A stretch of DNA of 29,149 nucleotides from positions 1-29,149 of IMG/VR virus record IMGVR_UViG_3300027132_000116. One strand, written 5' to 3'. The stretch is from a virus. Of this stretch, positions 1 to 29,149 are shown piece after piece (the stretch's first letter is position 1; every line of letters starts with the position of its first letter). Below the pieces are notes generated by a model. That model was not told the DNA's origin, searched no databases, and worked only from the letters and a program-made list of their open reading frames with translations. A program made the translations under genes and the position numbers.

Positions 1-39
1 GATCTATGAAATTTTACTGTCTAGAACATGCAGTAAATA

Positions 40-67
40 TTGCAGTTGACTAGGATTATGGTATAAT
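40..67 (+). promoter_or_regulatory. Promoter of the micro-gene cascade, probably leaderless
   Basis: A -10 box TATAAT lies at 62-67, preceded by TGG (extended -10, TGnTATAAT). A weak -35 TTGCAG lies at 40-45 with a 16-bp spacer. The ATG of the first small gene starts 6 nt after the -10 box, where transcription should begin, and there is no Shine-Dalgarno sequence, so the mRNA is probably leaderless. A better-looking TTGACT at 46-51 is only 10 bp from the -10 and is too close to act with it. Confidence 0.6.
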
Positions 68-73
68 ATATAT

Positions 74-205
74 ATGAAAAGATGTTCTGCACACACATGC
101 TCATTGCCATCATTTGTATTTAGAAAAGATGATCCATCTATTGGATACTGCATGGCACATGGCATGGAATACGCATACGTTATGAAAGCTAGAGAATCTA
201 AATGA
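74..205 (+). CDS. Small Cys/His protein, 43 aa, possible zinc-binding
   Basis: I do not recognise the family. The 43-residue product starts MKRCSAHTC and has C4, C9, C26 and H29 (C-x4-C, then C-x2-H), a spacing that could hold one zinc ion. It is basic at both ends. The start is set by the -10 box 6 nt upstream. Its stop overlaps the next start as ATGA (202-205), which suggests translational coupling and supports it as a real gene despite its size. The longer minus-strand frame over the same bases has no promoter or ribosome binding site. Confidence 0.55.
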   Translation: MKRCSAHTCSLPSFVFRKDDPSIGYCMAHGMEYAYVMKARESK

Positions 206-279
206 ATTGGATTCAAGCAACAGTAATATTTGGACCTATATTGGTTCTATTAATAGCATTTTGGGATGATATCAAATGA
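202..279 (+). CDS. Micro-protein with one membrane segment, 25 aa
   Basis: This 25-residue peptide starts MNWIQATVIFG, continues with a hydrophobic stretch of about 16 residues (rich in I, L, V and A) and ends WDDIK, as expected for a single membrane-spanning segment. Its ATG overlaps the TGA of the preceding gene (ATGA) and its own TGA overlaps the next ATG in the same way. It has no good ribosome binding site, so translation probably depends on coupling. No family is recognised. Small one-span peptides near phage lysis genes can be holin helpers, but nothing here shows that directly. Confidence 0.5.
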   Translation: MNWIQATVIFGPILVLLIAFWDDIK

Positions 280-422
280 AGAAGATCTATGCTTTAATTG
301 CTCTAACTGCGACAGCAGTCTTTTCAGGTCTTGCTATGTCTAAATTTTTAAATTGGGCGGGTAAGCAAGAAGATATCTTTGATTTTGACCTAGATGAAGA
401 TATAGACAGTGAAGACTTCTAA
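276..422 (+). CDS. Small membrane or exported protein with acidic tail, 48 aa
   Basis: The 48-residue product begins MKKIYALIALTATAVFSG, a short basic start followed by a hydrophobic segment, typical of a signal peptide or N-terminal anchor. After a short linker (KFLNWAGKQ) it ends in a very acidic tail (EDIFDFDLDEDIDSEDF). The start overlaps the preceding stop as ATGA. It is the longest and most convincing member of the cascade. The function is unknown. The layout of anchor plus charged tail recalls small phage membrane proteins, but I cannot assign a family. Confidence 0.55.
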   Translation: MKKIYALIALTATAVFSGLAMSKFLNWAGKQEDIFDFDLDEDIDSEDF

Positions 423-492
423 TCTATATAGGTCAATACAATGGATTGCTTGGCTTCTTATGGGTATGTATATTATATCCTGGCTATTGTAG
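409..492 (+). CDS. Possible micro-protein with one membrane segment, 27 aa, GTG start
   Basis: A GTG-started frame overlaps the previous gene by 14 nt and encodes 27 residues: a short polar start (MKTSNLYRS) and then a hydrophobic, Trp-rich segment (IQWIAWLLMGMYIISWLL). It continues the pattern of tiny overlapping genes with one membrane span. The ribosome binding site is weak (a GAAGA-like stretch about 10 nt upstream) and the start is GTG, so this call is less secure than the three before it. Confidence 0.35.
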   Translation: MKTSNLYRSIQWIAWLLMGMYIISWLL

Positions 493-517
493 AAAATTGC
501 TAGCTTTTTTTCTCCCG

Positions 518-587
518 CCCTTTTAAGGGTCTAAGTATCAGAGATACCAAATATGACCCGTTAGGGCTTTAGAACCCTCGTAGAGGG
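518..587 (+). other. Run of short hairpins, possible structured RNA or terminator
   Basis: Four short inverted repeats with tight loops follow one another: CCCTT-TT-AAGGG (518-529), GTATC-AGA-GATAC (535-547), CCC-GTTA-GGG (557-566) and CCCTC-GTA-GAGGG (575-587). An alternative outer stem, GGGTC (527-531) with GACCC (555-559), would enclose the second hairpin. No T-run follows, so this is not a clear intrinsic terminator. It lies between the micro-gene cascade and the convergent minus-strand operon; apart from the possible 26-aa gene at 593-673, I see nothing else in 493-701. Confidence 0.35.
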
Positions 588-592
588 CTTAT

Positions 593-673
593 ATGGGATA
601 TTCTAGAAAATGTTGCAAAGTAATATATGGGTCTTCTATCGCCGAAGCACTTTTTTCGCACTTTTTACACTAA
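593..673 (+). CDS. Possible micro-protein, 26 aa, Cys pair
   Basis: A 26-codon frame (MGYSRKCCKVIYGSSIAEAL, then FSHFLH) has a GAGGG ribosome binding site about 6 nt upstream; those bases are also the right arm of the hairpin at 575-587. It has an adjacent cysteine pair and no membrane segment. An in-frame stop a few codons upstream fixes the start. With no recognisable family and little sequence to judge, it may be chance. It ends 29 bp before the convergent oxygenase-like gene. Confidence 0.3.
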   Translation: MGYSRKCCKVIYGSSIAEALFSHFLH

Positions 674-701
674 TTGCACTATATGTCTGATTTGTACGGT
701 A

Positions 702-1343
702 TTAACCAACTACCCAATCGCCATGCTTATAGATCCAGTCAACAAAAGAATACTTAACGCCAGAAAGAACTTCATCCGATAGATACGCCTGTCCTTGATC
801 AATTGGGAAACAATACAAAGTGTTTGGCTTAAGTTCTATCTTAGATCCATCAGACAAAAGTTTTATATTTCCGCCAGTCCATTCGCCTAAATAATAAAGC
901 GCTATGTAGTCTGCTGACTTCCATGTATCCTTACCGCCCCACATTCTGCTTACATCGTCACCAGGTCTTGTTCTATTGATTGTGTTATGTTCGTTTGTCC
1001 AATATTCATTAATTATTGCTTCAACTATTGCAGCGTTTAATGTTTGGATAGTAAGTGGTTTTGAAATTCTTGCGTATAGCTCTGAAGTTTCAGGTATACC
1101 GTGACCAATCCAAGATTCTTCATCAAGAGATTCACATTGAAATAAAATGTATGTATAGTCTTGAGGATTTAACAGATCGTCGTACTTGAGAATACCGTTT
1201 CCAATGTCAACAAAGCCTGGCTTCTGGTGCAAATAAACTTGTTCAATAGGAACATCGTTTTTAATTTCAAATTGTTGAATAGTTTCTAGTTCTGAAGAAT
1301 CGTTTTGTTCTTCAATAATATTTTCCCAAATAATCTCAGCCAT
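702..1343 (-). CDS. Degenerate 2OG-Fe(II) oxygenase-like protein, ligands lost
   Basis: The 213-residue product carries the C-terminal fold signature of the phage prolyl-4-hydroxylase-like 2OG oxygenases nearby: ALYYLGEWTGGNIKL (residues 148-162), a K-P-N-T turn (172-175) and SGVKYSFVDW (194-203). The key ligands are missing. Where the HxD motif should be, about 23 residues before the GG, the text is MWGGKDTW (134-141). Where the distal His should be, 10 residues before K197, there is Y187. Lys197, the usual 2-oxoglutarate anchor position, is kept. It is therefore probably non-catalytic, acting as a scaffold or binding subunit, or it has changed chemistry. It is the last gene of the leaderless minus operon, 1 bp after the intact oxygenase, which would be a natural partner. 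The first 90 residues match no domain I know. Confidence 0.65.
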   Translation of the reverse strand: MAEIIWENIIEEQNDSSELETIQQFEIKNDVPIEQVYLHQKPGFVDIGNGILKYDDLLNPQDYTYILFQCESLDEESWIGHGIPETSELYARISKPLTIQTLNAAIVEAIINEYWTNEHNTINRTRPGDDVSRMWGGKDTWKSADYIALYYLGEWTGGNIKLLSDGSKIELKPNTLYCFPIDQGQAYLSDEVLSGVKYSFVDWIYKHGDWVVG

Positions 1344-1344
1344 T

Positions 1345-1902
1345 TTATTTCTTTTCTGTTAAAAAAGTAGAATAAGCATATCTTATTCCGCTAGTAACTT
1401 CTGCTACGCCGTGTCTAATTAAAGCACCGTGTATTAGTAAATCTCCAGACTTAGGCTTTATTTTTAAACCAAGTGATGGGTAATACAATTCTCCGCCTTC
1501 AAAGTTATCTGTAAAGTATGCAACTGCCCCATATTTTGTTATTGCACATGTATTAAAGTCATCGTTTGAAGTTGCTTCACCATCTTCACCACAGGTATCT
1601 TCATGCTCGTGCATACTATCTCCAGGAAACATTCTGTGAAAAGAGGAATTTCTTGTAGCTACATATCCTGGATCTACTAGATCAGATACTCTTTCGTTAA
1701 CCTCAAGCAATTCTGGTATAGCTTTACTGACCTTGCCGTTATACCAATCTAGCGGACTATTTGCTTCGTTCCACTCAGGCTCTGTTAAGCTGTTTGCAAT
1801 ATTCTCTAATGAGATACACTCTTCTTTACTTAAAAAATTTTCGTATACCCAAATTTCGTCGTATATTTTTTTAACGTTTGGGTTGTTGTCAAAATTAAGC
1901 AT
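1345..1902 (-). CDS. 2OG-Fe(II) oxygenase, prolyl-4-hydroxylase-like
   Basis: The 185-residue product is a complete small oxygenase of the prolyl-4-hydroxylase/PKHD-like class, which couples decarboxylation of 2-oxoglutarate to hydroxylation of a substrate. The likely iron ligands are H100 and D102 (in MHEHED) and H164 (in IRHGV); R174, ten residues after the distal His, should bind 2-oxoglutarate. The core AVAYFTDNFEGGELYYP and the KPKSGDLLIHG turn are typical. A Cys/acid-rich insertion (residues 103-120) sits between the HxD motif and the core and is absent from the paralogues on the right side of the window. It overlaps the preceding gene by 8 nt and precedes the degenerate paralogue. The substrate is unknown. 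Confidence 0.85.
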   Translation of the reverse strand: MLNFDNNPNVKKIYDEIWVYENFLSKEECISLENIANSLTEPEWNEANSPLDWYNGKVSKAIPELLEVNERVSDLVDPGYVATRNSSFHRMFPGDSMHEHEDTCGEDGEATSNDDFNTCAITKYGAVAYFTDNFEGGELYYPSLGLKIKPKSGDLLIHGALIRHGVAEVTSGIRYAYSTFLTEKK

Positions 1903-2056
1903 CTTTTTTCTTTCTCCAAAAAAATATCTTAGATAGAATTTTTTCTACCCGAAGTTCTATTCTAGTTTCCATTTTGCCCGCAGGAGTTTCTTCCTTATAA
2001 TACTTTGTTCCAAAGTAAGGATTCTTCATTTGTTTAGAAAACTCATGAGGGGTCAT
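1895..2056 (-). CDS. Small basic protein, 53 aa, first gene of leaderless operon
   Basis: The unrecognised 53-residue protein begins MTPHEFSKQMKNPYFG and ends in a strongly basic stretch (FFWRKKKDA). I chose the ATG at 2056 rather than one 36 nt upstream, because the upstream frame runs through the promoter: TATAAT on the minus strand (2068-2063) ends 6 nt before this ATG, so the transcript would start at or next to the A of the start codon. There is no Shine-Dalgarno sequence. Its end overlaps the oxygenase start by 8 nt, so the two are probably translated together. Confidence 0.65.
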   Translation of the reverse strand: MTPHEFSKQMKNPYFGTKYYKEETPAGKMETRIELRVEKILSKIFFWRKKKDA

Positions 2057-2062
2057 ACTTCT

Positions 2063-2092
2063 ATTATACACCCCAAAAAACAAAAAACCCAA
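2063..2092 (-). promoter_or_regulatory. Leaderless promoter of the minus-strand oxygenase operon
   Basis: Read on the minus strand, GGTGTATAAT carries the -10 TATAAT at 2068-2063, with a weak -35 TTGGGT at 2092-2087 (18-bp spacer) that lies inside the left arm of the terminator hairpin. The ATG at 2056 begins 6 nt after the -10 box. The same GGTGTATAAT string is used at 14866-14875. Because promoter and terminator overlap, readthrough from upstream and initiation here may affect each other. Confidence 0.6.
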
Positions 2093-2164
2093 TCAGAGGC
2101 GGATCCGATTGGGTTTTGCTGCCATTTAAGGCAATTATAGGGAACAATAAATTGCTCGACCTAT
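2082..2164 (-). ncRNA. Candidate small structured RNA with its own promoter and terminator
   Basis: On the minus strand a strong promoter (2199-2171) predicts a start near 2164, and an intrinsic terminator ends transcription near 2082, giving an RNA of about 80 nt with no reading frame of note. It can fold into GAGCAA-UUUA-UUGUUC (about 2154-2139), then UGCC-UUAAAU-GGCA (about 2132-2119), then the terminator stem. It lacks a T-arm and acceptor pairing, so it is not a tRNA. The function is unknown; a regulatory RNA of the phage or one acting on the host is possible. Confidence 0.5.
2084..2117 (-). terminator. Strong intrinsic terminator
   Basis: An 11-bp perfect stem (AAAACCCAATC at 2084-2094 with GATTGGGTTTT at 2107-2117) encloses a 12-nt loop. 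On the minus strand it runs into TTTTTTGTTTTTT, an ideal U-tract. On the plus strand only four T follow, so it is mainly a minus-strand terminator. It separates the lysozyme operon and small RNA from the leaderless oxygenase operon. Confidence 0.85.
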
Positions 2165-2170
2165 AATATT

Positions 2171-2199
2171 ATTGTATTGTATACAATATTTTAAGTCAA
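2171..2199 (-). promoter_or_regulatory. Sigma70-type promoter with operator-like palindrome
   Basis: On the minus strand a -35 TTGACT (2199-2194) and a -10 TACAAT (2176-2171) are separated by the ideal 17 bp. The spacer contains a perfect 12-bp palindrome, ATTGTATACAAT (2176-2187), which abuts the -10 box. That is a good place for a dimeric repressor. The promoter begins 3 bp after the stop of the upstream gene and its only product before the terminator is the small RNA. Confidence 0.7.
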
Positions 2200-2201
2200 G
2201 A

Positions 2202-2396
2202 CTAATCTACAGAAATCATTCCTCTTGCAATTAGTGCATCAACAATTCCGCTACACATCTGATTATATCCAGGCTGTGCTTGCAATAAAGCTTTTTCTAG
2301 TTCTACCAGGTCTCCCTGTGCTTGTACGGTTGCCTGTCTTGATTGAATATTAATCTGTTCAACCATTGTGTCTACTACTGCTTCTTTAGTCGCCAT
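2202..2396 (-). CDS. Small hypothetical phage protein, 64 aa
   Basis: The 64-residue protein starts MATKEAVVDTMVEQINIQSR, has no membrane segment and looks helical, with heptad-like spacing in the middle (LVELEKALLQAQ). It has a strong ribosome binding site (AAGGAAG, 4 nt before the ATG) and overlaps the upstream gene by 11 nt. It is the last protein gene of the lysozyme operon. I do not recognise the family. Size, helicity and position would suit a small chaperone or accessory protein, but nothing specific supports that. Confidence 0.7.
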   Translation of the reverse strand: MATKEAVVDTMVEQINIQSRQATVQAQGDLVELEKALLQAQPGYNQMCSGIVDALIARGMISVD

Positions 2397-2598
2397 TTTC
2401 TTCCTTTTCTTCTATTGAGTATGATGGACTAGGACCCAAAAGGAATCCTTCTTTATGATATTGTACCATTTTCCCTACTTCTTCTCCACCTACCGAGCCC
2501 TTTGCTATTAAGGTCAGCATATCGTAAATACGGTGAAGCATTATATAATTTACCATAGGCAAATTGTCTTCTAGCGCTTGTGGATCTTTTTCTTCCAT
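2386..2598 (-). CDS. Small hypothetical protein, 70 aa, acidic ends
   Basis: This unrecognised 70-residue protein starts MEEKDPQALEDN and ends SIEEKEENGD; the middle (YIMLHRIYDMLTLIAKG) is amphipathic and helical. I chose the ATG at 2598 because a GGGGAGG ribosome binding site sits 5 nt upstream and its A is shared with the TAA of the upstream gene (TAATG). An ATG 24 nt further upstream lacks these features. The phrase MLHRIYDMLTLIA resembles short helical oligomerisation segments, but no function can be assigned. Confidence 0.7.
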   Translation of the reverse strand: MEEKDPQALEDNLPMVNYIMLHRIYDMLTLIAKGSVGGEEVGKMVQYHKEGFLLGPSPSYSIEEKEENGD

Positions 2599-2801
2599 TA
2601 TGGCCTCCCCATATCGTTCCAAAATATTTCCCTACCCATAGCGTCTTTGTCTAATATGGCATTTCCTTCAAATTCATATGAGGAAAAGGTCTCTTCTTTC
2701 GCCGCACTGAAATTTGCACTATTTTGCGGAATCACTTTAACGTGAAAAAAATTCTCTTCTTGTTCACAGGTGCATTGCCCATTTTTACATTCATCCAACA
2801 T
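2598..2801 (-). CDS. Small hypothetical protein, 67 aa, N-terminal Cys cluster
   Basis: The 67-residue protein begins MLDECKNGQCTCEQEE, with three cysteines in nine residues (C5, C10, C12) and none later, which suggests a metal site or disulfide. The rest is acidic and polar with aromatic residues. It overlaps the upstream zinc-ribbon-like gene by 11 nt and the downstream gene by 1 nt, so it belongs to a tightly coupled operon. No family is recognised. Confidence 0.65.
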   Translation of the reverse strand: MLDECKNGQCTCEQEENFFHVKVIPQNSANFSAAKEETFSSYEFEGNAILDKDAMGREIFWNDMGRP

Positions 2802-3000
2802 TTTCCACTGCCCTTACGATATCATCGTAGTCTTTAGACCCAAGTATTTTTTTATATTCACAGGATAAGCAATAAATAAATACCCTGTCTTCGCCGTCCT
2901 GATTAGGTAAAAGAGAGCCCTGATCCATTGGGCATAAAAGCTCTGGAACAAGGCCCTCTTTTGATAAAGAGAGATACTTCGATACATACTGTATCTTCAT
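2791..3000 (-). CDS. Small zinc-ribbon-like protein, 69 aa
   Basis: The 69-residue product has LCPMDQGSLLPN (C23) and YCLSCEYKK (C44, C47), with an aromatic IY just before the second pair. This resembles a degenerate zinc ribbon in which the first C-x2-C has become C-x2-D. Such small proteins in phages often bind nucleic acid or host polymerase, but the target here is unknown. It starts 5 bp after the lysozyme gene in the same operon. Confidence 0.6.
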   Translation of the reverse strand: MKIQYVSKYLSLSKEGLVPELLCPMDQGSLLPNQDGEDRVFIYCLSCEYKKILGSKDYDDIVRAVENVG

Positions 3001-3005
3001 TTATC

Positions 3006-3557
3006 CTACTTCTTTTCAGTTGTTGGGAATCGCAATAGCCATTCCTGCGCTTTAGGGGTCATACCCTTCCAGCTTGACCAATCTAAACCGCCGTTGGTCA
3101 TATAATACGTTATCTCTGCGTTTGTTACTGGGTCGAATAACTCTTTGTTACTCTTTAGGTCGAACTTCTCAAGTCTTTCAGGACCAAGATTTCCGATCAT
3201 GTTTATCTGGAATACTCCGTAAGAACTATCTCCAGTTTTCTTATCCCCGTTATATGCAAGCGGTCTTCCGTTAGATTCACGCTTTGCTATGGACCAAGCT
3301 TTCTTAAGGCCTACTCCTTCGAATCCTACAGTCTTGAGTAGTAATACTAGCTCTTCGTCTGTAAGCATCTCAGATGGCTTGTAAATTTCTTTACTGAACT
3401 TATCTAAGACTTCTTGCTTTAGTTGGGCTTCAGTTTTCACTAAAGGTTTTACTACTAAGGCTTGTGTAGGCTGGACTGGAAACATAAATAATGTTATCAT
3501 TACTATTGTAACCAGATTATGAGCCAAATCACTAACCTGTTGTTTTATTTTCTCCAT
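3006..3557 (-). CDS. Secreted lysozyme-like peptidoglycan hydrolase
   Basis: The product probably cleaves the host cell-wall glycan, for lysis or at entry. The 183 residues begin with a basic start and a hydrophobic segment (LVTIVMITLFMFPVQP, 15-30) ending in PTQA, a plausible signal peptide cleaved near residue 33. The C-terminal domain (about 85-165) has a lysozyme/transglycosylase-type pattern: AKRESNGRP with candidate catalytic E94, DSSYGVFQINM (110-120) and NAEITYYMTNGGLDWSSW (146-163). I chose the ATG at 3557 because GGAGG lies 8 nt upstream; ATGs at 3563 and 3629 fit less well. It heads the minus-strand operon, far from the holin-like gene at 6734, so lysis functions are split between transcripts. 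It could instead be a virion-associated hydrolase. Confidence 0.75.
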   Translation of the reverse strand: MEKIKQQVSDLAHNLVTIVMITLFMFPVQPTQALVVKPLVKTEAQLKQEVLDKFSKEIYKPSEMLTDEELVLLLKTVGFEGVGLKKAWSIAKRESNGRPLAYNGDKKTGDSSYGVFQINMIGNLGPERLEKFDLKSNKELFDPVTNAEITYYMTNGGLDWSSWKGMTPKAQEWLLRFPTTEKK

Positions 3558-3590
3558 TGGCATTTCCTCCTCTAGAGATAACGAACTACA

Positions 3591-3620
3591 ATCATAACAT
3601 TGATAGGATAAACCTGTCAA
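3591..3620 (-). promoter_or_regulatory. Promoter of the lysozyme operon
   Basis: On the minus strand a perfect -35 TTGACA (3620-3615) and a -10 TATGAT (3596-3591) are separated by 18 bp. Transcription should start near 3584 and give a leader of about 27 nt with a GAGGAGG ribosome binding site. An additional TTGACT lies 9 bp further upstream. The divergent glycosyltransferase begins at 3643, so the two share this short control region; I see no clear plus-strand promoter here. Confidence 0.7.
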
Positions 3621-3642
3621 GCCAGTCAACTAGAAAGAAAAC

Positions 3643-4644
3643 ATGAATATATCTTATTATACTATTCAAGCGGGACTAAATCCTGCTGTTGGCTTTGGCT
3701 ATGCAGGAAAAAACATTGTTAAATCATTAAACAATTTAGGTCATTCTGTATCTTTTGCTAATCCCAAATCTACTATTCAATTAAACTTTACTCAGCCACA
3801 TCATTATAAGTTGCATAGAAATCAATATCAAATTGGATACACCCCGTGGGAGTCAACAGCTATGAGACCAGACTGGGTTGAAAGATTTAATGCGTGTGAT
3901 GAAGTTTGGGCACCATCTAATTGGTGTGCACAAGTATTTAAAGATAACGGAGTTACAAAACCAATATATATTTATCCACACGGTATAGAAGATATTTGGA
4001 AACCAAAGCGTAGAGTTATTAGAGAAGGACAACCACTTAAATTTTTACACATAGGAGAACCATCTCCAAGAAAAGACGGACAAATAGCAGTAGATACTTT
4101 TATTAAACTGTTTGGCGGAAACCCAAATTACCATTTAACAATTAAAGCTCATAAGTTTAATACTGTTAGAGTCTACGATCAATATAATAATTTTGTGAGT
4201 CCAGAAAAGGCATACGGTAACATAACTTTAATTACAGATGAGTTAGAAGAAGCAGATCTTGTTGCGTTGTATCACAGTCATCATGTTTTGTTATATCCTA
4301 CCTGGGGAGAAGGTTTTGGTTTTATTCCGCTCCAAGGTTTAGCAACTGGCATGCCAGTTATATCAACATATGATTGGTCTCACTATGTGGACTACATGGG
4401 ACCACTTAAATTAAAATCTAAACTTACAGATGAGACTTTACCTAAATCAGTTGGCGATGAATACATTGGTAAGATGTTTAAACCTGATGCAAAACATTTA
4501 GAAGAGTTGATGCGTGAAATAACTATGGATTACAATGCATACTCTGGTTATTATTTTGCTCAGTCAACTAAGATACACAAAGATTATAATTGGGATCAGT
4601 TGACCAAGAAAGCCTTTGAACATTTAGTAGAAAAATTTTCTTAG
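3643..4644 (+). CDS. Glycosyltransferase, GT4-like (GT-B fold)
   Basis: The 333-residue enzyme should transfer a sugar from a nucleotide-activated donor. Features are an N-terminal glycine-rich start (GLNPAVGFGYAGKNIVKSL, 11-29), YPHGIED (111-117) at the domain junction, the donor-site GEPSPRKDG (138-146) and YPTWGEGFGFIPLQGLATG (218-236). In the classic E-x7-E motif the first Glu is E223 but the second is Gln231, a conservative change at a donor-contacting position. No membrane segment is seen. It is followed by a separate promoter for ribonucleotide reductase. The acceptor is unknown; candidates are phage DNA, host wall glycans or virion proteins, including any hydroxylated by the neighbouring oxygenases. 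Confidence 0.85.
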   Translation: MNISYYTIQAGLNPAVGFGYAGKNIVKSLNNLGHSVSFANPKSTIQLNFTQPHHYKLHRNQYQIGYTPWESTAMRPDWVERFNACDEVWAPSNWCAQVFKDNGVTKPIYIYPHGIEDIWKPKRRVIREGQPLKFLHIGEPSPRKDGQIAVDTFIKLFGGNPNYHLTIKAHKFNTVRVYDQYNNFVSPEKAYGNITLITDELEEADLVALYHSHHVLLYPTWGEGFGFIPLQGLATGMPVISTYDWSHYVDYMGPLKLKSKLTDETLPKSVGDEYIGKMFKPDAKHLEELMREITMDYNAYSGYYFAQSTKIHKDYNWDQLTKKAFEHLVEKFS

Positions 4645-4667
4645 GGCTTCCCCTTTTAATTGATCTT

Positions 4668-4676
4668 TGGTAGAAT
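4668..4676 (+). promoter_or_regulatory. Extended -10 promoter for ribonucleotide reductase
   Basis: TGGTAGAAT combines a TG extension with the -10 TAGAAT (4671-4676), 24 bp after the glycosyltransferase stop; no good -35 is visible. The same nonamer recurs at 6668-6676. The predicted leader of about 50 nt holds a small inverted repeat (CCGC-TAG-GCGG) and a GGCGGAG-like ribosome binding site. I see no B12-box, so no cobalamin riboswitch is supported. Confidence 0.5.
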
Positions 4677-4732
4677 AGGATCTTCACACTAAATTTAAAT
4701 TAACCGCTAGGCGGAGAAAAAGGTATTATAAA

Positions 4733-6667
4733 ATGTCTAAGACTATTGCAAACCCATACGAAAATTTCATTGCGTTATCCAGATATGCAAGATGGATATC
4801 AGAAGATAATCGCCGTGAGACATGGGGTGAGACAGTAGATAGATATTTTAGTTTTATGCTAAATCATTTAAAAGAAAATTATAATTACATTCCAAATGAA
4901 AAGCTTGTTGCGGAATTAAAAAATGGTGTATTTGAACGAAATGTTATGCCGTCTATGCGCTCCGTGATGACTTCAGGAGTAGCACTAGAAAGAGATAATG
5001 TTGCAGGATATAACTGTGCTTTTCTTCCCGTTGATTCACCACGTTCATTTGACGAAACAATGTATATCCTTATGTGCGGTACAGGAGTAGGGTTTTCTGT
5101 TGAGTATAAGTATATTAATAAACTTCCTGCCGTCCCAGAATCATTAGAAAAGTCGACTACAGTAATTACAGTAGAAGACTCCAAGCAAGGTTGGGCTAAA
5201 GCATACCGTGAGTTGCTAGCACTACTATGGTCTGGACAGATTCCAGCAATTGATGTTTCTAAAGTAAGACCAGCAGGTGCAAGACTTAAAACAATGGGCG
5301 GAAGATCATCAGGCCCACAACCACTTGTTAATTTATTTGATTTTACAATTGCAAAATTTAAGAGTGCTACAGGCAGAAATCTTAAGCCAATTGAATGCCA
5401 CGATATTATGTGCAAGATTGGTGAGGTAGTTGTTGTAGGCGGGGTTCGTCGCTCAGCAATGATTTCTCTTTCTAACATTAACGATATTGAGATGGCACAG
5501 GCTAAATCAGGTAACTGGTGGGAAGCCAATACACAACGTGCTTTGTCTAACAACTCTGTTGCGTACTCACGCAAGCCAGACATGGAGCAATTTATTGCAG
5601 AATGGAAATCTCTATATGATTCAAAGTCGGGAGAACGAGGTATATACAATGTGGCCGCAGCTCAAGCCCAAGCAGCCAAGTATGGAAGAAGAGATCCAGA
5701 TATACACTATGGAACTAACCCGTGCTCAGAGATTATCCTACGTCCTTATCAGTTTTGTAACCTTTCAGAAGTCGTACTACGTGAAAGTGATACAAAGAAA
5801 GAAATTGAACGCAAAGTTGAACTTGCAACAATTCTTGGAACGTGGCAGTCAACGCTTACAGACTTTAAATATCTTCGCAAGATCTGGAAAGACAATACAG
5901 AAGAAGAGCGCCTACTAGGTGTTTCTCTAACTGGACAATTCGGACACAAGTTTATGTCAGGTAAAGAAGACCTTGTTTCGCTAGAAGCTTTTTTAATGAC
6001 TCTTAGAGAATTAGCAAGAGCAAAGAATAAAGATGAGGCTGGGAAGATTGGGATTCCTGAGTCTGCTGCTATTACATGTGTAAAGCCATCAGGAACAGTA
6101 TCTCAATTGGTCGGGGTATCTTCAGGAATGCATGCTTGGCATTCTCCATATTACATTCGTACAGTTCGTGGGGCAAAAGGAGATCCTATTTCTACATTTT
6201 TAAAGGAAGTTGGAATTCCAGTAGAAGATGATGTTATGAAACCAAATGACACATACGTATTTTCATTTCCAGTAAAAGCACCAGAAGGTGCAATTGTTAG
6301 AAATGATTTAACGGCTATTGAGCACCTAAATATTTGGTTAGTTTACCAACGTGCCTGGTGCGAACACAAACCTTCAATTACAGTTTCTGTAAAAGAAGAT
6401 GAATGGATGGAAGTTGGTGCTTGGGTATATAAGCATTTTGATGAGGTCTCTGGAATTTCATTCCTGCCGCACTCAGATCACTCATACAAGCAAGCTCCAT
6501 ACCAAGAAGTAACAGAGGAAGAATACAATGCTCTTGTTGCTAAAATGCCCAAAGAAATTCGATGGGAAGATTTATCTTTTTACGAGACAGAAGATGGCAC
6601 TTCTACCAATGCTACGCTTGCCTGCAGCTCAGATGGAAACTGCGAGCTTGTGGATATTTCCGCTTAG
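4733..6667 (+). CDS. nrdJ: Class II ribonucleotide reductase, adenosylcobalamin-dependent
   Basis: The enzyme reduces ribonucleotides to deoxyribonucleotides for phage DNA synthesis, using adenosylcobalamin to make the thiyl radical. The catalytic motif NPCSEI has N329, C331 and E333, matching N406, C408 and E410 of the monomeric Lactobacillus leichmannii enzyme. C95 (AGYNCAF) and C342 (QFCNLSE, eleven residues after C331, as in the reference) would form the redox pair. The C-terminal shuttle cysteines are C631 and C637. GGVRRSAMISL (236-246) is typical of the family. At 644 residues it is about 95 shorter than the 739-residue reference, so one or more peripheral elements are reduced. It works with or without oxygen but needs cobalamin from the host. 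It forms its own transcription unit between two TGGTAGAAT promoters. Confidence 0.92.
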   Translation: MSKTIANPYENFIALSRYARWISEDNRRETWGETVDRYFSFMLNHLKENYNYIPNEKLVAELKNGVFERNVMPSMRSVMTSGVALERDNVAGYNCAFLPVDSPRSFDETMYILMCGTGVGFSVEYKYINKLPAVPESLEKSTTVITVEDSKQGWAKAYRELLALLWSGQIPAIDVSKVRPAGARLKTMGGRSSGPQPLVNLFDFTIAKFKSATGRNLKPIECHDIMCKIGEVVVVGGVRRSAMISLSNINDIEMAQAKSGNWWEANTQRALSNNSVAYSRKPDMEQFIAEWKSLYDSKSGERGIYNVAAAQAQAAKYGRRDPDIHYGTNPCSEIILRPYQFCNLSEVVLRESDTKKEIERKVELATILGTWQSTLTDFKYLRKIWKDNTEEERLLGVSLTGQFGHKFMSGKEDLVSLEAFLMTLRELARAKNKDEAGKIGIPESAAITCVKPSGTVSQLVGVSSGMHAWHSPYYIRTVRGAKGDPISTFLKEVGIPVEDDVMKPNDTYVFSFPVKAPEGAIVRNDLTAIEHLNIWLVYQRAWCEHKPSITVSVKEDEWMEVGAWVYKHFDEVSGISFLPHSDHSYKQAPYQEVTEEEYNALVAKMPKEIRWEDLSFYETEDGTSTNATLACSSDGNCELVDISA

Positions 6668-6676
6668 TGGTAGAAT
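6648..6676 (+). promoter_or_regulatory. Promoter for the holin-like gene
   Basis: The -10 TAGAAT (6671-6676) with TG extension is paired with a weak -35 TTGTGG (6648-6653) at 17 bp. It overlaps the end of the reductase gene. The leader contains a hairpin, TGGGC-ACCCC-GCCCA (6703-6717), and then GGAGATG as ribosome binding site before the ATG at 6734. The hairpin lacks a T-run and is more likely a leader element than a terminator. Confidence 0.5.
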
Positions 6677-6733
6677 TATAGTATTGGGTAAAACCAAAAT
6701 TCTGGGCACCCCGCCCAAAATGGAGATGATAAA

Positions 6734-6976
6734 ATGGCTATCAAAAAATTTGATAAAGCTGATTTAAATAAAGATGGGAAAGTAACTATGCAAGAACAAA
6801 TCTTAGCAGCACTAGGAACTTACGGAAGAGCATTTTTGGCAGCAGCCACGGCTCTATATATGACTGGAAATACTAATCCAAAAGATTTAATTGCGGCTGG
6901 CGTAGCAGCAGTTGCTCCAGTAATCCTAAAGGCATTAAGCCCAAGCAACAAAGAATTTGGATTTACAAGCAAGTAA
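6734..6976 (+). CDS. Putative holin with an N-terminal EF-hand loop
   Basis: The 80-residue protein has a hydrophobic segment AALGTYGRAFLAAATALYM (25-43) and a second one (LIAAGVAAVAPVILKAL, about 52-68), separated by a polar turn, then a polar tail; this recalls r1t-type two-span holins, which open the membrane for lysis. The N-terminus contains a textbook calcium-binding loop, DLNKDGKVTMQE (10-21), with acids at 1, 5 and 12 and Gly at 6. An EF-hand ahead of a holin-like body is unusual. A small membrane-linked structural protein is the alternative. It follows the reductase, has its own promoter and is followed by a terminator-like hairpin. Confidence 0.6.
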   Translation: MAIKKFDKADLNKDGKVTMQEQILAALGTYGRAFLAAATALYMTGNTNPKDLIAAGVAAVAPVILKALSPSNKEFGFTSK

Positions 6977-6999
6977 TTTAATTATTACTGTTAGGATAG

Positions 7000-7029
7000 C
7001 TCCTGTGCTAAAATAAGCATAGGAGTTTT
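7000..7029 (+). terminator. Terminator-like hairpin after the holin-like gene
   Basis: CTCCTGTGCT (7000-7009) pairs with AGCATAGGAG (7016-7025) over 10 bp including one G-U pair, around the loop AAAATA, and is followed by TTTT. It probably ends the holin transcript. The loop region also reads TAAAAT (7009-7014) and could act as a weak -10 box for the tail genes; the ribosome binding site of the next gene (TAGGAG) lies just downstream. Confidence 0.6.
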
Positions 7030-7050
7030 CCTATTTAGGAGTACTATAAA

Positions 7051-7398
7051 ATGGCAGGGCAAAAGAATTTCGAAGTGGATCAAAATGCCACATTTTCATT
7101 TATTGTTGAGTATAAAGACAATAGTGGACTACCTGTTGACCTAACAGGCTCAACAGCTAAGATGCAGGTAAGAGATACAAAAGGCGGAACTAAATTAGCT
7201 TTTAGTTTAACATCACCCGCAGGCGGAATTACAATAACCCCCCTACTTGGCAAACTAACTATTAAAATGACTCCCACACAAACTAATAAATTGTTCTATC
7301 CAAAATCATCTTATGACATTATGTTAACCGACTCCAATGCAAACAAGATTAAATTGATAGAAGGATTTATAACACTTAGTAGATCGGTGACAATATAA
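7051..7398 (+). CDS. Virion structural protein, beta-sandwich, BppU-N-like
   Basis: The 115-residue protein is rich in beta strands and follows a pattern seen at the start of tail-fibre or baseplate clusters: FEVDQNATFSFIVEYKDNSG, then PVDLTGSTAKMQVRD and a C-terminal YPKSSYDIMLTDSN before a last strand. This resembles small Ig-like modules such as the N-terminal part of baseplate BppU proteins. It likely connects fibres to the tail. TAGGAG is its ribosome binding site, and its TAA overlaps the next ATG (TAATG). The family link is by pattern only. Confidence 0.6.
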   Translation: MAGQKNFEVDQNATFSFIVEYKDNSGLPVDLTGSTAKMQVRDTKGGTKLAFSLTSPAGGITITPLLGKLTIKMTPTQTNKLFYPKSSYDIMLTDSNANKIKLIEGFITLSRSVTI

Positions 7399-7835
7399 TG
7401 GTAGAAACAATTATAGTAACGGTTCCAAATAATGAAGTTATAGTTTCTTCCCCAGGCCCACAAGGCCCAAGAGGAAAAAGCATACTTAATGGAATAGGTA
7501 GTCCCGCAGAAAATTTTGGCCTTGAAGGAGATTTTTACTACGATAAAAGTACAACAAGGTTTTATGGGCCAAAGCCAACAGACCTAACTTGGGCTGGAGC
7601 AACTAATTACCTTCTAAACATGACTTTAGAGTATTCCTGGGAACTTACACAAGTAACTGGGCCAGTATCTGGAGTGTATTCTGTAGAGATTAATCATAAC
7701 CTAGGAATGAAACCCAATGTTACGATAAAATCAAGCGCAGGCGACGTTTTAGAAACAGGAATAGATTATAATAGTAGTAACAAAATAACACTGACAATGG
7801 CTCAACCATTCTCAGGGACAGCGTACCTGTCTTAA
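7398..7835 (+). CDS. Short tail-fibre protein with collagen-like start
   Basis: The 145-residue protein has a short collagen-type stretch, PGPQGPRGKS (19-28), then a module also found in three later genes (EGDFYYDKSTTRFYGP: small residue, aromatic pair, 'YYD....YYG' pattern). Its C-terminal beta domain begins at INHNLGMKPNVTI (98-110) and is similar to the end of the next gene (HNLG start, ITLT near the end). It is likely a short fibre or fibre connector, trimeric through the collagen-like part. The proline-rich stretch is one possible target of prolyl hydroxylation. Confidence 0.7.
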   Translation: MVETIIVTVPNNEVIVSSPGPQGPRGKSILNGIGSPAENFGLEGDFYYDKSTTRFYGPKPTDLTWAGATNYLLNMTLEYSWELTQVTGPVSGVYSVEINHNLGMKPNVTIKSSAGDVLETGIDYNSSNKITLTMAQPFSGTAYLS

Positions 7836-7847
7836 GGGAGTTAGCAA

Positions 7848-9257
7848 ATGGCAAGAAAATTTTTAGTTAGCGTTGATCTCAATAAGAATGAGCTTCTCAA
7901 TGCCAGAATCCAAAACCTTGGAGCTGCACCATCTAGCCCAGTAACTGGACAGATTTACTACGATACATCAAATCAAACGATGTACTACTACAATGGATTG
8001 TCATCACCAGATGGCCCATGGATGCCTATGTCTGGATCAACGGAAGTTATCCAAGATGTTATTGGCTCATCCGTAGTTGCAGGTACAGCATTAACATCAA
8101 CTTATAACGATGCCGCTGGAACAACAACATTAAAATTAAATGACACAGCCGTAACAGCTGGCTCATATGGCTCAACAGTTAAAATTCCTACATTTACAGT
8201 AGATGCTCAAGGTCGTTTGACTGCCGCAAGCGAAGTAGATGTAGCAACAGTACTTACAGTTAACGGAGACACTGGAACAACTGGTATTTCTCTATTAACA
8301 GAAGGATTACAAGTATCAGGCGGAGAAGGAATTGATGTTGTTGTAACAGACAATACAGTTACAGTATCTGCAGAAGATGCAACTTCATCAAACAAGGGTG
8401 TTGCAAGTTTTGATGCAATAGATTTTACAGCTACAGCAGGAAATATAACTTTAAACGCTGAGCGTGTACAAGACATTGTTGGAGGAATGATTGATTCTAA
8501 TACAGAGTCAGGAATTTCAGTAACGTACGATGATGTAAATGGAAAATTAGACTTTAATGTAGCAGATCCAATTATTACTCTTTCAGGAGATATAAACGGT
8601 TCTGCAACAATGACAAACCTAGGTGATGTAACAATCACAACAACTATCCAGCCAAACTCCGTAGCCCTCGGAGATGACACAACTGGAGCATATATTGCAA
8701 CAGTTGCTGGAACAGCAAATGAGGTAACAGTATCTGGTTCAGGTGGAGAAACAGCAGCAATTACAATTGGTTTGCCAGATGACGTAACAATTACTAACAA
8801 CCTTACAATTGGCGGTAACTTAAACGTAACTGGAACAATTAACTCAGTAAGCACCACTCAGGTAAATATTGTTGATAATAAGATTAATCTTAATACCGAC
8901 TTTACAGGAGCACCAACAGTAGATGCTGGTATAAGAGTAGAGCGTGGAACATCTGCTGACGTAGAAGTTCTATGGAATGAAACCTCAGACCAATGGACAC
9001 TTACAAATGATGGCACAAATTATCATGAGATTGTACGTAAATGGAAGTCTGACATTACAACAACAGAGGTTGCTCCTTATACATTTACAGCAACCCACAA
9101 TCTTGGTACAAGAGACGTAACTGTTGCAGTGTATTCAAATTCTTCACCATTTGCAGAAGTTGAAGTAGATGTTGATCATACATCACCAAACGCAGTGACC
9201 CTAACATTTGCAATCGCACCGACAGCTGGAGCATATAGAGTCGTAATTACTGGATAA
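7848..9257 (+). CDS. Tail-fibre protein
   Basis: The 469-residue fibre starts MARKFLVSVDLNKNELLNAR, followed by APSSPVTGQIYYDTSNQTMY, the 'P..G.IYYD....YYNG' module shared by several genes here. The middle is low-complexity beta material rich in T, V, A, G and D, with the tail-fibre phrase IPTFTVDAQGRLTAA. The C-terminus (from THNLGTRDV) is a beta domain similar to that of the preceding protein. No enzyme motif is visible. It should be an elongated, probably trimeric fibre reaching towards the host surface. AAGGGAG lies upstream as ribosome binding site. Confidence 0.8.
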   Translation: MARKFLVSVDLNKNELLNARIQNLGAAPSSPVTGQIYYDTSNQTMYYYNGLSSPDGPWMPMSGSTEVIQDVIGSSVVAGTALTSTYNDAAGTTTLKLNDTAVTAGSYGSTVKIPTFTVDAQGRLTAASEVDVATVLTVNGDTGTTGISLLTEGLQVSGGEGIDVVVTDNTVTVSAEDATSSNKGVASFDAIDFTATAGNITLNAERVQDIVGGMIDSNTESGISVTYDDVNGKLDFNVADPIITLSGDINGSATMTNLGDVTITTTIQPNSVALGDDTTGAYIATVAGTANEVTVSGSGGETAAITIGLPDDVTITNNLTIGGNLNVTGTINSVSTTQVNIVDNKINLNTDFTGAPTVDAGIRVERGTSADVEVLWNETSDQWTLTNDGTNYHEIVRKWKSDITTTEVAPYTFTATHNLGTRDVTVAVYSNSSPFAEVEVDVDHTSPNAVTLTFAIAPTAGAYRVVITG

Positions 9258-9267
9258 GGAGAGCTAA

Positions 9268-9570
9268 GTGTCTGTAAGAAGATTAGTTCCGCTACACGCA
9301 GTAGTGCTTGATTCAGATCCAATCAATTCTAGAATTGGTGACCTGTATTATAATAGCGTTGAAAATGCTTTAAAGTTTTATGACGGTGCTGCCTGGAATT
9401 TAGTTGGCGGCGGAGCAATAACTGGATTACTTGATCACGTACATACATACGACGGAGATGTTTATTCTGTTAGCGCAAACGAAATAGCTTCAGATGGATT
9501 AATTGATGGTGGAACTCCTTCAACAGTCTTTGCAGATTTGCCAAAAAATATTGACGGAGGAACACCATAA
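9268..9570 (+). CDS. Small fibre-connector protein, GTG start
   Basis: The 100-residue protein starts at GTG with AAGGAGAG just upstream. It contains the shared module IGDLYYNSVENALKFYDGAAW (23-43 region) and a His/Asp-rich part (LDHVHTYDGDVYS). It ends DGGTPSTVFADLPKNIDGGTP-like, with IDGGTP as its last residues. The protein from 14897 has the same design (ending YIDGGGA) and, like this one, is fused by TAATG to a long fibre gene. It probably links or caps that fibre. No catalytic motif is seen. Confidence 0.7.
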   Translation: MSVRRLVPLHAVVLDSDPINSRIGDLYYNSVENALKFYDGAAWNLVGGGAITGLLDHVHTYDGDVYSVSANEIASDGLIDGGTPSTVFADLPKNIDGGTP

Positions 9571-11369
9571 TGCCTGCTAAAATTAAGATAAGAAGAGGAA
9601 CCTCCAGTCAGTGGGCATCATCTACTAATATTTTAGATCAAGGCGAACTAGGATATGATATATCTACAAAGCTAATTAAGATTGGCGACGGATCATCTTT
9701 ATGGGCTAGCCTACAACCAGTAAATAAATTTGAAATTCAAGAACTTGCACAAGATGCTATATATGAAGCATTAACTAATTTTGTAGCAACTGGACAAAAT
9801 ATAACTGCCACATATAATGATTCAAGCAATACAATGACTTTGGACACAGGCACAAATGTAGTCCTTATTACTAATTTAAATACCGCAATTTCAACTGAAG
9901 TTTCTAATAGAAATACAGCAATTGCAACTGCTAAGTCTGAAGCAATTTCAGCTTCCGCCACAGATGCCACTACAAAGGCTACAGCGGCTCAATCAGCAGC
10001 AGCAACAGATGCAACTACTAAAGTAGCAGCAGAAGCAACCCTTCGGGTATCAGGCGACGCAGCTTCTGTATCTACAGCAGCAGCAGATGCAACTACTAAG
10101 GTGGCAGCAGAAGCAGCCCTTCGAGTATCAGGCGACGCAGCCTCAGTTGCAACCGCAGCCACAGATGCAACTACTAAGGTCGCAGCAGAAGCAGCCCTTC
10201 GAGTATCAGGCGACGCAGCCTCAGTTGCAACCGCAGCAGCAGATGCAACTACAAAAGCAGGTGCTGCATTAACTTCAGCAAATAGCTACACAGATACAGC
10301 CGTCTCATCTTTAGGAAATACTGCAGCAACAACATATGTTCTTCTTTCAGACGTTGGAAATATAGATGGCGTTGCATCGCTAGACGGAACTGGAAAAATC
10401 CCAGACACAGAAATTCCAGCAGGCATTGCAAGAGATACAGAAGTTACAACAGCTATTTCAACAGCTATTAACACTCTTATTAATTCAGCCCCAGGCACAC
10501 TAGACACATTAGGTGAAATTGCTACAGCTATGGCTACTAGTGATTCTGCTGCAGCAGCCTTAGTAACTGCAGTTAATTTAAAGGCCCCTATTGCTTCACC
10601 AACCTTTACTGGTACAGTAAGCGGAATTACAAAAGATATGGTCGGCCTTGCAAATGCAGACAATACAACAGATGCTAATAAGCCAGTTTCAACTGCTACA
10701 CAAACAGCACTAGACTTAAAATTAAATTTGGCAGAACCTTCAGTAGATTATTACGTAAGCAATTCAGGAACTGGCGGATATCTTGTAAATGGAGTCTTGA
10801 ATGGAACAATTAATTTTGTAAAAGGCAAAAAATATAGAATTATTGTAAATGCAGTAGGCCACCCATTTTGGATACAAACATCATATGGAGCATACAACCC
10901 AGCAGATGTTTATTCTACGGGAGTAACAAATGCTGGAACAGATAGTGGATCAATATTAGTAGAACTTCCTTTATCAGCACCAGATGATTTATACTACGCA
11001 TGCCAGTATCACTCTACAATGAAAGGAACAATTAATTCTAAGCCTGACGAGCTTTTAGACTATGCAACCTCTTCAGCAGCAACTGCTTACACTATAACCT
11101 CTGCAAATTCCGCTAAGACAACAGAGTTTACTGCAACAACAGATGTGACAATTACAATACCATCTGACCCATCTAATACAACTTGGCCGATTGGTACTTC
11201 TCTTGAATTAAGACAGATGGGAGTAGGCAGACTTATATTCTCCGCAACATCCCCCGCAACAATTGTTTCAACAGATGGATATTTAAAAACAAGAACACAA
11301 TATTCCTCAGCATTTTTAGAAAAAAGAGCTTCAAACGCATGGATACTAACTGGAGATATTGACGCATAA
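9570..11369 (+). CDS. Long tail fibre with coiled-coil repeats and cupredoxin-like domain
   Basis: The 599-residue protein begins with a fibre N-terminal signature, IKIRRGTSSQWASS...GELGYD, also present in the 15370 fibre. Residues 146-223 are three 26-residue Ala-rich repeats (TDATTKVAAEAALRVSGDAA type). Next come DGTGKIPDTEIPAG and FTGTVSGITKDMVGLANADN phrases typical of fibre shafts. Residues about 400-495 look like a cupredoxin: H431 in VGHPFWIQ, and C478, H481 and M484 in YYACQYHSTMKG, the order of type 1 copper ligands. The C-terminal beta domain (to GDIDA) resembles the end of the 21434 protein. Its start and stop overlap neighbours as TAATG. Confidence 0.82.
   Translation: MPAKIKIRRGTSSQWASSTNILDQGELGYDISTKLIKIGDGSSLWASLQPVNKFEIQELAQDAIYEALTNFVATGQNITATYNDSSNTMTLDTGTNVVLITNLNTAISTEVSNRNTAIATAKSEAISASATDATTKATAAQSAAATDATTKVAAEATLRVSGDAASVSTAAADATTKVAAEAALRVSGDAASVATAATDATTKVAAEAALRVSGDAASVATAAADATTKAGAALTSANSYTDTAVSSLGNTAATTYVLLSDVGNIDGVASLDGTGKIPDTEIPAGIARDTEVTTAISTAINTLINSAPGTLDTLGEIATAMATSDSAAAALVTAVNLKAPIASPTFTGTVSGITKDMVGLANADNTTDANKPVSTATQTALDLKLNLAEPSVDYYVSNSGTGGYLVNGVLNGTINFVKGKKYRIIVNAVGHPFWIQTSYGAYNPADVYSTGVTNAGTDSGSILVELPLSAPDDLYYACQYHSTMKGTINSKPDELLDYATSSAATAYTITSANSAKTTEFTATTDVTITIPSDPSNTTWPIGTSLELRQMGVGRLIFSATSPATIVSTDGYLKTRTQYSSAFLEKRASNAWILTGDIDA
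10005..10238 (+). repeat. Three 78-bp tandem repeats in fibre gene
   Basis: Near-identical 78-bp units begin at 10005, 10083 and 10161 and encode 26-residue Ala-rich, probably coiled-coil, segments. Nearly the same DNA unit occurs three times in the fibre gene from 15370 (16036-16269), so the two genes can recombine and the copy number can change. Confidence 0.95.
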
Positions 11370-12745
11370 TGTCAAGACCAAGAGCAAGAAGAAGAAAAGT
11401 AGCCGTAGTCTCATCAAGACTAAAAGGATTTTTATCATTTCAAGAACTTTTTCAAAGCGGATTAAGAAACGGCTGGAAAGTTGTAAGATCTGGTTGGTCT
11501 GCGGGATCGGGTGCAGTTTCCGCATCAAACCCAACACAATATCCTTTATTGTCTACAACAATGTCAAAGACAAATGTCACAATAGAAATTACAGAGCCAG
11601 GTATTGGTACAGGCGCAGCACTTTGGGTTACTGACTCAGGTAACTGGTATGGAGTTGTAACATCTCAAGAAGTTTCGTCAGGAACGGGTAATTGCGGCAC
11701 ATACTCTGCAATAAATAATTGTGGATATACAAATCCATGTGTAGCAACAGGCGGATTTTATACTAATAGTGGGTACGAAGATTTTGGATATCAATGTATT
11801 AACACATCAACATACTCATGGAACGGAAACCCTGCAAGTTACGGAAACTATAGTTGTTCTTGCCCAAATGCTAATAACTGTGCATTTGGATATGTTGCTT
11901 CTGGAAACTATTCTCTTTCTTATTGTGCAAATATTTCATATAGCGCAAACTATTGTGGATATTATACTCAAGCACATCAATACTATGATAATTGTAAAAC
12001 TGGAGGAAATTGTGTAGCAACAGGAGGAAACTGTAGAACCTATGGAAACTGTTTAGTTTATGGTAGCTACTATATCTCTTGTTGCAAAGCTTATAATACA
12101 TACAATTCTTGTGCCTATACAAATCCATGCGTAGGTGGATATATTTATTGGACAACTCAAGAGTCACTTGCTCCTTGTTGTGCTCTAGGATACACTGCAG
12201 ATTACGTAGCAAGTAACTGTGCAACTGGAAGCCCATCAACAAATAACGCTTGTGGATACTGTGGCACTATAGAAGCACAACCTGCTGGATCAGTAACAAA
12301 TAATTGTAGTTGCTGCGGCAGAACAGCGCAAGACATTCGTTTAGTCCTTTACCCACAAGACAGCTATAACCCTTGCGGAGCTGGAGGAAACTGCGTTCAA
12401 ACTGGTGGAAATTGCACAAGTTATCAAGACACTTATCCTAGAAAAATTAAAATATTTAAATACGCATCAAACGTATTAACTGAGGTTGCTTCACAAACTT
12501 TAGACTCATTAACTTCTTATCCCGTTATTAGATCTTTAAAGATTATAGTAACTAATGCAGTAAAAGGCGGATCAACTGCTACAATAACAACAAAAACATA
12601 TTCAGATACCTTATTTACAAATCAAATAGGTTCTGATTTTATACACCAGGCAACAGGATTGAAAGTTAATACCAATTACGGTATAATTGCTAATCCAAGC
12701 GCTTACAATCAAAATATATCAGTACAAAAAATACTAATCTCTTAA
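11369..12745 (+). CDS. Virion adhesin with a 28-cysteine insertion
   Basis: The 458-residue protein has a basic start (MSRPRARRRKV), then a beta-rich segment (to about residue 100) and a beta-rich C-terminus (about 355-458, from RKIKIFKY). Together these could form one split lectin-like beta-sandwich. Between them, residues 109-349 contain all 28 cysteines of the protein in a matrix of Tyr, Asn, Gly, Ser and Ala, with repeated short phrases: YTNPC twice, TGGNC three times, GGNC, plus CC and CSC clusters. No standard zinc-finger, EGF or CFEM spacing is obvious. An extracellular disulfide-bonded receptor-binding insertion is likely; metal binding is the alternative. It starts at TAATG with the preceding fibre, so it may be that fibre's tip or partner. 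Confidence 0.7.
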   Translation: MSRPRARRRKVAVVSSRLKGFLSFQELFQSGLRNGWKVVRSGWSAGSGAVSASNPTQYPLLSTTMSKTNVTIEITEPGIGTGAALWVTDSGNWYGVVTSQEVSSGTGNCGTYSAINNCGYTNPCVATGGFYTNSGYEDFGYQCINTSTYSWNGNPASYGNYSCSCPNANNCAFGYVASGNYSLSYCANISYSANYCGYYTQAHQYYDNCKTGGNCVATGGNCRTYGNCLVYGSYYISCCKAYNTYNSCAYTNPCVGGYIYWTTQESLAPCCALGYTADYVASNCATGSPSTNNACGYCGTIEAQPAGSVTNNCSCCGRTAQDIRLVLYPQDSYNPCGAGGNCVQTGGNCTSYQDTYPRKIKIFKYASNVLTEVASQTLDSLTSYPVIRSLKIIVTNAVKGGSTATITTKTYSDTLFTNQIGSDFIHQATGLKVNTNYGIIANPSAYNQNISVQKILIS

Positions 12746-12758
12746 AGGGGGGCAAGAA

Positions 12759-12971
12759 ATGACAATAGAAATTCCACAATGGACATTTGTAACTAAAGAA
12801 GAAGAAGCTACAAAAGTTAGATTTGCAATATGTGTAGATGACACAGTTCAGCAAATCATGGAAGTTAATTTAGCACAAGCTGCGCTATGGGTATTAAACC
12901 CAGTAGTAGTACGATGCAACGATTTAGCTACACCAGGAGATTCTCGAGCAGATGCAGTAGCAGGTCTGTAA
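12759..12971 (+). CDS. Small hypothetical virion-associated protein, 70 aa
   Basis: The 70-residue protein has a central pattern KVRFAICVDDTVQQIMEVN (19-37), a beta strand, tight turn and strand. This resembles KIFTLALVIDNEVVDIMRTE in the protein from 13671. Both are followed directly by a DUF6065-like gene, so they look like copies of one two-gene module. AAAGGGGGG is the ribosome binding site. No function is known to me. Confidence 0.65.
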   Translation: MTIEIPQWTFVTKEEEATKVRFAICVDDTVQQIMEVNLAQAALWVLNPVVVRCNDLATPGDSRADAVAGL

Positions 12972-13670
12972 ATGAAGGTAATAAAGTTTATACCTTGGGT
13001 AGAACACTATCCATTGGTTAAACCTGTCAGGTCACAAATTCCACAATGGTGGAAAAAAGGTGAGACTGAAGTTATTATTAATGGAGAAAAACAGGGTAAC
13101 GGAATGAAATCTTGTATACCCTTTATGGAAATAATGTCAGGCGGATATGAAATATTAACTCCATTTGACATCCATGTCATTAAAGACGAAGATGGCAATA
13201 CTCAAGTCAGATGGCAAGGGCCAGAGGGCTGGGATGATTTTGTTGGCGAAAGAGCAAAAGAGCTGGGTGCGACGATACCTAGACCTGCGGGGCATTTACC
13301 AATGGGTTTTATTTGGTCCTGCAAGTGGTCTTGGAAAACACCAAAAGGATATAGCACATTTGTAACTCATCCATTTAATCGATACGAATTGCCATTTACC
13401 ACTTTAAACGGAATTATAGATAGCGATGGTTTTCACGGAAACGGAAATATACCATTTTTTATTAAAGAAGATTTTTCAGGGACTATTCCAGAAGGAACTC
13501 CTTTTGTACAGATATTCCCATTCAAAAGAGACAAGTGGAAAATGTGGACAGACAACTCTTTTAATGCTAGAATATTAGAAGATCAAAATAAAAATTTACG
13601 AACTGCTGATGAAAATGGACTATACCCTTGGTCTTATAAAAAAAGGTTTTGGAAAAAGAAAGAGTTTTAA
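12972..13670 (+). CDS. DUF6065-like phage protein, copy 1
   Basis: The 232-residue protein belongs to a family with four members in this window, which I associate with DUF6065 (from memory, unverified). Signature phrases are IPQWWKKG (14-21 region), KSCIPFMEIMSGGYEI, PKGYSTFVTHPFNRYELPF, GIIDSD, IPFFIKEDFSGTIPEGTP followed by an FPFKRDKW, and a C-terminal YKKRFWKKKEF. The beta-rich pattern with a conserved HP..R and an F-SG-IP-GTP turn suggests a cupin-like fold, but no catalytic set is evident. It starts right after the preceding stop. The fact that family members accompany fibre and 2OG oxygenase genes suggests a role in virion modification or sugar/nucleotide metabolism. Confidence 0.65.
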   Translation: MKVIKFIPWVEHYPLVKPVRSQIPQWWKKGETEVIINGEKQGNGMKSCIPFMEIMSGGYEILTPFDIHVIKDEDGNTQVRWQGPEGWDDFVGERAKELGATIPRPAGHLPMGFIWSCKWSWKTPKGYSTFVTHPFNRYELPFTTLNGIIDSDGFHGNGNIPFFIKEDFSGTIPEGTPFVQIFPFKRDKWKMWTDNSFNARILEDQNKNLRTADENGLYPWSYKKRFWKKKEF

Positions 13671-13967
13671 ATGTTTAAAAGAAAAACAATTTATAAAAGA
13701 AGCCCAAAAGCAAATGACTTTAACGCACCCAAAGAATTCCACGAGGGCAATAAAATATTTACCCTAGCCCTAGTTATTGATAATGAAGTTGTTGACATAA
13801 TGAGAACAGAAGAGCGGCTAATGTCTATCTTAACAAGCGAGCCCAAAATCATAGATTTGACAACAAAAGATTATAAAGTCCACGTAGGCTGGACTTACCT
13901 AGAAGAAGAAGGGGAGTTTATATCTAATGAAGTTAAAGAAGAAGATAGTTCAGGCGCAGACGTCTGA
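13671..13967 (+). CDS. Small hypothetical protein, 98 aa, paired with DUF6065-like gene
   Basis: The 98-residue protein has a basic N-terminus (MFKRKTIYKRSPKANDF), a core KIFTLALVIDNEVVDIMRTE like that of the 12759 protein, and the ending VHVGWTYLEEEGEFIS with an acidic tail. The start lies directly behind the preceding stop, and its end overlaps the next gene by 41 nt. In many phages similar short proteins with a 'vGw.yd' C-terminus lie beside virion genes, but I cannot assign a role. Confidence 0.65.
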   Translation: MFKRKTIYKRSPKANDFNAPKEFHEGNKIFTLALVIDNEVVDIMRTEERLMSILTSEPKIIDLTTKDYKVHVGWTYLEEEGEFISNEVKEEDSSGADV

Positions 13968-14595
13968 TAGAACAGTAGATTTTACACCTCCCGTCCCAGC
14001 AAAAACAGAAATACCAGATTGGTTTAAATCAATCCCATCCTTGGTAGAAGGAGAAATGTCTATCAAGCGTTGTGTTCCAGTTTTAGATGCATTTACGGCG
14101 GGATATATAATTGTTTCTAATGTTGATTTTATGTTTGATGAAGAATCAGGAAGATTTTTAGATAATGCTTCTTACAGTAGCCCAATAAGCCACCACTTGG
14201 ACTTTCAAACTGAAGACATGCAGATAGACAAAAATTTAAACCCTCATCCATTTAAATGGAATAATCAATGGCATCTTAAACTTCCAAAAGGATACAGCCT
14301 ATTAATTACACACCCACTAAATAGAACAGAGCTTCCCTTTCACAGCCTAACTGGAATTGTTGATGCAGATGTTCATCCAGTAGTAATTAACTTCCCGTTT
14401 TTTATGAAAAAAGGTTTTAGCGGATTAATCCCAGCTGGTACACCCCTAGTTCAAATTATTCCAATCAAGAGGGAGCCCTGGAAATTAAAAGTAAATGATC
14501 AAGATACCTATTTTTATAAGGATTTTTGGAAATGGAACTCTCAGCCAGAAGCAACATATAAAAGAAAGTTTTGGCAAAGAAAGGATTACAGCTAA
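13927..14595 (+). CDS. DUF6065-like phage protein, copy 2
   Basis: The 222-residue paralogue of the 12972 protein shows IPDWFKS, SIKRCVPVLDAFTAGYII, LPKGYSLLITHPLNRTELPF, GIVDAD, NFPFFMKKGFSGLIPAGTP, QIIPIKREPWK and the C-terminal YKRKFWQRKDYS. The start is ATG at 13927 inside the previous gene, with GGGGAG about 9 nt upstream. It has a divergent segment (residues 70-105) between the two conserved halves. Its stop overlaps the next start as TAATG. The function is unknown. Confidence 0.65.
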   Translation: MKLKKKIVQAQTSDRTVDFTPPVPAKTEIPDWFKSIPSLVEGEMSIKRCVPVLDAFTAGYIIVSNVDFMFDEESGRFLDNASYSSPISHHLDFQTEDMQIDKNLNPHPFKWNNQWHLKLPKGYSLLITHPLNRTELPFHSLTGIVDADVHPVVINFPFFMKKGFSGLIPAGTPLVQIIPIKREPWKLKVNDQDTYFYKDFWKWNSQPEATYKRKFWQRKDYS

Positions 14596-14831
14596 TGCCT
14601 GATAGTCCAAAAAAAGCAAGACCCTGGGATTTGTTTACTTCAAAGACTAGAGTTCCAATTGAGATTGCCCTTGAAAGATATGAGATTTGCAAAGGTTGTC
14701 CCGAACTTATTCAGACAACTAAGACATGTAAAAAATGCGGATGCTTTATGGCAGCCAAAACAAAACTTCCACATGCTTCCTGCCCACTTGGCAAATGGGA
14801 TGCAATTGAAGTGGCTCCTAAAGAAGAATAA
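14595..14831 (+). CDS. Small zinc-ribbon protein, DUF6171-like
   Basis: The 78-residue protein has six clustered cysteines: EICKGCPEL (C-x2-C), then TCKKCGCFMAAKTKLP (C-x2-C-x-C), then ASCPLGKW. This matches by eye a widespread small phage and bacterial family I know as DUF6171, likely binding zinc. The ATG at 14595 shares its A with the preceding TAA (TAATG), so I prefer it to an in-frame ATG 24 nt upstream. It is the last gene before an intergenic promoter and closes the DUF6065-like block. The role is unknown. Confidence 0.75.
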   Translation: MPDSPKKARPWDLFTSKTRVPIEIALERYEICKGCPELIQTTKTCKKCGCFMAAKTKLPHASCPLGKWDAIEVAPKEE

Positions 14832-14865
14832 CACCTTTGCTTAAACGGTGAATTTAATAAATCTT

Positions 14866-14875
14866 GGTGTATAAT
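14866..14875 (+). promoter_or_regulatory. Promoter of the second fibre module
   Basis: GGTGTATAAT carries the -10 TATAAT (14870-14875) and is identical to the string at the minus-strand leaderless promoter near 2063. No good -35 is seen. Unlike that site, the transcript should have a short leader of about 15 nt holding AAGGAG (14881-14886), 10 nt before the ATG at 14897. A weak inverted repeat, CACC/GGTG, lies at 14832-14850. Confidence 0.5.
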
Positions 14876-14896
14876 TAGGGAAGGAGCGTACAGTAT

Positions 14897-15370
14897 ATGG
14901 CAATAACCTTTCCAGCTAGTCTGGATAATTTCACCAATCCTCAGTCTGTGAGTTCGGTTGCTAACCCTTCACATTCTCAACAGCATTCTGATGCTAATGA
15001 TGCCATAGAAGCTCTTCAAGCTAAAATAGGTGTTAACAATTCAACCGTACCTACAACTATAGATTATAGAGTTAAAACTCTTGAGCTAGGTATTGCAAAA
15101 AGAATTCAAACGCTATCTGCCGCCCCATCTTCTCCAGAAACTGGCGCAGTCTATTTTGATATTTTTGAAAACACGATTAAGGTTTATAATGGAGTAGTAT
15201 GGTACGACGTGGCTGGCCCAAAGTCTATTCTTGAGCACGATCACGAAATCAATGGATTGGTTAATTCTGTAGACTATGGAAACTATGTTAGCGAAGACAA
15301 GATTTTTGCAAACGCTGGCTCAACTTCCTCAGCTTATATAGATAACTATATCGACGGGGGTGGTGCATAA
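14897..15370 (+). CDS. Fibre-connector protein, 157 aa, paralogue of the 9268 protein
   Basis: The N-terminal half (MAITFPASLDNFTNPQSVSS and HSQQHSDANDAIEALQAKIG) is a motif widespread in phage tail proteins. The second half has the shared module APSSPETGAVYFDIFENTIK with 'YNG..W', then LEHDHEINGL and the ending YIDNYIDGGGA. It is a longer version of the 9268 protein and, like it, runs by TAATG into a long fibre gene. It probably links the fibre to the tail or primes trimer formation. Confidence 0.75.
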   Translation: MAITFPASLDNFTNPQSVSSVANPSHSQQHSDANDAIEALQAKIGVNNSTVPTTIDYRVKTLELGIAKRIQTLSAAPSSPETGAVYFDIFENTIKVYNGVVWYDVAGPKSILEHDHEINGLVNSVDYGNYVSEDKIFANAGSTSSAYIDNYIDGGGA

Positions 15371-18300
15371 TGGCAATTAGAATTCAATTACGCAGAGATA
15401 CAGCAGCAAATTGGACTTCAGTAAATCCTGTTTTAAAAGCAGGAGAATTTGGTATTGAAACAGATACACTTAAGGTAAAAGTAGGTAACGGTACAAGTAC
15501 ATGGACTCAAATATCCAGCTACCTTAATATTACACCTGCACAGCTAGCAACCACAGTTACATCAGTAAATGCCTATACAGACACAGCCGTAGCATCGCTA
15601 GGTAACACAGCAGCAAACACATATGTTCCACTTTCAGATGTAGGAAATATAGACGGAGTTGCCTCCCTTGACGGAACTGGAAAAATCCCAGACACAGAGA
15701 TCCCAGCAGGAATAACTAGAGATACAGAGCTATCTGCAGCAATTAGCACAGAAGTTACAAACAGAAATTTAGCAATAACAAATGCAATAAGTAATCTTAT
15801 TGATGGTGCCCCAGCAGCTTTAGATACGCTTAATGAACTTGCCGCAGCAATAAATGACGATGCATCTTATGCAGCAACTATAACAACGGCACTTGGTTTA
15901 AAAGCACCTCTAGCTTCACCATCTCTAACTGGAACCCCTCTTGCACCAACAGCAGCAGTAGATACCAATACAACACAGATTGCAACTACAGCATTTGCTA
16001 AAAAAGAAGCAGATGACGCAGAAGCAGCAGCAGCCACAGATGCAACTACTAAGGTCGCAGCAGAAGCAGCCCTTCGAGTATCAGGCGACGCAGCCTCAGT
16101 TGCAACCGCAGCAACAGATGCAACTACTAAGGTTGCAGCAGAAGCAGCCCTTCGAGTATCAGGCGACGCAGCCTCAGTTTCAACCGCAGCCACAGATGCA
16201 ACTACTAAGGTCGCAGCAGAAGCAGCCCTTCGAGTATCAGGCGACGCAGCCTCAGTTGCAACCGCAGCAACAGACGCTACTACTAAAGCTAACGCAGCCC
16301 AAGCAGCAGCAATCGCAGCAGCAGCAACAGACGCTACTACTAAAGCAGATGCCGCTCAAGCAGCAGCAATCGCTGCAGCAGCAACAGCAGCAGGCTCAGC
16401 GCTTACTTCAGCCATCGCAACAGAAGTTACAAATCGAAATACTGCAATTACAAACGCAGTAGACGGACTTGTTGATGGAGCACCAGCACTTCTTAATACG
16501 CTTAATGAACTAGCTGCAGCAATTAATGATGATGCTAATTACACAACAACTATTACAACTGCTTTAGGAACAAAAGCTCCTTTAGATTCACCAGCGCTTA
16601 CTGGTACACCTACAGCACCCACAGCAGGCGCAAATACTAGTACAACACAGATTGCAACTACAGCATTTGCTAAAGCAGAAGCAGACGCAGCAGAGGCAGC
16701 AGCAATCGCAGCAGCAGCAACAGACGCTACTACTAAAGCTAACGCAGCCCAAGCAGCAGCAGCCACAGACGCTACTACTAAAGCTAACGCAGCCCAAGCA
16801 GCAGCAGCCACAGACGCTACTACTAAAGCTAACGCAGCCCAAGCAGCAGCAGCCACAGATGCTACTACTAAAGCTAACGCAGCCCAAGCAGCAGCAGCAA
16901 CAGACGCTACTACTAAAGCTAACGCAGCCCAAGCAGCAGCAGCAACAGACGCTACTACTAAAGCAGATGCCGCTCAAGCAGCAGCAATCGCTGCAGCAGC
17001 AACAGCAGCAGGCTCAGCGCTTACTTCAGCCATCGCAACAGAAGTTACAAATCGAAACACTGCAATTTCAGGAGCAGTAAGCACATTAGTAGATGGTGCA
17101 CCAGATCTTCTTAATACATTAAATGAAATAGCGGCAGCAATTAACGATGATCAAAACTATACAACAACTATTACCACAGCTCTGGGAACAAAGGCACCAC
17201 TAGCCTCCCCAGCGTTTACTGGAACAGTTACTGGTATTGATAAAACAATGGTTGGCCTTGCTAACGTTGATAATACAACAGATGCCCTTAAACCAATATC
17301 AACAGCTACACAGACTGCTCTTAATCTTAAAGCGCCACTAGCGTCACCAACGTTTACAGGAACAGTGGTTCTTCCAGATAATACAATTACTAACGCAATG
17401 CTGGCTGGATCAATTGCAAATGCTAAACTTGCAAACTCTTCCATTACAATTAATGGAAACGCAGTATCTTTAGGTGGAACTGTTACTTTAGCTACTGGAC
17501 AAGCGGCAACTGAAAGCACACTTGGAACAGTATATGGAAAAGTAACACTAGCTGGAGTTGATAATACATCTCTAGGAAGTCTAACCTTTCAAAATACAGA
17601 GACTGGTATTTTAAACACCGCTATTGGTAATGAATCCTTAAGAACTCTATCTAGTGGAGAAAGAAATACAGTAGTAGGTTATCAGGCGGGTACACTTATA
17701 GAGACTGGATCAGATAACACCCTACTAGGAACAGGTGCAGGAAATACTTTGCTTAGCGGAGTCAATAATATTATTATTGGTTCTAACGCCCAAGCAGCTA
17801 CAAACAGCACAAGCAATGAAATCATTATCGGAAATGGTTCAATTACAACATTTAAGATTCCAGGAATTGGCCTTGTAGCATCAGCAACAGACTATATTAT
17901 TACTGCAACAGCTGCACAAAATTTAACCAACAAAACAATAACATCACCAACAATTATTAGTCCGATATTTCAAGGTCCAATATCGGTCTTTTCTCCAACA
18001 GATGATAGCCACGCAATAAACAGAGGCTATTTAGTTGCAGAGTTAGCAGATGCCGTCGGAAGCGATATAATTCCTTTAGACAGCCTATCTCAATTATTTG
18101 ACGGATATACTTCAAGATTCCGTTTAAAGTTTAATGGAGCAACCTTTGATCCAACAAATCCATATAAGCTTTTGATAACAATTAATGGTATAATTCAAAT
18201 ATTGGGAAACCAAGATCAACACTGGCTCAGCGCACTACCTTCTGAGGGATACTTTGTAGATAATGATGGATATATACAGTTCGGGGAACCAATCCCAGCT

Positions 18301-18402
18301 GGGTCATCATTTGAAGCAAGATATATATCAGGACCAAATACGCAAACAGTTAAAAAATCTAGATATCCGTTCAGAGCAACAGATATATTATTAGGAGATT
18401 AA
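15370..18402 (+). CDS. Very long tail fibre, Ala-rich coiled coils and YadA-like head
   Basis: The 1010-residue fibre starts MAIRIQLRRDTAANWTSVNP followed by GEFGIETDT, the fibre N-terminal domain also seen at 9570. The shaft alternates 'LLNTLNELAAAINDD...TALGTKAPL' cassettes (three copies) with Ala-rich repeats: 26-residue units at 223-300 and six 15-residue units at 451-540. Residues about 730-830 resemble trimeric autotransporter head repeats (NTAIGNESL, NTVVGYQAG, NTLLGTGAG, NNIIIGSNA). The C-terminal domain ends RATDILLGD. Trimeric assembly is expected. Shared DNA repeats with the 9570 gene make exchange between the two fibres likely. Confidence 0.88.
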   Translation: MAIRIQLRRDTAANWTSVNPVLKAGEFGIETDTLKVKVGNGTSTWTQISSYLNITPAQLATTVTSVNAYTDTAVASLGNTAANTYVPLSDVGNIDGVASLDGTGKIPDTEIPAGITRDTELSAAISTEVTNRNLAITNAISNLIDGAPAALDTLNELAAAINDDASYAATITTALGLKAPLASPSLTGTPLAPTAAVDTNTTQIATTAFAKKEADDAEAAAATDATTKVAAEAALRVSGDAASVATAATDATTKVAAEAALRVSGDAASVSTAATDATTKVAAEAALRVSGDAASVATAATDATTKANAAQAAAIAAAATDATTKADAAQAAAIAAAATAAGSALTSAIATEVTNRNTAITNAVDGLVDGAPALLNTLNELAAAINDDANYTTTITTALGTKAPLDSPALTGTPTAPTAGANTSTTQIATTAFAKAEADAAEAAAIAAAATDATTKANAAQAAAATDATTKANAAQAAAATDATTKANAAQAAAATDATTKANAAQAAAATDATTKANAAQAAAATDATTKADAAQAAAIAAAATAAGSALTSAIATEVTNRNTAISGAVSTLVDGAPDLLNTLNEIAAAINDDQNYTTTITTALGTKAPLASPAFTGTVTGIDKTMVGLANVDNTTDALKPISTATQTALNLKAPLASPTFTGTVVLPDNTITNAMLAGSIANAKLANSSITINGNAVSLGGTVTLATGQAATESTLGTVYGKVTLAGVDNTSLGSLTFQNTETGILNTAIGNESLRTLSSGERNTVVGYQAGTLIETGSDNTLLGTGAGNTLLSGVNNIIIGSNAQAATNSTSNEIIIGNGSITTFKIPGIGLVASATDYIITATAAQNLTNKTITSPTIISPIFQGPISVFSPTDDSHAINRGYLVAELADAVGSDIIPLDSLSQLFDGYTSRFRLKFNGATFDPTNPYKLLITINGIIQILGNQDQHWLSALPSEGYFVDNDGYIQFGEPIPAGSSFEARYISGPNTQTVKKSRYPFRATDILLGD
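16036..16269 (+). repeat. Three 78-bp tandem repeats, shared with the first fibre gene
   Basis: Units start at 16036, 16114 and 16192 and encode TDATTKVAAEAALRVSGDAA plus six residues each. They are nearly identical in DNA to 10005-10238, including silent sites, which points to recent duplication or gene conversion. Confidence 0.95.
16720..16989 (+). repeat. Six 45-bp tandem repeats, 15-residue period
   Basis: Units start at 16720, 16765, 16810, 16855, 16900 and 16945 and encode TDATTKANAAQAAAA, the last with D for N. The near-identical DNA invites slippage and changes in fibre length. A 15-residue period gives 3.75 residues per turn, which would favour a right-handed or straight coiled coil. 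Confidence 0.95.
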
Positions 18403-18406
18403 GAAA

Positions 18407-21400
18407 ATGGCAAGAAAAATATTATTGGAAACATCTTACACGTTTACCCCATCAACAAGAACTATTTCGATCCCAAAGACAATTTTGAAAGAAAGATTGC
18501 TTTTGATCACAAACGTAACAACAAATCAGGTTATCTATAACTTCTCAGATCCAAGCTTGGGCACAACATCATACTCAGCTAGCACAGACGCATTCATGGT
18601 AGAAAATACCACAATGGTTCTGGCATACAACACTGCATCAATGACATCAACTGATAAGCTTATGTTTACAATTGATACATTTGATGAAAGTTTTACTCCA
18701 GCAGAGTCACAGCTAGACCCAGCCAACAAATTTAGAGTTTCTCAACCTAGAGCTCTTATTGATACTGACTTTGAATACGGTACACAGACTTCTAAATGGG
18801 AAAACTTGGGATTAGTAAATAACAGACCATTTTCTTATGCACGACCAACACCTATTGCTAATATTTCTTCTATCGGTCTCCCAACAGGCTCAAGAACAGT
18901 TACAGTAACACTTTCATCTGGAACAGCCCCAGCAAATGGAACTCCAATTTCAATTCAGGATACATTCCTAGCAATTGCAGATGGTAACTTTATTATTGAA
19001 AATGGTGGAGGAGGTTCAAGCTTTACATATACAGCATCTGCTATAAATAGAACAAGCATTACAGAAATTCTTGACCCAAATAAGACTCTTGTTGTTCAAG
19101 GAGTTCTTTACACTGGTGCTCAAATTGGCGGAAACGCATCATTGACTTATTCAGGAAGAAAGATTACAGTAGTAACATCAATTCCTCACGGACTTGCTCT
19201 AGGAAATGAAATTGTTGTTCTAGGTGCTACAGCAACAACTAATCCACCAAACGGTAACCAGGAAGTTGCCCAGGTACTCAATCCAACAACATTTGCATAC
19301 TATCACGACGCAATACCAACAGGAACAATAGCTGGTGGAATTGCAGTATATGTAAGACCACAGTCTACATTTGCACACAGACCACATGATGGTGGTGTTT
19401 TGTTTAGCGCAAACTCATCATCTAACTATGGTCAATGCATTAGACAAACTCGTCGTTATTTTAGATACCAGTCAGGTAAAGGAATCCAGATGTCATCTGG
19501 AACCGTCCTAAAGCCATATGCTGGAATTGAAAATATTACATCAAACGGAACAGTAGCCGTAACAGTTCAAACAAAAGAAAAGCATAATTTGCAGCCAGGA
19601 ACTGTAATTAAAATTGGCGGATGTAATGAATCAGCGTACAATGGAACATTTACAATTAACAATGTTCTTAGCGCTACATCATTTCAATATCAAGCACTAA
19701 CAGTTCCTTCAGCAAACGTAGCAACTGGAGCATTCTTTGCATCAGTTGAAGCATGGTACGGATGCCAAAATAGACTAGGTGTCTTTGATGACCAAAATGG
19801 TTTGTTCTGGGAATACGATGGAACTACACTATACGCAGTTCGCAGAAGCTCAACATTCCAGCTTTCTGGTAAAGTAACAGTATCTGCAAATTCTGCAACA
19901 GTTTTGCAGTCTAGCGTAGAGTTTCCAACATACTTCTCTAAGCAGGTTATTCCAGGAGATAGAATTGTAATTCGTGGACAATCATATAAGATTGTTGCAA
20001 TTGCATCAGATACATCTATGACAATCAGCCCAGCATACCGTGGAGCAAGTGCTTCAATGTGTATTGTTTCAAGAACAGACGATACAAAAATTCCTCAAAG
20101 CGCTTTCAATCTAGATAAGATTGACGGAACAGGACCTTCTCAGTACAACATAGACCTAGGCAAAATGCAGATGTTTTATGTTGACTATACATGGTATGGT
20201 GCAGGATTTGTAAGATGGGGTGTTAGAGGCCCAAAGGGTAACGTTGTTTATGTACACAAGATGCCAAATAACAACGTTAATACAGAGGCCTACATGCGCT
20301 CAGGTAACTTGCCAGGTAGATATGAAAGCACAACAAATCCACCTTACACAAAGGCAACTACAGAAATTTTAACAACAGATTCTGCTCTAACAGTTGCATC
20401 AACAGCTGGCTTCCCGCCTTCAGGAACTCTTGTAATAAGAGACGGAAGCACTTACGAGTATGTAAACTATACAGGAAAATCAGCTACAACATTTACAGGT
20501 CTTACAAGAGCACAAGCAGGTGTTCCAGGAGGACTTACCGTTACAATTGTAGTCGGATCAAGCACTGGAACAGTAGCAAGCAACGCTGGAATTCAAGTTG
20601 GCCAAAGAGTAATCTCCGACGCATTCCCAGAAGGAACATTCGTTTCTTCAATTGTTGGCAACGCTATTCAATTTAGCAAAGCAGCACTATCAGCTAACCC
20701 TACTGGAGTTATTATTGTTCCAATGGGTGCAACATCAGCTCAAGCATTTACATTCGCATCAACTTCACCAACAATGGTAGAGTTGGCATTCCCATCATTC
20801 TCAGCATCCATATCACACTGGGGAACCTCAGTAATTATGGACGGTAACTTTGATGAAGATAAGTCACTTGTCTTTACATATGGACAAAGAACTACAAGCG
20901 CAATTGCCGCAGGTGCTTCCAGAGCCCTTATGGCAATTCGTGTAGCTCCTTCAGCAGATAATGGTATTGCAGCAGCATTCGGACAAAGAGAACTAGTAAA
21001 CCGTATGCAGCTTACATTAAAGGCTCTAGACGTTACAACATCTACATCAGGTGCAAACCTTCTTGTAACAGCTGTTCTAAACGGAGTTCCTTCAACAACA
21101 AATGCATGGACTAACGCAGTAGGAAACGTATCAGGAGTAGCTAACTCATCACTATCACAGATTGTTGATTATTCAACTACATCAACTACACTTAGTGGTG
21201 GAGAAATTACAGCAGGTTTCTTCGTAGGAACTGGATCAAACTCAATTGATCTATCTCCAGTTAGAGATCTAGGAAACTCTATTATCGGTGGAGGATCTGC
21301 AAACTCAAATGCAAACATTTTTCCAGACGGTCCAGATACACTTACGATTGTTGTTACCAACATTGGTTCAGCAGCAGCAAACGTGTACTCAAGACTATCC

Positions 21401-21421
21401 TGGACAGAGGCTCAGGCATAG
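18407..21421 (+). CDS. Large virion structural protein, 1004 aa
   Basis: The protein begins MARKILLETSYTFTPSTRTI and is mostly beta-rich modules. It has repeated 'hypothetical barrel' turns (IPHGLALGNEIVVLG, EKHNLQPGTVIKIGG), a conserved block WYGCQNRLGVFDDQNG (around residue 450) and FYVDYTWYGAGFVRWGVRG (around 590). From memory these blocks occur in large structural proteins of cyanophage-type and other environmental myoviruses, in the baseplate or tail-fibre region; this was not checked. It has no visible enzyme motif. It starts 4 bp after the long fibre and is probably a baseplate or fibre-attachment component. Confidence 0.7.
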   Translation: MARKILLETSYTFTPSTRTISIPKTILKERLLLITNVTTNQVIYNFSDPSLGTTSYSASTDAFMVENTTMVLAYNTASMTSTDKLMFTIDTFDESFTPAESQLDPANKFRVSQPRALIDTDFEYGTQTSKWENLGLVNNRPFSYARPTPIANISSIGLPTGSRTVTVTLSSGTAPANGTPISIQDTFLAIADGNFIIENGGGGSSFTYTASAINRTSITEILDPNKTLVVQGVLYTGAQIGGNASLTYSGRKITVVTSIPHGLALGNEIVVLGATATTNPPNGNQEVAQVLNPTTFAYYHDAIPTGTIAGGIAVYVRPQSTFAHRPHDGGVLFSANSSSNYGQCIRQTRRYFRYQSGKGIQMSSGTVLKPYAGIENITSNGTVAVTVQTKEKHNLQPGTVIKIGGCNESAYNGTFTINNVLSATSFQYQALTVPSANVATGAFFASVEAWYGCQNRLGVFDDQNGLFWEYDGTTLYAVRRSSTFQLSGKVTVSANSATVLQSSVEFPTYFSKQVIPGDRIVIRGQSYKIVAIASDTSMTISPAYRGASASMCIVSRTDDTKIPQSAFNLDKIDGTGPSQYNIDLGKMQMFYVDYTWYGAGFVRWGVRGPKGNVVYVHKMPNNNVNTEAYMRSGNLPGRYESTTNPPYTKATTEILTTDSALTVASTAGFPPSGTLVIRDGSTYEYVNYTGKSATTFTGLTRAQAGVPGGLTVTIVVGSSTGTVASNAGIQVGQRVISDAFPEGTFVSSIVGNAIQFSKAALSANPTGVIIVPMGATSAQAFTFASTSPTMVELAFPSFSASISHWGTSVIMDGNFDEDKSLVFTYGQRTTSAIAAGASRALMAIRVAPSADNGIAAAFGQRELVNRMQLTLKALDVTTSTSGANLLVTAVLNGVPSTTNAWTNAVGNVSGVANSSLSQIVDYSTTSTTLSGGEITAGFFVGTGSNSIDLSPVRDLGNSIIGGGSANSNANIFPDGPDTLTIVVTNIGSAAANVYSRLSWTEAQA

Positions 21422-21433
21422 GAATACAAAACA

Positions 21434-21934
21434 ATGTCTATTACTAAAGGAAAATTTCCTTACGAAACAGATTTGCAGGTTAAGTCATTATCAGTTTCTG
21501 ATAACTGCGGTCTTTCTGGAATAACAACATTTTCTGGAGTAGTAAAGTTAAGTGGAACACTTGACAGCACATTAGGTAACATTCAGTTTATAGATGGGGT
21601 ACAGTCAAAACAAGGTATCCCATCTATAACACCTATATCTACTAAATTCTTTAATTACACACTAAGTAATTTAAATGAAAGAGATACTATTATTGATATG
21701 AGAATGACTGTTGCAAATACAGTAACAATTCCAGCGGACACCATTCTCAATTTTCCTGTAGGAACCACTATCGATATTTTGCAAACAGGAGCAGGACAAA
21801 CTACAATTCAGGCAGGCGCAGGAGTTGTATTAAACTTTACTCCAGGACAAAAATTAAGATTCCAATGGTCAATTGCAACAATATTAAAACGAGATGCCAA
21901 CACTTGGCTTTTATTTGGAGATTTAACAGCGTAA
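21434..21934 (+). CDS. Short tail-fibre protein with C-terminal beta domain
   Basis: The 166-residue protein starts MSITKGKFPYETDLQVKSLS. Its C-terminal half, VANTVTIPADTILNFPVGTT to RDANTWLLFGDLTA, parallels the end of the 9570 fibre (ITIPSDP, PIGTSLELRQMG, ASNAWILTGDIDA). This is probably a shared trimeric tip or knob domain that binds host glycan or closes the fibre. It lies directly upstream of the FFxPP/Hint gene. Confidence 0.7.
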   Translation: MSITKGKFPYETDLQVKSLSVSDNCGLSGITTFSGVVKLSGTLDSTLGNIQFIDGVQSKQGIPSITPISTKFFNYTLSNLNERDTIIDMRMTVANTVTIPADTILNFPVGTTIDILQTGAGQTTIQAGAGVVLNFTPGQKLRFQWSIATILKRDANTWLLFGDLTA

Positions 21935-21950
21935 GAAGGGTATTTAAAAA

Positions 21951-23615
21951 ATGGGAAAAAAGACGGGTAGAAAAGCGCAACTCTCTGGAGATTTTGAATA
22001 TCCAGTACCACCAATTAATGTAGTTGCTACAGATGTAGGAACAGATAGACCATATAACAATGGTGCTATAAGTATTACTTTTGAATACCCATCAGGTCAA
22101 TTACCTATTATAAACTATACCGCAAAGTTTACTCCAAATACAGGATCAACCACTTACACAGATTTTGCAGCAACATCTCCAATTGTTATTAGTGGAATAC
22201 CTTCAGGACTGACTGGCTTTGTAACAGTAAATGCAACAAATGTAAATGGAACTTCTCAGGAGTCCACTGCAACCGCCCCACTTTTAGTTACAACAGTTCC
22301 ACAGTCACCAAGAACAGTAACAGCAACATCTACAACTACTGGACCAGGACATAGCACAGATGGAAATCAGACTACTACTCCAGGACAGCGTGGACAGGAT
22401 ATTGTTTCTTGGGGACACCCAGCAGATGGAGGTAAGGCTATATCAAAGTATGTTATTACTTCTTCAGATACAGCAGTACAGCCAGGCGGCTTAGCATCTC
22501 CATACGAAGTTAATTATCCAGCAACATCTTTGGGAATTAGAGAAACAATGGCAAGCGCCCAAATTTATACAGTAAAAGCAGTAAATGCAAATGGAACATC
22601 TCTTGGTCAAGCCACTGGTGAAGTTACAACATTCTTCTCACCTCCAGCATTCTTTTCACCACCTAACTTTTTTGCACCACCTAACTTTTTTGCACCACCT
22701 AATTTTTTTGCGCCACCTAACTTCTTTGCGCCACCTCAGTTCTTTGCACCACCAAACTTCTTCGTTCCACCACTATTCTTTGCACCACCTCAGTTTTTTG
22801 CCCCACCGCAGTTCTTTGCGCCACCGCAGTTCTTTGCGCCACCTAACTTTTTTACCCCTCCAGGGTTCTTTGCACCACCAAGATTCTTTGCCCCTCCAGC
22901 ATTCTTCTCGCCTCCAGGGTTCTTTTCACCACCAAGATTCTTCTCGCCTCCAGGGTTCTTTGCACCACCAAGATTCTTTGCCCCTCCAGGGTTCTTTGGC
23001 CCACCAAGATTCTTTGGTCCTCCAGGGTTTTGTATTCCAGCAGATACTGAAGTGCTAACTACAGACGGTTATAAGAAAGCAAAAGATATTAAAGTTGATG
23101 ATTATCTTTTAACTGCTTCTTTTGATAACCTACCTAAGCATGACTCTAATTGTTCTCAAGGCCACATAACAACAGAATGTATTATCAAGGTTGCTGGATG
23201 GAGAGACCTATCTATGGTTAACCCATCTACCCTAGAGTCTAAGGTTACAAATATTTTTAAACAAACAAAATCCTCATTTATGAGAATTAACAACAATCCT
23301 AAACACGACCTATCTTTAGTAGAGCAGCCTCTAGTAAAAAGAGGCAGCGAATACATGTTCCCAGAAGTAACTGATTTAGAGGTTGGCGACGAGATTTATA
23401 ATTACGATGATCCCTCTAGTCCAATTGTTATAGATTCACTAAATATAATTGAAGAAGATCTAGATGTCTTCCTATTCTATAGAGAGCCTTGGGGACTTCT
23501 TGTAGCTGGATCAATGCTTGCCTACAATGGATGCGAAACATCTACTGAATTTATTCAAGTTGAAGATGATCATCATGATCAAGAAGAGGCAAATACAGAA
23601 TTTCAGGATATATAA
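21951..23615 (+). CDS. FN3-FFxPP repeat-Hint domain tail protein
   Basis: The 554-residue protein has a clear order of parts. Residues about 20-108 and 115-226 look like two fibronectin type III domains (TVTATS, ISKYVITSS, YTVKAVNANG). Residues 228-359 are 22 perfect-length hexapeptides FF-x-PP-x, with x mostly A/S and the sixth residue N, Q, G or R. Immediately after, C361 starts a Hint domain: CIPADTEVLTTDGYKKAKDI, VDDYLLTASFD, a block-B-like INNNPKHDLSLVEQP, DLEVGDEI and LLVAGSMLAYNGCETS (ending near N526). An acidic, His-containing tail follows. Hint domains rearrange the peptide bond before their first Cys and may cleave, splice or join. The C-terminal motif is YNG-C rather than HN-C, so plain splicing is doubtful, but N-terminal cleavage freeing the FFxPP tail is plausible. 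Confidence 0.82.
   Translation: MGKKTGRKAQLSGDFEYPVPPINVVATDVGTDRPYNNGAISITFEYPSGQLPIINYTAKFTPNTGSTTYTDFAATSPIVISGIPSGLTGFVTVNATNVNGTSQESTATAPLLVTTVPQSPRTVTATSTTTGPGHSTDGNQTTTPGQRGQDIVSWGHPADGGKAISKYVITSSDTAVQPGGLASPYEVNYPATSLGIRETMASAQIYTVKAVNANGTSLGQATGEVTTFFSPPAFFSPPNFFAPPNFFAPPNFFAPPNFFAPPQFFAPPNFFVPPLFFAPPQFFAPPQFFAPPQFFAPPNFFTPPGFFAPPRFFAPPAFFSPPGFFSPPRFFSPPGFFAPPRFFAPPGFFGPPRFFGPPGFCIPADTEVLTTDGYKKAKDIKVDDYLLTASFDNLPKHDSNCSQGHITTECIIKVAGWRDLSMVNPSTLESKVTNIFKQTKSSFMRINNNPKHDLSLVEQPLVKRGSEYMFPEVTDLEVGDEIYNYDDPSSPIVIDSLNIIEEDLDVFLFYREPWGLLVAGSMLAYNGCETSTEFIQVEDDHHDQEEANTEFQDI
22632..23027 (+). repeat. 22 copies of an 18-bp repeat encoding FFxPPx
   Basis: Eighteen-base units follow one another without a break and code for FF-x-PP-x. 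Third-codon positions vary (TTC/TTT, CCA/CCT/CCG), and two flavours are visible: an N/Q-rich first half and an alternating G/R second half. This suggests expansion followed by divergence rather than very recent slippage. Confidence 0.97.
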
Positions 23616-23618
23616 TCC

Positions 23619-23647
23619 TTGACTATATTGCATAAAAATGCTATTCT
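23619..23647 (+). promoter_or_regulatory. Leaderless promoter of the oxygenase operon
   Basis: The -35 TTGACT (23619-23624) and -10 TATTCT (23642-23647) are 17 bp apart, and the ATG at 23654 follows after 6 nt without a Shine-Dalgarno sequence. The spacer contains the inverted repeat GCAT-AAAA-ATGC (23630-23641), touching the -10 box, placed like the palindrome of the promoter at 2171-2199. This separates the oxygenase genes from the tail-gene transcript. Confidence 0.7.
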
Positions 23648-23653
23648 TTAATA

Positions 23654-24277
23654 ATGATATACAACAAAAAACAACTGTATCCTGGAATATGGGTATATCC
23701 TAATTCTTTTCCAAAAGAACTTGATCTAATTAATAGGATTGAGGAATGCGTATCTAGCAAGCAAGCTGACTGGAATGGCGCAAGTGTTTGCTTAGAAGAA
23801 ATAGATTTAACTTATAGAGATGCCTGGGATTTTAAGTTATCGGCTTTAGGCAAATCCCACCCACTTTATAAAGATATTTATGACTGTCAAAAAGATGCAG
23901 TTCAAGATTTTTGCAATATGTATTCAATTAAAATGGATTTCTGGGAATGGACAAATATTGTTAAGTATTACCCAAATCAATTTTTTCAAGAACATGCAGA
24001 TGACGGTTGGTCATATAAATGCGCTGTCTCTCTAGTTGGATATCCAAATGATGGATATACTGGGGGAGGGCTATATTTCCCTAAATTTAATTTACATATA
24101 ACCCCAGAACTAGGAGACCTTGTTATATTTCCATCATCCTTTATATATTCTCACGTAGCACTGCCAGTTGAAACTGGTGTTAAATATTCTTTTGTTACCA
24201 TGCTAGACTACAACGACGACGCCCATACTGAAGAATATGATAGAATGATAGATAACAAACACAAGGGGAAAAAATAA
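23654..24277 (+). CDS. 2OG-Fe(II) oxygenase, prolyl-4-hydroxylase-like
   Basis: The 207-residue enzyme has probable iron ligands H114 and D116 (QEHADDGWSY) and H167 (YSHVA). The 2-oxoglutarate anchor, ten residues after the distal His, is Lys177 rather than the more usual Arg. The core SLVGYPNDGYTGGGLYFP and PELGDLVIFPSS are typical. It shares YPGIWVY near the N-terminus and YRDAWDFK with the next gene, so the two are close paralogues. It is the first gene of the leaderless operon that starts behind the FFxPP/Hint gene. The substrate is unknown. Confidence 0.88.
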   Translation: MIYNKKQLYPGIWVYPNSFPKELDLINRIEECVSSKQADWNGASVCLEEIDLTYRDAWDFKLSALGKSHPLYKDIYDCQKDAVQDFCNMYSIKMDFWEWTNIVKYYPNQFFQEHADDGWSYKCAVSLVGYPNDGYTGGGLYFPKFNLHITPELGDLVIFPSSFIYSHVALPVETGVKYSFVTMLDYNDDAHTEEYDRMIDNKHKGKK

Positions 24278-24278
24278 T

Positions 24279-25019
24279 ATGCTTCCAAATGGAGAAACGA
24301 TCTACCCAGGAATTATTGTATACAGAGACGTTTTTAAAAAAGAATACAATCTGGCAGAAAGATTAGAAAAGGTTTTAGAAAAACAGGAAAACAAGAAGCA
24401 CTGGAATTTAGCTCAAACAGGTTTTGATACACTAAATACAGACTACAGGGATGCTTGGGATTTTAAGATTAAAGAAAACGATGGAGGATCCTTAATGTAT
24501 GGAAATGGTAACCACGTTCAAGAAGAAAATCTTACGGAAGATGAAATAGAGCTAAGACAAATATGGAGAGACTCAAAAGGAGTCCAGCTTAGCGCTGTAG
24601 CAGATTATATGAATATGTTCCAGCTACCTCCATTAAATTACTGGGAATCTTTTAACTTTATTAAGTATGCAAAAAATCAACATTTTAATGTGCACTCAGA
24701 TCACGGGTACTCGTATGTATGTGTGCTTTCATCAGTAGGATATATTAATGACGATTATGAAGGCGGAGAGTTATTTTTTGATAAATTAGGTCTTAAGATT
24801 AAGCCAAAAGCTGGAGACTTATACCTATTCCCATCTTCTTATATCTATTCTCACGCAGCAATGCCAGTCCGATCTGGAACTAAATATGCTATTGTAACTA
24901 TGCTAGATTATCAAGAAGCTCCACATACACCTCTCTATAGAGAAATAGAAGCAAGCTATGAATATAATCATTTCACTGAAGGGAAAAAATTTATCCCAGC
25001 AGAACAAAGGGAGAGCTAA
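24279..25019 (+). CDS. 2OG-Fe(II) oxygenase, close paralogue of the preceding gene
   Basis: The 246-residue enzyme has ligands H139 and D141 (NVHSDHGYSY), H192 (YSHAA) and K202 as likely 2-oxoglutarate anchor. It shares with the preceding protein YPGI.VY, DYRDAWDFKI, the core INDDYEGGELFF and KPKAGDLYLFPSSYIYSH. It carries an extra acidic segment (about 65-105). It begins 1 bp after the upstream stop. The two were probably made by tandem duplication and then diverged, perhaps for different substrates. Confidence 0.88.
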   Translation: MLPNGETIYPGIIVYRDVFKKEYNLAERLEKVLEKQENKKHWNLAQTGFDTLNTDYRDAWDFKIKENDGGSLMYGNGNHVQEENLTEDEIELRQIWRDSKGVQLSAVADYMNMFQLPPLNYWESFNFIKYAKNQHFNVHSDHGYSYVCVLSSVGYINDDYEGGELFFDKLGLKIKPKAGDLYLFPSSYIYSHAAMPVRSGTKYAIVTMLDYQEAPHTPLYREIEASYEYNHFTEGKKFIPAEQRES

Positions 25020-25733
25020 TTGATTAGAATAACAGCATATGATAATTTTCAAGACACTGCTAACATTGAGCCTCTTTCTGCAAAAAGAGACTGGATGGAT
25101 GAAACAGAGCACAATCATGCATACAGATGCTTTCCATTAACGCTAGCAAATCAATTAGGCTGGGGTATATCATTTCCAGAAGATATAACCTTTATGTGGG
25201 ATGGAGTAACAAGTACTTATCCACATAACGTTCAGGTTTTGCAGGGACAAAAGTACTGCGAGACTGGTAGAGGTCACTCAACAATTAACTTTAAAACAAA
25301 TTTAACTTTTGAAACAGACAGTAACTATACTTTGCTATCTTTTCCAGTTCCAAATATGTTCGTTGATGGAGCTCAGGCCGTAACAAGTTTATTAACAACA
25401 TCCTTTTTTGGCAGCCCATTGCCAGTTGCATGGAAGATTACAAAGCCCTACGTTCCAATTACAATCAAAGCTGGACAGCCAGTAATTGCAATTTTACCAA
25501 TATCTTTAACAGAGCTAAACAATTCTACTCTTGAGGTAAAGGATATAAGGCACATGCCACAGCCACACCTTGAGAATATCCCAACTTATGAAGGAGCAGT
25601 TGCTGCAGCTAAAGAGGCGGCAGAAAAACAAATTTGGACGGATTACTATAGGGATGCTACAGATTATCTAGGTAATAAGCTTGGGTCCCACGAAGTAAAA
25701 TCAATTAAGCTGAAGGTTAGTAAGCACAAATGA
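25020..25733 (+). CDS. Divergent DUF6065-like protein, copy 3, TTG start
   Basis: The 237-residue protein starts at TTG directly behind the preceding TAA, with AAAGGGAGAG as ribosome binding site. It keeps only the core of the family: RCFPLTLANQLGWGISFP, DITFMWDG, SFFGSPLPVAWKITKPYVPI and TIKAGQPVIAILPISL, corresponding to the PFF..SG-IP-GTP-QI-P pattern of the other copies. The C-terminal part is Ala/Glu-rich and helical (AAKEAAEKQ). It overlaps the next family member by 4 nt (ATGA), so the two may work as a pair. The function is unknown. Confidence 0.55.
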   Translation: MIRITAYDNFQDTANIEPLSAKRDWMDETEHNHAYRCFPLTLANQLGWGISFPEDITFMWDGVTSTYPHNVQVLQGQKYCETGRGHSTINFKTNLTFETDSNYTLLSFPVPNMFVDGAQAVTSLLTTSFFGSPLPVAWKITKPYVPITIKAGQPVIAILPISLTELNNSTLEVKDIRHMPQPHLENIPTYEGAVAAAKEAAEKQIWTDYYRDATDYLGNKLGSHEVKSIKLKVSKHK

Positions 25734-26440
25734 AAATTGTTTTTAATTCAAATAGGCACTATAACAACGACGAACTTGCACCAAGTCCTTCAAAAAATAC
25801 AATGCCAGCATGGTTTAAAAATGCCAGCAAATATTGGAAAGATTTTGAGGGAAACGATGTAGTCGGGCCACCAGATAATAAAAAGGGCCCAGGATTTAAA
25901 TCTTGTCCAGCTCTTCATGATATTTTTACAACAGGATATACATTTACAACACCATGCGACATTAATGTTTTTATGCAAAGCGGATATCCATTAATAAAAG
26001 CAGAGCCAGGATATGATGATTTTGTTGCAATACGTTCGCATATGGGAGAGTTCTATTATCCTGAAGGGTATTATAAATTTGTTTACCATTGGTATCCAAA
26101 CTGGGGGTTTACGCTTCCAGATGGATACAGCGCTTTAGTAGTTCAGCCAATCAATAACTTCGGCCTGCCTTTTTTAACAGTAGGCGGTATAATTGATAGT
26201 GACAAGTACGGAGCACCAGGACTGATGCCCTTTTTTATTAGAGACGGATTTACAGGAATAATTCCAAAAGGAACCCCTTACGCACAAATTATTCCGATCA
26301 AAAGAGAAGAATGGGTATCAGAGTTTAATTTGTATACCTATCAAGAAATGCAAAAAAAGCATGACGATCACGTAGCTATTTATAGAGCAGACACTGGCGT
26401 TTATAAAAAAAGAACTTGGGTACCTAAAAAATATGAATAG
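25730..26440 (+). CDS. DUF6065-like phage protein, copy 4
   Basis: The 236-residue protein is a clear member of the family: MPAWFKN near the start, FKSCPALHDIFTTGYTF, LPDGYSALVVQPINNFGLPF, GIIDSD, MPFFIRDGFTGIIPKGTP, QIIPIKREEW and a C-terminal YKKRTWVPKKYE. The HP..R of copies 1 and 2 is QPINN here, so those residues are not invariant. It starts by ATGA overlap with copy 3 and is followed after 13 bp by another oxygenase, placing this family inside the oxygenase operon. Confidence 0.65.
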   Translation: MKIVFNSNRHYNNDELAPSPSKNTMPAWFKNASKYWKDFEGNDVVGPPDNKKGPGFKSCPALHDIFTTGYTFTTPCDINVFMQSGYPLIKAEPGYDDFVAIRSHMGEFYYPEGYYKFVYHWYPNWGFTLPDGYSALVVQPINNFGLPFLTVGGIIDSDKYGAPGLMPFFIRDGFTGIIPKGTPYAQIIPIKREEWVSEFNLYTYQEMQKKHDDHVAIYRADTGVYKKRTWVPKKYE

Positions 26441-26453
26441 GAAAAGAAACTAA

Positions 26454-27137
26454 ATGGATAACACGGTAGAGAACTCATCGGATATTAGAAAGCACAGAAC
26501 ATCTATTACTCCTTCAGGATACTTTGGCAACGGCCCAGAAAACATTGTTGAAATTGAAAATTTGTTAACTGAAGAAGAAAATGAATACCTTCTTAATTTT
26601 ATTAAGGGTAATCAAGTATGGGATCAAGGGCAAGACGTACGTAATGAAAATGGAACTATAATTTATCAACACAATGTATGGGCAGATCGTGTTGCAACAA
26701 AAAAATCCCTAGATGAATCAGACCCTAATGTTTCGGTAATGCTAAATACAATAATTCAAAGACTAAGACTTATTATTGAAAAGCACTTTAATGTAGAGGT
26801 AAACCCAACAGGGCCTTGTTTAGTAAGATGGCCAGTTGGTTCTATGCAGTGGCCACATGCAGACAAAGAGTTGCACGAAGGTCCAGACAAGGGCACCGCA
26901 AACAATTTCCCGTGGTACGACATTGGAACAGTAATTTATTTAAATGAAGACTATGAGGGTGGAAGACTTCATTTTCCAAAACAAGAAATTGCCTTTAAGC
27001 CAAAAGCTAGAGCTGCATATTTTTTTCCAGGAGATTTAAACTATATACACGGAGTAGACGTAATTACACAAGGCACCAGATACACCTCACCATGGTTCTG
27101 GACTATAACTAAATTAGGAGAAAAAACAAATGGCTGA
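26454..27137 (+). CDS. 2OG-Fe(II) oxygenase, prolyl-4-hydroxylase-like
   Basis: The 227-residue enzyme has ligands H135 and D137 (WPHADKEL), H199 (YIHGV) and R209 (TQGTRYTSP) ten residues later. The core VIYLNEDYEGGRLHFP and FKPKARAAYFFPG are intact. It has a longer N-terminal extension (about 30 residues) and an acidic linker after the HxD motif that may shape substrate choice. It overlaps the next oxygenase by 8 nt. Of the set it looks closest to classic prolyl hydroxylases because it keeps Arg as the 2-oxoglutarate anchor. Confidence 0.88.
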   Translation: MDNTVENSSDIRKHRTSITPSGYFGNGPENIVEIENLLTEEENEYLLNFIKGNQVWDQGQDVRNENGTIIYQHNVWADRVATKKSLDESDPNVSVMLNTIIQRLRLIIEKHFNVEVNPTGPCLVRWPVGSMQWPHADKELHEGPDKGTANNFPWYDIGTVIYLNEDYEGGRLHFPKQEIAFKPKARAAYFFPGDLNYIHGVDVITQGTRYTSPWFWTITKLGEKTNG

Positions 27138-27990
27138 TTTCACATCAAAAACACTCTATCCTAGAATTGAAATCTACAAGGGCTTGCTCCCAGATCATAA
27201 AGAAATTTTTGATGTTGTAAAGTCAACCGAGAGCATTGAAAATGAGTCGGACGAGCACTACTTTGTTCCGTGGACAAAATGGAGCAAGTTTGGAACTTAC
27301 TCATCAACAAAGTTTAAGGGTGCAGTAGAAAGCCTACTTGGTAAAAATAAAACCTTCGACAAAGAGTACTGGGCTGCCGAAAAGGTTTGGGACGCATATA
27401 ATGTTGCCATTGATGACTATATTAAAAAGTATAATGTAGAGCTTCCCAAAGATTGTCAGCTAGGATCATCCTCATTCTGTAAATATTTTACTAACGTTGA
27501 TTCTTTAAAAAATAATTTAACCATGCAGTATCATACTGATTTTAAGCAAACAGATAAGGATGCTCCAGGAGATAAGTTTTATATTACATGCACAGTTTAC
27601 ATTAACGATGATTACGAAGGTGGAGAAATAGAGTTTTATGTAAACGGAGAATTTGTTCCTGCATATAAGCCAGAGGCTGGAGATATTATGGTTTTCCCTT
27701 CTGGCGAAGGATACTATCATGGAGTTAAGACTGCAACAAAAGGCAATAAGTATTTAATAAGAAACTTTATGTTTTATCCATATGCAGGGTCAGAAGAGTG
27801 GCTTGCAAACCAATTGAAGTATGGTGCAACAAAATGGGCAGAGATGGAAAAAAGAAGAATAAGCCTTGATGTATACGGAGGCAACTTGGTATTTGAAAAC
27901 GGAAAAGAAAAGGTTCCAACTGAAAAAGAAATACAAGACCACATAGACTATTTGGATAGTTTAGAAGATAAAGATAAGACGGTGTGCTAA
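27130..27990 (+). CDS. 2OG-Fe(II) oxygenase with C-terminal extension
   Basis: The 286-residue enzyme, the largest of the set, has ligands H135 and D137 (QYHTDFKQT) and H197 (YYHGV), and K207 as likely anchor (KGNKYLIRNF). The core TVYINDDYEGGEIEFY and KPEAGDIMVFPSG are clear. About 60 extra residues after the barrel are charged and helical. It overlaps the preceding gene by 8 nt and the next by 1 nt (TAATG). The substrate is unknown. Confidence 0.88.
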   Translation: MADFTSKTLYPRIEIYKGLLPDHKEIFDVVKSTESIENESDEHYFVPWTKWSKFGTYSSTKFKGAVESLLGKNKTFDKEYWAAEKVWDAYNVAIDDYIKKYNVELPKDCQLGSSSFCKYFTNVDSLKNNLTMQYHTDFKQTDKDAPGDKFYITCTVYINDDYEGGEIEFYVNGEFVPAYKPEAGDIMVFPSGEGYYHGVKTATKGNKYLIRNFMFYPYAGSEEWLANQLKYGATKWAEMEKRRISLDVYGGNLVFENGKEKVPTEKEIQDHIDYLDSLEDKDKTVC

Positions 27991-28700
27991 TGGAAATTAT
28001 ATCCCTTAAAGATGATGTTTTTGTTGTTGATAATTTAATTACAGAAGAAGAATGTCAAAAAATAATTGCTTATTTTGATGCAATTACAGATGCAGGACAT
28101 TTAAAGTGGAATCAAATATCTTTTTATGGTTCTTTGGCAATGGGCTACTGGCCATGGGACGAAAACCTTTTAGTGTTTGGATTGCCTAAAGATTACTTTT
28201 CTATTTTAAAAGAAAAAGTAAAAAAGGCAGGAGAGATGTGTTTTGATAGAGAGCTATCAGAGGTTAGCTACCATGCACAAAAATGGGTAGTTGGCGCATT
28301 CGCTGGATTTCATTCAGACAATACTCATGAAGATGGTTCCCCCTCTGCATTCTATAAAAGCAAGTACGCTGGGTTTCTTTACCTAAATGATAATTTTGAT
28401 GGAGGAGTTTTAAACTTCAAACATCATGATATTGCAATAAAGCCAAAGCCTGGAAGATTAGCTTTCTTTAAAGGTGGGCACGGTAATGAGCACGAAGTTA
28501 CTATGGTTCAAAAAGCAGAAAGATATACAGTTGGGTCTTTCTGGGATAATGCCGACGCTGTTTACACACCAGAACAAATTGCTGAATGGGAAGCAGAGCT
28601 TAAAGAGACAAGAGCGGAACAAGAAAAAACTTACGAAGAATGGAACGAGCTTAAGAAAAAAGGAACTCCTCCAACACATAAGGGTAAGTACGATGCATAA
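27990..28700 (+). CDS. 2OG-Fe(II) oxygenase
   Basis: The 236-residue enzyme has ligands H108 and D110 (GFHSDNTHED), H168 (NEHEV) and R178 (AERYTVGSF). The core GFLYLNDNFDGGVLNF and IKPKPGRLAFFKGG fit the family. I chose the ATG at 27990, which overlaps the upstream TAA (TAATG), over a GTG two codons earlier. The C-terminal 50 residues are highly charged (EAELKETRAEQEKTYEEW) and probably form a helix. It overlaps the next gene by 8 nt. Confidence 0.85.
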   Translation: MEIISLKDDVFVVDNLITEEECQKIIAYFDAITDAGHLKWNQISFYGSLAMGYWPWDENLLVFGLPKDYFSILKEKVKKAGEMCFDRELSEVSYHAQKWVVGAFAGFHSDNTHEDGSPSAFYKSKYAGFLYLNDNFDGGVLNFKHHDIAIKPKPGRLAFFKGGHGNEHEVTMVQKAERYTVGSFWDNADAVYTPEQIAEWEAELKETRAEQEKTYEEWNELKKKGTPPTHKGKYDA

Positions 28701-29149
28701 AGAAATTATTAACAAGGATATACATTACTACACTGAGGTTTTTGATGATACAGAATCCATGATAAAAGAAATTGAATGGATGGACCAATTTCAAGATGTT
28801 GGGTCTCAAATAACTAAATGGGAGCCATGGCTTTCTTCTTGCAAGAGTGTGCAGTATGGTTATCAAAAAACAATAAATTATAAAAATGTTTTAAACAATA
28901 ACCCTAGAGACAGACATAACTCTAAAATTGCCAGTATAATCCATTATAGAGCAATTCAAATAGGAGAAGAATATGCTTTGTCCCACGGCATAGATCTCGG
29001 CGATCTTCCAACACATTGTAAAATATATAAGTATGACAACTTAACAGAAATGGGTCCGCACACAGATTACGATCCAGACTATAGCCCAAAAGATTTAATA
29101 GGCACAGTCTCAATTGTTTTTTATATAAATGATGACTACGTTGGTGGAG
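28693..29149 (+). CDS. 2OG-Fe(II) oxygenase, cut by the window end
   Basis: The start (ATG 28693, AAGGG about 6 nt upstream, 8-nt overlap with the preceding gene) and 152 residues are present; the distal His and 2-oxoglutarate anchor lie beyond the window. The HxD motif is H123/D125 in MGPHTDYDPDY, followed by the core SIVFYINDDYVGG at the edge. This is the eighth oxygenase-like gene of the window, so the array may continue. Confidence 0.82.
   Translation, partial: MHKEIINKDIHYYTEVFDDTESMIKEIEWMDQFQDVGSQITKWEPWLSSCKSVQYGYQKTINYKNVLNNNPRDRHNSKIASIIHYRAIQIGEEYALSHGIDLGDLPTHCKIYKYDNLTEMGPHTDYDPDYSPKDLIGTVSIVFYINDDYVGG

What the first reader, a model, noticed from the sequence alone, without database searches (positions are those of the whole stretch)
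21951..23615. FN3, 22 FFxPP hexapeptides and a Hint domain in one tail protein
Seen: the repeat array runs without a gap into Cys361, the first residue of a Hint-like domain (CIPADTEVLTTDG, block-B-like NNNPKH, end AGSMLAYNGC). Known: Hint domains activate the bond before their first Cys. Inference: the virion protein matures by cutting right at the end of the FFxPP array, leaving a free or thioester-activated C-terminus that could attach to another molecule, as hedgehog does with a sterol, or cross-link to the virion or host surface. The hydrophobic, proline-stiffened array looks like a rod or surface anchor. I know of no described phage protein with this order.
Basis: partly seen in the sequence, partly recalled or inferred. 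Interest (0 to 1): 0.85.

Follow-up and report, generated by a model that had tools for sequence, protein, structure and literature searches.

The report
Self-trimming phage fibre with phenylalanine-proline rod
An uncultured water phage encodes a probable tail-fibre protein whose stiff phenylalanine-proline rod ends exactly where an intein-like self-cutting domain begins, and such genes almost always lie next to genes resembling proline-hydroxylating enzymes, suggesting a dedicated way of making and finishing an unusual phage fibre.

Summary
ORF 21951-23615 (554 aa) has an FN3-type N-terminal half, exactly 22 in-register FFxPP units (residues 228-358) and a C-terminal Hint domain starting at Cys361. 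The Hint fold is well supported: AlphaFold pLDDT 90; Foldseek and profile hits are inteins, BILs and hedgehog. In 72 non-redundant array-linked Hint tails, position 1 is always Cys (65) or Ser (7).

The true block-B TxxH is S455-L-V-E458, so the usual His is Glu here. Phe360 at -1 fits a published rescue of intein cleavage by a bulky -1 residue without that His.

Hint is optional: FN3-array homologues, mostly 55-71% identical, end just past the array. One array carries a Peptidase_S74 module instead.

New: array genes travel with 2OG-Fe(II)/prolyl-4-hydroxylase-like genes (22/22 with array, 0/15 without, at one homologous position) and DUF6065.

Best reading: a phage rod, probably proline-modified, trimmed by Hint at Phe360|Cys361. 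Cleavage, hydroxylation and virion location are unproven. The order is common in uncultured phages; no match among 50,697 phage records, but isolates with collagen-like repeats plus Hint exist.

The parts
21951..23615 (+). whole precursor gene: FN3-type region, FFxPP array, Hint, acidic tail (554 aa, 60.2 kDa)
22008..22631 (+). about two FN3-type domains (residues ~20-227)
   Evidence: homologous N-termini hit Pfam fn3 in relatives; the window's own sequence has no significant Pfam hit
22632..23030 (+). 22 FFxPP hexapeptides plus G-F, residues 228-360
23031..23534 (+). Hint domain, residues 361-528
   Evidence: AF2 pLDDT 90.4; Foldseek BIL/intein/hedgehog; profile vs PDB inteins
23028..23033 (+). 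predicted scissile bond Phe360|Cys361
   Evidence: Cys/Ser in 72/72 non-redundant tails
23313..23324 (+). block-B position S455-L-V-E458, in place of TxxH
   Evidence: alignment to BIL 2lwy and intein 4e2u; S/T 57/57, E25/Q19/H13
23523..23534 (+). block-G-like Y525-N526-G527-C528, in place of HN-C
   Evidence: Asn 45/57; preceding residue Tyr 22, His 20
23535..23612 (+). acidic C-terminal tail, 26 aa, low model confidence
23654..24277 (+). 2OG-Fe(II) oxygenase 1
   Evidence: PF13640
24279..25019 (+). 2OG-Fe(II) oxygenase 2; best solved relative is a bacterial prolyl 4-hydroxylase
25020..25733 (+). DUF6065 protein
   Evidence: PF19541 E 7e-34; array-linked
25730..26440 (+). DUF6065-like paralogue (phrog_7084)
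26454..27137 (+). 2OG-Fe(II) oxygenase 3 (just below Pfam cut-off)
27130..27990 (+). 2OG-Fe(II) oxygenase 4
27984..28700 (+). 2OG-Fe(II) oxygenase 5

Best explanation
The gene encodes the precursor of a phage fibre or appendage protein. FN3-type domains carry a 22-unit FFxPP rod, and a C-terminal Hint domain cuts itself off at Phe360|Cys361 by N-S acyl shift followed by hydrolysis (or thiolysis). This would leave a 38 kDa protein ending ...FFGPPGF and a free 22 kDa Hint. Because the block-B His is Glu458 here, the shift would rely on strain from Phe(-1), as shown in an engineered DnaB intein, rather than on the standard His. Hint is thus a removable C-terminal module, used as another array uses an S74 self-cleaving chaperone. 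The downstream 2OG-Fe(II) (prolyl-4-hydroxylase-like) and DUF6065 proteins probably modify or assemble the rod before or around trimming. Shown: architecture, Hint fold, invariant nucleophile, optional Hint, gene association. Inferred: cleavage, the Phe(-1) mechanism, virion location, proline hydroxylation, timing.
For: Fold: AF2 pLDDT 90.4; PDB fold hits are BIL2, the BIL from C. thermocellum, inteins and hedgehog, probability 1.00; the family profile finds inteins/BIL (2lwy E 1e-7); 26 of 57 members hit Pfam Intein_splicing. Catalysis: position 1 is C65/S7 in 72 non-redundant tails; block-B position 4 is only E, Q or H in 57/57, position 1 of the motif S/T in 57/57. Phe/Tyr at -1 goes with E/Q in 26/26; all 7 Ser1 forms keep His. 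PMC6333167 reports that bulky -1 residues, Phe included, replace the block-B His in the N-S acyl shift. Optional module: FN3-array homologues without Hint, mostly 55-71% identical in the N-terminal half, end 3-11 residues after the last PP; arrays ending [GAS]FK stop almost where the Hint cut would fall; L025 has Peptidase_S74 (E 7e-10) starting at GFK|SDLRDK. Cassette: 2OG genes within 5 kb downstream in 56/58 Hint and 18/22 short-tail loci, upstream 0/60; at homologues of upstream gene 18407-21421, 22/22 with array versus 0/15 without; DUF6065 downstream 74/83, upstream 0/66, and 29/29 nearest DUF6065 loci have an array upstream.
Against: No cleavage or virion data exist. Block-B His is replaced by Glu and block-G His by Tyr, so the domain could be slow or inactive. 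The Phe(-1)/no-His association is phylogenetically confounded: His changes only 3 times on the tree and paired tests are not significant. 2OG oxygenase genes are common in aquatic phages (PMC3037559, PMC12774648) and the counted loci are related to one another. No known substrate links these oxygenases to the array.
Confidence: 0.62

Rival explanations
1. Transferase version: the Hint thioester at Phe360 is attacked by an external nucleophile (a hydroxyl, a lysine, a lipid), so the rod's C-terminus is covalently attached to another molecule, as in hedgehog.
For: Hint fold and invariant Cys/Ser1; Asn at block G is not always kept (Asn 45/57), so full splicing is unlikely.
Against: No additional sterol-recognition-like region: the domain is followed only by a 26-aa acidic tail here, and in several relatives the protein ends at HNK or IRN. 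No acceptor identified. Hint-less homologues have free C-termini.
Confidence: 0.12
2. Catalytically dead Hint fold kept as a structural cap or knob at the rod's end.
For: Block-B His is Glu and block-G His is Tyr in the window; more than three quarters of the family lack block-B His (13 of 57 have it).
Against: Position 1 is Cys or Ser without exception in 72 tails, not expected of a pure scaffold; the block-B position stays within E/Q/H; Phe(-1) can replace block-B His.
Confidence: 0.2
3. Cis- or trans-splicing intein: the Hint is excised and the acidic tail (or another protein) is ligated to the rod.
For: N526-G-C528 resembles Asn then Cys(+1) at an intein's C-terminal junction.
Against: C-terminal parts are 0-26 aa and unconserved; several relatives end at the Asn or one residue later; block-G His is mostly lost.
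Confidence: 0.05
4. About the cassette only: the oxygenase/DUF6065 cluster is an independent auxiliary-metabolism or DNA-repair island that only happens to sit beside the array gene.
For: Published proposals for cyanophage 2OG oxygenases are 2OG/nitrogen signalling and DNA repair (PMC3037559). Two DUF6065-like genes in the window (12972-13670, 13927-14595) lie among other fibre genes.
Against: Association in 22/22 versus 0/15 at one homologous position; first oxygenase often 0-80 bp from the array gene, same strand; 29/29 DUF6065 loci with an array; best solved relative of oxygenase 2 is a prolyl 4-hydroxylase.
Confidence: 0.35

Closest known systems
Bacterial intein-like (BIL) domains, e.g. 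C. thermocellum BIL (2lwy), T. thermophila BIL2 (6tmm, 6y75)
   Same: Fold; N-terminal nucleophile; single non-endonuclease Hint domain
   Different: 2lwy has His at the block-B place and HN at its end; here E458 and Y525-N526; here the domain is C-terminal on a fibrous phage protein
Phage NCTB SBV38305 ('putative phage tail protein, contains intein domain') and Erwinia phage pEa_SNUABM_7 YP_010303258 ('virion structural protein')
   Same: Fibrous repeat followed by a C-terminal Hint domain in a predicted virion protein
   Different: Rod is collagen-like Gly-X-Y, not FFxPP; canonical TxxH and HN are present; Hint similarity to array-linked relatives only 23-27%, E 3e-3 to 7e-4
Peptidase_S74 intramolecular chaperone of phage fibres
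   Same: Self-cleaving C-terminal module of a fibre; found after an FFxPP array in L025
   Different: Unrelated fold and Ser-Lys chemistry (own knowledge); trimerising chaperone role not shown for Hint
Hedgehog autoprocessing (Hog) domain
   Same: Fold hit 6tyy; N-terminal thioester chemistry expected
   Different: No sterol-recognition region identified; no acceptor known
Viral prolyl 4-hydroxylase acting on proline-rich repeats (chlorovirus PBCV-1)
   Same: 2OG-Fe(II) oxygenases beside a proline-rich repeat protein; best solved relative is P4H; precedent cited in PMC9301287
   Different: Phage, five paralogues in the window, FFxPP motif; hydroxylation untested

Membership tests
Hint superfamily | Hint fold | tested here: met
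Hint superfamily | Cys or Ser at position 1 | tested here: met
   Cys361; 72/72 relatives C or S
Hint superfamily | block-B TxxH | tested here: not met
   window has SLVE; family E25/Q19/H13. A common but not universal feature, so fold membership stands and activity is less certain
Active autoprocessing Hint | cleavage at position 1 | not testable with these tools
   needs expression and mass spectrometry
BIL type A | C-terminal His-Asn | tested here: not met
   Y525-N526 in the window; His in 20/57 relatives
Intein | insertion in a host protein with a C-extein and splicing | tested here: not met
   C-terminal part 0-26 aa, unconserved; Hint-less homologues simply stop after the array
Hedgehog/Hog | sterol-recognition region and lipid transfer | not testable with these tools
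   only a 26-aa acidic tail follows the Hint
Peptidase_S74 fibres | S74 domain | tested here: not met
   no S74 hit in the window protein; met in L025
FN3 domain protein | FN3 domains | tested here: met
   by homology only: relatives hit fn3, the window's own sequence does not
2OG-Fe(II) oxygenase, prolyl 4-hydroxylase-like (downstream genes) | 2OG-Fe(II) family match with HxD...H | tested here: met
   PF13640; motif in 565/572 array-linked copies
Prolyl 4-hydroxylase (downstream genes) | hydroxylates peptidyl proline | not testable with these tools
   best solved relative is P4H, E 1.5e-5; substrate unknown

The most novel reading that the evidence does not exclude
A dedicated phage cassette builds a new kind of fibre: a phenylalanine-proline rod whose PP pairs are hydroxylated by its own set of prolyl-4-hydroxylase-like oxygenases with DUF6065 partners, and whose end is set by a Hint domain that cleaves without the usual histidine, using the rod's own Phe(-1) as the strain element. 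It would be a natural case of the extein-assisted mechanism that I know only from an engineered intein.
Probability: 0.3. Interest if true: 0.85.

Novelty: new variant of a known kind. Interest (0 to 1): 0.66.

Why it matters
It would give a substrate to some of the many 2OG-Fe(II) oxygenases of aquatic phages, whose role is only guessed at; define a repeat motif and a post-translational cassette missing from the isolates searched; and offer a family with natural H, Q and E forms at the block-B site to test how Hint domains cleave without the usual histidine. It would also show that phage fibres can swap unrelated self-cleaving ends (Hint, S74) on one rod.

Tried and rejected
Window protein against Pfam, PHROGs and PDB alone: nothing useful; family profiles were needed. 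First FFxPP DNA pattern had a spacing error and found nothing. tblastn in phage isolates with the full protein: none; with the Hint alone only short matches (first 33 residues) in Rheinheimera phages, annotated phosphatase/phosphoesterase or hypothetical, taken as unhelpful. FFxPP in 84,980 prokaryote genomes: 11 hits, none a recognisable FN3-array fibre protein, several apparently wrong-frame or low-complexity. Independent-pairs test of Phe(-1) against block-B His: not significant. DUF6065 fold: confident model but only a weak dUTPase-like match, no function drawn. Apparent exception L209 (oxygenases, no FFxPP) has a YFPPYFPFFP variant of the array plus Hint. The papers found on Hint or intein domains in phages concern inteins of terminase, reductase and similar genes. 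I ran no further search on the full-length array.

Full report
OBSERVATION. The ORF at 21951-23615 is real: 554 aa, intact, and found with an identical Hint region in contigs from other samples. It has 22 FFxPP units in perfect 6-residue register, residues 228-358, then Gly359-Phe360-Cys361. FF and PP are invariant while codons and the two x positions vary, which points to selection on the protein rather than recent DNA duplication. Position 3 is small (A, S, G, V, T) and position 6 mostly N, G, Q, R. Inference: with three residues per turn of a polyproline-II helix, period 6 puts both x positions on one edge and F/P on the other two, which suits a packed rod.

HINT. The window sequence alone matches no library. 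An alignment of 57 array-attached tails solves this: its profile finds the BIL 2lwy (E 1e-7) and many inteins, 26 members hit Intein_splicing and 15 Hint_2. AlphaFold gives pLDDT 90.4 and Foldseek returns BIL2, the C. thermocellum BIL, gp41-1 and other inteins, and hedgehog. So the Hint fold is established as well as computation can.

ACTIVE SITE. Position 1 is Cys or Ser in 72 of 72 non-redundant tails. The profile alignment to 2lwy and 4e2u puts their block-B TxxH on S455-L-V-E458. C-terminal Asn526 is kept in 45; the preceding His is Tyr here. The closest relatives already show His452 as Tyr.

HOW IT COULD CUT WITHOUT HIS. Friedel et al. (PMC6333167) report that Phe and other bulky residues at -1 replace the block-B His in the N-S acyl shift of the Ssp DnaB intein, and solved a Gly(-1)Phe/His73Ala structure. 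The window has Phe360 at -1 and no block-B His. Across the family aromatic -1 never occurs with His (0/26), and Ser1 always occurs with His (7/7). On a tree these traits change too few times for significance, so this is a fitting pattern, not proof.

HINT IS A REMOVABLE END. FN3-array proteins without Hint have N-terminal halves mostly 55-71% identical to Hint-bearing ones and stop 3-11 residues after the last PP; several end [GAS]FK. Hint cleavage would end the window's protein at ...PPGF. In L025 an array is followed by Peptidase_S74 (E 7e-10) at GFK|SDLRDK; from my own knowledge S74 cuts before that Ser, which would leave ...PPGFK. Three unrelated routes would thus give nearly the same C-terminus.

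CASSETTE. Downstream lie five 2OG-Fe(II) oxygenase genes and two DUF6065-like genes; the best solved relative of the second oxygenase is a bacterial prolyl 4-hydroxylase. In array loci oxygenases lie within 5 kb downstream in 56/58 (Hint) and 18/22 (short tail), upstream 0/60. As a control I took homologues of the upstream structural gene 18407-21421: 22 loci with an array all have oxygenases, 15 without have none (Fisher p 1e-10, overstated because loci are related and a few have under 3 kb downstream). Two cyanophage isolates that carry that gene show neither array nor 2OG gene annotated next to it. DUF6065 is downstream in 74/83, upstream in 0/66, and 29/29 of the closest DUF6065 loci have an array upstream. 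The family is not exclusive: L219 and L229 have copies without array or oxygenase, and two more lie at 12972-14595 in the window. That the oxygenases hydroxylate the array is inference; PBCV-1 prolyl 4-hydroxylase is the precedent cited in PMC9301287, while other authors propose metabolic or DNA-repair roles for cyanophage 2OG oxygenases (PMC3037559).

DISTRIBUTION. Arrays are frequent in IMG/VR (the scan stopped at 120 stretches), absent as recognisable fibre proteins from 84,980 prokaryote genomes, and neither the protein nor DUF6065 is found in 50,697 phage records. The upstream gene is a virion structural gene of cyanophages, so a cyanophage-like myovirus is the likely background; the host is unknown.

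NOVELTY. Fibre-like repeat plus terminal Hint exists in sequenced phages: NCTB and Erwinia pEa_SNUABM_7, with collagen-like rods and canonical TxxH. The FFxPP rod, the His-less Hint with Phe(-1), and the oxygenase/DUF6065 linkage are additions. I found no paper on them in the library searched.

Noticed in passing
window 25020-26440; model of 25020-25730: DUF6065 folds confidently (pLDDT 93.7) with only a weak dUTPase-like match (E 4.5e-4, TM 0.38 of query); function open, no paper in the library names it.
   Followed up: partly
window 12972-13670 and 13927-14595: Two more DUF6065-like (phrog_7084) genes among fibre genes, without an FFxPP array beside them.
   Followed up: no
L022, L031, L038, L049, L076, L090, L114: A Hint subfamily with Ser at position 1, S/TxxH kept and Asp at the C-terminal Asn place. 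Six array-attached Hint members (not identified individually) draw a PDZ Pfam hit, best E 3e-6; I suspect but did not check that these are the Ser1 forms.
   Followed up: partly
L047, L066, L071, L115, L274, L294: Arrays ending in short Cys-rich tails (e.g. SFCSFQCPYGTYCEGNSCIG), another alternative end module.
   Followed up: no
L025, L104, L108, L132: Arrays on a different N-terminal domain (TTITNAGF... repeats, PASTA-like by eye), so the rod moves between N-terminal modules.
   Followed up: no
window 4733-6667: Ribonucleotide reductase gene with a B12-dependent-type insertion-domain match.
   Followed up: no
window 3643-4644: Glycosyltransferase gene (phrog_2170).
   Followed up: no
window 23535-23612: Acidic 26-aa tail after the Hint; the rod half is basic (pI 8.8) and the Hint half acidic (pI 4.3).
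   Followed up: no
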